From contig JAKSIB010000007.1 of assembly GCA_024399065.1 (NCBI GenBank), positions 1 to 64,000 of the forward strand: 64,000 nt of DNA, read 5' to 3'. A model generated the notes under the pieces. It was given only the letters and a program-made list of their open reading frames with translations. It was not told the DNA's origin and did no database searches. Source of the stretch: Fibrobacter sp. (GTDB lineage Bacteria > Fibrobacterota > Fibrobacteria > Fibrobacterales > Fibrobacteraceae). Made by a program: the position numbers and the translations under genes. Below, in pieces: positions 1 through 64,000 of this stretch; within the stretch, counting starts at the first letter, position 1, and the number at the start of each line of letters is the position of its first letter.

Positions 1-81
1 CGGGAAAGCGCTCATTCGCCGTCGGAGCACTATTCCCCAAACGGGAAAGCGCTCAAACGCCGTCGGAGCACTATTCCAAAA
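1..81. repeat. Two tandem copies of a 41-bp repeat at the window edge
   Basis: Bases 1-41 and 42-81 are two adjacent copies of one unit that begins cgggaaagcgctca and ends gtcggagcactattcc. They differ at a few central bases and in the A/C run at the end. The unit length is not a multiple of three and no coding frame runs across it. The array may continue to the left of the window. Confidence 0.75.
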
Positions 82-198
82 GTGGGACTTCAAATTCCAG
101 TAGAGCTCCAGGGACAGGTTTATCTGGACCCGAAATGTTACGAGCTGCCGGAATCCGTGGCCATCTGGCTTTGCGATTTTGACTTGCCGGACCGTGCG

Positions 199-236
199 AA
201 GGGTCGCACCATTGAAGGCGCGGCCCTTGTTTTTTA
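199..236 (+). terminator. Rho-independent terminator-like hairpin, left copy of a repeated hairpin
   Basis: A 9-bp stem (199-207 with 220-228, one G-U pair) is followed by a run of six T. Nearly the same hairpin recurs at 1189-1219, on the other side of the toxin-antitoxin pair. Confidence 0.6.
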
Positions 237-370
237 CTGCAACCATGCGTATTTTCAAGTACGTTTCCTGATTTGCTTTCCATCCTGAACTCCACCGGCA
301 TTCCTCTCCAATCATAAGAAATTTTGAGGGACTTGGACAAAACGGTGTATTAACTCATCACATTTTTTCA

Positions 371-378
371 TATATTTA
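371..378 (+). promoter_or_regulatory. TAnnTTTG-type promoter element of the antitoxin gene
   Basis: TATATTTA lies 5 nt before the ATG at 384. This resembles the Bacteroidota -7 element and would put the transcript start at or next to the start codon. Confidence 0.5.
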
Positions 379-383
379 CAGAT

Positions 384-581
384 ATGGCAGATGAAGAACT
401 GAAAAAATACAGGCTATCATCCATGGAGGAGCCTTCCGACGAAATGCTGGAAGCCCTTATGGAAAAGGTCGGTGCAGCAGCACGTGAATCCTCCCGCAAG
501 GCAGAAGAGGCTATGGATCGTATGCGTGCAGAAGTCGCTTCAAATATCGCCCAGAAAAAATTACGTCTTGGTTTGCTATGA
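384..581 (+). CDS. Probable antitoxin partner of the zeta-type kinase
   Basis: A 65-residue, charged, helical protein with many Glu, Lys, Ala and Arg residues and no signal peptide or membrane segment. Its stop overlaps the start of the kinase gene by four bases (ATGA), so the two are almost certainly co-translated. A small acidic or helical protein encoded just before a zeta-type kinase is the usual arrangement of a type II toxin-antitoxin module; that role is inferred from position, since no antitoxin domain is recognised. The ATG at 384 follows a TATATTTA element by 5 nt and has no Shine-Dalgarno site. Confidence 0.7.
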   Translation: MADEELKKYRLSSMEEPSDEMLEALMEKVGAAARESSRKAEEAMDRMRAEVASNIAQKKLRLGLL

Positions 582-1168
582 GCGAAAAGAAACCGACACT
601 ATGCATTGTTGCCGGTCCAAACGGTTCCGGAAAGACTACTACGACCATTCAGTTGCTGGAAAATGAATGGGCAGCCGATAGCGTCTATATCAACCCGGAC
701 AACATCGCCCAAGAAATGTTCGGAAACTGGAATTCCCCCGAAGCAGTGCTAAAAGCAGCTCAGCATTCTACCGAACTTCGCTACAAATGCCTTGAAGAAA
801 AGAAAAACTTCGTCTTTGAGACCGTTTTTTCCTCAGACGAGAAGCTTGAATTCATACGCAAGGCAAAAGACGCAGGGTTCTTCATACGATTTTTCTTTGT
901 ATGCACAGAAAAGCCGTCAATTAACGTTCTTCGTGTAACAAACCGTTTCCTCACAGGCGGCCACGAAGTCCCTATTTCTAAAATCGTGACCCGCTACTAC
1001 AAGTCACTAGCGAATGCTGCCGTCGCAATCTCCATAGTAGACAGAGCTTACATCTACGACAATTCCGTCGACAATCAGTTGCCTAAGCTGATTTGCAGAA
1101 TGGTTGACGGAGCCTTGTATAAGCAGTACGCCGAGATATTGCCCAATTGGGTTCAGGAACTGCTGTAA
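578..1168 (+). CDS. Zeta-toxin-family P-loop kinase
   Basis: The 196-residue protein opens with a Walker A motif (GPNGSGKTT, residues 13-21), followed by the NPDNIA segment near residue 40 that is typical of zeta-like kinases, and ends without a further domain. Zeta toxins phosphorylate UDP-N-acetylglucosamine and so block peptidoglycan synthesis; short zeta-like proteins of about 190-200 residues are common in chromosomes and their substrate is less certain. The gene overlaps the upstream small gene by 4 bp, which supports a toxin-antitoxin pair. Both genes lie between two copies of a hairpin (199-236 and 1189-1219), which may mean the pair moved as a cassette. Confidence 0.85.
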   Translation: MSEKKPTLCIVAGPNGSGKTTTTIQLLENEWAADSVYINPDNIAQEMFGNWNSPEAVLKAAQHSTELRYKCLEEKKNFVFETVFSSDEKLEFIRKAKDAGFFIRFFFVCTEKPSINVLRVTNRFLTGGHEVPISKIVTRYYKSLANAAVAISIVDRAYIYDNSVDNQLPKLICRMVDGALYKQYAEILPNWVQELL

Positions 1169-1188
1169 TCAAGGCACTGTAACTTTGA

Positions 1189-1219
1189 AAGGGCCGCACC
1201 GATGAATGGCGCTGCCCTC
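1189..1219 (+). repeat. Second copy of the hairpin that flanks the toxin-antitoxin pair
   Basis: The stem pairs AGGGC with GCCCT and CGC with GCG, with a 2-base bulge. It matches the hairpin at 199-228 in most positions and has the same orientation, but it lacks the T-run. It sits 20 bp after the kinase stop and may still end transcription weakly. Confidence 0.55.
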
Positions 1220-1248
1220 TATTAAATCACAGCATAATCGAATTTGAC

Positions 1249-1256
1249 TATATTTG
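1249..1256 (+). promoter_or_regulatory. TAnnTTTG promoter element of pgpA
   Basis: TATATTTG ends 5 nt before the ATG at 1262. No Shine-Dalgarno site fits between them. Confidence 0.55.
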
Positions 1257-1261
1257 CCGAC

Positions 1262-1843
1262 ATGAACAAGGAAGAGCTTAAGGAAAAATACGGCAAGAAA
1301 CGCGTGCCTCACCAGTGGCGCGGTACGGACTTTGTTTCCGCACAGATTTGTACTTTCTTCGGTTCTGGAATGAGCCCCAAGGCTCCCGGCACCATGGGAA
1401 GTTTGGCAGCCGCTATCGTAGCCTACCCCATGGCTCTACTGTTTGCAAAAATCGGATGCCCGGACTTGACCTTCGCGGGATACAGCGCAGGCTTGAACAT
1501 CGCCTTTTTTGCCGCAGCCCTCTTCGTCTTCTTTGCCGCCATCCCTTTCGTGAAGAAAGCCATGAAGGACACCCAGACAGAGGACCCGGGCTGGATTGTC
1601 ATTGACGAAGTGTGTGGAATTTTCATGTCCGTCGCCTTCGTTTCCACGGCAAGCATCCTGGCACACCCCTGGATTTTGGGAATCGCATTCGCCCTGTTCC
1701 GCTTTTTCGATATTCTGAAGCCCCTGGGAATTCACAAGTTCGAAGCCTTCCCCGGCGCCTGGGGCGTTATGGCCGACGACTTGCTGGGCGGTGTTTACGC
1801 AGGCATTCTCATGGCCGTAATCGTAGCCCTATTCGGCCTCTAG
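1262..1843 (+). CDS. pgpA: Phosphatidylglycerophosphatase A
   Basis: PgpA removes the phosphate from phosphatidylglycerol phosphate to give phosphatidylglycerol at the inner membrane. The family signatures are visible: GSGMSPKAPGTMGSL near residue 27 and DPGWIVIDEVCG near residue 105, with several hydrophobic segments. The 193-residue length is slightly above the usual 160-175 because of an N-terminal extension. I placed the start at the ATG at 1262; an in-frame TTG at 1244 lies upstream of and across the promoter element and is unlikely. The gene converges with the helicase gene and their 3' ends overlap by 15 bp. Confidence 0.92.
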   Translation: MNKEELKEKYGKKRVPHQWRGTDFVSAQICTFFGSGMSPKAPGTMGSLAAAIVAYPMALLFAKIGCPDLTFAGYSAGLNIAFFAAALFVFFAAIPFVKKAMKDTQTEDPGWIVIDEVCGIFMSVAFVSTASILAHPWILGIAFALFRFFDILKPLGIHKFEAFPGAWGVMADDLLGGVYAGILMAVIVALFGL

Positions 1844-4174
1844 CGGATAGTCAAACTGGATTGTGCGGGGCGTGGCGATTTTGTCGAACTTGATTTCGTA
1901 ACAGAAATTCTCGGCGTCGATGCCTACTATGGTGCCGGCGCCCATTATTTTATGGACAACACGGTCCCCCTCACCAAACGTAGCCGAGGGAACCTTTTTG
2001 CCAACGCCGTAGCTATCCGATTCGTCGATGCCACCCTTTAGGATGCCATCCAGGTCTTCGCCGAATTCACGTTCGCTATCTACCTGGGCAATGTGCTTGC
2101 GGGCCTCCTGGTACCATTCGTCGCTGAAGCCGCGGGCAATATCCAGTTCGTCCATGTTCATTTCCAACAAGAAACGAGACGGATAACGGCACTGCACATC
2201 GCCACCGGCGCTATCCTCGGCATCGCTCATGCAAAGGACATTTTCGGCGCGGGTAAAGGCCACGTAAGCCAGGCGGCGTTCTTCCTCCAGCTGGACCTTG
2301 TTCTTCACGCGCTTCACCGGGAAACAACCCTCGTTCAAGCCGCACACGAACACATAGGGGAATTCCAGCCCCTTGGCGTTATGAATCGTCATGAGCTGTA
2401 CCTTGTCCTTGCGGGCCGCATCCTGGGCCGAGGAATCGGCGGAACCGCCAGAGCTGTCGTCGGAAGAGTCGGTGTCGGAGTTGGTGAACAGCACAATATT
2501 CTGCAGGTATTCATCCAGGGTGGCGTCTTCTTCGAAAGTCTTTTCGAACTCCATAACGCCCTGCTTCAATTCTGCAAGATTGCTGAGGCGATCGTCGTCA
2601 CCATCCAGGCGGAGCATTTCCTCGTAGCCCGATTCGCGGAGCATCTTGGTCAGCACATCGCTAACCGCCATCTCGTTCACCAGGGCGCGGTACTTTTCAA
2701 TCAGCTGAACAAACTCCCCCACCTTGGTGCGGGCCATAAAGGCGGCGCAATCCAGTTCCGGTTTGTTTTCGTCGGCCGCCACGTTTTCTACCGCGGCATT
2801 TTCCGCCTCGGCAGCCACATAAATTTCAAGCAGGGCATCGTACAGGGTGAGCCCGCGACGCCCCGCATAAGCCGCCAACGCAGCCTGCTTCTTGGGGCCG
2901 AACATGCGCTTGGGCGTATTCACCACACGCATAAAGCTCAGGTCGTCGCCATAGACCAGCATGCGCAAGTAGCAAAGAACATCCTTCACCTCCTGGCGCT
3001 GGTAAAAACCGATGCCGCTGTAGACCTTGTAAGGAATATCTTCGCTCATCAAGGCCTCTTCCACCGAGCGGGACTGGGAATGCATACGATACAGCACCGC
3101 AATATCCTTGCAAGACGCGCCCTTGTCAATAGCGCCCTTGATGCGTTCCACGATCCATTTGGCTTCGTCACGAGTATTCTTTGCGTGATAGAAAACCGGA
3201 GTCTTGCCCCCCGCGCGCACCGGACGAAGTTCCTTTTCGATACGGAACTGGTTGTTCTTGATAACAGAATCGGGCACCCTCAAAATGCTGGGCGTAGAAC
3301 GGTAATTGTTCTGCAGCAAAATAGTCTTGCAACCCTCATGATGGCGGTCAAAATCCAGAATACGGTTCACGTCGGCACCGCGCCACGTATAAATAGTCTG
3401 GTCCGGGTCGCCCACCACAAAAAGGTTCTTGTGATAGCTGCTGAGCAAATCCGCCAGGCGGTACTGCTGACCGTCGATATCCTGGAATTCGTCGACCATC
3501 ACGTACATCATGCGCTTACGCCACTTGTCCAGCTTTTCGGGGAAACGTTCCAGAATGTAGAGCGTCACCAGAATCAGGTCGTCAAAATCCAGGGCGAAGT
3601 TCTTGCGCTGCTCGTAAATGTAGCGGTAATAGACCTTGTGCCACTTGTCGGGAGCCGCACCGATCAAATCCAGCAAGCTTTCGGCATCTTTTTCGGCAAA
3701 CATGGAAACGTAATCCATTTCGTTGGCCTTGCGGCCGCCAATAAAGTCCAGGGCGCTGCTGATCTTCATGTCGTTCAAGTGCAGGCCAAGTTCGGCATAG
3801 CACTTTTTTAGCAGGGACTTTTGGTCGTCCTCGTCCATGATCATGAATTCCTTGGGATAGTTCAGAACGTGAATATCCTCCCGAAGGAACTGGACGCAAA
3901 AACCATGGAACGTGGAAATGTAACCGGAATCGTCGCCCCCCAGCATGGAACGGACGCGGCGTTTCATTTCGCCGGCAGCCTTGTTGGTAAAGGTGACGCA
4001 AAGGATATTGGACGGGGAAATGCCCATCTCCTTGGCCAAATACAAGTAGCGATGGGTCAAAGTGCGGGTTTTGCCAGAACCTGCGCCAGCAATCACGCGA
4101 ACATAGCCTTCCGTAGTCTCTACGGCCAGGCGCTGTTCAGCATCAAGTTTGGCAAGTTCCTGTTCAAAGCTCAT
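1829..4174 (-). CDS. pcrA: UvrD/PcrA-type superfamily I DNA helicase
   Basis: A 781-residue ATP-driven 3'-5' DNA helicase that would act in nucleotide-excision or mismatch repair and in clearing RecA or stalled forks. Helicase motifs run in order: I (GAGSGKTRTL, about residue 30), II (VDEFQDID, about 227), III (GDPDQTIYTWRGAD), V (MTIHNAKGLEFPYVFV) and VI (YVAFTRAE). The C-terminal GDRVVHKIMGAGTIVGI segment matches the Tudor-like tail of PcrA/UvrD, so PcrA is the best name, although UvrD or another paralogue cannot be excluded. The residues after DEFQD are ID rather than the common TN. It is transcribed alone and ends convergently inside pgpA. Confidence 0.88.
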   Translation of the reverse strand: MSFEQELAKLDAEQRLAVETTEGYVRVIAGAGSGKTRTLTHRYLYLAKEMGISPSNILCVTFTNKAAGEMKRRVRSMLGGDDSGYISTFHGFCVQFLREDIHVLNYPKEFMIMDEDDQKSLLKKCYAELGLHLNDMKISSALDFIGGRKANEMDYVSMFAEKDAESLLDLIGAAPDKWHKVYYRYIYEQRKNFALDFDDLILVTLYILERFPEKLDKWRKRMMYVMVDEFQDIDGQQYRLADLLSSYHKNLFVVGDPDQTIYTWRGADVNRILDFDRHHEGCKTILLQNNYRSTPSILRVPDSVIKNNQFRIEKELRPVRAGGKTPVFYHAKNTRDEAKWIVERIKGAIDKGASCKDIAVLYRMHSQSRSVEEALMSEDIPYKVYSGIGFYQRQEVKDVLCYLRMLVYGDDLSFMRVVNTPKRMFGPKKQAALAAYAGRRGLTLYDALLEIYVAAEAENAAVENVAADENKPELDCAAFMARTKVGEFVQLIEKYRALVNEMAVSDVLTKMLRESGYEEMLRLDGDDDRLSNLAELKQGVMEFEKTFEEDATLDEYLQNIVLFTNSDTDSSDDSSGGSADSSAQDAARKDKVQLMTIHNAKGLEFPYVFVCGLNEGCFPVKRVKNKVQLEEERRLAYVAFTRAENVLCMSDAEDSAGGDVQCRYPSRFLLEMNMDELDIARGFSDEWYQEARKHIAQVDSEREFGEDLDGILKGGIDESDSYGVGKKVPSATFGEGDRVVHKIMGAGTIVGIDAENFCYEIKFDKIATPRTIQFDYPLEAE

Positions 4175-4200
4175 TTAAAAACCCTACAAATCCATTCACA

Positions 4201-4209
4201 CAAAATATA
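4201..4209 (-). promoter_or_regulatory. Promoter element of the helicase gene
   Basis: On the minus strand the bases read TATATTTTG, 26 nt before the ATG at 4174. This is the longer-leader version of the promoter type seen across the window. Confidence 0.4.
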
Positions 4210-4272
4210 GTATAATTAGTAACCTTTTGTGCACTAACTTGATAAAAAATTCTTTTCCGCAGATGTTAAACG

Positions 4273-4298
4273 AAAAAGCCCCGGACAACGCCGAGGCC
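4273..4298 (-). terminator. Rho-independent terminator after the 47-residue peptide gene
   Basis: On the minus strand a 7-bp stem, GCCTCGG/CCGGGGC with one G-U pair, and a 6-base loop are followed by TTTTT. It lies about 30 nt after the peptide's stop codon. Confidence 0.75.
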
Positions 4299-4325
4299 AT
4301 GTTCGTTGAGAGAGTAATCGAACTG

Positions 4326-4469
4326 TTAGTCGAATATGTCGTGGTATTCTACCACGGATTCAACTTCTTCGTCAACGCAGTCCAAGCTGCAGCATAGGAT
4401 TCCTACGTCGTTCGTAACATCGATGATTTCCATCCTAGGAGCTATGTATTCTTTCTTTTCGTTTTCCAT
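4326..4469 (-). CDS. Small Cys-containing peptide with a YxxP-type leader
   Basis: A 47-residue protein (MENEKKEYIAP at the start, three cysteines in ILCCSLDC, then a very acidic tail). The start is well supported: TAGGAGGAAAA precedes the ATG, and the stop of the large surface-protein gene is only 12 nt upstream, so the two share a transcript that ends at the terminator at 4273-4298. There is no signal peptide. The EYIAPRMEI segment recalls the YxxP leader motif that RiPP recognition elements bind in lasso-type precursors, and small proteins of this look are also frequent and unexplained in Bacteroidota. No maturation enzyme is encoded in the window. The function is unknown. Confidence 0.75.
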   Translation of the reverse strand: MENEKKEYIAPRMEIIDVTNDVGILCCSLDCVDEEVESVVEYHDIFD

Positions 4470-4481
4470 TTTTCCTCCTAA

Positions 4482-7400
4482 TTACTTGTTCACGATTGCC
4501 TTGTTGTTCTTGATGTAGGCGCCACGGGCGGTGGGCTTGCCGTTCAGGTGACGGCCCTGGAGGTCGTACCAGCGGGCAGGCTTCTTGTCGGCGGTGTTGA
4601 GGTTGTCGCCGGCGATGCCCTGGATAACGTCTTCGATTACGGTTTCGTCAACGACTTCATTGTTATCGTCCACGATGCGGACAACGATTGTCTTCGGGAG
4701 TTCCTCAGTCTCATTGGCAGCGGCCTTCATCAGGCCAACGCCGGGCTTGGGGGAAACCACAGGCTTGTTGTACACCAGGTAGGCGCGCATGGGCGGAACA
4801 CTTGCACCGACACCAGCCTTCACGAACTGGCCGGCCACGATGTTATCGCCTTCGTTGACGCCGGCAAAGCCGTAGACCTTGCCCAGTTCCGGATCGCCCT
4901 CGACCCAGGTCTTGCCCTTGTAGGCACCCCTGAATGTCCAGGGACCGGAAGTGCTTTCCATAATCTTGCCAGTCGTTGCCTTGAGAGTCACGTTATCCAC
5001 GGAGATGGAGGCGTTCTTGTTGAACTTGATAAGGTACGGGGTGTTGGCCACAATGCTCTTGGCTCTGGTACCGGTTGCAACCCACTGGTCGCCTTCCTTC
5101 TGCACGTCGGTAATCTGGAGCACGTCTTCCATGTCTTCGTTCAGGTCCATGGAGAACGGAAGCATCAACGTAGAGAAACGGCCGGCAGTGAAGTTGCGGG
5201 CGATCTCGATATGTTCCACGGTAATGTCCTCGGGAACCACAAGCTCGTCGGTGCTCTTGGAACCGGACAGGGTTGCCACAACGCCTTCCCCATCGCCATC
5301 CTTGGCCAAGGCAATACCGCTGATGGGCTTGAGGGTTGCGCTAGCTGTCTTCAGTTCCTGAATGTCTTCGGCAGTGAGCTCGCCTTCGTAGATTTTGCCG
5401 TTGGCATAGAACTGCTTGCCTTCTTCGATTGCAATGGAGGCCGCTTCCGCAGGAATTTCCAAGTCTGCGACATTGACTTCTTCAGAAGCTTCATCCCATG
5501 TGAGAACCAGTTCCGGCTTTACGATAGAACCGCTGAAATTGGGATACTTGTCGCCGGCAGTAACGTTCTGACCCCAGATGGAATTTTCATCAGAACCGCG
5601 AAGCAGAGCTGCCACGGAACCGTTGGCGAAGTCATCGAGAGACATGGCGGTACCAAGGGAAGACACGCCGGATCCCTGTCCTGCAAATCCAAGGTCGCCT
5701 TCAAGGTAGAACACATTGGATACAGTCAAATTACTTACAGAAGTGTAACCCACAACTGCACCTACATCATTGTGATGCATGCTATCATAGATAATTTCAC
5801 CAAGATTGTAGGAGTTACTTAAGCTAACTTTTGCAGAGGAGAATCCAACTAAGCCGCCCGTTGTGTTCGGAGCAGAGACAGTGCCTAAATTGTAACAGTT
5901 ATTCATGCTCAAACTTCCCACAGCAAGGAAACCAACGAGACCTCCTGCGTTGGAATTGTGATTAGGCCCAGTTACAGAAGCTTCATTATAACTGTTTTCA
6001 ATGGTCAAGACCCCTGCAACAAAACCAACAATACCGCCAACCTGGGAACTACTGACTTCAACAGCACCCTTGGTATAAACATTAGAAATGTTCACCTCAC
6101 CAGAAATCTGTCCTACAATCATGCCAACATTGCTTTCGCCCCTAATATAAGAGTCGACAACGCCAACATTCTTTATGGAAGCGCCCTGAACAGCAAAACC
6201 GAACAAGCCTACCGCAGAGGCTCCATCATTGAAATATAGACCAGAAATCTTATGGCCTTGTCCATCAAAGGTTCCTTGGAAAGGATGTTCTTTTATCAAA
6301 GAGCCGATTGGGGTCCACTTACGGAGATTAGAACCATCCCCATTCAAGGATCCATCTTTCTTCAAAACGTTTTCATTAACAACAATGTCTGCAGTCAACT
6401 TAGCACAAGCTGCATTAGCATTGTTGACTCCATTGTTTACCCTATCCGCAAAGAGATAAAGATCATCAGCGGATGCAATTTCATAGCAGCCTTCAGAATC
6501 TACATTAGAAACGAATTTTCCAAAGATATAATCAACGCCTTCAGGGATTTCGGTTATTGGTTCTCCCGTGAAGTCCGTATACCAACCCTCAAAGCGATAG
6601 CCGGGAATCGATGGTACGGGAAGTTCAAAATTATTTTCATACGCATATGATTCTTCACTCCAAAATTCGCCATCTACAAATTTTACCAGACGTACGAGTT
6701 TGAAGTTCTCGGAAACTTCACCGCTGAAGTTCGGCAACTTATCTCCAGCAACAACATCTTGTCCCCACATATAATTGATTCCATGTAGAATTGCAGCAAC
6801 GTATCCGTTTTCAAAAGACTCCATGGGTACTACACTTGCGTCCTCCCAACGAGTGGAAAGTATTTCAGGAACGAAGGCATTATACAAATAAATTTCAGGA
6901 TTTATACTATGAGAACTTCCGACAAAGGCATCTTTAGAAAGAGAACCTTCATATTTGCCAACATAGAAGGCGTTTGCAATATCTACCTCCGATTCGCCAG
7001 CAACGAAGCCCACAAAGCCTCCAACAGTAGCTCCCTTCAAAGTAGACGTACTATAGCAATCGTAAATATAAACATACTGATCGTAAACAACACCAACAAA
7101 GGAACCGATTTTATCCCCTTCGAAATAAGAATCCTCAATACCAATTCCATGCACATCAGCACGGCCTACATAACCGAATAAACCGGCATCACTTACAGTT
7201 GAATACAACCCGGAAATAACATGACCCTGGCCATCAAATTCTCCTTGATAGTGATTATAAAAATCACCAATCGGAGTCCATGTTTTGAAACTAGAACCAT
7301 CCCCATTTAGGGTTCCATCGGCCTTCAGCACGTTGGTATTTACGACAATATCCTGAGTCAACCTAGCGTTAGCATATGTTTCGCCAGAATTCACCAAAGT

Positions 7401-9920
7401 GGCAAACTCATACAAACCTGCAGCTGAACTTATTTCATAATAGCCGTCAACAAATGCAAGAGTTGTCACTCTTCCATAAAGATCCAGGTCTTCTGTTTCT
7501 AGAGAAGATATGGCATCTACTTTTTCGCTGTAGCTATCCGATGTAAACCAGCCTAAAATCTTTTTATCTTCAATTTCACCAGGCAATTCTGCGCCTATAC
7601 CAGATATATAAGTATCAGTAACTGTTGTGCCATCAGAGAGATGGTATGTGATTTTCTTTTCAAAATCACAACCAATCAACGTTCCCGAGAAATTGGGATG
7701 TAGGTCGCCATTGGTTACATTCTGCCCCCATACAGAACCAACAACAGAACCATCGTTAAAAATATTCAGCAAATGAGCAACAAAGCCGTTATGCACCAAC
7801 ACGTCATTAACAAGATATCCATAAGTAGTAGTGAAATACTTATTTTGCTTATAGAAACTGTTAATGACGTTGACCTGAGCCTTGGTGGAATTGCCGATAA
7901 AATTTCCTAAGTCAACGTTTTTTTCAAATTCATTGTCAACATAGCTATTTACAACACTTATAGAAGCAGGCGTCGCTCCTACAACATTTTGACCTTCTAG
8001 GTAGCCAACAAGTCCACCAGCTTTATAACCTTCTACACTAGCAACGTTATAAACATTTTCAAAACTCATTTGTGCCTGTTTAGCATGTCCGACAAAGCCA
8101 CCGACGTTTTCAAAATTACTTGATACTCGACCTTCATTTGAACTTGTTTTAAAGTTCAACTTCGCGTAATAATCTGCATAGCCAACAATACCGCCAATAT
8201 CTCCATCTTCACTTTCGACCGTTGCCTTATTATGAACATTTTCAAAGTTCAGCAAAGTGTTGGATCCCACATAACCAACAATACCACCAATATGCCTTAC
8301 ACCGGTAAAATAGGAGTCTCTTAAGGTCAAATTCTTAATGACGGTACTTTCTCCATAGTTGCCTGAATTCTGTACATAGCCAAACAAGCCCATATTGTCT
8401 CGAGTGTTGTTTTGGTAACTAGGCGCACGTAACACCGCAGGCGTTTGAGTTTCTGTAGGTACAGACGGCCTTGACAAAATAGGAGCATTTTTGATTTTAA
8501 TATACAGACCAGAAATACTATGGTTATTGCCGTCAAAGATTCCCTTAAAGGCATTTCCATAGTTAGTACCAATACCAATGGGAATCCAGCTAACATAATT
8601 ACCTTCATTTACAAATCCAGCATCATCAACCACATCTTTATTTACAGTAATGTCAGCTGTCAATTTACCGCAAGCGTAATTCTCCGCATAACGGCCTTCT
8701 TCATAATCGCCATTCACAATAGCGGCGAAACCATAAAGTTCAGCAGCATTTGAAATTAGATAGCAATTACGGCCGTCTTTCTCCGGTTCAGAAATAGCTA
8801 GACCATTTGTGTACAAATCAAGATTACCCGTCATATCGCTATACAGGTACTCCACTTCATTGGTCAAATTTTTATCTGTATACCATTCACCTACAATGTG
8901 GTTCGCGATGGTCGTTGGTAAAGAGAAACCTTCACCCTCCAAATAAAGGGTTTCTATGCTGGATCCATCTGCAAAATGGTATGTCAACCGAGATACACCA
9001 GAAATTCCATTCAAATCACCCTTGAAATTTGGTTTTGAATCTCCGGCAGCAACATTTTGCCCCCAAATAGATCCGTTAGATTTCGCACCCAAGTAGGAGT
9101 GAAGCTTTGCCGCAACACGCCCGTTTCTCATGTCGCCGTCGGAGACTAGGCTTCCGAAATCGGAGTTTGAATTCACATAGAAACTATTTTCAACAGAATT
9201 GTTACTAAAATAGACATCGAGTGAACCAATAAATGCATCTTTATTCGACGTTACTATAGGACGCAAAGATCCTGCAAAATAACTATTGTAAATATTGACA
9301 GTTTCGCTGTTGAACCCAACAAAGCCACCAACACCATCAGAGGGATTGGAACCTCCAACAACACTGCTTGTGGTATAACTGTTGGTAATGGTAAGCTTCG
9401 CTCCATTATTCACCACTTTTCCGACAAACGCACCGGCGTCTCCTTTGCCCTTGAAGTAGGAATCCTCAAGGCCGACGTTCTTGATTTCGGCACTGACAGT
9501 ACTGGAAGAGCTCGTTGCATTCACTTCTGCAATAAAACCGGCGGCATCAGCATTGACATCTGTGTACAAACCGGAAATCACATGGCCCTGACCGTCAAAG
9601 GAACCATTGAAGCGTTGAATGGGAGTCCAGGATTCAAAAGAGCCTTCCGCTAAAGAACCGTCATCGTTTAAGACACCTTCATTGACGGTAATGTCTGCAG
9701 TCAGCTTGACGCACGCATTAAAGACAGGGGAAGAATAATAACCGTAATTCTCTGCTTTCACCATTTCCGCAAACCCGTACAGTTCGTCAGCGGTCCCAAT
9801 GAGGTAGCAGCCTTCGGAGTCCTTACGAAGATCCTCGGCAGGCGTGGGAGTAATAGCAGCACTTGCACTGGTAACAAAGGCAAATGCGAACAATGACAGG
9901 AAAATGGCTTTTTTAAGCAT
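4482..9920 (-). CDS. Giant secreted repeat protein with GLUG-type modules
   Basis: An 1812-residue exported protein. It has a signal peptide (MLKKAIFLSLFAFAFVTSASA) and four long modules that begin near residues 30, 380, 825 and 1140. Each module opens with a CYxIssAxeLYxFA motif, passes through ADITVN and FDGQGHxISGLY, contains many GGLVGF/GGIVGY GLUG-like strands, and closes with IWGQNVxAGDxxPNFSG. Between modules are InlB/Listeria-Bacteroides-type segments (GWYTD). The C-terminus carries a WYDLQGRHLNGKPTARGAY tail like the sorting or anchoring tails of Fibrobacter and Bacteroides surface proteins. A beta-helical, adhesin-like role is inferred. The start at 9920 was chosen for its AGGTGGAG ribosome site and signal peptide. 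The 47-residue peptide gene follows directly. Confidence 0.88.
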   Translation of the reverse strand: MLKKAIFLSLFAFAFVTSASAAITPTPAEDLRKDSEGCYLIGTADELYGFAEMVKAENYGYYSSPVFNACVKLTADITVNEGVLNDDGSLAEGSFESWTPIQRFNGSFDGQGHVISGLYTDVNADAAGFIAEVNATSSSSTVSAEIKNVGLEDSYFKGKGDAGAFVGKVVNNGAKLTITNSYTTSSVVGGSNPSDGVGGFVGFNSETVNIYNSYFAGSLRPIVTSNKDAFIGSLDVYFSNNSVENSFYVNSNSDFGSLVSDGDMRNGRVAAKLHSYLGAKSNGSIWGQNVAAGDSKPNFKGDLNGISGVSRLTYHFADGSSIETLYLEGEGFSLPTTIANHIVGEWYTDKNLTNEVEYLYSDMTGNLDLYTNGLAISEPEKDGRNCYLISNAAELYGFAAIVNGDYEEGRYAENYACGKLTADITVNKDVVDDAGFVNEGNYVSWIPIGIGTNYGNAFKGIFDGNNHSISGLYIKIKNAPILSRPSVPTETQTPAVLRAPSYQNNTRDNMGLFGYVQNSGNYGESTVIKNLTLRDSYFTGVRHIGGIVGYVGSNTLLNFENVHNKATVESEDGDIGGIVGYADYYAKLNFKTSSNEGRVSSNFENVGGFVGHAKQAQMSFENVYNVASVEGYKAGGLVGYLEGQNVVGATPASISVVNSYVDNEFEKNVDLGNFIGNSTKAQVNVINSFYKQNKYFTTTYGYLVNDVLVHNGFVAHLLNIFNDGSVVGSVWGQNVTNGDLHPNFSGTLIGCDFEKKITYHLSDGTTVTDTYISGIGAELPGEIEDKKILGWFTSDSYSEKVDAISSLETEDLDLYGRVTTLAFVDGYYEISSAAGLYEFATLVNSGETYANARLTQDIVVNTNVLKADGTLNGDGSSFKTWTPIGDFYNHYQGEFDGQGHVISGLYSTVSDAGLFGYVGRADVHGIGIEDSYFEGDKIGSFVGVVYDQYVYIYDCYSTSTLKGATVGGFVGFVAGESEVDIANAFYVGKYEGSLSKDAFVGSSHSINPEIYLYNAFVPEILSTRWEDASVVPMESFENGYVAAILHGINYMWGQDVVAGDKLPNFSGEVSENFKLVRLVKFVDGEFWSEESYAYENNFELPVPSIPGYRFEGWYTDFTGEPITEIPEGVDYIFGKFVSNVDSEGCYEIASADDLYLFADRVNNGVNNANAACAKLTADIVVNENVLKKDGSLNGDGSNLRKWTPIGSLIKEHPFQGTFDGQGHKISGLYFNDGASAVGLFGFAVQGASIKNVGVVDSYIRGESNVGMIVGQISGEVNISNVYTKGAVEVSSSQVGGIVGFVAGVLTIENSYNEASVTGPNHNSNAGGLVGFLAVGSLSMNNCYNLGTVSAPNTTGGLVGFSSAKVSLSNSYNLGEIIYDSMHHNDVGAVVGYTSVSNLTVSNVFYLEGDLGFAGQGSGVSSLGTAMSLDDFANGSVAALLRGSDENSIWGQNVTAGDKYPNFSGSIVKPELVLTWDEASEEVNVADLEIPAEAASIAIEEGKQFYANGKIYEGELTAEDIQELKTASATLKPISGIALAKDGDGEGVVATLSGSKSTDELVVPEDITVEHIEIARNFTAGRFSTLMLPFSMDLNEDMEDVLQITDVQKEGDQWVATGTRAKSIVANTPYLIKFNKNASISVDNVTLKATTGKIMESTSGPWTFRGAYKGKTWVEGDPELGKVYGFAGVNEGDNIVAGQFVKAGVGASVPPMRAYLVYNKPVVSPKPGVGLMKAAANETEELPKTIVVRIVDDNNEVVDETVIEDVIQGIAGDNLNTADKKPARWYDLQGRHLNGKPTARGAYIKNNKAIVNK

Positions 9921-9949
9921 AGTTCTCCACCTAATAAAAAATTCCGCGG

Positions 9950-9957
9950 CAAAGTTA
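9950..9957 (-). promoter_or_regulatory. Promoter element of the giant surface-protein gene
   Basis: The minus strand reads TAACTTTG, 29 nt before the ATG at 9920, with the ribosome site AGGTGGAG (about 9925-9933) between them. Confidence 0.45.
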
Positions 9958-10026
9958 GAAACCAACGTTCTTCATTGTAAGTTTTTTGTAAGTTGTTTTT
10001 ACAAAAGTTTACATACAAAGGAAAAG

Positions 10027-10058
10027 GCCGAAACTGGCGTTTTTAGACCAATTTCGGC
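10027..10058 (-). terminator. Terminator-like hairpin after the FISUMP gene
   Basis: GCCGAAA and TTTCGGC (10027-10033 and 10052-10058) form the stem, extended by TGG/CCA. On the minus strand it is followed by a T-rich run, so it can end the FISUMP transcript. Confidence 0.6.
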
Positions 10059-10095
10059 ATATTTTATTGAATATCAACGAGTTAAGTTGTTCTAA

Positions 10096-10686
10096 CTAAT
10101 TCCTCAAGCAGCGCACGGAGTACATGTTGGTGCTGATGTCGAAGTCGCGGCTGAAGTCACCGGGAGGAGCGAGGTGCCAGCCAAAGGCGTCGCCGTCTTC
10201 TTCGGTGGCGCTCCAGAAGTGGGCGGAGACCCCAAGGTCGTAGAATCCGTCAGAAGCCTTCCCTGCCGGAACCACGTCAAAGCCGTAGCGGTCGGAGCCG
10301 TCCCACTTGTCGCGGGACTTGAGGCTCACCCAGGCGTCTTCCTTGCCGTCACTATCCTCGATGAACTTTTTGAACATGGTCCATTCTTCGTCTTCGGGCA
10401 GGTGCCAACCTGCAGGGCAAGCCTTGAGGGCGTCCTCGAAGGTATAAAGTCGACCGAACTTCTTGCAGTTTTCCTCTGAATTGTCGTAGCAGGCGCTGTT
10501 TTTGGTCTTGAAAGCCAGATTTTCGGCCATCCACAACCTTGAACCTACATATACGGTCCGGTATTCACGGCCGTCACGACCATCCCTGAAGGTGCCGGTC
10601 TGGGGAACGGCGAAACTTGGCACAAAGTTTGCAAAAACAAATATTGTAACAGCAAAGACCCTAGAACAAAGGCGTAATTTTTTCAT
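10096..10686 (-). CDS. Secreted FISUMP-domain protein
   Basis: A 196-residue exported protein with a basic, hydrophobic N-terminal signal (to about residue 30) followed by one Fibrobacter succinogenes major paralogous domain: DGREYRTVYVGSRLWMAENL, a GRLYTFEDAL segment, CPAGWHLPEDEEW, FWSATE, and a final YSVRCLRN. The family (TIGR02145) is abundant in Fibrobacter and its function is not established; a surface or binding role is usually supposed. I placed the start at the ATG at 10686; a TTG four codons upstream is possible. Two GTTTACAA motifs lie just upstream. Confidence 0.88.
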   Translation of the reverse strand: MKKLRLCSRVFAVTIFVFANFVPSFAVPQTGTFRDGRDGREYRTVYVGSRLWMAENLAFKTKNSACYDNSEENCKKFGRLYTFEDALKACPAGWHLPEDEEWTMFKKFIEDSDGKEDAWVSLKSRDKWDGSDRYGFDVVPAGKASDGFYDLGVSAHFWSATEEDGDAFGWHLAPPGDFSRDFDISTNMYSVRCLRN

Positions 10687-10709
10687 TTTTTTGTCCAATT
10701 AAAACTTTT

Positions 10710-10736
10710 GTTTACAAGAAATGGAACGGTTTACAA
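10710..10736 (-). promoter_or_regulatory. Pair of GTTTACAA motifs upstream of the FISUMP gene
   Basis: GTTTACAA occurs at 10710-10717 and 10729-10736 as direct repeats 19 bp apart. Related bases occur upstream of the giant surface-protein gene (near 10008) and in the palindrome at 35804-35817. This may be an operator; the regulator is unknown. Confidence 0.3.
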
Positions 10737-10855
10737 ATTTTAGGACTTTTTGCGATTCCAGTATTCCAATCTTTAGTTAATCTAACTAAATTTGGGGTAC
10801 AAATTATTCAGGTGTTTTATAAACTAACCAAACATCCTACTAAAGGAGTATAGAG

Positions 10856-12394
10856 ATGAACAAGATCAAGCTTTCTGCAATCGTGCTCGGCCTCGCTGCC
10901 GCTGGCGCTTTTGCCCAGAACGCCCCCGCAGCTGCTGCTGAAGCCCCCAAGGCTGAAGCTCCGGTTGTAAACGCAGACTCTGTTAAGGCCGCTGAAGAAG
11001 CTAAGGCTGCTGAAGCTAAGAAGGCCGAAGAAGAAAAGGCCGCTGCTGAAGCCAAGAAGGCTGAAGAAGAAAAGAAGGCTGCTGAAGCTAAGAAGGCTGA
11101 AGAAGAAAAGGCTGCCGCTGAAGCCAAGAAGGCTGAAGAAGAAAAGGCTGCCGCTGAAGCCAAGAAGGCTGAAGAAGAAAAGGCTGCTGCTGAAGCTAAG
11201 AAGGCTGAAGAAGCCAAGTCCGCTGAAGCTGCTCCGGCTGCAGACAACACCAACCCGGGCGAAGTCGGCGCTGCTGCTTCCTCTGCTTTCGCAGCAATCA
11301 AGGAAAGCTTCAGCAAGCCGACCTCCGTTGCAAACATGCAGGTCAAGGTTAACGGTACTGTCGAATTCGACGTTGAAGCTGGCGACCTGACCGAACAGCA
11401 TGTTGGCCACAGCTTCTACACCGACGCTATTTTCGACGTCGATGTCAAGTTCAACGACAGCTGGTCTGCATTCTTGAGCGTTGAAGCATACAACGACTAC
11501 GGTGCATACGCTGGTTTCGCTTACGAACAGGCTTACGTTCAGTACAAGCCGGCTGATGCATTCGCAATCAAGGTCGGTGACCTGAAGTGGCAGGAAGGCG
11601 CATTCAAGTCTTACTATGGCTACGATGATCCGTCCATCAACGCTGCTGGCATGGTTCGTAAGAACGTCCGTGGTATTGAAATCGACCTCGCAGGCCTGGA
11701 ACTCGGTTACGGTTTCCTGAGAGGCGGCGACGGCTACGAATATGACGTGCACGCAGCTTACGAATTCAACTACGCTGGCCAGCACCTCCGTCCGTACTTC
11801 AACTACCTGTCCTTCCAGGAAAACTGCCACAACGAAATGCACGCCGGTGTTGACGCTGGCTTGACCATCGGTGGCTTCAGCTTCCGCGCAGTCTACGGCC
11901 TGCACATGGACTACCTGATCGATAGCGACGACTACGATGATGCAGGTGCTCCCAACGGCAAGCTCGACAAGAAGGGCCGTGCTAAGACCTACGACAAGAC
12001 CTCCATGGCTCACGTCATCTTGGCTGAACCCAGCTTCGAAATGGGCATGTTCCAGATCAACACCTCCTTCCTCTTTGCAATCACCAGCGAAGGTGAAGAT
12101 GGCAACGAAGAATACGCAGGTGAAGTTCCCGAAAGCATGCTCCTCTTCGCAGAACCGGCATTCAAGTTGGCTGAATTCATCAAGCTGGGCATTCCTGTTG
12201 AAGTCCACACCAACTCTTATGACTTCGACTTCGACGCAGCAACCTTCGACGTAGGCGCACGCGCTTACATCACCCCGGTTGAAAACCTCGAAATGACCGC
12301 TTACGGCATGATCGACATTGCAATCGGCGACGATGCTCCGGTTGCTGGCGATCTCGGTCTCCGCTTCGGTCTCGAAACCGTCTTCAAGTTCTAA
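10856..12394 (+). CDS. Probable outer-membrane barrel protein with a TolA-like periplasmic helix
   Basis: A 512-residue protein with a signal peptide (MNKIKLSAIVLGLAAAGAFAQ), then about 85 residues built from repeats of the 11-residue unit AEAKKAEEEKA, which should form a long charged helix. After residue 145 come alternating aromatic and polar strands (VEAYNDYGAYAGFAYEQAYVQY and similar) that end in Phe (ETVFKF), as in outer-membrane beta-barrels. The helix resembles TolA domain II and could bridge the periplasm or contact peptidoglycan; no OmpA domain is present. AAAGGAG at 10842-10848 sets the start, and a strong terminator follows. Codon use is of the biased, highly expressed type. Confidence 0.8.
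   Translation: MNKIKLSAIVLGLAAAGAFAQNAPAAAAEAPKAEAPVVNADSVKAAEEAKAAEAKKAEEEKAAAEAKKAEEEKKAAEAKKAEEEKAAAEAKKAEEEKAAAEAKKAEEEKAAAEAKKAEEAKSAEAAPAADNTNPGEVGAAASSAFAAIKESFSKPTSVANMQVKVNGTVEFDVEAGDLTEQHVGHSFYTDAIFDVDVKFNDSWSAFLSVEAYNDYGAYAGFAYEQAYVQYKPADAFAIKVGDLKWQEGAFKSYYGYDDPSINAAGMVRKNVRGIEIDLAGLELGYGFLRGGDGYEYDVHAAYEFNYAGQHLRPYFNYLSFQENCHNEMHAGVDAGLTIGGFSFRAVYGLHMDYLIDSDDYDDAGAPNGKLDKKGRAKTYDKTSMAHVILAEPSFEMGMFQINTSFLFAITSEGEDGNEEYAGEVPESMLLFAEPAFKLAEFIKLGIPVEVHTNSYDFDFDAATFDVGARAYITPVENLEMTAYGMIDIAIGDDAPVAGDLGLRFGLETVFKF
10995..11220 (+). repeat. In-frame 33-bp tandem repeats encoding a charged helix
   Basis: Six or so copies of a 33-bp unit (gctgaagccaagaaggctg...) encode AEAKKAEEEKA. The copies differ mainly at third codon positions. 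The number of copies could vary between strains by slippage. Confidence 0.8.
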
Positions 12395-12434
12395 GAGCCT
12401 GCAGGCCTAGCCTGCTAGCTTAGCAAAATTTAAA

Positions 12435-12466
12435 AGGCTCTGGTCTCTGGACCAGGGCTTTTTTAT
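12435..12466 (+). terminator. Rho-independent terminator of the barrel gene
   Basis: GCTCTGGTC (12437-12445) pairs with GACCAGGGC (12450-12458) across a 4-base loop, followed by six T. Confidence 0.85.
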
Positions 12467-12477
12467 TTAAAATCTAT

Positions 12478-13443
12478 TTAAAACTTAATGGGATACAACC
12501 AATACCAATGGACTTCCGGATAAACCTGCAAGGTCGGAGCAGGAAGCTTGAAGTAGTTGAGCCACTTCACCAAAGTTCTGGCCCAGCGGCTGTGAGGCCT
12601 TAACGCCTCGAAGTCGTAGTCCAAGGCAATATAAACTTCGCGATGGGCAACGCTCTTGTCGGGATGGTCGTGCCTCTTATACTCGTGGGTAAAGGCGCCC
12701 TCGTCGATACTCAAGCCAACAGCAAAGGCAAGCCAGCTGGGATAATACTTCTGGGCCGCGGCAGGAAGCAAACGGTACGGCTTGAAGGACGCCCAGTAAG
12801 TCTGGTTCACGTAGTCGTCGGTAAATACGCCATCACCCGAAGCCTTGTGGTTCTGGTCGTAATAAATCTTGGTATTGATCCAGTAGCTCCACTTAAGGTC
12901 CACATACTTGAATGCAGGAACGTATCGCTCAGCCATAGGCAAAAAACCACCAATGGAACCGGAAAGCACATCAAAAATGCTAAAGCCCCACTTGGGTGCA
13001 AACCCATCCTTCACGTCAATGGCGATATGGGTGGACACGGCAGAAAGACCGGCAAACAAGTAGGAATAGAATTCGGAAATTCCCGCCCAGCGGTAACCTT
13101 CGTAAAAGATTTCACTTAAAGCGACACCCGAGGCAAAATGTCCCAGTTTGTCAAGATTCAGGGCGTAGTCAAAATCATTCTCGAAATGGAAATCGTTGCC
13201 CTGTTCGTCCCACCAGCCCTTGGCAAAAACAAATCCATAGGCAGCGGCGTAAGCAGATGCGGTAACCCCGATTGTCGTGGCAAGCTTAGGTACGGAAATT
13301 TCAGACTTGATGTATTCCGGATCTTCGGTACGGTAATCAAAAGTGGAATCACGCCAGGTAAGTGGGCCCAGGAAATTATTTGCCTGGGCGGCACCGGCAC
13401 AAACCAACGTAGTTGCCATCAGAGTTTTATACAAATTCTTCAC
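12478..13443 (-). CDS. DUF2279-type envelope protein
   Basis: A 321-residue exported protein with a signal peptide (ending near AGAAQA) and the DKLGHFASGVALSEIFYEG segment typical of the DUF2279 / YfiM-like family, then hydrophobic helices and an aromatic C-terminal part. The family's role is unknown; position in the envelope is inferred from the signal. I chose the GTG at 13443 because it follows a TATATTTG element by 6 nt; a TTG at 13452 would lie inside that element, and an ATG at 13419 would cut the signal peptide short. Confidence 0.75.
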   Translation of the reverse strand: MKNLYKTLMATTLVCAGAAQANNFLGPLTWRDSTFDYRTEDPEYIKSEISVPKLATTIGVTASAYAAAYGFVFAKGWWDEQGNDFHFENDFDYALNLDKLGHFASGVALSEIFYEGYRWAGISEFYSYLFAGLSAVSTHIAIDVKDGFAPKWGFSIFDVLSGSIGGFLPMAERYVPAFKYVDLKWSYWINTKIYYDQNHKASGDGVFTDDYVNQTYWASFKPYRLLPAAAQKYYPSWLAFAVGLSIDEGAFTHEYKRHDHPDKSVAHREVYIALDYDFEALRPHSRWARTLVKWLNYFKLPAPTLQVYPEVHWYWLYPIKF

Positions 13444-13449
13444 GAAAGG

Positions 13450-13457
13450 CAAATATA
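13450..13457 (-). promoter_or_regulatory. TAnnTTTG promoter element of the DUF2279 gene
   Basis: The minus strand reads TATATTTG, ending 6 nt before the GTG start at 13443. Confidence 0.5.
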
Positions 13458-13480
13458 GAAACTTTGAACGGATTTTCTAG

Positions 13481-13515
13481 ATAAAAAAAGCCAGCCTTTG
13501 CGGGCTGGCCTTTTC
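13481..13515 (-). terminator. Rho-independent terminator of fabF
   Basis: GCCAGCC (13490-13496) pairs with GGCTGGC (13503-13509); on the minus strand a run of seven T follows. Confidence 0.85.
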
Positions 13516-13532
13516 AACCGTAAACCGGTCAA

Positions 13533-14762
13533 TTAATCCTTAGCGAGGAGAACGACGCTGTTGTGGCCACCGAAGCCGAAGCCATCGGACATGGCGTAAC
13601 GGAAGGAGTGGCTAGTGTTCTTGTTGGCGCAAACGTCGAAGTGGATGCGTTCGTCCTGGTTGAACACGTTGGTAGTAGCGTGGATCATCTGGTTCTGGAG
13701 GGACTTGATGGTGATGATTGCTTCGAGAGCACCAGCAGCACCAAGAGCATGACCGATCATGCACTTAGATGAGTTGATCTTGAGGGTGTCACGGAGACCG
13801 AAGACCTTTTCGAGAGCGGAGCATTCAGCAACGTCGCCAAGCGGAGTAGAAGTACCGTGGGTGTTGACGTAGCCAACGTCTGCAGCAGAGATCTTAGCAT
13901 CGCGGAGAGCCATTTCGATAGCCATGCGAACACCTTCGCCATCTTCACGGGGAGCGGACATGTGGTGAGCATCAGCGCTCATGCCAACGCCAGCAACGCG
14001 AGCGAGGATCTTTGCACCACGCTTCTGAGCGTGAGAAAGGCTTTCGAGAACGAGAACGCCAGCACCTTCACCGATAACGAAGCCGTCGCGGTCAACGTCG
14101 AACGGGCGGGAAGCGGTGGTCGGGTCGTCGTTACGCTTGGAGAGAGCCTTCATGGAGCAGAAACCAGCAACAGCAACTTCGTTCACGGTTTCGTCGGAAC
14201 CACCAGCCAACATGATGTCGGCACGGCCGAGGCGGATAGCATCGTAAGCGGCTGCGATAGAGTGGTTAGAGGTTGCGCAAGCGGAGGTCACTGCGAAGCA
14301 GGGGCCCATCCAACCGATACGGTTGGAAACTTCACCAGCAGGCATATTGGTAATAGCCATGGGAATGAAGAAGGGAGACACTCGGCTCGGACCGCGAGTT
14401 GCGAAAGCAACGCAGGAGTCTGTGTACATCTTCATGCCGCCGATACCGGAACCGATAATCACACCGGCGCGGGAGGGATCTTCAGCAGCGGGATCGATAC
14501 CAGCGTCAGCAAGAGCCTTGTATGCAGAATAGACAGCATACTGGATGCTGCGAGAGTAGCGAGACTGGTCGCGAGCAGAGAAGTATTCGTCTGCAACGAA
14601 TTCGTTAACGCTAGCAGAGAACTTGGTGGTGAATGCGGAAGCATCAAAACGAGTGATCGGGGTGATGCCAGACTTACCTGCGAGGAGGTTGTCCCAAAGA
14701 ATATCAGGGGAATTACCAAGGGCGGAAACGCAGCCCATACCGGTGATTACAACTTCTTCCAT
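13533..14762 (-). CDS. fabF: 3-oxoacyl-ACP synthase II
   Basis: FabF condenses malonyl-ACP with acyl-ACP in fatty-acid elongation in the cytoplasm. The 409-residue protein starts MEEVVITGMGCVSALG and has the Cys-His-His triad: Cys162 in TSACATSNHS, His303 in NTHGTSTPLGD and His339 in IGHALGAAG. The length is normal for the family. The start at 14762 is set by homology; longer frames reach 14816 but add residues foreign to the family. It stands alone, without the fabD/fabG/acpP neighbours often seen, and ends at a strong terminator. Confidence 0.95.
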   Translation of the reverse strand: MEEVVITGMGCVSALGNSPDILWDNLLAGKSGITPITRFDASAFTTKFSASVNEFVADEYFSARDQSRYSRSIQYAVYSAYKALADAGIDPAAEDPSRAGVIIGSGIGGMKMYTDSCVAFATRGPSRVSPFFIPMAITNMPAGEVSNRIGWMGPCFAVTSACATSNHSIAAAYDAIRLGRADIMLAGGSDETVNEVAVAGFCSMKALSKRNDDPTTASRPFDVDRDGFVIGEGAGVLVLESLSHAQKRGAKILARVAGVGMSADAHHMSAPREDGEGVRMAIEMALRDAKISAADVGYVNTHGTSTPLGDVAECSALEKVFGLRDTLKINSSKCMIGHALGAAGALEAIITIKSLQNQMIHATTNVFNQDERIHFDVCANKNTSHSFRYAMSDGFGFGGHNSVVLLAKD

Positions 14763-14976
14763 ATTAACCCACTTGTTATAATTGAGGTTCTTGTGATCTG
14801 CGCCACAATATAGCAATTAAAAATGTTACGCAAAGTTTTTTTTTATGTTACGCAAGCCGATTTTACCCAAGTTTACGAGCACAAAAAAAAACGAACGTTT
14901 CTGAATTTGACGGGCCAAAGTTAGCAAAAAACACTTAAAAATAAAACCCTAAAACAAGATTTCCCGACGAAATAGT

Positions 14977-14984
14977 TAAATTTG
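14977..14984 (+). promoter_or_regulatory. TAnnTTTG promoter element of orn
   Basis: TAAATTTG ends 7 nt before the ATG at 14992. Confidence 0.5.
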
Positions 14985-14991
14985 CGGATAT

Positions 14992-15537
14992 ATGGTAAGA
15001 TGGAAAAGTTCCCCCAATCTGGTTTGGATGGACCTGGAAATGTCCGGTCTTGATCCCGAAAAGGACGTTATTCTTGAAATAGCGACCATTGTTACGGACG
15101 CAAACCTGAAAACTTTGGCCGAAGGCCCTGTCCTTGCCGTTCATCAAACTGAAAATGTTTTTGAGGGCATGGACGACTGGAACACCCGCCATCACAACCA
15201 AAGCGGCCTTGTAGACCGCTGCCGAAAATCCAAGTTGACCATCGAAGATTGCGAAAAAATGGTCCTGGACTTCATCAAGCCCTACACCGAATTCCGAGGC
15301 AACCTCCTCTGCGGCAACTCCATCACCCAGGACAGACGCTTTATATATAAGTACATGCCCAAGTTGTCCAACTGGCTGAACTACCGAAACATCGATGTCA
15401 GCTCCGTAAAGGAACTTTCCTTCAGATGGTACCCCAACCTGCCCGAATTCCAGAAAATGGAAAACCATCAGGCTTTGGACGACATTCGCGAAAGTATTGC
15501 TGAACTAGAATATTATAGAAAGACAATCTTTAAGTAA
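14992..15537 (+). CDS. orn: Oligoribonuclease
   Basis: Orn degrades 2-5 nt RNA fragments, including pGpG from c-di-GMP turnover, to mononucleotides. The 181-residue protein has the DEDDh exonuclease motifs: WMDLEMSGLDP (Asp14, Glu16), the middle LCGNSITQDRRF and the C-terminal HQALDDIRESI. The length is standard. It heads an operon with the transpeptidase gene (2 nt away) and lgt. Three c-di-GMP proteins encoded in this window make the pGpG role plausible here. Confidence 0.95.
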   Translation: MVRWKSSPNLVWMDLEMSGLDPEKDVILEIATIVTDANLKTLAEGPVLAVHQTENVFEGMDDWNTRHHNQSGLVDRCRKSKLTIEDCEKMVLDFIKPYTEFRGNLLCGNSITQDRRFIYKYMPKLSNWLNYRNIDVSSVKELSFRWYPNLPEFQKMENHQALDDIRESIAELEYYRKTIFK

Positions 15538-15539
15538 AA

Positions 15540-16940
15540 ATGGCTTTAAAACCTTATCAAGAACCTAGAAAGCGCATCTCCCGCGCGGCAAGAATGCGCA
15601 ACCGCTGCATTGTTCTCGTTGTATTTGTTGCAATTTGTCTTGGAATCGGCTCCTGCATTTCCAAATGTGGAGATAACACCGGCTACGCCAAGGCCGAACG
15701 CGAATTTGGACAGGTTTTCGAACCTAAGGCCTCCCCTGCCGAGACCGATTCTGCCGCCCAGGCTACTCCGACTGAAACAGCTTCTGCCGAAAAGAAAACT
15801 GCAGAAAAGAAGTCCAGCGAGTCCATGAAACTGCCCAGGGCAACCGCCGAGGATCTGGAAAACACCCAGGCAACCATCGCCGCAGCAGTCTCCCCCGAAA
15901 ATCCGCCACAACCCGAAGTTATCGACAGCACCCACATCAAGAACCAGAAAGATGTGTACATGGCAGAAAAAATCGACAACCTACTCCGTCGTTTCAAGCC
16001 GGAAAACTCAATCATCCTCATGGTGGATGCCAAGACCAACGAAATTCTCGCCTGGGGCGAACGCAAGGACAATGCCGTCCAGAGCAAGCCCGACTACCTG
16101 ATCAGAAACACTTTCCCGGCAGCCTCCCTGGCAAAGACTATCACCATCGCTGCCGCCATGGACAACAACCGTTACGCTTTGAATACCCAGATTCCGCTGA
16201 TCGGTCACGCCCATCATTTGTACAAGAACCAGCTCCGCGTTCCCGCAAACTACCACGGTCCCACCGTCGACATGCAGGATGCCTACGCCCATTCCTACAA
16301 TCCTCCCCTGGCGCTCATCGGCATGGATGTCGGCGCAAGCAAGTTGAAGGAAGCCGCCCGCAAGCTGGGTTACAACATGAATTTCGGCGCAGGTCTTCCG
16401 GGCCGTTCCATTTTCGCCCCGCCTGACACTGGCTACGGTCTGGCAGAAGCCAGCTGCGGTTTCACCGACGCCACCACCCTTTCCCCTTTGCAGGCTGCCG
16501 CACAGGTCCGCGCCATCCTCATGAAGAAGCCGCTGGAAATTCCCTGGTCCCCGAACCTGAAGGGTTACGCACCTAAGGGACGCATCGCTCTTGATGTCGG
16601 CACCTTCAAGGAAAACACCTACTACGGTCTCCGTCAGGCAATGATCCGTTCCGTCACCCACGGCACCGCCCGCAAGAACATTTCTACAAAGCACATGGCC
16701 CGCAAGAACTACAACGCCTTGACCATCGGCGGAAAGACCGGTTCTCTGGACGGCAAGGATCCCAAGGGTCGTTACGACTGGTTCATGGGTTTCGCACAGT
16801 CCAAGGATGACCCCAGCAAGGCAATCATCCTGGTGGTGCTGCAGATTTACGATAATCAAGGTTTAAGACCACAACCCACTACCCAAGTAGCAGGAATGTT
16901 GATAAATTATTGGGCACATCAGAATTTGTGGAATAAATAG
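15540..16940 (+). CDS. Penicillin-binding-protein transpeptidase without other domains
   Basis: A 466-residue protein with a basic N-terminus, one membrane anchor (about residues 22-40), a Pro/Ala/Glu-rich linker to about 125 and a penicillin-binding transpeptidase domain. The three active-site motifs are present: S196-L-A-K199, S252-Y-N254 and K399-T-G401. It should cross-link peptidoglycan on the periplasmic face. There is no transglycosylase domain and no room for the pedestal/dimerisation domain of PBP2 or PBP3, so it does not fit the usual class B types; an OXA-like or peptidoglycan-remodelling role is possible. It begins 2 nt after orn and is followed by lgt 9 nt later. Confidence 0.85.
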   Translation: MALKPYQEPRKRISRAARMRNRCIVLVVFVAICLGIGSCISKCGDNTGYAKAEREFGQVFEPKASPAETDSAAQATPTETASAEKKTAEKKSSESMKLPRATAEDLENTQATIAAAVSPENPPQPEVIDSTHIKNQKDVYMAEKIDNLLRRFKPENSIILMVDAKTNEILAWGERKDNAVQSKPDYLIRNTFPAASLAKTITIAAAMDNNRYALNTQIPLIGHAHHLYKNQLRVPANYHGPTVDMQDAYAHSYNPPLALIGMDVGASKLKEAARKLGYNMNFGAGLPGRSIFAPPDTGYGLAEASCGFTDATTLSPLQAAAQVRAILMKKPLEIPWSPNLKGYAPKGRIALDVGTFKENTYYGLRQAMIRSVTHGTARKNISTKHMARKNYNALTIGGKTGSLDGKDPKGRYDWFMGFAQSKDDPSKAIILVVLQIYDNQGLRPQPTTQVAGMLINYWAHQNLWNK

Positions 16941-16949
16941 GAGAATAAA

Positions 16950-17828
16950 ATGGATTTGTCTTGGTGGAATTTGATTCCCACGTACTTTGACGGTACAGCC
17001 ATCGAATTGGGCAGTTTCCCCGTCCGTTGGTACGGCATCATGTACATCTTCGCTTTTGTCACCGCATACTTTACCATGTGGCGCATCAACAAGAAAGAAA
17101 ACATGGGCTACACCAAGGATCAGTTCGATAGTCTGTTCACCTGGATTATCGCAGGCATCATCATTGGCGCTCGCCTCGGCTACGTGTTCTTCTACAAGCC
17201 CGGCTACTACCTAGCCAACCCCATGGAAATCATCCTGCCCTTTACCCACGACGCCACCGGCACCCATTTTGCAGGCATCGCCGGCATGAGCTATCACGGC
17301 GGTTTGATTCTTGGAACCATCTTCACCTTCATCGGCCTGAAGAAGAACAAGATGGACGTTTGGAAGGGTTTGAATCTCTGCTTCCTGGTGGCACCTCTGG
17401 CATACACCTGGGGACGTTGGGGCAACTTCATTAACGGGGAACTTTTCGGAGAAGTCACTACCAGTGCCATCGGCATGTACTTCCCCCTGGCTCACGACAG
17501 TCCCTTGAGCAACCCCATCCTCCACCACCCCAGCCAGCTTTACGAAATGGTCTTCGAAGGCATTGTGCTGTTCGCACTTTTGTACAACTTGCGCCGCATT
17601 CCCTTGCTCCGCGACAAGATGCCCTGCCTTTACCTGATGGGTTACGGCATTTTCCGATTCTTCATTGAATTCTTCAGAAAGTCCGACGCACACCTGGGAC
17701 GCAACGACCTGTTCGGCATGAGCCGCGGCCAGACCCTCTGCAGCCTCATGATCCTCGGCGGCATCATCTGGATGGTTGTGCTAATCTACCGCGAAAGAAA
17801 AGGGAAAAGCGAAAAGGTTAAAGGTTAA
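16950..17828 (+). CDS. lgt: Prolipoprotein diacylglyceryl transferase
   Basis: Lgt moves diacylglycerol from phosphatidylglycerol to the lipobox cysteine of prolipoproteins in the inner membrane. The 292-residue protein has about seven membrane helices, the conserved SYHGGL segment and the signature GRWGNFINGELFGE, which carries the essential Arg and Asn. It fits with the many lipoproteins encoded nearby. AGGAGAATAAA precedes the ATG. The last residues (KSEKVKG) are read from a repeat-like AAGGTTAAAGG stretch and probably are not conserved. It ends the orn operon. Confidence 0.95.
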   Translation: MDLSWWNLIPTYFDGTAIELGSFPVRWYGIMYIFAFVTAYFTMWRINKKENMGYTKDQFDSLFTWIIAGIIIGARLGYVFFYKPGYYLANPMEIILPFTHDATGTHFAGIAGMSYHGGLILGTIFTFIGLKKNKMDVWKGLNLCFLVAPLAYTWGRWGNFINGELFGEVTTSAIGMYFPLAHDSPLSNPILHHPSQLYEMVFEGIVLFALLYNLRRIPLLRDKMPCLYLMGYGIFRFFIEFFRKSDAHLGRNDLFGMSRGQTLCSLMILGGIIWMVVLIYRERKGKSEKVKG

Positions 17829-17866
17829 AGACGAGAGACGAATCTCGTAATTCGTAATTCGTAATT
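17829..17866. repeat. Short intergenic repeats (taattcg units)
   Basis: This spacer holds gacgagagacgaatctcg and three copies of taattcg. A similar string (cataattcataatt) lies before tatD at about 56668-56690. Such low-complexity fillers appear to be dispersed in intergenic regions here. Confidence 0.45.
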
Positions 17867-17894
17867 AAAAAAAGCCCCGGTGGGGCTTTTTTTT
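17867..17894. terminator. Bidirectional terminator between lgt and pmbA
   Basis: AAAGCCCC (17871-17878) pairs with GGGGCTTT (17882-17889) across a 3-base loop, with A-runs before and T-runs after. It serves both convergent genes. Confidence 0.85.
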
Positions 17895-19222
17895 TATACG
17901 CTGACGCTGAGTTCGCTTACAGCCAGCGCAGGTACCTGGTAGCTGCTGAACTTATCCTTGTATTCATTACCCACTTCAACAATGTTCTGGATAATGTCGA
18001 AGAAGTTTCCGCTCAAGGTCACGCCATCCACCGGATGCTGGATTACGCCGTTTTCGCACCAGAAGCCGTGGGCACCCATGGAGAGTTCACCGCTAATGGC
18101 GTTACAGCCGGAACCACCTTCCAGGCGCACCACCAAGAGACACTTGGGGAACAGCTTCAGAAGTTCTGCGGTAGTCATGGTTCCCGGGGGAACCAGCAGG
18201 TTGTTAAAGCCGGTCACCATCTTGCTGCCGAAATCGCGAGCGCCGTTACCGGTAGTTTCGCAACCAGCCTTCGCTGCTGTTTCAAGATTGTAGAGGGCGC
18301 TATTGAAAACGCCATCCTTCACCACGTCCACGCGCTTGGCCACGCAACCTTCGGAGTCATAACGAATCTTGTGGGCAAACATGTCACCCTGAGGATCGTT
18401 GACGATAGAGAACTTTTCACCAGCAATCTTTTCGCCTTCCTTGCCGGCCAAGCGAGACTGCCCCTTCTGCATGGATTCTGCAATGAACGGACTGGTGTAC
18501 ATCCCGATGATTCGTGCGGAAACGCGTTCAGAGAACACCACCGGAATCTTGCCGCCTTCAATCTTCTTTGCACCGAAAAGTTCAGTAGCATAATCGGCAG
18601 TCTTGGAAGCAATTTCATCAATGCTGAATTCGCCCCAGTCTCGGCCAGACTTCACAAAGTTTCCCAGCTTCTTGATGCCGTCGCGGGAAGCCACTGCACC
18701 CGCCCCAGCGGAAGCGTAGTTGGACTTGCCCTTGTACATCAGGCCAGTGTTGTTTGCAATGACAGAAGATGCAGAACTCATATCCGCACCCAGGTACGGA
18801 ATGTTTTCAATTTCCTTGGACTTTGCAAAAGTCTGCTTTTCAAGTTCAATGCAGAAATCCTTCATCTGCTGAAGATTCAAGGATTCCAAAGCCGAATTGT
18901 AGTTGGGATAAGTATCCGGCATTTCCACAGCGTTAGGCAAAGTGATATCGATGGATTCTGTCCACTGGGTATGGCAAAGTGCATCCTTCAAAGTCTGGGC
19001 GATAGCATCCTTTGTCAAACGTTCCGTATAGGCATAGCCCGGATGGCCGTCCTTGATTACGCGAACACCCATACCCACGGAATCAGAAATTTCAGTGTTC
19101 TGAACCTGTCCCTGGAAAACGGACAATCCTTCAGAATGAGAAGTAGTAGCAATCACATCGTACTGTTCAGCCTGGCCCTTGGCCAAGTCACACATATAGG
19201 ATACAGCGTCAATAATGTTCAT
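17894..19222 (-). CDS. pmbA: PmbA/TldE-family metalloprotease subunit
   Basis: A 442-residue protein of the TldD/PmbA family. Family features seen are the N-terminal QNTEISDSVGMGVRVIKDGHPGYAYT segments, FSERVSARII, and the C-terminal GARDFGSKMVTG, SGELSMGAHGFWCENG and HPVDGVTLSGNFFDI. It lacks the HExxxH zinc site of TldD, which marks it as the PmbA (TldE) type. TldD-TldE complexes cleave unfolded peptides and mature some RiPPs; no tldD lies in the window. Its start overlaps the stop of the XRE gene (ATGA), so it is translated from that operon. Confidence 0.88.
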   Translation of the reverse strand: MNIIDAVSYMCDLAKGQAEQYDVIATTSHSEGLSVFQGQVQNTEISDSVGMGVRVIKDGHPGYAYTERLTKDAIAQTLKDALCHTQWTESIDITLPNAVEMPDTYPNYNSALESLNLQQMKDFCIELEKQTFAKSKEIENIPYLGADMSSASSVIANNTGLMYKGKSNYASAGAGAVASRDGIKKLGNFVKSGRDWGEFSIDEIASKTADYATELFGAKKIEGGKIPVVFSERVSARIIGMYTSPFIAESMQKGQSRLAGKEGEKIAGEKFSIVNDPQGDMFAHKIRYDSEGCVAKRVDVVKDGVFNSALYNLETAAKAGCETTGNGARDFGSKMVTGFNNLLVPPGTMTTAELLKLFPKCLLVVRLEGGSGCNAISGELSMGAHGFWCENGVIQHPVDGVTLSGNFFDIIQNIVEVGNEYKDKFSSYQVPALAVSELSVSV

Positions 19223-19494
19223 TTTAAGGTTCCAGGTTCAAGGTTCGAGGTTTCCGGAGCCGCAGCACGGCGGGCCTTGCGTTCCAGCATGGTCCAGTAG
19301 GCGGCAGGGCTACCCGTCACAGATTCAAGAGAAGTGGCAAGTTCGCGAGTAATGGGAGTAGTTCCTGCAATCAGGGATTCCAAAACTTCAAGGGAAACAC
19401 CGATACGACGGGCAAATTCAGCCTTGTCCATCTTGAGCCATTCAATGCCTTCCAAAATAGCCTGACCCGGTGTGGGCGTTCCATGTCTTGCCAT
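19219..19494 (-). CDS. Small XRE-type HTH regulator (HigA-like)
   Basis: A 91-residue protein with a helix-turn-helix (KAEFARRIGVSLEVLESLIAGTTPIT, residues 24-50) and the SPAAYWTMLERKAR end typical of HigA-type antitoxin/XRE proteins. No HigB-like toxin gene is next to it. AGAGGT precedes the ATG at 19494. The last ten residues (TSNLEPGTLK) come from a GAACCTTGAACCT-type repeat, so the native protein probably once ended earlier. It lies 17 nt after the AlgX-like gene and overlaps pmbA by 4 nt, forming a three-gene operon. Confidence 0.82.
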   Translation of the reverse strand: MARHGTPTPGQAILEGIEWLKMDKAEFARRIGVSLEVLESLIAGTTPITRELATSLESVTGSPAAYWTMLERKARRAAAPETSNLEPGTLK

Positions 19495-19511
19495 ACAAAC
19501 CTCTTACCAAA

Positions 19512-21089
19512 CTAAAATTCTACAGTCTTCCAGCCCTCGGCACCGAAACGTAAATCACGTTCCACGAATTCCCAAATCAAAAGTTTCTTGCCTTTGAGAA
19601 CTCCAGCCTTACGAGCCATCTTTTCACGTACTAAAGTACTTGCGCCACCATCGCTGACAATGCTTGCCACAGGACGCTTCATGTTCTTTGCAAAATGAGA
19701 AATCCAGCCTGCGTTTACCGGTGCGTCGGTCTGGTAAATACGGCTGAAGCTATCACCAAGAATCAAGATCTTGGACTTGCGGAAATCATCCTTAAACGGC
19801 ACACGGGTGGTGTCGCTATTTATTGAATCTCTTTCAGTCACTGTCTGCTGAGAAACCACATGGCCTGTAACCTGCTGCACCTTGAAGGTATTGAATTTGT
19901 TCAAGCCACTCATTTCACCAATGTCGCCCATACGGTCCGCCAAGCTATCAGAAGCAACGTAATCCATGGTTTCAGGGCCAAGATCCACTACACCATCAGC
20001 CATCATACGGCGAACCTTTACAGAAATCAAATCCGCCACAAGTTCCGCACCACGAGGAGTCCAATGGGTATCATCGTTCAGGTAAAGAGGGCCAAATTTG
20101 TCATCATCAATCTTTGCATTCCAAAGAGGTGTATAAAGATTCACTGTATTGAACCCAAGAGCCTTCAAAGTATCCAGGATTCTCTTTCCATGGCCGAACC
20201 GTGGTTCTGCCACTTTTGCGCCTTCATTTACAGAGAAAATATCCTTCCCCGTCAAAATTTCAGGATAAATGCTGGGCTTGCCAGGAACAACCACAACCAA
20301 AAGTTCCACATTCTTGGCCTTCAGCTGGTCACGGAATTTTGTAATGGCGGAAACCGGATTATCCAACTTTGCAGAACGAATATCCAACGGAGACGGTTGC
20401 ACAAGGAATTCCACATCCTGGCGATAGTACAACCACGGATCAGAATCGGCGTCCTTACCGCGGTCAGCCAGCACCACCTTTTCGCCTGGATCCTTCAGCA
20501 TCTTCCAAACCGCAAGCTGGTATCTGGGGCGTACCGCCAGAACCAAGGCATTTTCGTCTTCAACCTTCTTTTCGAAGGCACGAAGATAACGACTAGTCCA
20601 AATACCATAATGTTTAATATCGTGGAAAGCCTTCACCAAGGAGAATCCACTGAATTCTGCCACCACAGCTTTCAAGGCTGAGTCCACAGCTGGGAAAGTT
20701 TCCGGTTCATCTTCCAAGGCGGAGAGCAGAGTGTCCGCTTGTTTCAACAACTTGAATCCCGTTTCCCCGCTGTCCAGTTCTGCATAGGCATTCACGGTAA
20801 GTGCCGCAGATTCCAAATCCGAAAGGGAGCCAATCACCGGTTCAAGAGCATCAGATGTTTCCGCACCACCGGCAATCGCCTCCCGTGCCTCCTTCCAGCG
20901 AACAGAAAGCGTTTCGGCAGCAGCAGCCAAGTCCACCTGACGCTTAAAGGGAGTATAGACCAGGTCCTTGAAAATATCAAGGCTACGGAATCGTTTCTCG
21001 CCCTGCAGGTCCACCACCGTCTGCACCGTAAACGGAAGCAACAGCAACAAGGAGAACACAACAATAATTGCGATATAACGATTCTTCAT
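19512..21089 (-). CDS. AlgX/AlgJ-type SGNH-like acetyltransferase protein
   Basis: A 525-residue protein with one N-terminal membrane segment (residues 5-25) and a periplasmic region. The C-terminal half has an SGNH-like fold: VVVVPGKPSIYP, the NDDTHWTPRGAELVAD motif with catalytic-type Asp and His, and ILGDSFSRIY with the Ser. AlgJ/AlgX proteins O-acetylate exopolysaccharides, normally with an MBOAT partner (AlgI), which is not next to this gene. Function on a cell-surface glycan is inferred. The start follows a TATATTTG element by only 5 nt. It is the first gene of the operon with XRE and pmbA. Confidence 0.8.
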   Translation of the reverse strand: MKNRYIAIIVVFSLLLLLPFTVQTVVDLQGEKRFRSLDIFKDLVYTPFKRQVDLAAAAETLSVRWKEAREAIAGGAETSDALEPVIGSLSDLESAALTVNAYAELDSGETGFKLLKQADTLLSALEDEPETFPAVDSALKAVVAEFSGFSLVKAFHDIKHYGIWTSRYLRAFEKKVEDENALVLAVRPRYQLAVWKMLKDPGEKVVLADRGKDADSDPWLYYRQDVEFLVQPSPLDIRSAKLDNPVSAITKFRDQLKAKNVELLVVVVPGKPSIYPEILTGKDIFSVNEGAKVAEPRFGHGKRILDTLKALGFNTVNLYTPLWNAKIDDDKFGPLYLNDDTHWTPRGAELVADLISVKVRRMMADGVVDLGPETMDYVASDSLADRMGDIGEMSGLNKFNTFKVQQVTGHVVSQQTVTERDSINSDTTRVPFKDDFRKSKILILGDSFSRIYQTDAPVNAGWISHFAKNMKRPVASIVSDGGASTLVREKMARKAGVLKGKKLLIWEFVERDLRFGAEGWKTVEF

Positions 21090-21094
21090 ATAAC

Positions 21095-21102
21095 CAAATA
21101 TA
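21095..21102 (-). promoter_or_regulatory. TAnnTTTG promoter element of the AlgX-like gene
   Basis: The minus strand reads TATATTTG, ending 5 nt before the ATG at 21089. Confidence 0.55.
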
Positions 21103-21107
21103 CAAAA

Positions 21108-21137
21108 GGAGATCCCGGCTCGAGGGCCGGGATGACA
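21108..21137. repeat. REP-like palindrome
   Basis: The minus strand reads TGTCATCCCGGC, a short centre, and CCGGGATCTCC. A second copy with a different centre lies at 25957-25984. Here the element abuts the promoter of the AlgX-like gene. Confidence 0.65.
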
Positions 21138-21186
21138 ACAAAAAACGGACTGCCCATATATAATTGAAGGGCAATCCGCTTTTAAA

Positions 21187-21259
21187 TACTCGGTCCGCGA
21201 CTCGAACGCGGAGCTACTCCTTAGGAGGGAGTCGTTTTATCCTGTTAAACTAACCAAGC
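21187..21259 (-). tRNA. tRNA-Arg (anticodon CCU)
   Basis: A 73-nt cloverleaf on the minus strand: acceptor GCTTGGT/ACCGAGT with two G-U pairs, D stem GTTT/AAAC, anticodon stem ACTCC/GGAGT with loop CTCCTAA (anticodon at 21223-21225), and T arm CCGCG-TTCGAGT-CGCGG. The discriminator is A and CCA is not encoded. It reads AGG codons. Confidence 0.93.
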
Positions 21260-21307
21260 AGCTACTTGGCAACGCCAAAGCGGGCGAAAATATAGTAAAA
21301 AACAAGC

Positions 21308-23683
21308 TTACCGTCTAGAATGACCGCTCATCATAGCCAAAAGCTTGTCGGCGATTTCACCCCAGTGGTCCAGGGCAACCTTTGCAATTGCCGGGTCGTA
21401 CATGAGGCCGATGTTCTTTTCGATTTCATTTCGGCAGAAATCAAGGGACATGGCGTCACGGTAACAACGACGGCTAGTCATGGCGTCAATGGAGTCCGCA
21501 ATGGCAATCACGCGGGCGCCCAGGGGGATTTCGTCGCCGGCAACACCTTCCGGATAGCCGCGGCCATCGTAGCGTTCATGATGATGAAGCACAATCTGCA
21601 CCATTTCCTGGGTGTAGTTGGACTGCATCAAGATACGGGCGCCTATCACCGGATGCTGCTTGATCACGGCAAATTCCTCATCAGTCAGCTTGGAGGGCTT
21701 GCCGAGAATTGCATCGCTAACGCCCACCTTGCCAATATCATGAAGGATGGCCGCATCAGAAATCAACTGCTGGGTAGCTTCAGACAAACCTAGGTATTTA
21801 GCAAGCATTTCAGAAAGTTCCTGCACACGGTCGGAATGGTGAGCCGTGTAGGCATCCTTGGCTTCCTCAATGGAAATCAGGCAGGAGACAAGTTCCCTCA
21901 GGTTCTTGTTATCGCTGGTTTCGCGGCTTCTGTGGGAAGAAACCTTGTCGCGATACATGTTCAAGTCAGCCTCAAGTTTCCAGTCGCTAATGGACTTGCG
22001 AAGGCCGGTATCGTTCTTGAGAAAACTTTCACCCACGGCCATGGAGAGCCTGTACAAGGCGTTCTTATTGTATTCTTCCACGGCTCTGTCCAAACCGCAG
22101 CGGAGCTTGTAAACCTGGTCGCGGTTGGATTTTGCCAAAACCACAAATTCGTCACCGCCAATACGGAAGCACTTGCCCACTTCGCCGAAGGCTGCAGAAA
22201 TAGCATTACCTGCAGCCACGATCAGGGCGTCGCCAGCCAAATGGCCAAAGGTATCGTTGGTGTACTTCAGGCCGTTCACATCGATCATCACCATGACCCA
22301 GTCGGAATTACCATCTTCCAGGCGGCTAATGCGTCTCAGGTATTCATCGAAGGCCAAGCGGTTTTCCAAGCCGGTAAGGGTATCTGTAGTAGCGAGGTTC
22401 TGTAGCTGCTTGTTATAGACTTCAAGCTTGCTGTTGATTTCTTCAAGTTCAAAAGAGGTTTCGCGAATGAAGGTGGCCATTCGTGCAGCCAGAGGGAGCT
22501 TGGATTGCCTCTTGCTCTGAGTATCATGAACATTTTCTTCGACACGCCCCTCTCCTTCACGCATGGCGGCAATGACCAAGGTGATATTGTGCTGGTTCAG
22601 ATGACTCTTTTCACGAATAAATTCACCATGAGAGAAAAAGCCGGTACTTTCAGAAACACCCTTCAACGGCAAAAGTTCGTAAGTCGGTTCGTAGGCCGAC
22701 CAGAAAGCCTTACGGGCGGCACAGGAGAAAATATGCAAGACATCGGGTTTGAAAGCCTTGATTCGTTCACCTTCCTGGCGGATGGATTCCACAATGGTCT
22801 GAGGCTCGCCATAGGAAAGTCGTACGATGGATTCAACCTCTATGTCGGAGGACATCGTCAGAGATCCATCGGGATTACTGGCTGCAGGGGCTCGTACAAT
22901 CTGGGTTCCGTTATGCTCATAAAGCATGGGGAAATCCAGGGCGTTGTAAAAGAAATTCTCGTCGTTATTGATGTTCAGGTACTTGTGGTAAATATCGTAA
23001 GCGGGAACACCGCCCAGTTCGTACAAAATATTGCCAGAGGCCTTGGTCACGTGGAAATTTCTGCCGATAGGTTTCCAACCGCTAATCTTCGTGGACTCCA
23101 CGAAAAATTCCTCACCACCGTAGAACATGATGATAAGGCCATTGTGGTTAAATCCACCAACCGAAGAAAACACGCAGGAATTGGAACTTGTAATATCGGG
23201 GGAACATACGATGCCACCAAACATCTGGATATCCGGACGGAGGCCATCCATGCCATCGCAGAACAAAGTCGTCGAAAAGTCATTGATGGTGTAATGCATT
23301 TCGATGGCCTTCACCCAGGGATTACTTTCGGCATCAGCCACGATGCTTTGGGTAATGCGTTCCACCGACGTTGTTTTCAGGTCGTACTGGTAAATCTTGA
23401 ACTTGGAAGAGGACTTTTCGAAAATGGTGGCCGTCACGGAAATTTCCGGGGACAGTTCACAATCCTGGATATTTCCCGCAGTGGAGTTTCCGACCCAGGG
23501 TACTCCCGGGAATTCCTGCTCAATGGAAGTCCACACGGACTTCAGCAGTTCCTGGTCAATAATGGCAGTGTGGATATGAAAAAAAAGAGCGCCGACACCG
23601 TTGGTGTCATACCATTTCTTGAACTCAGACAGTTCTTTTTTAAAACTTGACGGATCGCTAAAAGCGAATACTCTTTTTTTCAT
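21308..23683 (-). CDS. FIST-GGDEF-HD-GYP signalling protein
   Basis: A 791-residue cytosolic protein without signal or membrane segments. Residues about 25-380 form a FIST sensor (FIST_N with GNSTAGNI and GMDGLRPDIQMFGG; FIST_C with ELGGVPAYDIY, FSCAARKAF and GVSESTGFFSHGEF). A coiled stretch leads to a GGDEF domain with an intact RIGGDEF site, and the end is an HD-GYP domain with HSDR, AILHDIGK and HHHERYDGRGYPEG. It can therefore in principle both make and degrade c-di-GMP under control of a small ligand, perhaps an amino acid. The start is preceded by GAGGTAA. It is a single-gene unit upstream of the tRNA. Confidence 0.9.
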   Translation of the reverse strand: MKKRVFAFSDPSSFKKELSEFKKWYDTNGVGALFFHIHTAIIDQELLKSVWTSIEQEFPGVPWVGNSTAGNIQDCELSPEISVTATIFEKSSSKFKIYQYDLKTTSVERITQSIVADAESNPWVKAIEMHYTINDFSTTLFCDGMDGLRPDIQMFGGIVCSPDITSSNSCVFSSVGGFNHNGLIIMFYGGEEFFVESTKISGWKPIGRNFHVTKASGNILYELGGVPAYDIYHKYLNINNDENFFYNALDFPMLYEHNGTQIVRAPAASNPDGSLTMSSDIEVESIVRLSYGEPQTIVESIRQEGERIKAFKPDVLHIFSCAARKAFWSAYEPTYELLPLKGVSESTGFFSHGEFIREKSHLNQHNITLVIAAMREGEGRVEENVHDTQSKRQSKLPLAARMATFIRETSFELEEINSKLEVYNKQLQNLATTDTLTGLENRLAFDEYLRRISRLEDGNSDWVMVMIDVNGLKYTNDTFGHLAGDALIVAAGNAISAAFGEVGKCFRIGGDEFVVLAKSNRDQVYKLRCGLDRAVEEYNKNALYRLSMAVGESFLKNDTGLRKSISDWKLEADLNMYRDKVSSHRSRETSDNKNLRELVSCLISIEEAKDAYTAHHSDRVQELSEMLAKYLGLSEATQQLISDAAILHDIGKVGVSDAILGKPSKLTDEEFAVIKQHPVIGARILMQSNYTQEMVQIVLHHHERYDGRGYPEGVAGDEIPLGARVIAIADSIDAMTSRRCYRDAMSLDFCRNEIEKNIGLMYDPAIAKVALDHWGEIADKLLAMMSGHSRR

Positions 23684-23836
23684 TCATTTACCTCGTTGGA
23701 GAAAAACAGAGTGCTGTCCTCCCCAACAGGAGCCGTCCGCCTTTCACTACAAAATTCTTACAACTAATATATATTGAAATTCTCCAAAATTCTGTTTTTT
23801 TCAAATTTTATAGTTCATCTTGGAATAAGACTTTTC

Positions 23837-23844
23837 TAGATTTG
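23837..23844 (+). promoter_or_regulatory. TAnnTTTG promoter element of metG
   Basis: TAGATTTG ends 7 nt before the ATG at 23852. Confidence 0.5.
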
Positions 23845-23851
23845 CCATCAT

Positions 23852-25945
23852 ATGAAGAACTTTTACGTTACTACCCCGATTTACTATGTGAATGATGCGC
23901 CGCATATCGGTCATTCCTACACCACCGTTCTTGCAGACATTCTTACCCGCTTCCACAAGATTCTTGGCTACCAGACCTACTTTTTGACCGGTACCGACGA
24001 ACACGGCCAGAAGGTGCAGCGCGCAGCCGCCAAGCGCGGTGTGGATCCGCAGCAGCATGTGGACGAATACTACCATCACTTCGAAGACTTGTGGAAGAAG
24101 ATGGGCATCTGCAACGACTTCTTTATCCGCACCACCTATCCCGAACACAAGGCTTACGTTCAGGAATGCCTCCAGAAGCTTTGGGACAAGGGCGAAATCT
24201 ACTCCAAGGAATACGAAGGCTGGTATTCCGTTGGCGAAGAACGTTTCTTTGGCGAAGACGAACTGGACGAAAACAAGTGCGACCCCATTAGCCACCGCCC
24301 GGTGGAATGGCTGAAGGAAAAGAACTACTTCTTCAAGATGAGCAAGTACCAGCAGCAGCTCATCGACCACTTGAACAACAACCCGGACTGGATTGTTCCC
24401 GACTACCGTCGTAACGAAATCCTGGGCTTCCTGCGCCAGCCGCTTAACGACCTTTGCATCAGCCGCCCGAAGGCACGCCTCAGCTGGGGCATTCCCCTGC
24501 CTTTCGACGGCGACTACGTGACTTACGTGTGGTTCGACGCCTTGCTCAACTACGTGAGCGCCTCCACCGCCTTCCACAAGACTTTTGCCGATGGCACTCC
24601 CATTTGGCCCGCTACCTACCACCTGATCGGTAAGGACATCCTCACCACTCATAGCGTGTACTGGCCCACCATGCTCATGGCCCTGGACATTCCTCTGCCC
24701 AAGCACATTCTGGCTCACGGCTGGTGGCTCGTTAACGGCGGCGAAAAGATGAGTAAGTCTGCCGGTAACGTGGTCAAGCCCATGGACTACATGGAAAAGT
24801 ACGGCGACGACGCCTTCCGCTACTACCTCGCTCGCGAAATGGTGGTTGGCCAGGACGCAAACTTCACCCACGATTCCTTTGTCCGTCGCATTAACGCTGA
24901 CTTGGCAAACGACCTGGGTAACGTTCTGAACCGCGTTCATAAGCTGGTTCTCACCAACTTCGAAGGCAAGCTCCCCGCAGCCGTGGTCATGGATGACGCC
25001 GCCAACGACGTGATGAACCTCGCCAAGAAGGTCATCGAAGACATTAAGCAGGACCTGCCCCAGGCTCGCCTCTCCCAGTCCATCGAAAACATCATGAGCC
25101 TGGTCCGTAGCATCAACCGCTACTTCGAAATCAAGGCTCCCTGGAAGCTGGCCAAGGACCCGGCTCTCAAGAATGAACTGGCTACCGTTCTTTATGTGGC
25201 CGCAGAAGCCGTACGCCTCAGCCTTTGCATGCTGTGGCCGGTGATCCCCACCAAGGCTGAAGAAGGACTCAAGATGCTGGGCACCAAGTTCGAAAGTGCA
25301 GAAGATCTCGTCTGGGGTCTCATGAAGGGTGGCGAAGCTTTCGGCGAAGGTAAGCCCCTGTTCCCCCGCATCGACGAAGAAGTGAAGCCTCAGCAGCAGC
25401 AACAGCAGGCCAAGCCCAAGCAGAACAAGCCCCTGACCGCAGCTGACGTCCCTGCCGCTATGGACCTCCGCGCCGCAAAGATTGTTGAAGTGGCAGACCA
25501 CCCGGATGCAACTTCCCTCTACGTCCTCAAGGTGGACGCTGGCGAAGGCGAACTGCGCACTGTTTGCTCCGGCCTGAAAGCTAGCTACGAAGCTTCCGAA
25601 CTTCAGGATCGCATGATTCTTTTGTTCGCAAACCTGAAGCCCGCACCCCTTCGCGGTATCATGAGCGCAGGCATGCTCTTCGCAGGCGACCTGGAAGCCG
25701 AATCCCACAAGTGCCGCCTGGTGGCAGTACCGGAAGGTGCAAAGCCCGGTGACCGCGCTCTGTTCAAGGGTATCGAACCTTCTGAACCGCGCGAGCTGAA
25801 GCTGAAGGATTTCGACAAGATCGCTCTCTCCGTAAAGAACGGCGAAGTGTTCTGCACTGCAGGCGAAGGCGCAGCAGCCGTCGCTCTGGAAATCGGCGGC
25901 AAGGCCGTGACCTGCGACGTTCCGGAAGGCAACGGAGTTCATTAA
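23852..25945 (+). CDS. metG: Methionyl-tRNA synthetase
   Basis: Charges tRNA-Met in the cytoplasm. The 697-residue protein has the class I HIGH motif (PHIGHSYT, residues 17-24) and KMSKSAGNVV near residue 300, then the anticodon-binding helices, a Gln-rich linker (QQQQQQ) and a C-terminal Trbp111/EMAPII-type tRNA-binding domain (MDLRAAKIVEVADHPDA to the end). Length and order match the MetG form with a fused tRNA-binding domain. Codon use is strongly biased, as in other highly expressed genes here. A REP-like palindrome and a terminator follow. Confidence 0.97.
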   Translation: MKNFYVTTPIYYVNDAPHIGHSYTTVLADILTRFHKILGYQTYFLTGTDEHGQKVQRAAAKRGVDPQQHVDEYYHHFEDLWKKMGICNDFFIRTTYPEHKAYVQECLQKLWDKGEIYSKEYEGWYSVGEERFFGEDELDENKCDPISHRPVEWLKEKNYFFKMSKYQQQLIDHLNNNPDWIVPDYRRNEILGFLRQPLNDLCISRPKARLSWGIPLPFDGDYVTYVWFDALLNYVSASTAFHKTFADGTPIWPATYHLIGKDILTTHSVYWPTMLMALDIPLPKHILAHGWWLVNGGEKMSKSAGNVVKPMDYMEKYGDDAFRYYLAREMVVGQDANFTHDSFVRRINADLANDLGNVLNRVHKLVLTNFEGKLPAAVVMDDAANDVMNLAKKVIEDIKQDLPQARLSQSIENIMSLVRSINRYFEIKAPWKLAKDPALKNELATVLYVAAEAVRLSLCMLWPVIPTKAEEGLKMLGTKFESAEDLVWGLMKGGEAFGEGKPLFPRIDEEVKPQQQQQQAKPKQNKPLTAADVPAAMDLRAAKIVEVADHPDATSLYVLKVDAGEGELRTVCSGLKASYEASELQDRMILLFANLKPAPLRGIMSAGMLFAGDLEAESHKCRLVAVPEGAKPGDRALFKGIEPSEPRELKLKDFDKIALSVKNGEVFCTAGEGAAAVALEIGGKAVTCDVPEGNGVH

Positions 25946-25956
25946 CCCCTTATAAT

Positions 25957-25984
25957 GTCATCCCGGCGAAGGCCGGGATCTCCT
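25957..25984. repeat. REP-like palindrome after metG
   Basis: TGTCATCCCGGC, then GAAGG and CCGGGATCTCC. It shares its arms with the element at 21108-21137. Confidence 0.65.
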
Positions 25985-26013
25985 TTATAAAAGACCGTTC
26001 GTAACATCTAGAT

Positions 26014-26056
26014 AAAAAAAGCCCTCGACTTTTCGAAAGACGAGAGCTTTTTTTAT
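26014..26056. terminator. Terminator between metG and the next minus-strand gene
   Basis: AGCCCTCG pairs with CGAGAGCT across one mismatch (26020-26048), with an A-run before and a T-run after, so it can act in both directions. Confidence 0.75.
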
Positions 26057-26086
26057 TCCCAAAATAAAATCACGCCAAAGTCCAAT

Positions 26087-26419
26087 TTAGGCTGGCACAG
26101 CATTTGCGATTGCTTCAAGAAGCCCACAAAGAAAACTTCCTGTTCCATTGGAATACTTTCCTCTACTGATATTGAGAACATCATAAATATTTAAAATTAA
26201 CTGGATGAACATCAATGCGTAAGCAATATAGTACTGTCTAGGAGTACATAATCCATGCTGCGCCCCTTTTATCAAAGCAAATGGAAGACCTCCCATCAAG
26301 AAATGCAGCAGCCCCCAAAGTTTACTACAGATTAAAATATAAAAAAATCCAAAAAAACACGAAAAACGCCATTTTCTAAAAAAAGTCCTTTCCTGCAGGC
26401 AATAAGGGCTATACCCCAT
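26087..26419 (-). CDS. Small hydrophobic protein, uncertain
   Basis: An open frame of up to 110 residues with two likely membrane helices (FSCFFGFFYILICSKLWGLLHF; YYIAYALMFIQLILNIYDVL) and a Gly/Ser C-terminus. It ends just before the terminator at 26014-26056, which suits a real gene. The start is doubtful: the ATG at 26419 leaves only 21 bp to the divergent gene at 26441, and a later in-frame ATG (MGGLPFALIKG) would give 69 residues. The bases are more A/T-rich than the neighbours. No family is recognised. Confidence 0.4.
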   Translation of the reverse strand: MGYSPYCLQERTFFRKWRFSCFFGFFYILICSKLWGLLHFLMGGLPFALIKGAQHGLCTPRQYYIAYALMFIQLILNIYDVLNISRGKYSNGTGSFLCGLLEAIANAVPA

Positions 26420-26440
26420 AAAAAAAATTATTTTATAGGC

Positions 26441-27304
26441 ATGAGGTTCATTAAACAATCAAGTGTTTTGCTGATGATTCTAGCAGCATTCTGCTGGTCA
26501 GATGACCTCATCATGCCTCAGAACTTTTCCACCCATGCACTGGTGGCAAAACAGATTGCACCGGGGACATCCAGAATCATCGACTTTTCCACAGGCAGCG
26601 GCGGATGTGATTCCTGCAACGTTTCTGGAAAGACCGAATCCAATCATTACACTGATGACAAAATCAGCGGAATGTTGTTCCGCCTGGATGTAAGCCTCTT
26701 CACCTTAACCTGGCCCAAGACAGAAAACACCGAAGGCGGCTACAATTACAAGGGCAACACCTTCGGCGGCGGCATCTTTTTGAACGCCCACTACTCAATT
26801 TTGCTAGAAGCGGGCTTAACGCCCACCTTTGTCCAGTGGGTCGGCCCCTTCTACGTCGCAGCCTCATACGAATTATCACTGGGCAAGTACTTCGGCAAGC
26901 CCTATGATGCAATCACTTCTTTAAAACTTAGTACCGATTTTATGCTCACTGGCGCATTGAACGTCGGTGGCGGCGCCATGCTGTTCATGAACAACCACGG
27001 CATGGGTTTCGGTATGCACGGCGGTTTGCGCCAGATGCACTTCGTCAGATCTAATTACGAAATCTACACCGGAACGGACTACCGCACAGGAGAAAAGATC
27101 AACCCCAAGGAGCAAAAAGGATTCCACACCCAGGACTGGGCGATTTACTACGGATTTGATTTCACCGGCTATACAAACCTTCCGTTCCTCAAGGAAACCA
27201 ACAGCAAGGGACATGGCGGCTACACCGTATCCATTGAATCCGGAATCCAGCTAGAAGACAGGCCCTTCTACTTCTGGGCATTAACATGGAGCTTTTATAT
27301 ATGA
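26441..27304 (+). CDS. Unknown exported envelope protein, probably a small beta-barrel
   Basis: A 287-residue protein with an N-terminal signal (MRFIKQSSVLLMILAAFCWS) and then Gly- and aromatic-rich alternating strands ending ...RPFYFWALTWSFYI. The C-terminal aromatic pattern suggests an outer-membrane barrel. A GGCDSCN segment near residue 50 holds two Cys that could form a disulphide. Its stop overlaps the start of the following lipoprotein gene (ATGA), so both are co-translated. No family is recognised. Confidence 0.7.
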   Translation: MRFIKQSSVLLMILAAFCWSDDLIMPQNFSTHALVAKQIAPGTSRIIDFSTGSGGCDSCNVSGKTESNHYTDDKISGMLFRLDVSLFTLTWPKTENTEGGYNYKGNTFGGGIFLNAHYSILLEAGLTPTFVQWVGPFYVAASYELSLGKYFGKPYDAITSLKLSTDFMLTGALNVGGGAMLFMNNHGMGFGMHGGLRQMHFVRSNYEIYTGTDYRTGEKINPKEQKGFHTQDWAIYYGFDFTGYTNLPFLKETNSKGHGGYTVSIESGIQLEDRPFYFWALTWSFYI

Positions 27305-28680
27305 GAAAACTCCACGTTATTGCATTTTTGGTTGTTGCAATTCTGCTCTCGGGATGCAGTTCCATTATGCGTCCGCCTCCGGCAGCAGCCTACATGGACA
27401 GCTACAAAAGGGATGATGCCGTTAGAAGCGTTGGCTTCACGTACTACGCAGGCAATCTGGACAACGGATGGCACGACTCTCATAAATCTGAAGAATACCA
27501 CATTTCCCATTCGGAATGGTGGGGCGACGGAACTTTCGCAAACTACATTAGCGGAGGCTACTTCACCTTTGGATGGGGACTTCAGAGCTTGACGCCATTT
27601 CTGCAATCAGGCTTTGTATCACCGTACTTCGGCTTGACTTCCTGGAGCAACTTCTTCCCCATATACAATTTTTATCCCGATAGCGAAACGGAAGGCGGAT
27701 CCTCCTCACTGTTCCACTATTCCGGCGGGGCTATGGCCATCCAGCAGATTCCTTTAAACGACAATTGGAAGATTGGCATTACAGAACACGTGGCAAGAAA
27801 CGGTCGCGAAACCTACTATGTCGATGATGCTTCTTGCGAATTTTTCTGCATCGACTTTCCGAGGCCTCGACCCAAGTTCTATACGGAGATTGGCGGCGGC
27901 ATCTATTTTTCTCGAAAATTTGAAAATTCCAAAATGTCATTTGAATTCCGCTATGGCCGTGACGTCGATGAAAACAGGAACCGCTTTGCAGCCACCATCA
28001 GTGTCTGGGGATTCTCAAGTGCCATTGGCGTTGGCGGCAACGATCATATGCGCAAGATGGCAAATGAGAACAAAGAAAAACAAGAGAATACGAAATTTGC
28101 AGTGCCGCCTAAACCAGGCATTCAGTCGGACGCAGGCAAAAATCACATAGAGAGCGTATCCGACAGCAGTCTCGGCATCAAGAACATTGACTACAGGTGG
28201 TTCAGAATCAAGGATTCCACCAAGGTCACCGCATTCCTTTACAAGATTAAGGAAGCTGTAGATGACACTGTAAAGGCAGTACCGTCCAACGGAATCTGCT
28301 ACGACAAAACCACAGATGAAGTTCTCCTGAGGCAAAAAGAGGATTCTTCTGTCGTAAAGCTTCCTCTTGCAGACATTGATTACTGCGACGAAGCGAAAAT
28401 GAGGGGCTTCCTGGGAACCTCCTTGCTGGAAGGCGCCCTAATGTTCCTACCTGGTGGACTTTTAACAGGAAGTGCAACAGGGGGACTCATCGTCAGTGCC
28501 GTAACCGCCCTAGGTTTCTACACCGCCCTTAAGATTTTCAACCCTCAGGTGCCAAAGGTCAATGGCGACATTTGCGGCGAGACTCATTCCACGGAACTCG
28601 CCCGAGAATGGTTCAAGCAATATCCCTGTTCCGGTGAACCTGCTGTTGAAGGAAACGCGGAGGGCAAGAATGCTCCATAA
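27301..28680 (+). CDS. Unknown lipoprotein of a three-gene envelope operon
   Basis: A 459-residue protein starting MRKLHVIAFLVVAILLSGCSS, a clear lipobox. The middle part (residues 30-230) has Gly/aromatic strands; residues 290-370 look like a small soluble domain; and residues about 375-410 form a hydrophobic, Gly-rich hairpin (GGLLTGSATGGLIVSAVTALGF). The start at 27301 was chosen for the lipobox and the ATGA overlap with the upstream gene; a frame start at 27286 would precede the lipoprotein signal. Its end overlaps the next gene by 11 nt. Function is unknown. Confidence 0.75.
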   Translation: MRKLHVIAFLVVAILLSGCSSIMRPPPAAAYMDSYKRDDAVRSVGFTYYAGNLDNGWHDSHKSEEYHISHSEWWGDGTFANYISGGYFTFGWGLQSLTPFLQSGFVSPYFGLTSWSNFFPIYNFYPDSETEGGSSSLFHYSGGAMAIQQIPLNDNWKIGITEHVARNGRETYYVDDASCEFFCIDFPRPRPKFYTEIGGGIYFSRKFENSKMSFEFRYGRDVDENRNRFAATISVWGFSSAIGVGGNDHMRKMANENKEKQENTKFAVPPKPGIQSDAGKNHIESVSDSSLGIKNIDYRWFRIKDSTKVTAFLYKIKEAVDDTVKAVPSNGICYDKTTDEVLLRQKEDSSVVKLPLADIDYCDEAKMRGFLGTSLLEGALMFLPGGLLTGSATGGLIVSAVTALGFYTALKIFNPQVPKVNGDICGETHSTELAREWFKQYPCSGEPAVEGNAEGKNAP

Positions 28681-29587
28681 ACTTTTGCCGCATTTCTGCA
28701 TTTGCGTCTTTCTTTTTGTGAGCGCCTTCCTTTTATCAGCATGCCTAGATGAAGGGGTCTCCCCACGTCCCATCCGTGGCGACGCAAAGTATGACATTGA
28801 AGAAAGTTCCTCCAGCGTAAAATCAAGTTCCTCTTTGGCAAGCTCCAGTTCGCCATTGGATATGTCGATGAGTTCTTCGTTGGCAATTCCCCAGCCTTCA
28901 GAGCCGCGTTACATACTAGATTTCATTTCCGACGGATATAGATTCTACAACATAACCAATGTCCCCAATTTCAACTCCGGTATGACTACGGATACAACTA
29001 AATTCACACGCAGTCTCATCATGATCGAAAACGAGAACACGCCTTGTGGCCATTATGTAAAAGACTGCGTGGATACCCTAGGCGTTTGTTACGGCAACGA
29101 TGAGGAGAACTGTGTAAAATTCGGCAGACTCTACACCTGGACCGAAGCCATGGCACTCCCTGACTCCTGCGACTCCGTCTATTGTGATCCGTTGGTCAAT
29201 GCCAGCAAAGCCCAAGGAATTTGTCCGCATGGATTTCACATCATGGAAACCTGGGAATGGGGGCCTTTAAAAATGATGAATACACGTATAGGAGATTCTG
29301 GTTTTGGAGCCAACCTGAAATCAGCAACAATGTGGAATGGAGACGATAATCTTGGCTTCAACGCTCTTCCTGGAGGCTACGCCGACGAAAAAGGAGAATT
29401 TTTCGGACTTGGTGAAGAAACCTACTTCTGGCTTTCCAAAAATATTGATACAGGTTACGGAACCGACGACGAAACCCAAATGCACGTCGTTCAGCTCACC
29501 ACGGAATCAAACGACTTGATACGCCATCGTGGTTTCACCTTGCCTAAAAAAGCACGCGCCTACGTCCGCTGCGTAAAGAACCTATAA
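28670..29587 (+). CDS. FISUMP-domain lipoprotein with a serine linker
   Basis: A 305-residue lipoprotein (signal ending LLSACLD), then a poly-serine linker (SSSSVKSSSSLASSSS, about residues 45-65) and a FISUMP domain (CYGNDEENCVKFGRLYTW, CPHGFHIMETWEW, AYVRCVKNL at the end). Ser-rich linkers are a trademark of Fibrobacter exported proteins. GGAGGG sits just before the ATG at 28670, and the gene overlaps the previous lipoprotein gene by 11 nt, so it is the third gene of one operon. The domain's role is unknown. Confidence 0.87.
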   Translation: MLHKLLPHFCICVFLFVSAFLLSACLDEGVSPRPIRGDAKYDIEESSSSVKSSSSLASSSSPLDMSMSSSLAIPQPSEPRYILDFISDGYRFYNITNVPNFNSGMTTDTTKFTRSLIMIENENTPCGHYVKDCVDTLGVCYGNDEENCVKFGRLYTWTEAMALPDSCDSVYCDPLVNASKAQGICPHGFHIMETWEWGPLKMMNTRIGDSGFGANLKSATMWNGDDNLGFNALPGGYADEKGEFFGLGEETYFWLSKNIDTGYGTDDETQMHVVQLTTESNDLIRHRGFTLPKKARAYVRCVKNL

Positions 29588-29597
29588 GATTTTTATC

Positions 29598-29978
29598 ATG
29601 AACCTTACACAAGTCCATCACATCGCCATCATCAGCAGCAATTACGAAAAAACCAAGCATTTTTACGTGGACCTTCTGGGATTTAAAATCATCCGCGAGA
29701 ATTACCGCGCAGAACGTGGGGATTACAAGATCGACTTGCAGCTGGACGGCATGGAGCTGGAGCTGTTCATCATTCCAGGAAGGCCGCCCCGCCCCAGCTA
29801 CCCCGAGGCAAACGGCCTTCGTCACCTAGCGTTCCGCGTAGAATCTGTGGATGCAACTGTCGCAGAGCTGAACGCCTTAGGAATCGCAACGGAACCTGTC
29901 CGCGTTGACGATTATACCGGCAAGAAGATGACCTTTTTCAGCGATCCCGACGGATTACCGCTGGAAATACACGAATAA
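29598..29978 (+). CDS. VOC-family (glyoxalase-fold) protein
   Basis: A 126-residue protein of the vicinal-oxygen-chelate fold. The metal-ligand positions are visible: VHHIAI (His7 or His8) at the start, LELF in the middle, LRHLAFRV, and LPLEIHE at the end. The closest memory match is the YaeR / SMU1112c group of small glyoxalase-like proteins, whose substrate is unknown. The gene starts 10 nt after the FISUMP lipoprotein gene and may be carried on the same transcript. The function as a lactoylglutathione lyase is not established. Confidence 0.85.
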   Translation: MNLTQVHHIAIISSNYEKTKHFYVDLLGFKIIRENYRAERGDYKIDLQLDGMELELFIIPGRPPRPSYPEANGLRHLAFRVESVDATVAELNALGIATEPVRVDDYTGKKMTFFSDPDGLPLEIHE

Positions 29979-30105
29979 AAGCACTTTTATTACAACTTAC
30001 AATATAAAACACCCGCAAAACAATTCAATTTTTCCCATTTTTTCCAAATCAAAATTCTTTTTAACAAAGTAAATACTACATTACGAGTATGAAATGGAGA
30101 ACTTT

Positions 30106-31134
30106 ATGTCTGTCAACAACATAAAAGATATCCGGAGACTCGCCTACATCGAGAATACAATCATCGCGGCCCTTGTCGTTGTGATGATGGGTATTTATTA
30201 TGCCATCGGGGCAATGTTCCTGGTCTACTACTCCATTTTTGTTGCAATCGTCTACCTCGTACACTACTTTTTTATCCGAAGGTTCAAGTTCATTCCGGTC
30301 ACATGGTCCACCTACACCATGCTGACCTTGTACATGTCCATTTGCACGGTGTACCTCGGATTCGACTACGGGTTCTTCCTGTACTCCATGTCCACCATCC
30401 CGCTGATTTACTACATCAAGTACTTGACCACTAAGTTTGGCGGAAAAGACCCCAAGCCAAACTTCTGGGCAATTTTCATCACTCTTTGCTGCGTTCTTTC
30501 TTCTCTGTATTCCATTAAGTATGGACCGGTTTATCCGACCGAGCAGGCTCCGGCCATGCTTTTCCTTGGTCTGAACCTGGCCAGCGTATGCTTCTTCTTG
30601 ATAACCTTCTCTCAACTAACTATCAAGATTATCCTGGGAAACGAAGAGAAGCTCAAGAGACAAGCGGACTACGACGCACTTACCGGACTGGCAAACCGTT
30701 ACCACATGATGACTTGCCTTGAAAAAATCGTGGAAGAAAGCAAGGAATCCAGCCAGCTCTGGGTCGCCATGATAGATGTGGATGACTTCAAGCAGATCAA
30801 CGACAAGTATGGCCACGCCACCGGAGACCGGGTCCTTGGGCGTCTCAGTTCCATCATGAAAAAGCTTTGCGCCAACTGTACCATAAGCCGTTGGGGTGGC
30901 GAAGAATTCCTTATCTGCGGAAAGGCCGACATCGTTTCTCCCCGCATTTTGGAAGATTTGGTCAAGCAGGTCGGCGAAGCAACCGTCTCCGCCCAGAACG
31001 AAAAAGTCCATTTCACCATTTCCGCTGGCGTTGCAACATACGTTCCTGGCCAGGATATCGACGCCTGGATTATCAACGCCGACAAGATGCTTTACAAGGT
31101 AAAGAACAGCGGCAAGAACAACGTGGCGTTCTAA
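30106..31134 (+). CDS. Membrane diguanylate cyclase
   Basis: A 342-residue protein with about six membrane helices (residues 15-180) and a C-terminal GGDEF domain starting DALTGLANR, with the intact active site RWGGEEF and the metal-binding DVDDFKQIND segment. It should make c-di-GMP from GTP. There is no RxxD inhibitory site at the usual position. I chose the ATG at 30106 because GGAGAA stands 6 nt before it; the ATG at 30094 is part of that ribosome site. It is one of three c-di-GMP proteins encoded in the window. Confidence 0.9.
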   Translation: MSVNNIKDIRRLAYIENTIIAALVVVMMGIYYAIGAMFLVYYSIFVAIVYLVHYFFIRRFKFIPVTWSTYTMLTLYMSICTVYLGFDYGFFLYSMSTIPLIYYIKYLTTKFGGKDPKPNFWAIFITLCCVLSSLYSIKYGPVYPTEQAPAMLFLGLNLASVCFFLITFSQLTIKIILGNEEKLKRQADYDALTGLANRYHMMTCLEKIVEESKESSQLWVAMIDVDDFKQINDKYGHATGDRVLGRLSSIMKKLCANCTISRWGGEEFLICGKADIVSPRILEDLVKQVGEATVSAQNEKVHFTISAGVATYVPGQDIDAWIINADKMLYKVKNSGKNNVAF

Positions 31135-31140
31135 AAATTC

Positions 31141-31148
31141 TATCTTTG
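31141..31148 (+). promoter_or_regulatory. TAnnTTTG promoter element of yhhQ
   Basis: TATCTTTG ends 5 nt before the ATG at 31154. Confidence 0.5.
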
Positions 31149-31153
31149 CGTCC

Positions 31154-31864
31154 ATGACACAAGTTACGGACAACCTTGACAAAACCGCAGCAAAATCTGC
31201 CGATAACGAATTCGATATCGGTGAAAAGCGCGACCCTTTCTCTCCCCTCGTCGTAATCGCCGGCCTTATGGTGGCCTGCTACCTCACGTCCAACGTGATG
31301 GCGGTAAAATTATTGTCAGTCTGCGGTATCACCATCTTTGATGCAGGTACCATCACATTCCCCCTGGCCTACATGCTGGGCGATGTGCTCACAGAAATCT
31401 GGGGTTTCAAAACCGCCCGCAAGATCATTTGGCTCACCTTCTTCTGCCAAGTTTTCATGGCGGTTTTCACTTTCGTAGGAACAACCCTTCCCTACCCGGA
31501 CTTTACCGAGGAAACCGCCAGCGCCTACGCTACCATTTTCAGCTTTGTCCCCCGCATTACCGTAGCCTCCCTGGTGGCATTCCTGCTGGGTGAATTGACC
31601 AACTCCTGGACCATGGTGAAAATCCGCGAAAAAACCGGCCGCAAGCTGCTCTGGGTCCGCACCATCGGTTCCTCCGTCTTTGGTTACATCGTCGACACCT
31701 CCATTTTCGTTCTGATTGCCTTTGCAGGAACCGTCCCCGTCAAGGACCTGACCACCATGATTGTGGTGCAGTTCCCTGGCAAGCTTGTCATTGAAGCCAT
31801 TTGCGCCACCCCCATCGCCTACGCTTTGATCAACCATCTGCGTAAAAAGTTCGAGGCTCGCTAA
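31154..31864 (+). CDS. yhhQ: Queuosine precursor transporter
   Basis: A 236-residue inner-membrane protein of the VUT (YhhQ) family with about six helices. Family segments are YLTSNVMAVKL, FPLAYMLGDVLTEIWGF and FPGKLVIEAICATPIAYAL. The family imports preQ0/preQ1 for making queuosine in tRNA. The N-terminus is longer than in E. coli by a charged stretch of about 30 residues. The 5-nt leader leaves no room for a preQ1 riboswitch. It overlaps the Nudix gene by one base. Confidence 0.9.
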   Translation: MTQVTDNLDKTAAKSADNEFDIGEKRDPFSPLVVIAGLMVACYLTSNVMAVKLLSVCGITIFDAGTITFPLAYMLGDVLTEIWGFKTARKIIWLTFFCQVFMAVFTFVGTTLPYPDFTEETASAYATIFSFVPRITVASLVAFLLGELTNSWTMVKIREKTGRKLLWVRTIGSSVFGYIVDTSIFVLIAFAGTVPVKDLTTMIVVQFPGKLVIEAICATPIAYALINHLRKKFEAR

Positions 31865-32349
31865 TGATCAACACTACCCTCTGCTACATCGAACAAGACG
31901 ACAAGTACCTTCTCCTCCACCGCGTCAAGAAAAAGAATGACATCAATAAGGACAAGTGGATCGGTATCGGCGGCAAGTTCGAGGAATGGGAATCTCCCGA
32001 GGATTGCATCAAGCGCGAAGCCCTGGAAGAAACGGGACTCACCCTCATCAAGCCCAAGTACCGCGGCATCGTCACCTTCATTAGCGATGGCATGGACCAG
32101 ACGGAGTTCATGCACCTGTTCACCGCCACGGAATGGACCGGCGAAATCAAGGAATGTGACGAAGGAAATCTTGAATGGGTCCCGAAGGCCGACGTTGCAA
32201 AACTCCCCCACTGGGACGGCGACCTGATTTTCTTGGCCTTGCTGGAACGTGGCGAACCCTTCTTTAGCCTGAAGCTCACCTACAAGGGCAGCACTCTTAC
32301 CGAGGCTCTCCTGAACGAAGAGCCGGTCCATTGGCAGGACTTTGTCTAG
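31864..32349 (+). CDS. Nudix hydrolase (MutT-like)
   Basis: A 161-residue protein with a full Nudix box, GX5EX7REXXEEXG: GGKFEEWESPEDCIKREALEETG (residues 36-58). It is of the 8-oxo-dGTP diphosphatase / ADP-ribose type by general sequence, and its precise substrate cannot be read from the sequence. The stop of yhhQ and its start share one base (TAATG), so it depends on the same transcript. A strong terminator follows at 32411. Confidence 0.88.
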   Translation: MINTTLCYIEQDDKYLLLHRVKKKNDINKDKWIGIGGKFEEWESPEDCIKREALEETGLTLIKPKYRGIVTFISDGMDQTEFMHLFTATEWTGEIKECDEGNLEWVPKADVAKLPHWDGDLIFLALLERGEPFFSLKLTYKGSTLTEALLNEEPVHWQDFV

Positions 32350-32410
32350 CTTTTCAAAAAAGTGGGCCTAAAAGTTCCATTTCACCCCTAAATTGATTTT
32401 TTATAAAAAA

Positions 32411-32453
32411 AAGACGACTTTTTCATCAAGAAAAAGTCGCTTTTTCGTTTTTG
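32411..32453 (+). terminator. Rho-independent terminator of the yhhQ-Nudix operon
   Basis: CGACTTTTTC (32415-32424) pairs perfectly with GAAAAAGTCG (32430-32439), followed by CTTTTTCGTTTTT. Confidence 0.88.
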
Positions 32454-32460
32454 CAAAACG

Positions 32461-32557
32461 TATCTTATAAGTACTCCAAACCAACCTCCTGCTTGGTCCT
32501 CATCGAAACCAAGCAAAACCCCAAGGCTTGTCAGGCTCCAAACTGGCAAGCTTTTTT
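32461..32557 (+). ncRNA. Candidate small RNA with two hairpins
   Basis: Between two convergent genes, after the operon terminator, lie a hairpin TGCTTGGT/ACCAAGCA (32490-32515) and a second hairpin GCTTGTCAG/CTGGCAAGC (32526-32551) ending in six T. The 3' arm of the first (CAAGC) could instead pair with the 5' arm of the second (GCTTG). The loop region before the first hairpin holds CCTCCTG, complementary to a Shine-Dalgarno site. No coding frame explains these. A promoter is not clear, though TATCTTATAA is at 32461. Confidence 0.35.
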
Positions 32558-32575
32558 ATTTTGAGATACTAAAAG

Positions 32576-33091
32576 TTACCATTTGGCTAAAGCGTTGGTG
32601 ATGATGAGATCCTGGAGTTTTTCGATGGCGCGGGCCTGGCCATGACGGTCTTCAGTTTCGTTGGCCTGCACGTCATAAACGCCTTCAGCAGACAAGGACT
32701 TGGATTCGTAAATAATACGTTCCTTCACATTGTCGTAGAACTTCACGCTAACACGGATAGTTACGCGATAAGTTTCCACATCGCTGTTACTGTTATAGTT
32801 TTCCGGCTTATTGGAATAACTCAGCAGTACAATTTCAAAATCGGAATTTGCTTCACCGTTCACAATACGGACACCACCCGCATTCTTCTTGAACATGTCC
32901 ACAACGCCAGTCCTTATGTCATTGGCAAGCACCGGATCCATGGTCTTGTCATCGACTTCATGGATATTGACGGTTCTAATATGGCTAGGCAAGGTACTGG
33001 CGGTAAAGCTGTAACAGCCAGACAAGGCGCACACAACCAATGCCAACAAGGCGGTCCATAAAACTTGTGATGTTCTCAACGATTTCAGCAT
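32576..33091 (-). CDS. lptE: LPS-assembly lipoprotein LptE
   Basis: A 171-residue lipoprotein (signal with ALSGCYSF lipobox) with the LptE pattern: YSFTASTLPSHIRTVNIHEVDD, a middle of mixed alpha/beta, and a C-terminal helix (ARAIEKLQDLIITNAL). LptE plugs the LptD barrel that inserts lipopolysaccharide in the outer membrane. It stands alone; no lptD lies in the window. Length is in the family range. Confidence 0.82.
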   Translation of the reverse strand: MLKSLRTSQVLWTALLALVVCALSGCYSFTASTLPSHIRTVNIHEVDDKTMDPVLANDIRTGVVDMFKKNAGGVRIVNGEANSDFEIVLLSYSNKPENYNSNSDVETYRVTIRVSVKFYDNVKERIIYESKSLSAEGVYDVQANETEDRHGQARAIEKLQDLIITNALAKW

Positions 33092-33162
33092 ACCTAAATA
33101 CTAGAAAATTTAAAACTAGATGATTAATGTTTATATTGTGAACATAACAATAAAAGGTTTGT

Positions 33163-34143
33163 ATGGGAAAGTTTTTCGTTTTCGCTGGCGCTATCGCCGC
33201 ACTCGCCATTAATGCTCAGGCCATCACCAAGGTAGCCTGCGTCGGCAACAGCATTACCGAAGGCTACGGCATCTGGGACAAGAAAAAATACCCAGAGCAC
33301 CTACAAGATATGCTGGGCAGCGACTACAAAGTGGAAAACTTCGGTCATTCTAGCCAGATGTTCCACAAGGCATCTAGTCAATCCTACTGGAACTCGCCTA
33401 AATTCAATGCCGCCTACGAATTCGCGCCAGATATTGTGGTCATTGAACTGGGAACAAACGACAGTAAATATTTTTACGATGGTCAAGGAAGTTCTTCCGG
33501 CTACAACTACATGTACAATCCCAGCTACAAGGATGAAATGTACAAGGACTACGAAGCCCTTATAGATACTTTCGCGCACCAGCCGCAAGCCCCAAGAATT
33601 ATCGCCACTTTACAACCCTACGCACAAAATGTTGAATGGGGAATTGTCGATACGGCAATCGTTAACCAAATCAATCCATTGATCAAGGAAGTGGCCACCA
33701 AGAAAGGTGTTGCCATCATAGACTTGCATTCTCAATTTAACAAGTTGGAATGGTTGCTAGACGATGTGGTCCACCCTAATGAAACAGGAGCCAAGGAACT
33801 GGCCCAGATTATCGCCAACGGAATTCAGGGCAAGTCCGAAGCTATCACAAGTTCAAGTTCCAGCGATACTCCTATCGAATCCAGTTCCTCCAGCGAACCT
33901 TCTGTTGAATCATCATCTGGAACAGAAACTTTGGTAAAAGCACACATTGCCTCAGCAAAAATTTCAACCCAGGGAACAAACATCTTTATAGAAAACTACT
34001 CTGGAGAGATTACCGTTCTTGACCTTAACGGGAATATCGTCAATCGAACAAATTCCTTTGGCGCTACACAAATCAAGGCCAAACATTTCGGAACCTACAT
34101 CATCAAAACGGGAAATGCATCTCACAAGGTTTTGATTAAATAA
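33163..34143 (+). CDS. Secreted SGNH esterase with a serine linker
   Basis: A 326-residue secreted protein with a signal peptide (to about residue 20) and an SGNH/GDSL domain: block I VGNSITEGYG (Ser30), the GTND block (ELGTNDSKYF) and the Asp-His pair in DDVVHPNETG. Then come a poly-serine linker (about residues 227-250) and a C-terminal domain with VLDLNGNIVNR and a final KVLIK, like a type IX-type sorting tail. In Fibrobacter, proteins of this make-up are carbohydrate esterases that deacetylate plant-wall xylan; the substrate here is inferred. It is a single-gene unit followed by a bidirectional terminator. Confidence 0.85.
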   Translation: MGKFFVFAGAIAALAINAQAITKVACVGNSITEGYGIWDKKKYPEHLQDMLGSDYKVENFGHSSQMFHKASSQSYWNSPKFNAAYEFAPDIVVIELGTNDSKYFYDGQGSSSGYNYMYNPSYKDEMYKDYEALIDTFAHQPQAPRIIATLQPYAQNVEWGIVDTAIVNQINPLIKEVATKKGVAIIDLHSQFNKLEWLLDDVVHPNETGAKELAQIIANGIQGKSEAITSSSSSDTPIESSSSSEPSVESSSGTETLVKAHIASAKISTQGTNIFIENYSGEITVLDLNGNIVNRTNSFGATQIKAKHFGTYIIKTGNASHKVLIK

Positions 34144-34159
34144 ATCCCAAATCTTCAAA

Positions 34160-34198
34160 AAAGAAAGTCCATGGCAACACGCCATGGACTTCGTTTCT
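34160..34198. terminator. Bidirectional terminator between two esterase genes
   Basis: AGTCCATGGC (34166-34175) pairs with GCCATGGACT (34181-34190), with an A-run before and a T-rich stretch after. Confidence 0.8.
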
Positions 34199-34218
34199 TA
34201 ACACCCAAAAAATCCTAT

Positions 34219-35700
34219 CTATTTAACAGAGAAGATTCTGTTGACAGAGCCGTTCTTGACAACGTACAAGCCCCTGTTCAGCTTCATTGAATTCAGCTGA
34301 GCCTGAACAGCATTCAAGCCCGAGCACTTCAACTTAGTCACAAAAGCACCCTTCATATCGTAAACGCTGAAGGTACTTTCTGTAGACTGCATCAAGGCAC
34401 CCACAGCAATGCTCAAGGTGGGATCCTTCTTGTCCTCGATCTTGTCGATCTTGGTCAGCACCACATTGTCGATGAAGACGCTACCTGTAGCCAGGCCAGC
34501 ATTAAAGGAAATACGGCCATTATCATCGGTGGGTTCGGTCATGGTGAATTGTATTTCGTAGGACTTCTTTTCAGTACTCAAGTCAAAGGTCTTTGCTTCG
34601 CCAAGGTAACTGGTCCAGGGATCGGTATCCTTTTCCAGATTCACTTCAAGAGTTCTGGCAACAGAACCGTATGCATCAAAGCTAAGCTTATAGCTTTGGC
34701 CCTTTTCGTAGTGCATACCCTTCTGGATCATTTGAACATCATAGGCATTGGTGCCTGTTTTTGCCACATTGATTTCGGCAGTACCGTTGGTATGCTTCAA
34801 GGAACCGTCGCCACTATGCACCGTCAAGGCCCAACCGGCAAGTTTCAAGGAATCAGAGAAAGTTCCATTGAAAACCGTATCTCTGTCGGAAGGAACAACA
34901 ATCGGTTCAGCAACACCGTCCAAAGAATAGTTCTTCACAAAGTTCCAGATGTCGGAAACTTCGTTCTGGGAAGGCATGTGACCACGGCCTTCCAACTTCA
35001 GGTGCTTCACATAGACACCACCATCGCAGGGACCCCAAGTATAAAGGGTAGCCTTGTCGCCGGTGTGAGGATAGTTATTCTGGACTTCAGCCTGGGAAGG
35101 ACAATTAAACTGTTTGCGATAGCTGCCCAAGTTGTTTTCAAGGCCGCTATAACCCACCACATCGTCGCCAGTTCCATGGACATGGAAAATAGGAACCGGA
35201 CGCATGGCAACGCCAGCGCCACCCATCAAGTAACCAGAGCAGGGAGCAAAGGCGGCAATCCTATCGGCAATCTTGCTCATGGCGTGGTAAGAGAACATAC
35301 CGCCCATGGAGAAGCCGGAAAGATAGACTCGCTTGGTATCGATTTTATAATCCTTGGCAAGCTGATCAATAATTTCAGTAACCCACTTGGTATCCTTATC
35401 ACCGCTGATATCCCAAGTGCTAAAACCCGTACCGCCCCTAAGGTAAGCAACAACAAATCCAGCCGTATCGGCCACAGTTTCCCAATGAGTATTCTGCTGC
35501 TGATAATTAGGGTCCTGATCCATGCCATGCAAGGAAAGAAGCAACGGACTGTTATCGGCCACGCCAGAGGGAGCATACACATGCACATCTCTGCCCGAAA
35601 CAGACACCTTCTTAAAATCGTTGATGGATTTTCCGCCGCCACCACCCCATTGGGCGAACGACATTGTTGCTGCCGCTAAAAGCAGTAAAGTTTTTTTCAT
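34219..35700 (-). CDS. Secreted CE1-like esterase with a carbohydrate-binding domain
   Basis: A 493-residue secreted protein. After a short signal (MKKTLLLLAAATMSFAQ) there is an alpha/beta hydrolase domain of the PHB-depolymerase / feruloyl-acetylxylan esterase type (LLLSLHGMDQDP, the nucleophile GFSMGG near residue 151, HVHGTGDDVV, and the His in GRGHMPSQNEV). Residues about 285-415 form a CBM4/9-like jelly-roll (VFNGTFSDSLKLAGWALTV to FIDNVVL). The C-terminus has VYDMKGAFVTK and GLYVVKNGSVNRIFSVK, a sorting-type tail. It should free ferulate or acetate from plant-wall polysaccharide. AGGAGTG precedes the ATG. Confidence 0.88.
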   Translation of the reverse strand: MKKTLLLLAAATMSFAQWGGGGGKSINDFKKVSVSGRDVHVYAPSGVADNSPLLLSLHGMDQDPNYQQQNTHWETVADTAGFVVAYLRGGTGFSTWDISGDKDTKWVTEIIDQLAKDYKIDTKRVYLSGFSMGGMFSYHAMSKIADRIAAFAPCSGYLMGGAGVAMRPVPIFHVHGTGDDVVGYSGLENNLGSYRKQFNCPSQAEVQNNYPHTGDKATLYTWGPCDGGVYVKHLKLEGRGHMPSQNEVSDIWNFVKNYSLDGVAEPIVVPSDRDTVFNGTFSDSLKLAGWALTVHSGDGSLKHTNGTAEINVAKTGTNAYDVQMIQKGMHYEKGQSYKLSFDAYGSVARTLEVNLEKDTDPWTSYLGEAKTFDLSTEKKSYEIQFTMTEPTDDNGRISFNAGLATGSVFIDNVVLTKIDKIEDKKDPTLSIAVGALMQSTESTFSVYDMKGAFVTKLKCSGLNAVQAQLNSMKLNRGLYVVKNGSVNRIFSVK

Positions 35701-35790
35701 TGTTCAACACTCCTAAGGGAATCCCGTCCCTACATATGTAATACGTGTAAAATAATTTATATCCAGGAGGTAGATTTTACTGCATGGCGA

Positions 35791-35830
35791 ACCGATTTTG
35801 TGATGTAAAGGTTTACAACACACCGATTTT
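35791..35830. promoter_or_regulatory. Candidate operator: TGTAAA-GG-TTTACA palindrome
   Basis: A perfect 12-base inverted repeat around GG at 35804-35817, of the kind bound by LacI-family regulators, is flanked by two copies of ACCGATTTT (35791-35799 and 35822-35830). It lies in the divergent region, about 105 bp upstream of the esterase start and 60 bp upstream of the serS promoter element; the esterase is the likelier target. Confidence 0.4.
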
Positions 35831-35876
35831 ACATAAACACAACAGTGTCGCCGTCACTTTTCATTGTTCTATTTCC

Positions 35877-35884
35877 TATATTTA
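35877..35884 (+). promoter_or_regulatory. Promoter element of serS
   Basis: TATATTTA lies 33 nt before the ATG at 35918, with AGAGG between them: a leader of ordinary length. Confidence 0.45.
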
Positions 35885-35917
35885 AGCCCGTAAATTTTAT
35901 TTCATCAGAGGCATAAA

Positions 35918-37204
35918 ATGCTTGACATTAAGAAAATCCGCGAAAATCCGGAATACTATATTGCTGAAACCGAAAAGAAGTATACGACCGTGAGCCTGCG
36001 CGATGTTCTCGCCATCGACGAAGAACGCCGCCCCCTCCTCACCGAAGTGGAACGCCTCAAGAGCGAACGTAACGCTCAGTCCAAGCTCATCGGTGAATTG
36101 AAGAAGAAGGGCGAAAACGCAGACGCCGCACAGGCCGCCACCCGCGAACTGGGCAACAAGATCGACGAAATGGACAAGAAGCTGAAGGATCTGGAATTCA
36201 AGCAGACCGAAATGCTCATGCACGTCCCCAACATCGCTCCTCGCTCCATCGAAGGTAAGGACTCCAGCGACAACAAGGTGGAAAAAGACGGTCCGATTCC
36301 TTTCGACTACTACACCAAGAACGATGACTTCGCCCGCGTCGACCACAAGACCCTCGGCGAACGTCTTGGCATCTTTGACTTTGAACGTGGCGCAAAGATC
36401 TCCGGTTCCGGCTTTCCGGTCTACCGCGGTCTCGGCTCTCGCCTGGAACGCGCCCTCATCCAGTTCTTCCTGGACGAACACCAGAAGGCTGGCTTCGAAG
36501 AATTCACTCCGCCGTACCTCGTTACCCGCAACACCATGCGCGGCACCGGTCAGCTCCCGAAGTTCGAAGAAGACATGTACCGTTGCGACAAGGATGACGA
36601 CCTGTTCCTCATCCCCACTGCAGAAGTTCCTCTAACCAACCTCTACTCTGGCGAAGTCATTCCGGAATCCGAACTGCCGAAGCGCATCTGTGCTTACTCC
36701 GCTTGCTTCCGTCGCGAAGCTGGTTCCTACGGTAAGGACACCCGCGGTCTTCTCCGCCTCCACCAGTTCAACAAGGTTGAAATGGTTTATTTCGCACATC
36801 CGGAACACTCCTACGAAGATCACGAAGAACTGACCCGCTTTGGCGAAATGCTTCTCGAAAAGCTCGGCCTCCCCTACCACCGCCTCGCACTCTGCAAGGG
36901 CGACCTCGGCTTTGGTGCAGCAAAGTGCTACGACTTGGAAGTCTACGCTCCGGTGGAAAAGAAGTGGCTTGAAGTTTCTTCCTGCTCCAACTTCGAAGAC
37001 TACCAGGCACGTCGTGCAAACATCAAGACCAAGATCAACGGCAAGAACACCTTCATCCACACCTTGAACGGTTCTGGCCTTGCTACTCCTCGCGTGATGG
37101 TTGGCATTTGCGACAACTACCAGCAGAAGGACGGTTCTCTCTTGATTCCTGAAGTTCTGCGTCCGTACATGGGCGGTCTCGAAAAGATCGAACCCAAGCG
37201 TTAA
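35918..37204 (+). CDS. serS: Seryl-tRNA synthetase
   Basis: Charges tRNA-Ser (and tRNA-Sec where present). The 428-residue protein begins MLDIKKIRENPEYY, has the N-terminal coiled-coil arm (residues 35-105), and the class II core: GTGQLPKFEEDMY, IPTAEVPLTNLY, FRREAGSYGKDTRGLLRLHQFNKVE (motif 2) and NGSGLATPRVMVGICDNYQ (motif 3). Length is standard. The codon bias is that of a highly expressed gene. A strong hairpin at 37244-37282 ends the transcript. Confidence 0.97.
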   Translation: MLDIKKIRENPEYYIAETEKKYTTVSLRDVLAIDEERRPLLTEVERLKSERNAQSKLIGELKKKGENADAAQAATRELGNKIDEMDKKLKDLEFKQTEMLMHVPNIAPRSIEGKDSSDNKVEKDGPIPFDYYTKNDDFARVDHKTLGERLGIFDFERGAKISGSGFPVYRGLGSRLERALIQFFLDEHQKAGFEEFTPPYLVTRNTMRGTGQLPKFEEDMYRCDKDDDLFLIPTAEVPLTNLYSGEVIPESELPKRICAYSACFRREAGSYGKDTRGLLRLHQFNKVEMVYFAHPEHSYEDHEELTRFGEMLLEKLGLPYHRLALCKGDLGFGAAKCYDLEVYAPVEKKWLEVSSCSNFEDYQARRANIKTKINGKNTFIHTLNGSGLATPRVMVGICDNYQQKDGSLLIPEVLRPYMGGLEKIEPKR

Positions 37205-37243
37205 TTAAAGTAAACTAAAGTTTCTTTAATTTTATTTACAAAC

Positions 37244-37282
37244 TAAGCACCTGGCTCAAAATAAGCCAGGTGCTTGTTGTTT
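37244..37282 (+). terminator. Terminator of serS
   Basis: An 11-bp perfect stem, AGCACCTGGCT/AGCCAGGTGCT (37246-37256 and 37264-37274), followed by TGTTGTTTT. Confidence 0.8.
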
Positions 37283-37349
37283 TACAAACAAATTTTTTCA
37301 CTTAATTTTTTTTACCAAAATAGAAACTATGAAATTCATCACTCCTTTC

Positions 37350-37357
37350 TATATTTA
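37350..37357 (+). promoter_or_regulatory. Promoter element of the first paralogous barrel gene
   Basis: TATATTTA lies 39 nt before the ATG at 37397; AAAGGAG sits between them. Confidence 0.45.
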
Positions 37358-37396
37358 AGGGCGGAAATCCTAACCACATCTTTAAAAGGAGTTATC

Positions 37397-38611
37397 ATGA
37401 ACTTCAAGATTATCACCCTCGTTTCTGCATTGGCCTTCACTGCAGCAGTTGCTCAGGATGACGAAGACGATTACGAAGACGAAGAAGAAGAAACCACTGA
37501 AGAAGTTGCCGAATCTAAGAAAGATTCCTCTCCTGCCCCGGTTGTTCCGGAAATGAAGGAAGCTCCCAAGGCAGAAGCCAAGGGTCTTGACGTTCTCCAC
37601 GGCAATGCATACAACCTGGTCGGTAACGAAGGTGGTGCAGCTACTATCGGTAGCAACATGGCTTCTCTTTACAAGATGGCTGGCAGCAACCTTATCTACA
37701 TCGAACCGTCTGGCGAACAGGGCGTCTTGGCATTGACCATGGGTGGCATCACCTTCTTTGGCGGCCTCAGCAATAGCAATGTCCAAGATTCCGACGTCGG
37801 TATCCTTACTGTCGGCGCTTCTCTCGGTGCCATGGGTTTTGGCCTTGATTTCGGTATCGACAAGAACTGGCATTCCGAAGAAACCAACAACAACGAATCT
37901 AGCACTTCCACTTATGGCGCTGGCGACATCATGGCTCTGAAATTCGGCATGAACTTTGGTGCACTCGACTTGGCAGCCAACCTCTTCTGGGTCAACTTTG
38001 CTGACGAAGAAGACACTGAAACTGCAGCTCAGGAAATCACCAACGACAGATGGGATCTCGGCCTTAGCGTAACCGTTTCCAACTCTCCTGTGGCAAAGAA
38101 CATCTTCTGGTCTGCCGGTTTGGGCATCATGAAGCGTGTCAACACCACTGAAACTGAAGCTGGCAACAACAACACCGAAGTTACTCACGAAGACGATCAT
38201 CTCTTGATTCAGCCCAACTTCAACGTGGCCTTCCCGATTTTCTCTAACGAAAATTCTCAGGTCCTTGCTGGTTTGAACACCCGTCTTCCGTTGCGTTTCT
38301 ACGACGTGAACGACCGCTTCACCATGGAACTGTACACTAGCCCCAACGTTCTCGCTGAAATCGTACTCAACGAAAACTGGATCCTCTCTGCTGGCGCAAC
38401 CTATGATTGGTGCGTATTCGGTCATAGTGGTGCAGAACAGGGTAACACCGACATTTCTGACAACTACATGAAGACCAGCCGCACCATGGCAAATGCCGGT
38501 GTCCGCTTCAACTACAAGAACCTCATTGTGGAAGCTACCGTTGCCGACGCTCTGGGCTCTTCTGCTTGGGCAGGTCTTGTTGGTCAGCTCGGTTTGTTCC
38601 TTACCTTCTAA
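37397..38611 (+). CDS. Probable outer-membrane barrel protein, paralogue A
   Basis: A 404-residue exported protein with a signal peptide (ending AAVAQ), a very acidic low-complexity stretch (DDEDDYEDEEEE), a Pro/Ala/Lys linker, the motif LDVLHGNAYNLVGNEGGAAT and then alternating strands that end in LFLTF. The barrel and linker suggest an outer-membrane protein. It is clearly related to the next gene (LDVLHGNAYN against FDVLRGRAYN; IYIEPSGEQGVLAL against VYLEPTLEYATLAF). The start at 37397 has AAAGGAG and begins a clean signal peptide. No known family is recognised. It has its own terminator. Confidence 0.78.
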   Translation: MNFKIITLVSALAFTAAVAQDDEDDYEDEEEETTEEVAESKKDSSPAPVVPEMKEAPKAEAKGLDVLHGNAYNLVGNEGGAATIGSNMASLYKMAGSNLIYIEPSGEQGVLALTMGGITFFGGLSNSNVQDSDVGILTVGASLGAMGFGLDFGIDKNWHSEETNNNESSTSTYGAGDIMALKFGMNFGALDLAANLFWVNFADEEDTETAAQEITNDRWDLGLSVTVSNSPVAKNIFWSAGLGIMKRVNTTETEAGNNNTEVTHEDDHLLIQPNFNVAFPIFSNENSQVLAGLNTRLPLRFYDVNDRFTMELYTSPNVLAEIVLNENWILSAGATYDWCVFGHSGAEQGNTDISDNYMKTSRTMANAGVRFNYKNLIVEATVADALGSSAWAGLVGQLGLFLTF

Positions 38612-38633
38612 TAAGGAATTTTCCTAAAAGCAT

Positions 38634-38664
38634 TGAAGGTGGACGAAAGTCCACCTTTTTTTAT
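38634..38664 (+). terminator. Terminator after barrel paralogue A
   Basis: AGGTGGAC-GAAA-GTCCACCT (38637-38656), a GNRA-looped perfect stem, followed by seven T. Confidence 0.9.
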
Positions 38665-38708
38665 TCGAAGAATAACTAACTTTAAGATGATCTGATAAAG
38701 GAGTGAAC

Positions 38709-40091
38709 ATGAATCTTAAATTGATGTCCGTTGCCGCCAGCATCGTTCTTTCTGCAGCCGCAGCACAGGAATCATCTGAAGTGGCAGCAGCACCGGCTGA
38801 AGCAACAGCAGTTACAGAAGAATCCGCAGACAGCACAACAGTGGCTCCGGCCCCTGCAGCGGAAACACCCCTTTTGAAAGAAGAGCCAGCAACCGTAGCA
38901 ACAGCAGAAGAAACTTCTCCTAATACTGAGCCACCTTCTGAAACTATGGCTGACGCAACCTCCGACACCTCCAAGGCAAACTTTGATGTTCTCCGTGGTC
39001 GCGCATACAATACCGTCCGCAACCAGGCTGCAGCATCCACCATTGCCGATCACGTGGCAAGAGCATACAGCAACACGAACCTCCCGAACGAAAACATCGT
39101 CAAGCCCCACGAAATGTTCGGTCGCAAGCTTGTGTATTTGGAACCGACTCTGGAATACGCCACCCTCGCTTTCGGCGACAAGAACACTTACTTCCTCAAC
39201 TTCCAAAATACATCTGGTCTCGGAACAATTACCGCAGGTTACGCAACCGCAGCCTTCGGTATTGAAGTTTACGCCTCCATCGGCAAGACCTGGACTTTGA
39301 GTGATGCTCCCGACACAGACTACAGCGAATCTCGAGTAACCGCCGGCGACGACATCGGTGCAGTATACTCTATGCCCCTCGGAAACCTCGACCTTACAAT
39401 TTCCTTGGACTGGTACACCACCTCCAACGAAGTTTCCACTACAGAAGAAAATCCCATCATCGATACCGAAAACGAACAGGATTACTGGGACATCACTTTG
39501 AAGGCTGCGGTTACCAACGCCCCGGCCAAGGAAAAGAAGTTCTCCTGGGCAGCAGGCCTTGCCTTCCTTCGTCATAACCGTACAGAAACAGTCGTCAGCG
39601 GCGACGAAGTAACAGAACGTGCAACCCTCGACTCCCGTTTTGAAATCGACCCGTTCTTCAATATCGGCTACCAAGTTCTCAAGGCAAACAACGCTCGCGT
39701 TTTCCTGGGTTTGAACACCGTTGTTCCTGCCGCTATTTACGACGACATTCAAAACAAGAACAATTACGTTCGTAAGGACCATCTCAGCGTAGGCGTCTTC
39801 ACTTCTCCGAACATTCTCGCAGAATTGTCCCTGAGCGACAACTGGATGATTTTTGGTGGAGCAAACTACACTTGGAACGTTTTCTCTACCGAATACTTGT
39901 ATGAAACAGAAGCAGACATCAATACCTTCGGCATGAGAACCAACCAGGTCGTTGTCAACGCAGGAGCCCGTTTCCAGTACAAGAATTTTGCAATCGAAGC
40001 TGCAATCAACGATTCCTTCTTCAACAATCCTCTTGAAGGTTTCGGCAACAGCCAGTTCCTCGCCTCTTTCGGTGGCTTCATCCATTTCTAA
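38709..40091 (+). CDS. Probable outer-membrane barrel protein, paralogue B
   Basis: A 460-residue exported protein: signal peptide (MNLKLMSVAASIVLSAAAAQ), an Ala/Glu/Thr-rich linker of about 80 residues, then FDVLRGRAYNTVRNQAAAST and beta-strands to the final FGGFIHF. It is a paralogue of the gene before it. AAAGGAG lies 5 nt before the ATG at 38709. Only 12 nt separate it from the small lipoprotein gene and 3 more from the SpmA-SpmB gene, so these three form an operon and the barrel may serve the same transport or sensing route. The function is unknown. Confidence 0.78.
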   Translation: MNLKLMSVAASIVLSAAAAQESSEVAAAPAEATAVTEESADSTTVAPAPAAETPLLKEEPATVATAEETSPNTEPPSETMADATSDTSKANFDVLRGRAYNTVRNQAAASTIADHVARAYSNTNLPNENIVKPHEMFGRKLVYLEPTLEYATLAFGDKNTYFLNFQNTSGLGTITAGYATAAFGIEVYASIGKTWTLSDAPDTDYSESRVTAGDDIGAVYSMPLGNLDLTISLDWYTTSNEVSTTEENPIIDTENEQDYWDITLKAAVTNAPAKEKKFSWAAGLAFLRHNRTETVVSGDEVTERATLDSRFEIDPFFNIGYQVLKANNARVFLGLNTVVPAAIYDDIQNKNNYVRKDHLSVGVFTSPNILAELSLSDNWMIFGGANYTWNVFSTEYLYETEADINTFGMRTNQVVVNAGARFQYKNFAIEAAINDSFFNNPLEGFGNSQFLASFGGFIHF

Positions 40092-40103
40092 GGTCGGCAT
40101 AAC

Positions 40104-40331
40104 ATGAAAAAGATCATTCTCGCAGCTATTTCCGCAATCGCACTTTCTGCCTTCATTGCCTGCAGCGCCGACTCCTTGGCAGCAGCAGATTCCACTTACA
40201 CAGAAGGCCCCACCGGCGTTGTGTCTAACGAAAAATCCAAGGCACCTGCAACTACAAAGAACAAAAAATCCAGCAGCAGCACCGCCAAATCCTCCAGTTC
40301 TTCTGCAAAGTCCAGTTCCTCGGCAAAGTAG
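40104..40331 (+). CDS. Small lipoprotein made only of signal and serine linker
   Basis: A 75-residue lipoprotein with an AFIACS lipobox, a short Thr/Ala stretch and a C-terminal linker of repeated SSSS and SAKSSSS units; it stops right after the linker. In Fibrobacter such linkers join catalytic or binding domains, so this gene may have lost a domain, or the linker itself may be the product (for example a glycosylation or cell-wall spacer). The 12-nt and 3-nt gaps to its neighbours argue for a working gene in the operon. Confidence 0.72.
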   Translation: MKKIILAAISAIALSAFIACSADSLAAADSTYTEGPTGVVSNEKSKAPATTKNKKSSSSTAKSSSSSAKSSSSAK

Positions 40332-40334
40332 ACC

Positions 40335-41579
40335 ATGGTTCTCAACATTATCTGGCTAGTTTTCTTCTTTGGCGCATTCATCGCCTGCATGGTCCAATGG
40401 CTTGCATTTGGCGATAGCGGCATTTTCAACAAGGCAATCCTTGGTGCATTCGACATGTCCAAGACAGCCTTTGAAATCGCCCTTGGCCTTACCGGCATTC
40501 TGAGCCTTTGGCTGGGCATTTTGAAAATTGGCGAAAAGGCCGGTGCCGTGCAGATCCTTGCAAAACTGGTTCAGCCTCTCTTCAGCCGCCTCTTCCCGGA
40601 AATTCCCAAGGGCCATCCGGTTGTAGGAACCATGCTCATGAACATCAGCGCCAACATGCTTGGCCTGGATAATGCTGCAACGCCCATGGGACTCAAGGCA
40701 ATGAAGGAACTCCAGGACTTGAACCCCAACGAAGATAAGTCCGTGGCCAGCGATTCCCAGATCATGTTCCTGGTGCTGAATGCCAGCGGTCTCACCTTGA
40801 TTCCCGTAAGCATCATGACTTACCGTGCCCAGATGGGTGCAGCCAATCCCAGCGACGTTTTCCTCCCCTTACTGCTTTCCACATTCTTTAGCACTATCGC
40901 AGGCATCGTTGCCCTCAGTTTTTTCCAGAAGGTAAAGCTGAAGGATCCCATTACCGTCGCCTGGTTGGGCGGTCTTTCCGCTTGCGTTATTTCCATCATG
41001 GTTTACTTCAGCCACCTGACTGCAGAAGCCATCGGCACCACCAGTCTTTTGATTAGTGGTCTTGCCCTGTTCGGTGTTATCGTTGCATTCCTGGGCCTCG
41101 CCTGCTATCGCAAGGTTCAAGCCTACGAAGCATTTGTAGAAGGAGCCAAGGACGGATTCCATACCGCAGTGATGATCATCCCGAACCTGGTCGCCATTCT
41201 CGTTGGTGTCGCCGTATTCCGAGCCAGTGGAGCTATGGATCTTTTGATGAACGGTATTTCCTGGCTGCTGGGCGTATTCGGCATTGGAAACGACGTTGTA
41301 CCCGCCCTCCCCACCGCCATCATGAAACCGCTCAGCGGTAGTGGTGCCCGCGGCATGATGATCGACGCCATGAAGACCCTTGGCCCCGACAGTTTCGCCG
41401 GCCGTTTGAGTTGCATGTTCCAAGGCGCCGCCGACACCACCTTCTACATCATCGCCGTGTACTTCGGTTCCGTAGGCGTCAAGAAGACCCGTCACGCAGT
41501 CACCTGCGCCCTCATCGCCGATGCCGTTGGCGTCATTGCCGCCATCGCCATCGCCTACATATTCTTCCCGCCGGTTTAG
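40335..41579 (+). CDS. SpmA-SpmB (nucleoside-recognition Gate domain) fusion
   Basis: A 414-residue inner-membrane protein with two Gate-domain halves. The first half holds the SpmA-type ISANMLGLDNAATPMGLKAM motif (about residue 110) and the second half the SpmB-type PTAIMKPLSGSGARGMMIDAM and GAADTTFYIIAVYFG motifs. Separate spmA and spmB genes act in spore maturation in Firmicutes; the fused form occurs in non-sporulating Bacteroidota, where its substrate is unknown. It ends the operon with barrel paralogue B and the linker lipoprotein, and a terminator follows. Confidence 0.88.
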   Translation: MVLNIIWLVFFFGAFIACMVQWLAFGDSGIFNKAILGAFDMSKTAFEIALGLTGILSLWLGILKIGEKAGAVQILAKLVQPLFSRLFPEIPKGHPVVGTMLMNISANMLGLDNAATPMGLKAMKELQDLNPNEDKSVASDSQIMFLVLNASGLTLIPVSIMTYRAQMGAANPSDVFLPLLLSTFFSTIAGIVALSFFQKVKLKDPITVAWLGGLSACVISIMVYFSHLTAEAIGTTSLLISGLALFGVIVAFLGLACYRKVQAYEAFVEGAKDGFHTAVMIIPNLVAILVGVAVFRASGAMDLLMNGISWLLGVFGIGNDVVPALPTAIMKPLSGSGARGMMIDAMKTLGPDSFAGRLSCMFQGAADTTFYIIAVYFGSVGVKKTRHAVTCALIADAVGVIAAIAIAYIFFPPV

Positions 41580-41597
41580 TAGAACTAAAATTCACAA

Positions 41598-41636
41598 TAA
41601 AAAACACCTCGTAAATCGAGGTGTTTTCTTTTTTAA
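41598..41636. terminator. Bidirectional terminator
   Basis: AAAACACCTCG/CGAGGTGTTTT (41601-41611 and 41617-41627) with a T-run after it. It serves the SpmA-SpmB gene and the convergent lipoprotein gene. Confidence 0.88.
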
Positions 41637-44356
41637 AAGCTATGTAACGCAGAATCAATGCGGGCAGTAATCATCGGTCCAGCCTCATTCGTCAAGTGGT
41701 CTCGATTATACGCCAGTGAGTCAGGATAATCGTGATTACCCATCTTATTTTCATCAAGTATCTTGAAATTCTTGTACGTCTTGGAAATATCCGCAATTTC
41801 CTGAATCAAGCTATCAGCCTGACTGCGACGGATTCCGTAACGACCAAAGGATCCCGTCTTCTTGAAAGCTGGACTCTGCGGAAAAATGACGCCAAGAACC
41901 CTCACATTTTTTTCTGCAGCAAGCTTAACAATGGCTTTTAAATTTTCAAGGTTATTGTTGCAATCTTCCGCGCGATAATCAAGCCACGTACTGTCGAAGT
42001 CAACAACAGGATCTTCTTCCCAACCAATATAAAAAGGAACATTATGCATTCCTCGATGGCGCGTATATTCCTTATGATCACTTTCATCATTGTAACTATT
42101 CAGAGTGTATTCTGTCAGGCCTTCGGGATATCCATCCTTCCAAAAATCATGATTGGCATCATATACATAGCCAGGCAGGTAAGGGGCTTCCATAGCAAAG
42201 AAATTGTTGAGCTCTTCTCGCTCGGACAAATACCATAAATCAATATCTAGAGAAACAACCACATACTTCAAATTCTTTGCATGAGGGAAAACGTAATTCT
42301 CAAATTCATATCTTGATTCATACAAGATATTCGGAATTATCGACATATTTACCGCATAAATATCCTTGCTAAACGCGTAAGGATCAGCCGCAGCCGAAGG
42401 ACGAGAACTGCCAAGAATCACGGTATTGATAGAATCCTTATTCGTCCAAAAAAGTTCAAGTTTCTGACGAATCATCGAAGCTTCCATGCTAAAGCCTTCC
42501 TGATAGTAAGCACCAGCACTATCAGGATCCAGCTTTGACACCGTAGAATCCAGCAAGAAAACTTTATCGACCCACATTGACGGATGCCAAAGTTCATCGC
42601 CTTGAATCAAAGTCGTGGTACTTGAATCAACCAAGTTAACAAGAGCTATTTCACCATGAGCTCCATTAACATTCGTCAAAGAAGCAATAGCAAAATCAGA
42701 ATTAACCCATTCTGTATGGTCAAAGGTTCTACCCTTCGGAGCCTTAATCGACTTAATCAACTTACCAGTACTATCGGCAAAGAAAATTCTTTCATGAGTC
42801 CTATATTTTTCACCCACAAAAGCATTCCCAGTCTTTCCTGAAAAGTCAAGGAACAAAACACGTTTAGAACCATCTTTGTTCAAAGAAACATTGCAAGCCT
42901 GGTTTCCGTTATACCATTCTGAATAGGAATCATCATCCTTATAAACACGCAATATCCCAGCACCGGAGACAGCCATTGAATAATCCGAAGCAACGCCACC
43001 ATTAAAGGATCCTTCAAAAAGCTGTCTTGGCTTTCCAAATTTTTCACCTTGGAAAGAAACAACCCACGTACCATGTTTTTTCCAAGAAGATAAATCGTTA
43101 TTGAGATCGGTATCGTCAACAAAGGTAATCAAGGTATCGCCATCCTGCACAATCCATCTAGGAATTGCAGCGGATTCCACATCAAGCTTAATAGCGGTGC
43201 TACCAATATTCAACCTACGCACATACAAACTTGAAGTTCCCTTCACCCCTTCGCTCTTAGTACAAAATGCAACCCATCTGCCATCAGGAGAAATTTCAGG
43301 ATGGAAAACATTCATGGTATCCTGAATTTCAAATACCGATCCACCCCAATTGGCATAATCCACAAAAGCTAGATTTCCCGAGACATCATTTCTGAAAGCA
43401 AGTTTAGCCCTATAGGTGCGCATCAGGCTTTTCATTTGCGAAGTGGAAAACACAACCTGCATTCGAGATGTTTGTGCGGTTCCATTAAAATCCAGCCACA
43501 CGGCATTAGGAATTGAGCCAAAGGCAAGTCTAAAGCCTACATAATCAGATTTCTTCGAGGAAGAAACGGTATACACATACCCGCGGGAAAACAAATTAAT
43601 ATTGGGAAGTTCGCTGAGATAACCACCCCCCTTCACAATTCGCTCACCCCAAGCACCATCCACTGCACCTGCATAATTTGTAACCGTCGTATCTTTAAAG
43701 TAGCCAAGCCAATCGTTCACAAATTCCATGGCATTACCCGCCATATCGCAAAGTTCAAAGCGGTTTTTCGGCTTAGAACAAACCTTGTGTGTTTTAAAAT
43801 CGGAATTGGAAGCATTCCAACTGTTTTCGGCATTCCAGCCGGCGCTTGCCGCATAAATCCACTCAGCCTCTGTCGGCAAACGGTAGCTTTCCTTATCTGC
43901 ATTAAAAATCAGATTTTCCAACAGGATACAATTACCTGCAGAATCAAATACAGCCTTGGAATACTGGTATGCTGTATCCAAATTTTCAGACTTACTGCGA
44001 GCATTTGCATAAAGTACAGCATCATAGTAAGAAATAGAAGTCTGCGGCAACATTTCATCGTCGCAGACTCCAGCTGTCTTCATCAGCGATGAATATTCAC
44101 CGCAAGTCACTTCATGTTCAGATATGGAATAGGCATAGGAAAAATCAACCCTCATTCGAGGGCGTTCCTTTGCGGGAGCCGATTCATCATCCGTACCGAG
44201 AAAAGCATTTTTCCCTTTCGCATCAATACGAATCATTCCCGTATGAAGAGTATCTACGGAAAATTGAATTTCATCATTGCAATCCTTACATGACTGCGGG
44301 TCCGAAGAACACGCAAACAACAAGAATGACAGCAATGAAAAGAATAAAAATTTCAC
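41633..44356 (-). CDS. Three-part lipoprotein of the TIGR02171 type: FGE-like, propeller and SGNH parts
   Basis: A 907-residue lipoprotein (LLFACSS lipobox). Residues 40-280 match the formylglycine-generating-enzyme-like fold (ISEHEVTCGEYSSLM, YRLPTEAEWIYAA, CDMAGNAMEFVNDW, IVKGGGYLSE, YVGFRLAFG). Residues about 290-620 look like a TolB/WD40-like propeller (HPEISPDGRWVAF). From about 640 on it has SGNH-like features: VILGSSRPS and, near the end, NRDHLTNEAG. The size and lipoprotein nature fit TIGR02171, a Fibrobacter paralogous family of unknown function. The start is a GTG directly after the stop of the antiporter gene, so the two are coupled. It ends at the terminator at 41598. Confidence 0.83.
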   Translation of the reverse strand: MKFLFFSLLSFLLFACSSDPQSCKDCNDEIQFSVDTLHTGMIRIDAKGKNAFLGTDDESAPAKERPRMRVDFSYAYSISEHEVTCGEYSSLMKTAGVCDDEMLPQTSISYYDAVLYANARSKSENLDTAYQYSKAVFDSAGNCILLENLIFNADKESYRLPTEAEWIYAASAGWNAENSWNASNSDFKTHKVCSKPKNRFELCDMAGNAMEFVNDWLGYFKDTTVTNYAGAVDGAWGERIVKGGGYLSELPNINLFSRGYVYTVSSSKKSDYVGFRLAFGSIPNAVWLDFNGTAQTSRMQVVFSTSQMKSLMRTYRAKLAFRNDVSGNLAFVDYANWGGSVFEIQDTMNVFHPEISPDGRWVAFCTKSEGVKGTSSLYVRRLNIGSTAIKLDVESAAIPRWIVQDGDTLITFVDDTDLNNDLSSWKKHGTWVVSFQGEKFGKPRQLFEGSFNGGVASDYSMAVSGAGILRVYKDDDSYSEWYNGNQACNVSLNKDGSKRVLFLDFSGKTGNAFVGEKYRTHERIFFADSTGKLIKSIKAPKGRTFDHTEWVNSDFAIASLTNVNGAHGEIALVNLVDSSTTTLIQGDELWHPSMWVDKVFLLDSTVSKLDPDSAGAYYQEGFSMEASMIRQKLELFWTNKDSINTVILGSSRPSAAADPYAFSKDIYAVNMSIIPNILYESRYEFENYVFPHAKNLKYVVVSLDIDLWYLSEREELNNFFAMEAPYLPGYVYDANHDFWKDGYPEGLTEYTLNSYNDESDHKEYTRHRGMHNVPFYIGWEEDPVVDFDSTWLDYRAEDCNNNLENLKAIVKLAAEKNVRVLGVIFPQSPAFKKTGSFGRYGIRRSQADSLIQEIADISKTYKNFKILDENKMGNHDYPDSLAYNRDHLTNEAGPMITARIDSALHSF

Positions 44357-45337
44357 TTAGAACGGCCAGTTACCTGTGGCCTTTAAAATCAGGTTCAGAA
44401 GGTACAAGACATAGACCAGCAACAAGATGACGCCAGCGATTCGGTTAATGCGGCCATCGCCCTTACGACGGAAGCCAAGCACCAACAGAGACAAGGTCAG
44501 CATAGCCATCAACGGCATATCCCTGTAGAGAACATCTTGTTCAATATTACCCATAGGTGCAATTGTTGCGGCAATGCCAACCACCATCAAGGTGTTGAAA
44601 AGATTGGAACCGATAATGTTGCCTACAGCCAAATCATCTTCGCCTTTACGGGCGGCAGCGATAGAGCTAGCCAATTCCGGGAGGGACGTTCCGATAGCCA
44701 CAATGGTAAGGCCGATAAGCAAGTCACTAACGCCAAGGCTTCGCGCAATTTCGACGGCACCCCAGACAAGGGCGCGAGAACTTGCCACCAGAAGAGCCAT
44801 ACCAAGAACCAGGAGTCCGATAGACTTACCCAAGCTCATGGGAGCAGCAGCCTCGTCATTCTGATCAGTCATTTCTGCGACAGCAGCGTTTTTCTTTTCC
44901 CGCCAGATATTGAATCCCATAACGCCAAAGAAAACGCACAGGAAAACAATACCGTCTATACGGGATACAGAGCCATCTACAAGCAGAACAATAGAAAGGA
45001 TAGTCACCCCGATAAGCAACGGCAAGTCTTTCTTGAGAACAGATCTCTGAACGAGGATCGGAGAAATCAAGGCCGTCACGCCAAGAATCAAGGCGATATT
45101 CGCAATGTTGCTACCATAGGCATTACCTAGGGCCAATTCCGGATTGCCCTGCACAGCAGAGATTGCAGAAACAACCATTTCAGGAGCGCTTGTGCCGAAG
45201 CCAACGATTACCATACCTATAAGTAAGGTACTCATACCACAAAAGCGGGCGACGCCAACGGCGCCGTCCACAAATTTGTCTGCACTCCAGACAAGAACTA
45301 TTAAGCCAATGATAACAGCAATTGCAGGAATTAACAT
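44357..45337 (-). CDS. Calcium/sodium antiporter (YrbG-like)
   Basis: A 326-residue inner-membrane protein with ten or so helices in two inverted halves. Each half carries the alpha-repeat signature of the Ca2+/cation antiporter family: GFGTSAPEMVVSAISAVQGNPELALGNAYGSNIANIALILG in the first and AIGTSLPELASSIAAARKGEDDLAVGNIIGSNLFNTLMVVG in the second (key acidic residues in the PE and GN-GSN motifs). It exchanges Ca2+ for Na+ or H+. The following lipoprotein gene begins at the next base after its stop. Confidence 0.93.
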   Translation of the reverse strand: MLIPAIAVIIGLIVLVWSADKFVDGAVGVARFCGMSTLLIGMVIVGFGTSAPEMVVSAISAVQGNPELALGNAYGSNIANIALILGVTALISPILVQRSVLKKDLPLLIGVTILSIVLLVDGSVSRIDGIVFLCVFFGVMGFNIWREKKNAAVAEMTDQNDEAAAPMSLGKSIGLLVLGMALLVASSRALVWGAVEIARSLGVSDLLIGLTIVAIGTSLPELASSIAAARKGEDDLAVGNIIGSNLFNTLMVVGIAATIAPMGNIEQDVLYRDMPLMAMLTLSLLVLGFRRKGDGRINRIAGVILLLVYVLYLLNLILKATGNWPF

Positions 45338-45343
45338 CTGTTA

Positions 45344-46318
45344 TTAGAGGATGTAGAAGGAAAGACCCATGGTGAATGCACTAGAGCTGTTATCGATGTT
45401 GAGGTCGTATTCATCTTCATAGAGCTTGTTCATACCGAGTTCGTAACGGATATCGAAGCTGATCAAGTTGTTCGGACGAATGGAGAGGCCGAGGAGGAGG
45501 TTCCAGTCAACAGAAACACGCTGGTCGTCTTCAATCATGTCAAACTTATGCTTGCCGGGAACGCCAGTGGTGTGCTTTGCATTTGCACCAGTGTCTTTAC
45601 CTGCGCACATGTAGGAGAAGGTATCGCTCAGCGGAATGCCGACGCTAGTACCAATACCGAAGGAAACAATGGAACGGGGTCCCTTGAAGTCAAAGAGTAC
45701 AGGAATGTTCAACTTGTACTGACTGATCTTGCTGGAAGTGCTGTACCAGTTATCATCGCTGGTGGAAGCTTCGCTATGTTCGAAGAGCAAACCGACCTTC
45801 AAAGCAGAAGTATAGGTGTTCAGCGGAATGGAAGTGTGAAGACCGACGCGCCATGTCATACCGGACATATCGTAGTCAAAGACATCTTCCATAAAGAAGA
45901 AGGAACCAACGAAAGCCTGGACACCAAAAGCGAGTTTCTGAGGTTCGTAACCACGATCGGTAGCAGCAGGCTGTACATAAGAGGCCTTTGCCGGAGCAGC
46001 AGTTGCCGGGCGGGATTCAACATTGTAAGTCTTGTAGGAACTGCCACCACGAACGGCAACAGGTGCGGGGGCAGCATTTTCTGCAGGAGCGGCTTCCATG
46101 ACGGAAGCTTCATCAGCGGGTGCTTCAACAACGGGAGCAGATTCTGCGGCAGGAGCTTCAGCTTCTACAGCAGCGGGGGCAACGGATTCTGCGGCAGGAG
46201 CTTCAGCTTCTACAGCAGCGGGGGCAGCGGATTCTGCGGCAGGAGCTTCGGGTTCTGCAGCAAAAACGGAAGCAGCAGTAGCGAGCACAGCCATGATACT
46301 AGTAAATCGGATATTCAT
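45344..46318 (-). CDS. Outer-membrane beta-barrel protein with an Ala/Pro/Glu linker
   Basis: A 324-residue exported protein with a signal peptide (ending SVFAAE), a linker of about 75 residues built on the 15-residue unit APAAVEAEAPAAESV, and from residue 125 a small OMP-type barrel (KLAFGVQAFVGSFFF, DMTWRVGLHTSIPLNT, the strand-rich SFDIRYELGMNKL, and MGLSFYIL at the end). The start at 46318 has AAGGAGG at an ideal distance. It ends 7 nt before the antiporter gene begins, on the same strand, so the two may be co-transcribed with the lipoprotein gene. Confidence 0.8.
   Translation of the reverse strand: MNIRFTSIMAVLATAASVFAAEPEAPAAESAAPAAVEAEAPAAESVAPAAVEAEAPAAESAPVVEAPADEASVMEAAPAENAAPAPVAVRGGSSYKTYNVESRPATAAPAKASYVQPAATDRGYEPQKLAFGVQAFVGSFFFMEDVFDYDMSGMTWRVGLHTSIPLNTYTSALKVGLLFEHSEASTSDDNWYSTSSKISQYKLNIPVLFDFKGPRSIVSFGIGTSVGIPLSDTFSYMCAGKDTGANAKHTTGVPGKHKFDMIEDDQRVSVDWNLLLGLSIRPNNLISFDIRYELGMNKLYEDEYDLNIDNSSSAFTMGLSFYIL
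46138..46260 (-). repeat. In-frame 45-bp repeats in the barrel linker
   Basis: About two and a half copies of a 45-bp unit (gattctgcggcaggagcttc...) encode APAAVEAEAPAAESV. The copies are almost identical, so recent slippage is likely. Confidence 0.7.
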
Positions 46319-46450
46319 ATAATTGTCCTCCTTTTTCAAAGTTTACGAAAAATATACAATGTTTTGATTATCAAAAACGAGCCAAAGTTGCATAAAATCA
46401 TAATTTTTTTCCAAAACGGCTTTTTAAGGTGCAAAAAAAACGTTTTTTTC

Positions 46451-46458
46451 TACATTAT
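46451..46458 (+). promoter_or_regulatory. Promoter element of pepA
   Basis: TACATTAT ends 5 nt before the ATG at 46464; it keeps the TA and TT of the TAnnTTTG form but departs from it at the end. Confidence 0.35.
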
Positions 46459-46463
46459 CAGAT

Positions 46464-47987
46464 ATGAAACTGAATATCGTCGCTAAGGAATCTGGCAAGG
46501 CAAACGCCTCCGCCCTCTTTTTTGTAAAGCAATCCGTCCAATTTTCCGCAGTCCTTTCTGAAGAAGGAGAAATGCAGGCTGAATCCGTATTGAACGGAAT
46601 CAAGGACGGAGTCTTTGAAGATCTGGAATTTCTAGAAATCGAAGGCAAACCCACTATTTTCGTGGATGCAGCGAAGGAACGCGGAATTTCCAGCCTGGAC
46701 CACCTTCGCATGGCCGCATACCGTTTGGCACAGCGCGCCGCCAAGAAGCAGATTCCCATGGTAAGCATTATGCTCGCCGACGCAGCCAACGAACAGTTCA
46801 AATCCATTGCACATGGCCTCGCCTACGCAGACTACAAGTTCGATGCCTACAAGAGCCACAAGAAAGAATCTTTCCAAGTGACCTTCGAAATCATCGCCGG
46901 CGAACACGTTTCTGAATTCAAGAAGATTGCAGAAGATGTCGCTGTAGAACAGAAGGCCATCGTTCTCGCCAAGAACTTGATCAACACTCCTGCAGCTGAT
47001 TTGACGCCTGCAGACTTTGTGGAACGGGCAAAGACTGTAGCAAAATATACCGACGGTCTCTCCATCAAGGTTCGCGATATGAAGCAGCTTGAAAAGGAGG
47101 GCTTCATGGGCCACGTTACCGTTGGCAAGGGCAGCTCTCGTCCGCCCTTCATGGTAACCCTCAGCTACGACGGCACCAAGGGTTCCAAGAGCCCGCGCGG
47201 ATCCAAGCAGGAAAGAACTTCCGCAGACCATCTGGTTATCGTCGGTAAGGGTCTCTGCTTTGATACTGGCGGACTCTGCCTGAAACCGCCTAAATCCATG
47301 CCGGAAATGATTAGCGACATGTCTGGTGCAGCCACCACCTTGGCAGCCATCCAGGCCATCGCCACATTAAAACTCCCCCTCCGCGTAAGCGCAGTGCTTT
47401 GCCTTGCAGAAAATGCCATCGGCAACATGTCTGTTCTTCCCGGCGATATCTTTACCGCTAAGAACGGCAAGACCGTCATGGTGGACAACACCGACGCTGA
47501 AGGCCGTTTGGTTCTGAGCGACGGCCTCGCCGAAGCAGGTCTCATCGGAGCAACCCACATCATCGACCTTGCCACCCTTACAGGAGCCATGGTCCGCGCC
47601 CTGGGTTACGCTGTAACAGGTTTCTTCAGCAACGACGACGACCTGGCCCGCGCCGTGATCAACTGCGGTGAAGAATGCTGCGAAAAGTTCTGGAGCATGC
47701 CTCTGGAAGAAGAATATGCTGACGCCCTCAAGGACAAGTTTGCCGACCTGAAGAATACCGGAAGCGACGCTGGCGCAATTTCTGCAGCATTGTTCCTCCA
47801 GGAATTCCTCCCGGCAAATACCGCATGGTCCCACTGGGATATCGCAGGCACCGCCTTCGTTTCCAAGAAGTGGAAGTACACGGAATACGGTGCCACCGGC
47901 TTTGGCGTACAGACCTTGATCGAACTTGCACGCCGCATGTCCCAGGGCAGCCTCAGCAATTGCGAAGGCTCCTACGAAACGGTGTAA
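46464..47987 (+). CDS. pepA: Leucyl aminopeptidase (M17)
   Basis: A 507-residue cytosolic zinc/manganese aminopeptidase that trims N-terminal residues in peptide turnover. The catalytic domain carries VGKGLCFDTGGLCLKP, KSMPEMISDMSGAATTL and the family signature NTDAEGRLVLSDG near residue 340, with the metal ligands Lys, Asp and Glu in these motifs. Length is standard. It has no Shine-Dalgarno site; its start lies 5 nt after the promoter element. A terminator follows at 48004. Confidence 0.95.
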   Translation: MKLNIVAKESGKANASALFFVKQSVQFSAVLSEEGEMQAESVLNGIKDGVFEDLEFLEIEGKPTIFVDAAKERGISSLDHLRMAAYRLAQRAAKKQIPMVSIMLADAANEQFKSIAHGLAYADYKFDAYKSHKKESFQVTFEIIAGEHVSEFKKIAEDVAVEQKAIVLAKNLINTPAADLTPADFVERAKTVAKYTDGLSIKVRDMKQLEKEGFMGHVTVGKGSSRPPFMVTLSYDGTKGSKSPRGSKQERTSADHLVIVGKGLCFDTGGLCLKPPKSMPEMISDMSGAATTLAAIQAIATLKLPLRVSAVLCLAENAIGNMSVLPGDIFTAKNGKTVMVDNTDAEGRLVLSDGLAEAGLIGATHIIDLATLTGAMVRALGYAVTGFFSNDDDLARAVINCGEECCEKFWSMPLEEEYADALKDKFADLKNTGSDAGAISAALFLQEFLPANTAWSHWDIAGTAFVSKKWKYTEYGATGFGVQTLIELARRMSQGSLSNCEGSYETV

Positions 47988-48003
47988 ATTCACAATCATT
48001 CGT

Positions 48004-48037
48004 TTTAATCCTCGCAGTAAAATGCGAGGATTTTTTG
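48004..48037 (+). terminator. Terminator of pepA
   Basis: ATCCTCGCA/TGCGAGGAT (48008-48016 and 48023-48031), then six T. Confidence 0.88.
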
Positions 48038-48076
48038 CTCTAGGAAAAAAAAGTTACTTTTTGTGCAGTGAAAGTA

Positions 48077-48107
48077 TTGACAAGTGCTCAATAATGCACT
48101 ATATTTA
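48077..48107 (+). promoter_or_regulatory. lexA promoter
   Basis: TTGACA (48077-48082) and TATATT (48100-48105) stand 17 bp apart, as in a sigma-70 consensus promoter, and the second hexamer is part of TATATTTA. The LexA box lies in the spacer. Confidence 0.65.
48085..48098 (+). promoter_or_regulatory. LexA operator (SOS box) in the lexA promoter
   Basis: TGCTCAATAATGCA fits TGC-N-C-N4-GTGCA, the box reported for Fibrobacter LexA, with one mismatch (A for G). It lies between the promoter hexamers, where bound LexA would block the polymerase; this would be autorepression. Confidence 0.7.
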
Positions 48108-48144
48108 AAAAGGTTAAATTCAAAACCTTTATATGAGGTGCAAA

Positions 48145-48831
48145 ATGGACAAGTTCAATAACGAAAATGCCGAAGTTGAAGCCGGCGAAAGCAAGCGCAA
48201 GGGCCTGACTCCCCGTCAGGAAGAAATCCTGGAATACATCAAGAAGTACTCCAAGGAAAACCGTATGCCGCCTACCGTTCGTGAAATCGGCAACCGCTTC
48301 GAAATCTCCTCTACAAACGGAGTCCGTTCCATTCTCGCAGCCCTCATCAAGAAGGGTTACATCAATCGTTCTCCCCGCCTTAGCCGCGGTATCGAAATTC
48401 TGAACACCGGCGACGAAGCAGAACAGACTGAAACCGTAAGCAATACCATTGAAATTCCTATCGTAGGCCGCGTCGCCGCAGGTACCCCGATTCTCGCCGT
48501 CCAGAACCTCGAAGGCACCGTCACCATCGACCGCGACTTCCTGGCTTGCCGTTCCGACGTATTTGCACTTCGCGTCAAGGGCGACTCCATGATCAACGCA
48601 GGCATCTTCGATGGCGACCTGATTTTTGCTCGCCAGCAGAAGACTGCAGACCGCGGCGAAATCATCGTGGCCCAGGTGGACAACGAAGCTACCGTCAAGT
48701 ATTACCATCCGGCAGCAGACCATGTGGAACTGCGCCCCGCAAACCCCAACTACCGCCCCATCGTAGTGAAGAAGGACAAGGACTTCTCCATCGCTGGTCG
48801 CGTTATCGGCGTGATGCGCAAGGTGAACTAA
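48145..48831 (+). CDS. lexA: LexA repressor
   Basis: The SOS repressor. The 228-residue protein has an N-terminal winged helix ([18 protein letters not shown], then [15 protein letters not shown]) and a C-terminal S24 self-cleavage domain with the cut site Ala112-Gly113 (VGRVAAGTP), Ser148 (KGDSMINAG) and Lys185 (EATVKYY). The N-terminus is longer than in E. coli by about 20 charged residues. GAGGTG stands 4 nt before the ATG at 48145, which is preferred over an ATG at 48133. A putative LexA box lies in its promoter. Confidence 0.96.
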
Positions 48832-48896
48832 GCAAACGAACTAATCGAGCGCACCAGTACAGCGCGCGATATAGCGGATAAAATTTTCACACACAC

Positions 48897-48927
48897 AGGT
48901 CGTCGGTTTTTCCGGCGGCCTTTTTTC
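48897..48927 (+). terminator. Terminator of lexA
   Basis: GGTCGTCGG pairs with CCGGCGGCC (two G-U pairs; 48898-48920), followed by six T. Confidence 0.82.
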
Positions 48928-48997
48928 ATACAAATTTTCCGGCAGCTTATTTCTAAAATTTACCAGCGGACATTACTTCTCGAAATTATTCTTCATG

Positions 48998-49033
48998 CAA
49001 AAAAAAGGCGCCGACCCGAAAGTCAGCGTCTTC
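48998..49033 (-). terminator. Terminator of the histone-like gene
   Basis: GGCGCCGAC (49007-49015) pairs with GTCAGCGTC (49022-49030) with one mismatch; the minus strand then has eight T. Confidence 0.75.
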
Positions 49034-49070
49034 TTAACTTGTCTTGAATAGCAAGCCTTTCGGCCTAAGA

Positions 49071-50231
49071 CTATTCACCCATATCGGCGAGATCTTCTTC
49101 AGCTTCCTTCAGATCGTCTGCATCCGGGCCCATGATTTCATCATCTTCTTCATCAAGGGAGTCACCCATGCCGCCCAGCTGGTATTCAACCTTACGGGCT
49201 TCCTTGGACTGACCGAGCTTAAGAATCATTGCACATTCTTCGCAGTAGCCGAGATGCTTGTCGACCCAGAATTCCGGGGATACCAGGTTGCGGTTGCAAC
49301 GAGTACACATCTGAGATGCAGCTTCGCGTTCGAATGCGAGGTTCTGTTCTTCAAGTTCCTTGAGGATACGTTCGGTAAGTTCTTCCTGGGTTTCTTCTGC
49401 AAGGGAAATCTTGTGACGGATTGCGGAAGTGGGCTTCATTTCAAGATTCTTCATTTCAGAAGACATCTTCTTCTTGTTGGAGCGATCTTCCTGTTCGTCG
49501 ATTTCAACGAACATCACAGTCTTGGAAAGCTTCTTGACGCCTTCGAGAAGAACTGCATAGTCAGCATCAAGGCCCTTCTTCGGCTTGGCGTCTTCCTTTA
49601 CTTCAGGAACTTCGACAACTTCAACCGGCTTGGTTTCGTCCTTAGCCTTCTTGCCCTTCTTTTCAGCAACAGGTTCCTTGACTTCTTCTACCTTCGGTTC
49701 AACCTTGGCGGAAGCCTTCTTATCAGCCTTTACAGCCTTTTCAACCTTCTTCGGTTCTTCCTTTACAGGCTTAGCAACCTTGGCAGGAGCCTTTGCAACT
49801 TTCTTCGGTTCTGCCTTTACAGCCTTTGCGGGAGCCTTCTTTTCAACCTTCTTCGGTTCTTCCTTAGCAGCCTTGGCGGGCTTTGCGGCAGCCTTCGGTG
49901 CAGGCTTAGCAGCAACCTTTGCAGCCGGCTTTGCGGCGGCCTTCTTCGGTTCAGCCTTGGCAGGCTTTGCGGCAGCCTTCGGTGCGGGCTTTGCAGCAGC
50001 CTTGACCGGCTTTGCGGCAGCCTTCTTTTCTACCTTGGCAGGCTTTGCTGCGGGCTTAGCCGCAGGCTTTGCAGCCTTAACGTCCTTAGCAGGCTTCTTG
50101 GCTGCACTGGCAGGGGCAGTCTTCTTTGCAGGAGCTGCAGCCTTCTTGGCAGGAGCCTTTTCAGCGGGCTTCTTAGCAGGAGCCTTCTTGGCTACCGGCT
50201 TTTCCTTGGACGATACTTTCTTAGAACTCAT
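49071..50231 (-). CDS. Histone H1-like protein with a C-terminal zinc-finger domain
   Basis: A 386-residue protein in two parts. Residues 1-190 are almost only Lys, Ala, Pro and Val in repeats such as AKKAPAKKPAEKAPAKK, like the tails of eukaryotic H1 and the bacterial H1-like proteins, and should bind DNA without sequence preference. Residues 260-340 hold a helical segment (EETQEELTERILKELEEQNLAFERE) and a four-Cys finger, CTRC and CEEC, in a DksA/TraR-like arrangement, followed by an acidic tail. The combination suggests a nucleoid protein that also contacts RNA polymerase or another partner; that is inference. The gene starts 3 nt after the PPIase gene. Confidence 0.78.
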   Translation of the reverse strand: MSSKKVSSKEKPVAKKAPAKKPAEKAPAKKAAAPAKKTAPASAAKKPAKDVKAAKPAAKPAAKPAKVEKKAAAKPVKAAAKPAPKAAAKPAKAEPKKAAAKPAAKVAAKPAPKAAAKPAKAAKEEPKKVEKKAPAKAVKAEPKKVAKAPAKVAKPVKEEPKKVEKAVKADKKASAKVEPKVEEVKEPVAEKKGKKAKDETKPVEVVEVPEVKEDAKPKKGLDADYAVLLEGVKKLSKTVMFVEIDEQEDRSNKKKMSSEMKNLEMKPTSAIRHKISLAEETQEELTERILKELEEQNLAFEREAASQMCTRCNRNLVSPEFWVDKHLGYCEECAMILKLGQSKEARKVEYQLGGMGDSLDEEDDEIMGPDADDLKEAEEDLADMGE

Positions 50232-50234
50232 AGG

Positions 50235-50768
50235 TTACTTCTTTTCCACAATTTTGATGTTAATAATGGGATCGTTCTGTTCAATGCGGCAGACAACGTC
50301 ATGGCCGGAAAGCACCTTACCGAAAACAGTGTGCTTGCCGTCCAGATGAGGTTGAGCAGTATGAGTGATGAAGAACTGGGATCCATTGGTATTGGGTCCG
50401 CGGTTTGCCATGGAAATGACACCTGCTTCATGCTTCAACTTGCTAATTTCATCATCGATCGTGTAACCCGGACCGCCCTGGCCATTGCCCTGGGGGTCGC
50501 CGCCCTGGATCATAAATCCAGGAATGACACGATGGAACGTAAGTCCGTTATAAAAGCCGCTATTGGCCAAGTCAACAAAATTTGCAACAGTATTCGGAGC
50601 AGACTTGAAATCCAAATCAATAACGATCACGCCTTCATGAGTAGTGATGGTCGCCTCGATAGCCTTGATACCAGAATAATCCTTGTTAAAGACCTTTCCT
50701 TCGGCACAGCCAAGGGCAACAAGTCCACTCAACAAAGTCGCAACAAAAAACTTCTTAAAGATTTTCAT
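50235..50768 (-). CDS. Cyclophilin-type peptidyl-prolyl isomerase lipoprotein
   Basis: A 177-residue lipoprotein (VALGCAEG lipobox) with a full cyclophilin domain: [44 protein letters not shown]. It should assist folding of proteins in the periplasm or at a membrane. I chose the ATG at 50768, preceded by GGAA; the ATG at 50777 would add three residues. It is the first gene of an operon with the histone-like gene, an odd pairing of a periplasmic and a nucleoid protein. Confidence 0.9.
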
Positions 50769-50891
50769 AAATTCCATTGTATAAATCGACTAAGATTACC
50801 GATTTGTCAACAATATAGATTTTTTGCAGACACCATACGCTGCACATCCCCAAAACATAAGCGTTTTAGCCTATAAATCCTTATCATTTTC

Positions 50892-50899
50892 TATATTTG
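50892..50899 (+). promoter_or_regulatory. TAnnTTTG promoter element of lepA
   Basis: TATATTTG lies 24 nt before the ATG at 50924, a leader of ordinary length. Confidence 0.5.
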
Positions 50900-50923
50900 A
50901 CATAAAATTAAATACGGAACCTT

Positions 50924-52747
50924 ATGGCTCATAACGACAATATCAGAAATTTCAGTATCATCGCCCACATCGACCATGGTAAATCCACTTTGGCCGACCG
51001 TATGATCGAACTGACAAAGACCGTTTCCAAGAACGAAATGATGAACCAGCTCCTGGACGACATGGACCTGGAACGCGAACGCGGCATCACCATCAAGGCC
51101 CACGCCATCCGCATGGTATACGAACGTGACGGCAAGGAATACATCCTGAACATGATCGATACCCCGGGGCACGTGGACTTTACTTATGAAGTGAGCCGAT
51201 CCCTCGCAGCATGCGAAGGCGCCATTCTCGTGGTGGACGCAAGCCAGGGTATCGAAGCACAGACTTTGTCCAACTTGTATCTGGCTATCGAAAATAACCT
51301 GGAAGTCATTCCCGTCTTGAACAAGGTGGACCTACCGGGCGCACAGCCCGACCATTTCGCACAGATGATTGGCGACCTGCTGGGTTATGACCCGGATAAG
51401 ATTCCTCGCATTTCCGCAAAGACTGGTCTGAACGTGGAACAGGTTCTGGACAAGATTGTGGATGAAATTCCCGCGCCCGAGGGCGAAAGCGACAAGCCCC
51501 TGAAGGCTCTGATTTTCGACTCCGTCTACGATTCCTACCGTGGCGTGATCAACTACATCCGTATTGTGGAAGGCACCCTGAAGCCCGGCATGAAGATTCG
51601 CATGATGAAGACCGGCGGTGAATACATGGTCACCGAAGTGGGAACCTTCAGCATGCGCCGCGACCCGAAGCCGGAACTGACTGCTGGCATGGTAGGCTAC
51701 GTTCTCGCCAATGTGAAGACCATTAGCGACGTGAAGATCGGCGATACCCTTACCGATGCGGCAAATCCTGCAACGGAACCTCTGCCGGGTTACAAGGATA
51801 TCCTCCCCATGATCTATTCCGGTATCTACCCCATCAATCCGGAAGATTACAAGGACCTCCGCGAAGCTCTTGAAAAGTTGCGTTTGAACGATTCCGCCCT
51901 CACCTGGGAACCGGAAACTTCCGAAGCTCTCGGCTTTGGTTTCCGTACAGGCTTCTTGGGACTTCTGCACATGGAAATCGTGCAGGAACGCTTGGACCGC
52001 GAATTCAACGTGGACATCATCACCACCGTTCCCAACGTGGAATACCACGTATACATGAGCGACGGTACCATGGTGAAGATCGAAAGCCCGTCCAAGCTCC
52101 CCGACGCCAGCCGTTACGACCACATCGAGGAACCTTACGTCAAGGCACAGATCTTTACCCCCAAGGAATTCGTGGGCGCACTCATGACCCTCTGCGACGA
52201 AAAGCGCGGCGAGTTCGAGACCATGGAATACCTGGATGAGACCAAGTGCATCTTGAAGTACAACCTCCCCCTGGCAGAAATCATGTTCGACTTCTACGAT
52301 CGTCTGAAGTCCGTGAGCCGCGGTTATGCTGGTCTTGACTACGCTCCCTGCGGGTACCGTCAGAACAACTTGGTTAAGTTGGACATCTTGCTGAACGGCG
52401 ATCCGGTGGATGCATTCTCTGTGATTATCCACCGCGACAAGGCCCACACCTACGCCAACGCCATCTGCGTCAAGCTGAAGGATCTCATTCCTCGCCAGCA
52501 GTTCGACGTTGCCATCCAGGGCGCTATCGGCGGCAAGATCATCAGCCGCAGCACCGTGAAGGCTGTCCGTAAGGATGTGCTCGCCAAGTGCTATGGCGGT
52601 GACATTACCCGTAAGCGTAAGCTCCTTGAAAAGCAGAAGGAAGGTAAGAAACGCATGAAGAGCATCGGCTCCGTGGAAGTGCCCCAGAAGGCATTCCTCG
52701 CTGTGCTCTCCCTTTCCGACAATTCCACTGGTGGTGGCGAAGACTAA
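50924..52747 (+). CDS. lepA: Elongation factor 4
   Basis: LepA/EF4 is a ribosomal GTPase that assists initiation, assembly or back-translocation. The 607-residue protein has G1 [10 protein letters not shown]2 [12 protein letters not shown]3 DTPGHVDF, G4 NKVD and the EF4-specific C-terminal domain ([21 protein letters not shown]). Length is standard. It is followed, with a short overlap, by a signal-peptidase-like gene, an order that recalls lepA-lepB of E. coli. Confidence 0.97.
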
Positions 52748-54014
52748 TTCGCACGGGGTTAGCTTGTCTAGACTGGACAGAAAAGTTAGGCGTTTGCAGA
52801 GGCGTAACAGCCAAAGCCACGCCTTCTTTTTGTTTATAGTGCTGCTGATGTTCCTCGGCGGTGCAACGGTTATTCGTCTCTACGTCTTTGAACCGGTAAA
52901 AATCATGGATGCATCCATGGCCCCAAAGTTCAAGGAACAGTCCATCGTATGGATGTGCAAACTACCCTATTGTTTTTCTGGTTTGACGGACCAGGACATC
53001 GTTTGGGCAAAGCTCAAGTCCGACGAGACACAAGTGCGCAGCATTCTCGCCATGCCGGGAGACACCATTGAAATTTCGGACAAAGGAAGAGTCGTTTCCG
53101 CCCACAGAAATTTCAAGTGGAAAAACGAAGACGCATTTATCCAGAGCAGAGCCATGTACGTTCCCAAAACGGGCGACACATTGGTCTTTAGCGAATTGAA
53201 CGACGTGGAACAGGATTACGTCATAGCCTACCTTCGCGACAAAGGCGAGAACGTCCTTGTAAAAACAACCTTGTGGCAAGGCGGCAGAGAAATCAGTCTT
53301 GATCGAGTGGGATCCACCAAGATTGCCAATCGCCAAGTCAGCCTAAACGAAATCGACTTCTTACCTTGGCAGGACCGCTACCTTATCGAAGAACAGATCC
53401 GCCAAAGCGAACCTGGCAACGCCCCTATTAAATTGAAACGTCAGCTATTCTATGGCGAAATCAAGAAGGTTGCCGCTACCGATAAAAAGGATTCTACAAC
53501 TTCACAGGATTCCACAGCAACACAGGATTCCTCTGTCGTAAAAGACTCCGGTGCAGTTGCGATAAAACAGGATTCAGTCAGCGTAGACACGGCACAAATA
53601 TCCCAGGCACACAATAGCCAGAGTGTTAAAGTCTACGGAGCACAAATCAACGAAATCGTAATCGAAGACGACTGCTATTACCTTATCTGCAAAAAGGGTT
53701 CCAACTGCCCGGACTCCAGAGAACTCGGCTACTTCAGAAAGGACCAGCTCATCGGAACCCATGTGGCATGGCCCGACAAAATCAAGGAAAACTTCATCGA
53801 GCCGGTGATGAAACGAGTTCGAATCGTAACGACATTGGTTTCCGACACATGGACTCACGCAACAAAATGGGCAGGCGATAAAATCGACCAGGTCAAGGAA
53901 TGGTTCCAGAAAAAAGAAGAACCAAACGAATCTGCACCAGAAGCAAATATCGACGCCATCGAAAAAAGCTACAAGCAAATGCAAAAGAAATCAAACAAGA
54001 AGCCTAAGAACTAA
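52731..54014 (+). CDS. Signal peptidase I-like protein with Arg in place of the catalytic Lys
   Basis: A 427-residue membrane protein with one N-terminal membrane helix (about residues 31-52) and the S26 boxes of signal peptidase I: box [10 protein letters not shown] with Ser62, box [15 protein letters not shown] and a box E-like [13 protein letters not shown]. In box D the general-base Lys of LepB is replaced by Arg103. Residues about 250-300 are a Ser/Thr/Asp-rich insertion, and the tail is long, helical and Lys-rich. Either it is inactive or it has altered chemistry. Its start is uncertain (GTG at 52731 or 52734, or TTG at 52764) because it overlaps the end of lepA. The order lepA-lepB favours orthology to LepB. 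Confidence 0.78.
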
Positions 54015-54048
54015 TCTTTGATTTCAATAAATCGAAAAACATTTTATA

Positions 54049-54090
54049 AAAAAAATGACCTGCTCAATGAGCAGGCCATTTTCATTTTCG
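54049..54090. terminator. Bidirectional terminator
   Basis: CCTGCTC/GAGCAGG (54059-54065 and 54069-54075) with flanking ATGA/CCAT and A/T-runs on both sides. Confidence 0.82.
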
Positions 54091-54100
54091 TTTATCCGAA

Positions 54101-55954
54101 TTAGTCCAGGGTGTGAACCAGGAGACCGTCACGGAGCTTCGGTTCGAACCAGGTGCTCTTCGGCGGCATGATTTCGCCAGCGTCGGCGATGTTCATGAGC
54201 TGATCGAGAGTGGTCGGGTACATTGCAAATGCGCATGCGCATTCACCGCTATCCACGCGCTTGACCAGTTCGCCAAGACCACGGATACCACCGACGAAGT
54301 CGATGTTCTTGGAGGTACGCGGGTCTTCGACGTCGAAGAGAGGCTTGAGGATGAGCTTCTGGAGGAGAGCCACATCGAGGCTATCCACAGGGCCCAGGTT
54401 CTTCAGATATTCAGCCTTGAAGGTGCAAGCATACCACTTGCCGCCCATGTAGAAGTTGACCTGGTTCTGCTTTGCCGGGCTCTGCATTTCTGCGAGAGGA
54501 GCAATGTCGAAAACCTTTTCCATTTCTTCCATGAGCTGTTCCGGAGTACGGCCGTTCAAAGTCTTGAGAACACGGTTGTAGTCCAAGATCTTCAGCTGAG
54601 TGCTGGGGAACAAGATGGCGAGGTAACGGTTGAATTCTTCGTCACCAGTGTAGGTGCCAGCCTTCTTGGCTTCTTCGGCACGGTAGCTAGCGGCGCGAGC
54701 GCCAGCTGCACTACGGTGGTGGCCATCAGCGATGTAGCTAACAGGAACAGCTTCGAAAGCCTTACGGATGGCAGCAATCTTGGCGTCGTCTTCGATAACC
54801 CAAACGGTGTGGCCAAAACCATCGGCTTCGGTAACGAAGTCGTAGGTCGGAGCGGTCTTGATGACATCAGCCAACAATTCAAACTGGCCTTCGTCGCGGT
54901 AGGTCAGGAACACCGGACCGGTGTTGGCGTTGGTACCGAGCACATGGCGCAGACGGTCTTCTTCCTTATCGGCGCGGGTCAGTTCGTGCTTCTTGATGGT
55001 GCCGTTGAAGTAGTCTTCGGCAGGAACGCAGCAAACCAGGCCGTACTGTTCACGACCGTTCATGGTCTGACGGTAGATGTAAAGGCAATCCTTCTTGTCG
55101 TGGGCAATGACGCCGTCGGCAATCATCTTGTCCAGATTTGCACGGGCATGTGCATAAACCTTAGGATCGTATGCGTCCAAGGAGTCATCCAGTTCCAATT
55201 CGGAACGGGTAACACGGAGGTAGGAGTGAGGAAGGCCCTGAGCCATTTCCTTGGCTTCAGCGCGGTTCATCACGTCGTACGGCAGAGCGGAGATGTTCTT
55301 GGCTTCAGCGGGATCAACCGGACGGAGAGCCTTGAACGGATAGATGTGCATCATAGGTTTCTTTCCTTTGTGAGCTTCTTTGATTAAAACTTCGTCTTCA
55401 GCAATGAGATTGTGAATAAATCCTGTTTTCTTCGCCAACCACTTTTTACGGCGATGGTTTACAATGACATAAGCTAGAATAAAAAAGATGACTCCACCGA
55501 TGGCAGCCACAATTGTGATGCCAATAAGGAATGCAATCAAGTGGTCCGGGGCGTTTTGTGCCAAATTTTTAATGACCGTAACGCAGTTCTTAAAGGACAA
55601 GCCTTCCATTTCAGACAAAAAGTCAAAATTGATCTTGTCCGGGTCAATAATCTTGCAGCCGATATAATAGCCCGCGGGATAGTAAATACCGAACTGGGTA
55701 AAGGGATTTGCCACAAAGGAGGCTACGACACCAGGAACCTTGGGGAGCTTGAACATGGCGCAGAAGGCCACAGTCAAGAGGATTGCCACGCCGATGGTGG
55801 GCCAAATACCGATGAACACGCCTGCGGCAACAGACCACGCTACACGAAGGGCGTCCTGATTCTTGGGAAACATGCGATTGTAATAAATACGGCTCAATCG
55901 CTTGTACTTTGGTTCTTTCTTTTTTCTTCTCGGTAATTTATCCAATACGCTCAT
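54101..55954 (-). CDS. DUF2062-DUF1015 fusion protein
   Basis: A 617-residue protein. Residues 1-180 match DUF2062 (AWSVAAGVFIGIWPTIG, VASFVANPFTQFGIYYPAGYYIG, a last helix near 165), with three to four membrane helices. From residue about 200 it is a complete DUF1015 protein (IYPFKALRPV, YDVMNR, YIADGHHRSAAGARAA, PKSTWFEPKLRDGLLVHTL). Both families are of unknown function and are normally separate. The DUF1015 part begins MMHIYPFKA, the natural start of free DUF1015 proteins, and AAAGGAAAGAAACCT stands before it, so an internal start could make the free form. The main start follows a promoter element by about 7 nt. Confidence 0.88.
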   Translation of the reverse strand: MSVLDKLPRRKKKEPKYKRLSRIYYNRMFPKNQDALRVAWSVAAGVFIGIWPTIGVAILLTVAFCAMFKLPKVPGVVASFVANPFTQFGIYYPAGYYIGCKIIDPDKINFDFLSEMEGLSFKNCVTVIKNLAQNAPDHLIAFLIGITIVAAIGGVIFFILAYVIVNHRRKKWLAKKTGFIHNLIAEDEVLIKEAHKGKKPMMHIYPFKALRPVDPAEAKNISALPYDVMNRAEAKEMAQGLPHSYLRVTRSELELDDSLDAYDPKVYAHARANLDKMIADGVIAHDKKDCLYIYRQTMNGREQYGLVCCVPAEDYFNGTIKKHELTRADKEEDRLRHVLGTNANTGPVFLTYRDEGQFELLADVIKTAPTYDFVTEADGFGHTVWVIEDDAKIAAIRKAFEAVPVSYIADGHHRSAAGARAASYRAEEAKKAGTYTGDEEFNRYLAILFPSTQLKILDYNRVLKTLNGRTPEQLMEEMEKVFDIAPLAEMQSPAKQNQVNFYMGGKWYACTFKAEYLKNLGPVDSLDVALLQKLILKPLFDVEDPRTSKNIDFVGGIRGLGELVKRVDSGECACAFAMYPTTLDQLMNIADAGEIMPPKSTWFEPKLRDGLLVHTLD

Positions 55955-55961
55955 ACGGGGG

Positions 55962-55970
55962 CAAAAGATA
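55962..55970 (-). promoter_or_regulatory. Promoter element of the DUF2062-DUF1015 gene
   Basis: The minus strand reads TATCTTTTG, ending 7 nt before the ATG at 55954. Confidence 0.4.
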
Positions 55971-56041
55971 GCAAATTTTTACATTCGGTATATGGGTTAA
56001 CCCTTGTTGTCTCAATAAATAGTCAAAAACGTGCATTTTGC

Positions 56042-56049
56042 TACATTTA
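56042..56049 (+). promoter_or_regulatory. Promoter element of greB
   Basis: TACATTTA ends 5 nt before the ATG at 56055. Confidence 0.45.
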
Positions 56050-56054
56050 CAACT

Positions 56055-56522
56055 ATGAAGCATTTGATTTCGAAAGAAGGTTTTGAAAAGTTCAAGGCGG
56101 AATGGGAACAGCTCAAGTATGTGGAGCGTCCCGCCATGATCAACCAGGTTCAGGCTGCTGCTGCCGAAGGCGACCGTAGCGAAAATGCCGCCTACACCTA
56201 TGGCCGCATGCGAGTTCGCGAAATCGACCGCCGCCTCCGTGAACTGGACCGCATTTTGGACGGAGCAAAAATTGTGGAAAATGCCGCCCCGGAAGATGGT
56301 TCCATCAAGTTTGGTGCCACCGTCAAGATGAAGGACATCAAGACCAAGCGCGAACGCGTCTACAGCATCGTCGGCGAAAAGGAAATCAACCCACTGGAAG
56401 GCAAGATCAGCATGAAGTCCCCCGTTGGCGAAGCCTTGATGGGCAAGAAGCAGGGCGAACAAGTGCAGGTACAGGCGCCCCGCGGAACAATCACGTACGA
56501 GATTCTTGAGATTAATTATTAA
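56055..56522 (+). CDS. greB: Transcription elongation factor, GreB type
   Basis: A 155-residue protein with the N-terminal coiled coil (residues 1-75, EGDRSENAAYTYGRMRVREIDRRLRELDRIL) whose acidic tip enters the RNA polymerase channel and stimulates cleavage of backtracked RNA, and a C-terminal FKBP-like domain (GEALMGKKQGEQVQVQAPRG). The REIDRR sequence and general length fit GreB rather than GreA. I chose the ATG at 56055, 5 nt after the promoter element; an upstream start at 56031 would precede that element. Confidence 0.88.
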   Translation: MKHLISKEGFEKFKAEWEQLKYVERPAMINQVQAAAAEGDRSENAAYTYGRMRVREIDRRLRELDRILDGAKIVENAAPEDGSIKFGATVKMKDIKTKRERVYSIVGEKEINPLEGKISMKSPVGEALMGKKQGEQVQVQAPRGTITYEILEINY

Positions 56523-56696
56523 AAGCAGCGAGGTCGGCCTGCGGCCTAGAGGCTCGAGGTACGAGGTAAAAATCGAACGTCGCAAAAATAAGCTCGCTTA
56601 TTTTTATCTTGTCCTCGCTTGGCGGGGATGACCGAGATGCACCATCAAAGCAACGAAGTTGCTCATTCATAAATCATAATTCATAATTAGAATTGT
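56523..56696. repeat. Intergenic filler with hairpins and short repeats before tatD
   Basis: This gap holds gaggctcgaggtacgaggt repeats, a hairpin AAAAATAAGC/GCTTATTTTT (56584-56605) that can end the greB transcript, a second hairpin AGCAAC/GTTGCT (56649-56663), and cataattcataatt units like those at 17829-17866. No gene is visible. Confidence 0.5.
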
Positions 56697-57611
56697 ATGT
56701 TTATCGATTCCCATTGCCATTTGGACGCTTACGAAGAATACTCCAACGAGTCGCTGGACAGCCTTTTTGCACGTCTGCAGGCCGCTACGGATGCCGCCCG
56801 CAACGCACAGGAGGATGCCGCCCGAGGAGAAGCGCAAAATAGCGCCGCCTTCCCTATCCCGGATTTGAGCAGTCAAAAAAGCTGGAGCAGTTCCAAGTCC
56901 GACGCGCCGGACCCCAACGTGCGTATGCCCGAGGCATTCATCCACGTGGCATGCGATCCGAAGGATTTGACCCGAGGCGTGGAACTCATCGAGAAGTACA
57001 GTTTTGTATACGGTGCCTTCGGGATTCATCCGGAGTATGTCAGCGATACAACACCTGAGGACGAAAACCGCGTTGCAGAACTTTTGAAGCACCCAAAGTG
57101 CGTCGCCTGCGGCGAAATCGGCCTGGACTATCACTACGGCGCCGACAAGAAGCACGAACAGTGCAAGCTTTTTGAACACCAGCTGGGCATCGGAATCGAT
57201 TCCGGAAAGCCCCTGGTCTTCCACCTGAGAGAAGCAGATGACGACGCCCTCGCCATCCTTCGAAATGCTCAGCTCCACGGCAGAAACATTCACGTCCATT
57301 GCTTTACGGGCACTCCCGAATTCGTGGAAGAACTGTTGGCCTTAGACGCCAATGTGTTCATCGGCTTTACGGGAATCGTCACCTTCAAGAGTGCCCAGAA
57401 CGTCCGCGACGCAGCCGCTCTGGTTCCCTACAACCAGATTCTTCTGGAAACGGACTCTCCCTACATGGCACCCGTCCCCCACCGCGGAAAGACATGCCAT
57501 TCCGGATTCATTCCCTACACCGCCCAGATGCTTGCAGACATCAAGAACATCCCTGTGGAAGAACTCTATAGGCAGTGCCGAGAAAACACACGGAACTGCT
57601 ACGGAATTTAG
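56697..57611 (+). CDS. tatD: TatD-family metal-dependent hydrolase
   Basis: A 304-residue protein of the TatD DNase family. The metal ligands are visible: DSHCHLD at the start, GEIGLDYHY (Glu), FHLREAD, HCFTG and ETDSPYM. The protein may trim 3' ends of DNA or act in other metal-dependent hydrolysis. After the first motif it has an extra low-complexity stretch of about 40 residues (residues about 28-75, Ala/Ser/Asp-rich) that other TatD proteins lack. The ATG at 56697 is the family-typical start. Confidence 0.93.
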   Translation: MFIDSHCHLDAYEEYSNESLDSLFARLQAATDAARNAQEDAARGEAQNSAAFPIPDLSSQKSWSSSKSDAPDPNVRMPEAFIHVACDPKDLTRGVELIEKYSFVYGAFGIHPEYVSDTTPEDENRVAELLKHPKCVACGEIGLDYHYGADKKHEQCKLFEHQLGIGIDSGKPLVFHLREADDDALAILRNAQLHGRNIHVHCFTGTPEFVEELLALDANVFIGFTGIVTFKSAQNVRDAAALVPYNQILLETDSPYMAPVPHRGKTCHSGFIPYTAQMLADIKNIPVEELYRQCRENTRNCYGI

Positions 57612-57645
57612 ACTCAAGGACAATATCCAAAATCCATTAAACATT

Positions 57646-57682
57646 CAAAAAGACTCGGCAAAACCGAGTCTTTTTCTTTTTA
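57646..57682. terminator. Bidirectional terminator between tatD and the GGDEF-EAL gene
   Basis: AAAAGACTCGG/CCGAGTCTTTTT (57648-57658 and 57664-57675) with A-rich and T-rich flanks. Confidence 0.88.
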
Positions 57683-57698
57683 AACTTTTGTATGGATC

Positions 57699-59684
57699 TT
57701 AAACCTTCGCGACTTCTGCAGGAGCGTAATGCTCCTTCAGGTAACCAAGCGCCAACTCCGGCGGCAAAGGCTTGCTGAAATAGAATCCCTGAATCAGGCG
57801 GCAGCCTTCATCCTTCAGGAAGTTCAACTGCTCTTCGGTTTCAACACCTTCAGCAATCAAATCCAGATTCAAGGACTTGGCAATACCGATCACCATTCGG
57901 GCAAAGGCCGCATCTTCTTCATCCTCAGCCACGTGGTCCACAAAGGACTTGTCCATCTTCAAGGTATGAATCGGATAACGCTTCAGATAAGACAAGGAAC
58001 TATAACCGGTGCCAAAGTCATCGATGGAAATCTGGAGACCCATGTTGGACAAAGCCTTCATGATTTCAATGGTCTTTTCAGCTTCGCACACAGCAGTGTA
58101 TTCCGTAATTTCCAGTTTCAAATTTCTGGGATTCAGGTTTGTTTCCAGCAAAACCTTCTTGATGTCGTCGACCATGCTGTCCATGGCAAACTGCTTTGCA
58201 GAGAAGTTTACAGCCACCTGGATATCTTCAAAACCAAGATCCACCCACTGCTTTGCCTGAATGCAGGCCATACGCAAAATCAGTGCACCCATGGGAATGA
58301 TCAAGCCAGTATCTTCGGCAATAGGAATAAATTCCGCCGGAGAAATATAACCCTGTTCAGACTGTTTCCAACGGACCAATGCCTCAAAGCCAGCAATACG
58401 GTTGCCCTTGGTAATATCGACAATGGGCTGGTACATCAGCACAAATTCCTGGGCCTGGATCGCACGGCGAATTTCAAATTCAAGCTTGTAAAGCTTCATG
58501 GCCTTTTCACGGATGCCACCGCTAAAGAACTGAATGCCACCATGGTTCACGCTCTTCTTCATTTCGCGAAGACTTGCAGTAGCGTTCGCCATAACATCTT
58601 CAACGCAGTCCACATCTCGATTCAAGGCCACAGCCATGGACACGCTGATGTAAAGATCACGGCCCTCAATCTGCACGGGCATCTTGACCGCATTGTGAAT
58701 GCGGCGGACCAGCGGCAAGACTTCAGAGTCTGAATCCTTGCTTTGAAGGTTGTGAAGGACTACAGCAAAAACATCAGGTCCGATTCGTGCGATGGTATCG
58801 GTAGGACGGCACTGGGCCTTAATGCGGTCAGCCACAATACGCAACACGGAGTCGCCAACATTGATGGAGTAGGACGTATTGATTGCGCCGAAACTATCAA
58901 TATCCAGGAGGGCTACGGCAAAAACATAATCCGGGCGCTGCAAGGCAACATCTACATCAATCTTCAGTTTTTCCAGGAAGAACTTTCGATTGTACACACC
59001 CGTGAGAGCATCCCTATAAGCATAGAAGTTCTGCTTTTCAGAAGTCGTATGATCGATACATTCATTGATAGCACCCACAATACGAACCGGGCGGCCATCT
59101 TCACTCTTCTGGACGTTACCAGTAATCTGAACGCGCTGTTCATTTGCGGAAGCACTCTGCAACAAGGAAACACGAACAGAGAAGTATTCACCATTCTCAA
59201 GAGACGTATTCAAGGCATCCTTGAAACGGAGCCAGTCACTTTCAAGAATATGGGTCTTCAGGAAATCAAACGAGTCGTCCACCTTCAAGGGATCAGCAAG
59301 CAAAAGTTTGGCAGCTCTTTGAGACCAGTACACCTTTCCTGTCGCCACATCAAAAGTCCAGAAACCGCTGGATGAAACATCAACCATCATCTGGAACAGT
59401 TCGTCCTTTTCCACCAGGTCCTTCTGGAAATCGCGGATCGGCAAGGCGCTGGTAGGCGGAGGCGGGACAAGGTCCACATCGTCACGCATCTTGCGGCGAC
59501 TGCCAATAATCGGGAAGCGATATGTAATGGCGACAATAATCAGGAAAACATCCGCCATGGCATAAGGAACCACAAAGGCGACGTTATGGGAACTCTGGAT
59601 AATTTCGGGGATGAATGCGGCAAAGAAAACCCCTGCAAACAAGAGCAGGAACCTCAAAATTTTCTTTTCGTCAAATAAACGCAT
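57699..59684 (-). CDS. PAS-GGDEF-EAL phosphodiesterase with a degenerate GGDEF
   Basis: A 661-residue protein with two N-terminal membrane helices (residues 10-58), a PAS-like segment (SSGFWTFDVATGKVYWS), a GGDEF domain whose active site reads RIGPDVF instead of GGDEF, and an EAL domain (LMYQPIVD, GFEALVRW, DDFGTGYSSLSYLKRYP, LIAEGVETEEQ) with its catalytic Glu and Asp residues kept. It should degrade c-di-GMP to pGpG, with the GGDEF part as a regulatory GTP-binding module. Three c-di-GMP proteins and orn, which clears pGpG, are encoded in the window. Confidence 0.9.
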   Translation of the reverse strand: MRLFDEKKILRFLLLFAGVFFAAFIPEIIQSSHNVAFVVPYAMADVFLIIVAITYRFPIIGSRRKMRDDVDLVPPPPTSALPIRDFQKDLVEKDELFQMMVDVSSSGFWTFDVATGKVYWSQRAAKLLLADPLKVDDSFDFLKTHILESDWLRFKDALNTSLENGEYFSVRVSLLQSASANEQRVQITGNVQKSEDGRPVRIVGAINECIDHTTSEKQNFYAYRDALTGVYNRKFFLEKLKIDVDVALQRPDYVFAVALLDIDSFGAINTSYSINVGDSVLRIVADRIKAQCRPTDTIARIGPDVFAVVLHNLQSKDSDSEVLPLVRRIHNAVKMPVQIEGRDLYISVSMAVALNRDVDCVEDVMANATASLREMKKSVNHGGIQFFSGGIREKAMKLYKLEFEIRRAIQAQEFVLMYQPIVDITKGNRIAGFEALVRWKQSEQGYISPAEFIPIAEDTGLIIPMGALILRMACIQAKQWVDLGFEDIQVAVNFSAKQFAMDSMVDDIKKVLLETNLNPRNLKLEITEYTAVCEAEKTIEIMKALSNMGLQISIDDFGTGYSSLSYLKRYPIHTLKMDKSFVDHVAEDEEDAAFARMVIGIAKSLNLDLIAEGVETEEQLNFLKDEGCRLIQGFYFSKPLPPELALGYLKEHYAPAEVAKV

Positions 59685-59871
59685 GTATAAACCAATCCCT
59701 ATCCAATCAATAATATATGATATATCTCACTTAATGCAACAAAAAATTTTCATTTCCTAAAAAAAATTGTAGATTGTCATACTTTTACGACGAACAAACG
59801 GAACAAAGAACCACAAAAAAAAGGAAATTATGACCACGATCCTTTTTCAGGGAAAAACACCCTAGACAAAA
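59685..59871. other. Gene-free stretch upstream of the GGDEF-EAL gene
   Basis: The sequence is A/T-rich with several A-runs; the minus strand near 59690-59730 should hold the promoter of the GGDEF-EAL gene. No coding frame, RNA or clear palindrome is seen. Confidence 0.4.
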
Positions 59872-59907
59872 AAAAGCCCCAGGCCGTATGGCTTGGAGCT
59901 TTTTTAT
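59872..59907 (-). terminator. Rho-independent terminator behind the tRNA-end fragment
   Basis: On the minus strand AAGCTCCAAGCC pairs with GGCCTGGGGCTT and is followed by a run of T. It faces the candidate tRNA 3' end at 59907-59923 and would have been that tRNA's terminator. Confidence 0.6.
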
Positions 59908-59923
59908 AGTGCCAGAGGGACTC
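59907..59923 (-). mobile_element. Candidate attL: fragment of a tRNA 3' end
   Basis: The minus strand reads GAGTCCCTCTGGCACTA. In tRNA terms this is the end of a T loop (GAGT), a T-stem 3' arm (CCCTC), an acceptor 3' arm (TGGCACT) and a discriminator A. A terminator follows directly on the same strand and a tyrosine integrase gene lies 160 bp away. This is what integration into a tRNA 3' end leaves on one side. The intact tRNA should be at the other end, outside the window. Confidence 0.45.
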
Positions 59924-60039
59924 TAGCTGCTACAATGTAATTAAACAAACACACGTACATCAAAGTTTAATTTTTACCGCGTTTTTATCGGCTTTTATTT
60001 CTCTTTTGATGTTGTTAGATTAATTACAATCTATTTTTA

Positions 60040-60119
60040 GTCACAATATTGTCACACACGTTTTGGTCACACAAGAGGTAGCGCCATTGAGTAAGGTCAC
60101 AAAAACCCATCGCGTCACA
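60040..60119 (+). repeat. Cluster of five GTCACA motifs at the integrase start
   Basis: GTCACA occurs at 60040, 60051, 60066, 60096 and 60114, in one orientation and within 80 bp that include the integrase start region. These could be integrase arm-type sites or an autoregulatory operator. Confidence 0.4.
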
Positions 60120-61157
60120 GTGTACAAAAGACCCATGCCAACGGGAAACATATTGTTATACTACAACTATACCGTAGATGGCAAGCGTTTTCGCGAAGCC
60201 AGTGGGCTTTGGCTGATACCAGTCAAGACGTCCGCGGACAAGGCTAAAAATACAAACACAATGCGACTAGCGGAGGAAGTCGCCAGGCAAAAATCTGCCG
60301 ATTTGGACGCCGCCGACAACGGGATCCAGCAACAAATTGAGAACACCCACATCCTTCTGATCGACTACATCCAGAAGACCATCGATGGCTACGACAATTA
60401 CGAGTTCGTCAACAGCCGAACCAGCCTAATTTCACTCATCAGGGAATTCAAGGAATTCACCCGCGTTGTCGACATCAACAGGACTTGGTACGCCGAGTTC
60501 ATTCAATTTCTATTCAACAAGGGGCACAAGACTAACACGGTCTGCGGTCGCTGCAACATTATCAAAGCTATCCTGCACAAGGCTCAGCTTGACGGCATAA
60601 TCAAGCAACGACCAGACTTTTCTGGGCTCACCCCGACGCCGGAGCCCGGACAGCGCTGTTTTTTGACCATTGAAGAGCTAAGAAAGATGGCCGCAGCCGA
60701 CTTCCCCTCCAGACTGAAAAATCCATTCTTATTCGCCTGTTTCACGGGTCTACGATTGAACGACGTAAGGTGCCTGAAATGGTCCGACATCCAAGACGGA
60801 ATCATTTACCTGAGACAGCACAAGACAAAGCAACTTGTACAGGTACCCATCAGCAAGAACGCCGCTCAATTCATGAACGCAAGGACTTCAGATGAGCGAG
60901 TTTTTTACGACTTCCCCACTTGTGAAACCTGGTACGGGTCCAAAATCAAGCAATGGGCAAAGCTGGCTGGCATCGAAAAGAACGTCAGTTTCCATGTCAG
61001 CAGGCATACGTTTGCGACCCTGACACTAGGTAACGGGGCTGACCTTTTTACGGTCAGCAAGTTGCTCGGACACACCAAGATCACCACCACACAGATTTAC
61101 GCCAAGGTTCTGGATGAGGGGCGTCGCAAGGCCGTCGACGCAATTCCTGAACTTTAA
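60087..61157 (+). CDS. Phage tyrosine recombinase (integrase)
   Basis: A 356-residue integrase with an arm-binding N-terminal part ([30 protein letters not shown]), a core-binding domain (residues about 95-185) and a catalytic domain with the RHRY set: FTGLRLNDV (Arg), HVSRHTFAT (His-x-x-Arg), [16 protein letters not shown] (His and Tyr). It is of the type found in Bacteroidota phages. I placed the start at the TTG at 60087, preceded by AGAGGT; a TTG at 60063 is less likely. It lies next to the candidate attL. Confidence 0.9.
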
Positions 61158-61249
61158 GGAGCGTTGTTTAGGCGCGTGAAATTATCTGGATCCACGGGTA
61201 ACGAACGTGATTTAAATTTTGATTTATTGAAGCAACCAACGCAAATCCG

Positions 61250-61275
61250 GCAAAAGGCATGTACACACCTTTTGC
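61250..61275. terminator. Hairpin between the integrase and the phage lysis-type genes
   Basis: GCAAAAGG (61250-61257) pairs with CCTTTTGC (61268-61275) across a 10-base loop. It lies between convergent genes and may end transcription, though no clear T-run follows. Confidence 0.4.
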
Positions 61276-61296
61276 ATTCAGGCCATTCAGGTTCCA

Positions 61297-61674
61297 TCAG
61301 ACCTCGCTGGTTATTTCCAGGACCGTTCCGCAATTCTTGACTAGCTGCTTGAACGCCTCGGTGCTGTTTGATAGTTTGTTGGTCACAAGGCTGCAACCGT
61401 TCCCAACCAAAATGCACCCGGCGGACTCAGTGGACGCGTTATTCCCAGGATGAATACGGATTCCCCTAGAAGGCGGAACCTTGGCATTGTACAGGAGTGG
61501 CACATTGCTGTTCAGTTTCGGGGTAAACTTCGGGGAATAGCCAACCTCCACGTCATAGGCTCCTTCCGGAATCAAGGTCTTTGCGTTCTCAGCCGTAAAG
61601 TAAGTACCCCCGACGCAGTCCAACAAAACGCCAAGAACAACCTTGGACGTTTTCTTAAATCGAATAAGCTTCAT
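61297..61674 (-). CDS. Phage DUF5675-type protein
   Basis: A 125-residue protein with the core IRIHPGNNASTESAGCILVG, in which His and Cys could form an active site as in L,D-peptidase-like folds. DUF5675 proteins are common near phage lysis genes and are thought to act on peptidoglycan, although that is not proven. The gene overlaps the end of the DUF1353 gene by 20 nt and is the last gene of the phage's minus-strand operon. Confidence 0.78.
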   Translation of the reverse strand: MKLIRFKKTSKVVLGVLLDCVGGTYFTAENAKTLIPEGAYDVEVGYSPKFTPKLNSNVPLLYNAKVPPSRGIRIHPGNNASTESAGCILVGNGCSLVTNKLSNSTEAFKQLVKNCGTVLEITSEV

Positions 61675-62191
61675 CGTTTTTCCCTTTCAATGATGGCACC
61701 CACATAGTATCTATGCGGCCAACGTTCGCATAGCACCACTCGGTCTTCTTTGGAGGACCGTACCAGCTGTGAGACGATCCTACGGCAAATTCAACGAGCC
61801 AGGATTTCACTGGGCTGTACTTGCAGACGTCACGCAGGAAATAACGCAGTATTCGGTTTGTCGGCTTGAAGGTGAGCGACTGGCCGTAGCCGAGTGCGTC
61901 GTGCATCAGCCAGGCCACCCTTTCGTCAATGGAGCCCAGGTTCGGTACATAGCGGTCCACGATTTCAGGGCCGCTGCGTCCGTCAAATATGAAGCCGGCC
62001 AGGGTCTTCACGTGGAGGGTGCCGACGTCGGTCTTGACGACAAGGTGGATAGGCTCGTCCAGGTTATAGCGGCGGGCCTCCTTGCGGGTGGTCTCCAGCC
62101 CGGCGAGGCACTCGCGACCGGGTTCGCTGTCCACGAATTCGTAGGACAGGACCATCTTCATCTTCATAGGTTCAATCAGCGCGTTCTTCAT
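61655..62191 (-). CDS. Phage DUF1353-type protein
   Basis: A 178-residue protein with the DUF1353 features AGFIFDGRSGPEIVD and DERVAWLMHDALGY, where Asp and His residues are conserved. DUF1353 occurs mostly in phages and prophages, next to lysis or tail genes; its function is unknown. The ATG at 62191 follows GGAGGG at the right distance and overlaps the stop of the small membrane protein gene by 4 nt. The longer frame to 62227 starts at a TTG and is less likely. Confidence 0.82.
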   Translation of the reverse strand: MKNALIEPMKMKMVLSYEFVDSEPGRECLAGLETTRKEARRYNLDEPIHLVVKTDVGTLHVKTLAGFIFDGRSGPEIVDRYVPNLGSIDERVAWLMHDALGYGQSLTFKPTNRILRYFLRDVCKYSPVKSWLVEFAVGSSHSWYGPPKKTEWCYANVGRIDTMWVPSLKGKNDEAYSI

Positions 62192-62349
62192 GAGTCCCTC
62201 CGCGTAATGTCCTTTAAGGTCTCGCAAGGATGGACGATTTCCTCCGCATCCTTGTTAATAACATGGAAGAGCCGACAAGAAATCCAGCCCATAACGTAGG
62301 CCACAACGCCAAGGATGACCATAAGGATGAGCAAGCCCACGTCAATCAT
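62188..62349 (-). CDS. Small phage membrane protein
   Basis: A 53-residue protein with one hydrophobic segment (VGLLILMVILGVVAYVMGWI) and a charged C-terminus. GGGAGGAA stands before the ATG at 62349. It overlaps the genes on both sides by ATGA (62346-62349) and 4 nt (62188-62191), so it is translated in a chain. A holin or spanin-like role is possible but unproven. Confidence 0.78.
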   Translation of the reverse strand: MIDVGLLILMVILGVVAYVMGWISCRLFHVINKDAEEIVHPCETLKDITRRDS

Positions 62350-62636
62350 TTAGTTCCTCCCACTTGCAACTTGCCGTCAACGAGCAACTTGATTTGCGTT
62401 GTAAGTTCAATGAGTGTCTTGTCCACACGTTGAAGGTTTGCACTCAATTCCTTGGTGTTTGCGTCAAGTTTGGAATCGGTGCGGGCTTGCTCAATGGCAA
62501 GCTGCTGAATTTGGCGTTCATTGTCCTTTGCTTGGTAGCAACCATAGCCTCCAAGCAAGAGAGCGAGGAGTGCTATGGCAGGGAACAAGCCATATTTCGA
62601 AGCGATCTTTGAAAGTGTTTCAAGCATATTGTACAT
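62346..62636 (-). CDS. Phage membrane-anchored coiled-coil protein, possible holin
   Basis: A 96-residue protein with one membrane helix (LFPAIALLALLLGGYGCY) and a C-terminal coiled coil (residues about 35-85, with QQLAIEQARTDSKLDANTKELSANLQRVDKTLIELTTQIKLL heptads). Such single-helix, coiled-coil proteins sit in lysis cassettes. The start may be the ATG at 62636 or the one at 62627; the ribosome site is weak for both. Its stop overlaps the next gene (ATGA). Confidence 0.72.
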   Translation of the reverse strand: MYNMLETLSKIASKYGLFPAIALLALLLGGYGCYQAKDNERQIQQLAIEQARTDSKLDANTKELSANLQRVDKTLIELTTQIKLLVDGKLQVGGTK

Positions 62637-62721
62637 CCGTTTTTGAGTACCGTTGTTTAACACCAAATGAATAAAATTTTAAGCTTGCCGTATCTGGAAG
62701 AAAAAAGTTTGTAATTTTGAA

Positions 62722-62805
62722 CTACCTTGCAATCTTTTCTGCAACAAGCAGCACTACCACGGCCACGGAGCCACCTATCATTATGTAAGGCACGAGCTTG
62801 TTCAA
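62722..62805 (-). CDS. Very small phage membrane peptide, tentative
   Basis: A 27-residue frame with a TTG start directly after the stop of the large phage gene. It encodes one hydrophobic helix (YIMIGGSVAVVVLLVAEKIAR). No ribosome site is clear. It could be a small holin-like peptide or chance. Confidence 0.35.
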   Translation of the reverse strand: MNKLVPYIMIGGSVAVVVLLVAEKIAR

Positions 62806-62806
62806 A

Positions 62807-63970
62807 TCAGTACGCCATTTCCCGAAAGTTGTCATACTGGGCGATGATGGCTGCAGTGACATGGGACAGCTTGTTCTTGTCGGCGAACGCAACCATAGGG
62901 GCTACAAGACCATTCCTATCTACCGAGTTACCATGGCAAGTCACCCAATGCTTCACCCCTACGTACCATACGCTCAGTGTCTCGTTGTTAATTACGACAG
63001 TCTTGCCAGTCAACCGCATAGAAAACTCGGCAGAGTCATTGTATGTCGGGGTCCAGTACCCACAAAGGCCGAGCTTGTTTTCGTCATCATATTTTTCCAC
63101 CAGGAAGACGCCCACAGGTTCGCACCCGTATGATGTAGCCACGAGAAACTCGCCATTCCACTGTACTGGGTTGTCGCGCTGTGAACCTGGTGTGAAGTAG
63201 TCAAAATATGTACCACCAAGGTAGCCTCCCGTGACTGGCACGGCAATGCCTGCGCTTTTGTCTGCCTGGGATGGCGTATACGAACGCCGATGAACCTTCT
63301 TGTCCCAGGCATCGTATACAATACCTTTGCCAAGTTTATCAGTCCTATAGTTATTGTTTGCCAATGCAAACGAGACTGCGCTCCAGTCCTTTGGTGCGAA
63401 AGCCCCTGTGAACTGGTTGACAACCCACACGCTTGATGCACCAATGCAGTTTTTTATCAAGTTGTTGCTGGAGTTGTTTTTGTCAAGGTAGTAGTATGGG
63501 TAATAGTCGAAATATCGGTTTCCACCGGGTACTACGTCCATATAGTCGACATAGCAGCATATACTCTTGTCTTTCTTGTAGAAGAAAGACTCACTTCGCT
63601 TGCTATAGGTATATCCAGGACGACCCCCACCTACATATACGATTTCACCATTGCTCGCTGACATTCCAGTGTTAGGGTCGATGACTCCGTTGCCAACAAC
63701 TTTGTACTTGTGACCTGGGACAAGGTCCGTGTTGTTTCTCACCATATTGGCAAGTTTTGTGTAGGTCGCGTTCCCCTTGTCTACAACCGAAGGACTCTCC
63801 CATTCATCCGAAGATATATTTCCCGAATGCAGTATTTCGGGTTCATAGGTCACAATAGATGGAGTCGTGGACGTGGATTGGACACTCCTCAATGCCCATC
63901 CCGTATCGCTCCACAGGTTTGTACACTGTCTCAGGATACAGCCTCGGTCCCCGTTAGTCTTCCAAATCAT
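62807..63970 (-). CDS. Phage protein of unknown function, possibly a tail or receptor-binding protein
   Basis: A 387-residue protein rich in Tyr, Asn, Gly and aromatic residues, without a signal peptide. The middle has YYPYYYLDKNN and repeated short strands, as in tail-tip or receptor-binding proteins; no enzyme motif or known domain is recognised. It precedes the lysis-type genes and follows another gene whose end overlaps its start (ATGA at 63967-63970), so it belongs to a late operon. The ATG at 63970 was chosen for that overlap; a frame start at 63985 is possible. Confidence 0.6.
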   Translation of the reverse strand: MIWKTNGDRGCILRQCTNLWSDTGWALRSVQSTSTTPSIVTYEPEILHSGNISSDEWESPSVVDKGNATYTKLANMVRNNTDLVPGHKYKVVGNGVIDPNTGMSASNGEIVYVGGGRPGYTYSKRSESFFYKKDKSICCYVDYMDVVPGGNRYFDYYPYYYLDKNNSSNNLIKNCIGASSVWVVNQFTGAFAPKDWSAVSFALANNNYRTDKLGKGIVYDAWDKKVHRRSYTPSQADKSAGIAVPVTGGYLGGTYFDYFTPGSQRDNPVQWNGEFLVATSYGCEPVGVFLVEKYDDENKLGLCGYWTPTYNDSAEFSMRLTGKTVVINNETLSVWYVGVKHWVTCHGNSVDRNGLVAPMVAFADKNKLSHVTAAIIAQYDNFREMAY

Positions 63971-64000
63971 ATTACACCACCACAAAGCCGCAAGGCTTGA
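63967..64000 (-). CDS. End of an upstream phage gene, cut by the window edge
   Basis: The minus-strand frame reads ...QALRLCGGVI and stops in TGA that overlaps the next gene's ATG (ATGA). Only the last ten residues are visible, so no product can be named. Confidence 0.35.
   Translation of the reverse strand, partial: QALRLCGGVI

Follow-up and report, generated by a model that had tools for sequence, protein, structure and literature searches.

The peptide of 47 residues encoded near the beginning of the window, by which we mean the whole stretch of 64,000 nucleotides of Fibrobacter DNA that was analysed, is most likely a precursor similar to those of linear polyphosphorylated peptides (LPP), matured in trans by shared enzymes. 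By analogy with LPP, we consider it to be one of nine dispersed precursors of such a RiPP system in its genome, each dedicated to one surface protein, and assign to this reading a probability of about 0.78. LPP were described in Bacillota, to which they are stated to be restricted, and their role is unknown according to the same description (Popov et al. 2026, PMC13381572). In these systems LppB binds the YxxP leader of LppA, LppK adds several phosphates to Ser3 of the core and LppS cuts after residue -1; the leaders follow the motif [Y/W]xxPx[L/V/I/A/F/Y] and the C terminus is variable (PMC13381572). Residues N33 and D70 of LppB hold the Tyr and the Pro kink, thus selecting YxxP leaders, and PbaB1 has Gly and Gln in their place.

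The first-pass annotation had described the ribosome site of the peptide gene, a gap of 12 nt between the stop codon of the upstream surface-protein gene and its ATG, and a terminator of its own, all of which are present (table 1); it was equally correct on the YxxP motif, the acidic tail and the lack of a signal peptide. The same gene pair is found in one other Fibrobacter species, where the peptide is 98% identical and its gene differs at two of 141 nt, by a synonymous change and by one that produces E34D. Pfam and NCBIfam gave no match when searched with the window peptide alone. A profile built from 24 relatives and run on 80 Fibrobacter species genomes retrieved 360 family copies in 74 of them, and nine copies lie in the genome of the window. 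Outside the genus, a single one of the further genomes sampled from the same phylum has copies, and family members are present also in Prevotella and Segatella.

Table 1. Features of the peptide gene and of its partner in the window
Feature	Position	Strand	Remarks
47-aa precursor-like peptide gene, family member	4326..4469	-	MENEKKEYIAPRMEIIDVTNDVGILCCSLDCVDEEVESVVEYHDIFD; frame exists as first annotated
Shine-Dalgarno AGGAGG	4474..4479	-	4 nt before the peptide ATG; from sequence
Terminator-like hairpin followed by T-run	4277..4298	-	Downstream of the peptide gene
Putative leader, residues 1-25	4395..4469	-	MENEKKEYIAPRMEIIDVTNDVGIL; most conserved half in the family, pN/pS below that of the tail
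YIAPRM, putative RRE-binding motif YxxPx[hydrophobic], residues 8-13	4431..4448	-	Motif definition from PMC13381572
Putative core, residues 26-47	4329..4394	-	CCSLDCVDEEVESVVEYHDIFD; variable and acidic in the family
Ser28, candidate phosphorylation site	4386..4388	-	Conserved Ser of LLxxS; analogous to LppA core Ser3
1812-aa surface protein gene, partner of the peptide	4482..9920	-	Signal peptide, GLUG-like and Listeria-Bacteroides repeats; start chosen at MLKKAIFLSLFAFAFVTSASAA
Short T9SS-like C-terminal sorting domain	4485..4715	-	ARWYDLQGRHLNGKPTARGAYIKNNKAIVNK; profile A5, E 5e-24

All 120 unique Fibrobacter members have the Tyr and Pro of YxxP together with a hydrophobic +5 residue (M, V, L or I, with M the commonest), and a Ser follows at Y+20 in 88% of them and within +18 to +21 in 100%; since the N-terminal part is what the profile selects for, the conservation of this Ser and the test of coding pressure weigh more than the leader motif. 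That test, made on 16 independent close pairs from the family, gave a pN/pS of 0.32 (0.23 for the first part and 0.39 for the tail), and hence the frame is under purifying selection. With L at +16 in 90% and at +17 in 81% of the same 120 members, a segment LLxxS sits about 16 residues past YxxP, and the remaining tail is variable and acidic. Family size, selection on the frame and invariant residues bear out the early judgement that the peptide looks real, and the frame is kept in related strains. Of the two residue patterns then singled out for comparison, YxxP is conserved and the cysteines are not: 42 of the 120 members have no Cys after the leader, so that cysteines are no feature of the family.

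The coupling with a giant surface protein, first remarked for the window alone, turned out to be a general rule. Among 113 unique Fibrobacter peptides, 107 start no more than 600 nt past a gene ending in a short sorting domain (consensus W[FY]DLxGRKLNxKPTxKGxYYxNGKKVIxK), the median gap from partner gene to peptide being 16 nt. The partner proteins are adhesin-like, with GLUG, InlB-type and BspA-LRR repeats. Each of the six high-score sorting domains in the genome of the window has one or two peptides behind it. With a sorting-domain profile that was seeded from surface proteins adjoining peptides, 28 of 40 matches in the genus list have a peptide (E<0.01) within about 900 nt downstream, and some of the other 12 may belong to tandem arrays. 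Several peptides in tandem after a single partner are seen repeatedly in the genus. Two earlier proposals, a modified-peptide precursor and a small partner of the surface protein, are thus both likely to be right, and the third, a regulator, found no support.

Peptide and sorting domain are concordant in presence and absence in 80 of 80 genomes (Fisher 3e-9), and their copy numbers are correlated (rho 0.82, rising to 0.88 in high-quality genomes). In the 40 high-quality genomes, a discrete RiPP recognition element (RRE), whose co-occurrence had been suggested as a check, the NTP transferase and the sorting domain each accompany the peptides in 37 of 37 cases and are missing from the three genomes without peptides, with the qualification that these genomes are related and the absences may be few independent events. 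Four peptide-bearing genomes, none of high quality, show no clear RRE match. The incomplete genomes G032 and G076 have the RRE and neither peptide nor short sorting domain, possibly as remnants or because of assembly gaps. SprA, the T9SS translocon, was looked for in 11 genomes and occurs in every one, among them five of the six that lack peptides, so that the peptide varies with the short domain and not with T9SS as such.

The nature of the sorting domain needs to be qualified. Its motifs resemble those of the short CTDs in T9SS cargo of Prevotella intermedia (PMC11969387), which likewise are short C-terminal signals of surface proteins with GR, GxY and terminal K motifs; TIGR04183 and the curated T9SS models matched none of eight partner proteins, and the case for type IX secretion consequently rests on motif resemblance. 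In contrast to the Prevotella cargo, for which PMC11969387 describes no peptide partner, the Fibrobacter proteins have a putative one, and their domains, which are predicted signals, find no NCBIfam match at the thresholds used.

What purpose could a modified peptide have behind an adhesin gene? One answer is that the same enzymes make stand-alone signals or antimicrobials, co-expressed with adhesins merely because both serve a shared niche. The hypervariable tails, the many paralogues per genome, the ABC exporter and the one copy of the window's genome that has no surface-protein partner would all fit such products, which nonetheless we regard as unlikely: the one-to-one match with a single sorting domain, in presence and in copy number, is tighter than niche sharing requires, and no immunity gene was seen in the mapped operons.

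The enzymes that would mature the peptide form a conserved operon in Fibrobacter, adjoining some of the peptide copies, in which a short-CTD surface protein and its peptide or peptides often precede NTP_transf_5, a kinase, a signal-peptidase-like (SpI-like) peptidase, the RRE and an ABC exporter. In the genome of the window these genes lie on three contigs: C6 (2836-5174) has the peptidase, RRE and ABC exporter, C4 has NTP_transf_5, and on C17 the kinase immediately follows a peptide copy; the window peptide does not adjoin any of them. The PqqD-type RRE is a discrete protein of about 90 residues found as one copy in nearly all peptide-bearing genomes and scoring over the Pfam cut-off (PqqD, 1.9e-13). 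Its N35 and D74, which do not vary among 15 Fibrobacter RREs, align to N33 and D70 of LppB (9x8z) and to G42 and Q79 of PbaB1 (9x90). Direct similarity to LppB is weak (E 0.57), and the lasso-type TfuB1 matches with E 0.0015. The NTP transferase matches Pfam PF14907 (E about 1e-41) and the exporter ABC_membrane plus ABC_tran (1e-28). The peptidase, of 145-160 residues with invariant Ser32, His70 and Asp85, is modelled (pLDDT 86) with a predicted LexA/SPase-I fold, its Pfam S24 scores being mostly under the curated cut-off. The kinase has invariant P-loop motifs and a model (pLDDT 89) that places it in the PEPCK-type kinase fold (Z about 15), with Hpr_kinase_C scoring only E 0.007-0.075, under the curated cut-off; its Foldseek/VIA fold matches are PEPCK chains, and that HprK is not listed among them means little. 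Searches of the Protein Data Bank by sequence with a single peptidase and kinase gave nothing useful. Of the genes whose co-occurrence the first-pass annotation proposed to test, that for the RRE does accompany the peptide, and the other enzymes found with it are the kinase, nucleotidyltransferase, protease and exporter just named; the mapped operons show neither a radical SAM enzyme nor a lasso cyclase, and PF13471, the B2 protease of lasso systems, occurs in none of the 80 genomes.

The likeness to LPP extends over several components: a YxxPx[hydrophobic] leader in every one of the 120 members, with M at +5 slightly extending the published set; a discrete RRE with the equivalents of N33 and D70; a signal-peptidase-like peptidase with Ser-His-Asp, judged from sequence and predicted fold; genes for an NTP transferase and an MsbA-like ABC transporter; a conserved Ser just past the leader; and no B2 protease. 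It may extend to the HprK-like kinase, for which the Fibrobacter protein has a predicted PEPCK-type fold and a weak Hpr_kinase_C score. There are also differences. The full LPP consensus YxxPxVLxHQxIxFETxxS is not found in Fibrobacter, where the Ser lies at Y+20 instead of +18, LL replaces FET, and HQ appears in a minority of members only, at +12/+13. Fibrobacter genomes have about 1-12 dispersed precursors, located behind surface-protein genes, whereas LPP clusters have 1-3 and lie at capsule loci; the organisms, too, are here Fibrobacterota and Bacteroidota.

An unmodified cytosolic helper, such as a chaperone or escort that holds the sorting domain as it is made and ahead of Sec export, with YxxP a coincidence, would account for the tight pairing with that domain, the distances typical of translational coupling and the absence of a signal peptide. 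We find it improbable, because it leaves unexplained an RRE that co-occurs with the peptides and keeps both residues selecting YxxP, the peptides heading the enzyme operon, and a conserved Ser followed by a fast-changing tail. A still fainter chance attaches to lasso peptide precursors with a leader of paeninodin type. Paeninodin-type phosphorylated lasso peptides share an HprK-like kinase, an NTP transferase, an RRE and a similar YxxP-bearing leader; in NCBIfam, 5 of 24 family members weakly match their precursors (lasso_PadeA, best 6e-4), and the RRE is of lasso type by its match to TfuB1. Yet the B2 leader peptidase is lacking from all the genomes, no cyclase was seen adjoining the RRE in the mapped loci, the motif has Y and not W, and Asn in the Fibrobacter RRE takes the place of the Gly of paeninodin RREs. 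A spurious ORF in the 3' region of the long surface-protein gene, suggested by shortness and by the window copy having no Pfam or NCBIfam family, is refuted by the size of the family, ribosome sites of its own, purifying selection and invariant residues.

The scheme for an LPP-like precursor matured in trans would run as follows. The YxxPxM leader would be captured by the single PqqD-type RRE, whereupon the HprK/PEPCK-like kinase would phosphorylate the conserved Ser (Ser28), a modification by NTP_transf_5 possibly coming next. The serine peptidase of LexA/SPase-I fold would then cut the leader off just ahead of the Ser, and the ABC exporter would carry the acidic core out of the cytoplasm. 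We have placed the boundary between leader and core near Leu25 by analogy with LppA; if cleavage follows LL, the conserved Ser would be core residue 3, as in LppA. Since the precursor usually lies in an operon behind one surface protein with a short sorting domain, it is most likely with that partner, at the cell surface, that the mature peptide acts, and given that peptides behind surface-protein genes and the enzyme set share the same genomes, each such protein seems to have its own modified peptide. A bolder proposal is that surface-protein biogenesis has taken a RiPP pathway into its service, each short-CTD adhesin in Fibrobacter and in many Prevotella having its own phosphorylated peptide that docks on, caps or helps anchor it; we advance this tentatively, as less likely than not.

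Prochlorosins provide a precedent of another kind, in which one enzyme set acts in trans on many dispersed precursors having a shared leader and variable cores. Their enzymes and chemistry are wholly different, and the Fibrobacter precursors are each tied to a surface protein. What is new here is that the precursors are dispersed and that the peptide is tied one-to-one to a single type of sorting domain.

The system is not confined to Fibrobacter. A scan with the kinase profile, taking one genome per species, found at least 590 relatives, the best 80 of which belong to Prevotella, Segatella, other Bacteroidales and Fibrobacter. Peptidase and RRE lie downstream of the kinase in 50 of the 63 Bacteroidota loci with enough room, and Prevotella and Segatella have the same operon and the same arrangement of the peptide behind the CTD gene; after seven entries from records named Fibrobacter were removed from the list, 22 of 34 Bacteroidota peptides stand behind a short-domain gene. 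The kinase of the window's genome (C17, 13982-14872) shares 52-60% identity with other Fibrobacter kinases and 54-59% with those of Prevotella, values which hint at a possible exchange between rumen phyla. Our literature search found no paper describing this system in Fibrobacter or Bacteroidales. An enzyme set of LPP type, with hundreds of small unannotated precursors, appears to be common in two dominant groups of fibre-degrading rumen bacteria. The one-to-one tie to a class of surface proteins is the first strong clue to the role of such peptides, a role that becomes testable through a single RRE gene and a defined set of surface proteins. It might also bring a new component into type IX surface display.

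In some pairs, as in L105 (19105-19233, minus strand), L264, L004, L016 and others, the core of the peptide looks like the strand directly preceding its partner's sorting domain, with matches such as SESMEVEFIER/SNSMEVDFVER, PDRMGVVVDD/PNYLDVVVDD, DTVTVDLIK/ETIEVELVK and DDTIEVEFN/PETIEVEFF. Over 47 pairs, own pairs scored 17.1 vs 15.6 for swapped ones in this segment (permutation p 0.003), in a post hoc test devised once the pattern had been noticed and with a signal driven by few striking pairs; two control segments gave no excess (p 0.13 and 0.95). We take this mimicry as a weak lead on the partnership of peptide and protein.

Other members of the family depart from the common arrangement. 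A subgroup with the sequence MEEKKEYVAPEMKVVDMEYxxMLCxS (L006, L007, L019/L044) has no sorting-domain gene ahead and starts inside a short conserved leader region. On contig C12 of the window's genome (8016-8308, 14559-14932), one surface-protein gene has two peptides in succession behind it. On contig C15 (7791-8036, minus strand), the lone member MSTQQKKPYTPPSMKVIEFDFTTSLLACSSNDNPYWNGCWEESEEGYWKGND has no surface-protein partner and is flanked by near-identical transposon-type ORFs of 367 residues (259-1362 and 8998-10101), about 8.7 kb apart.
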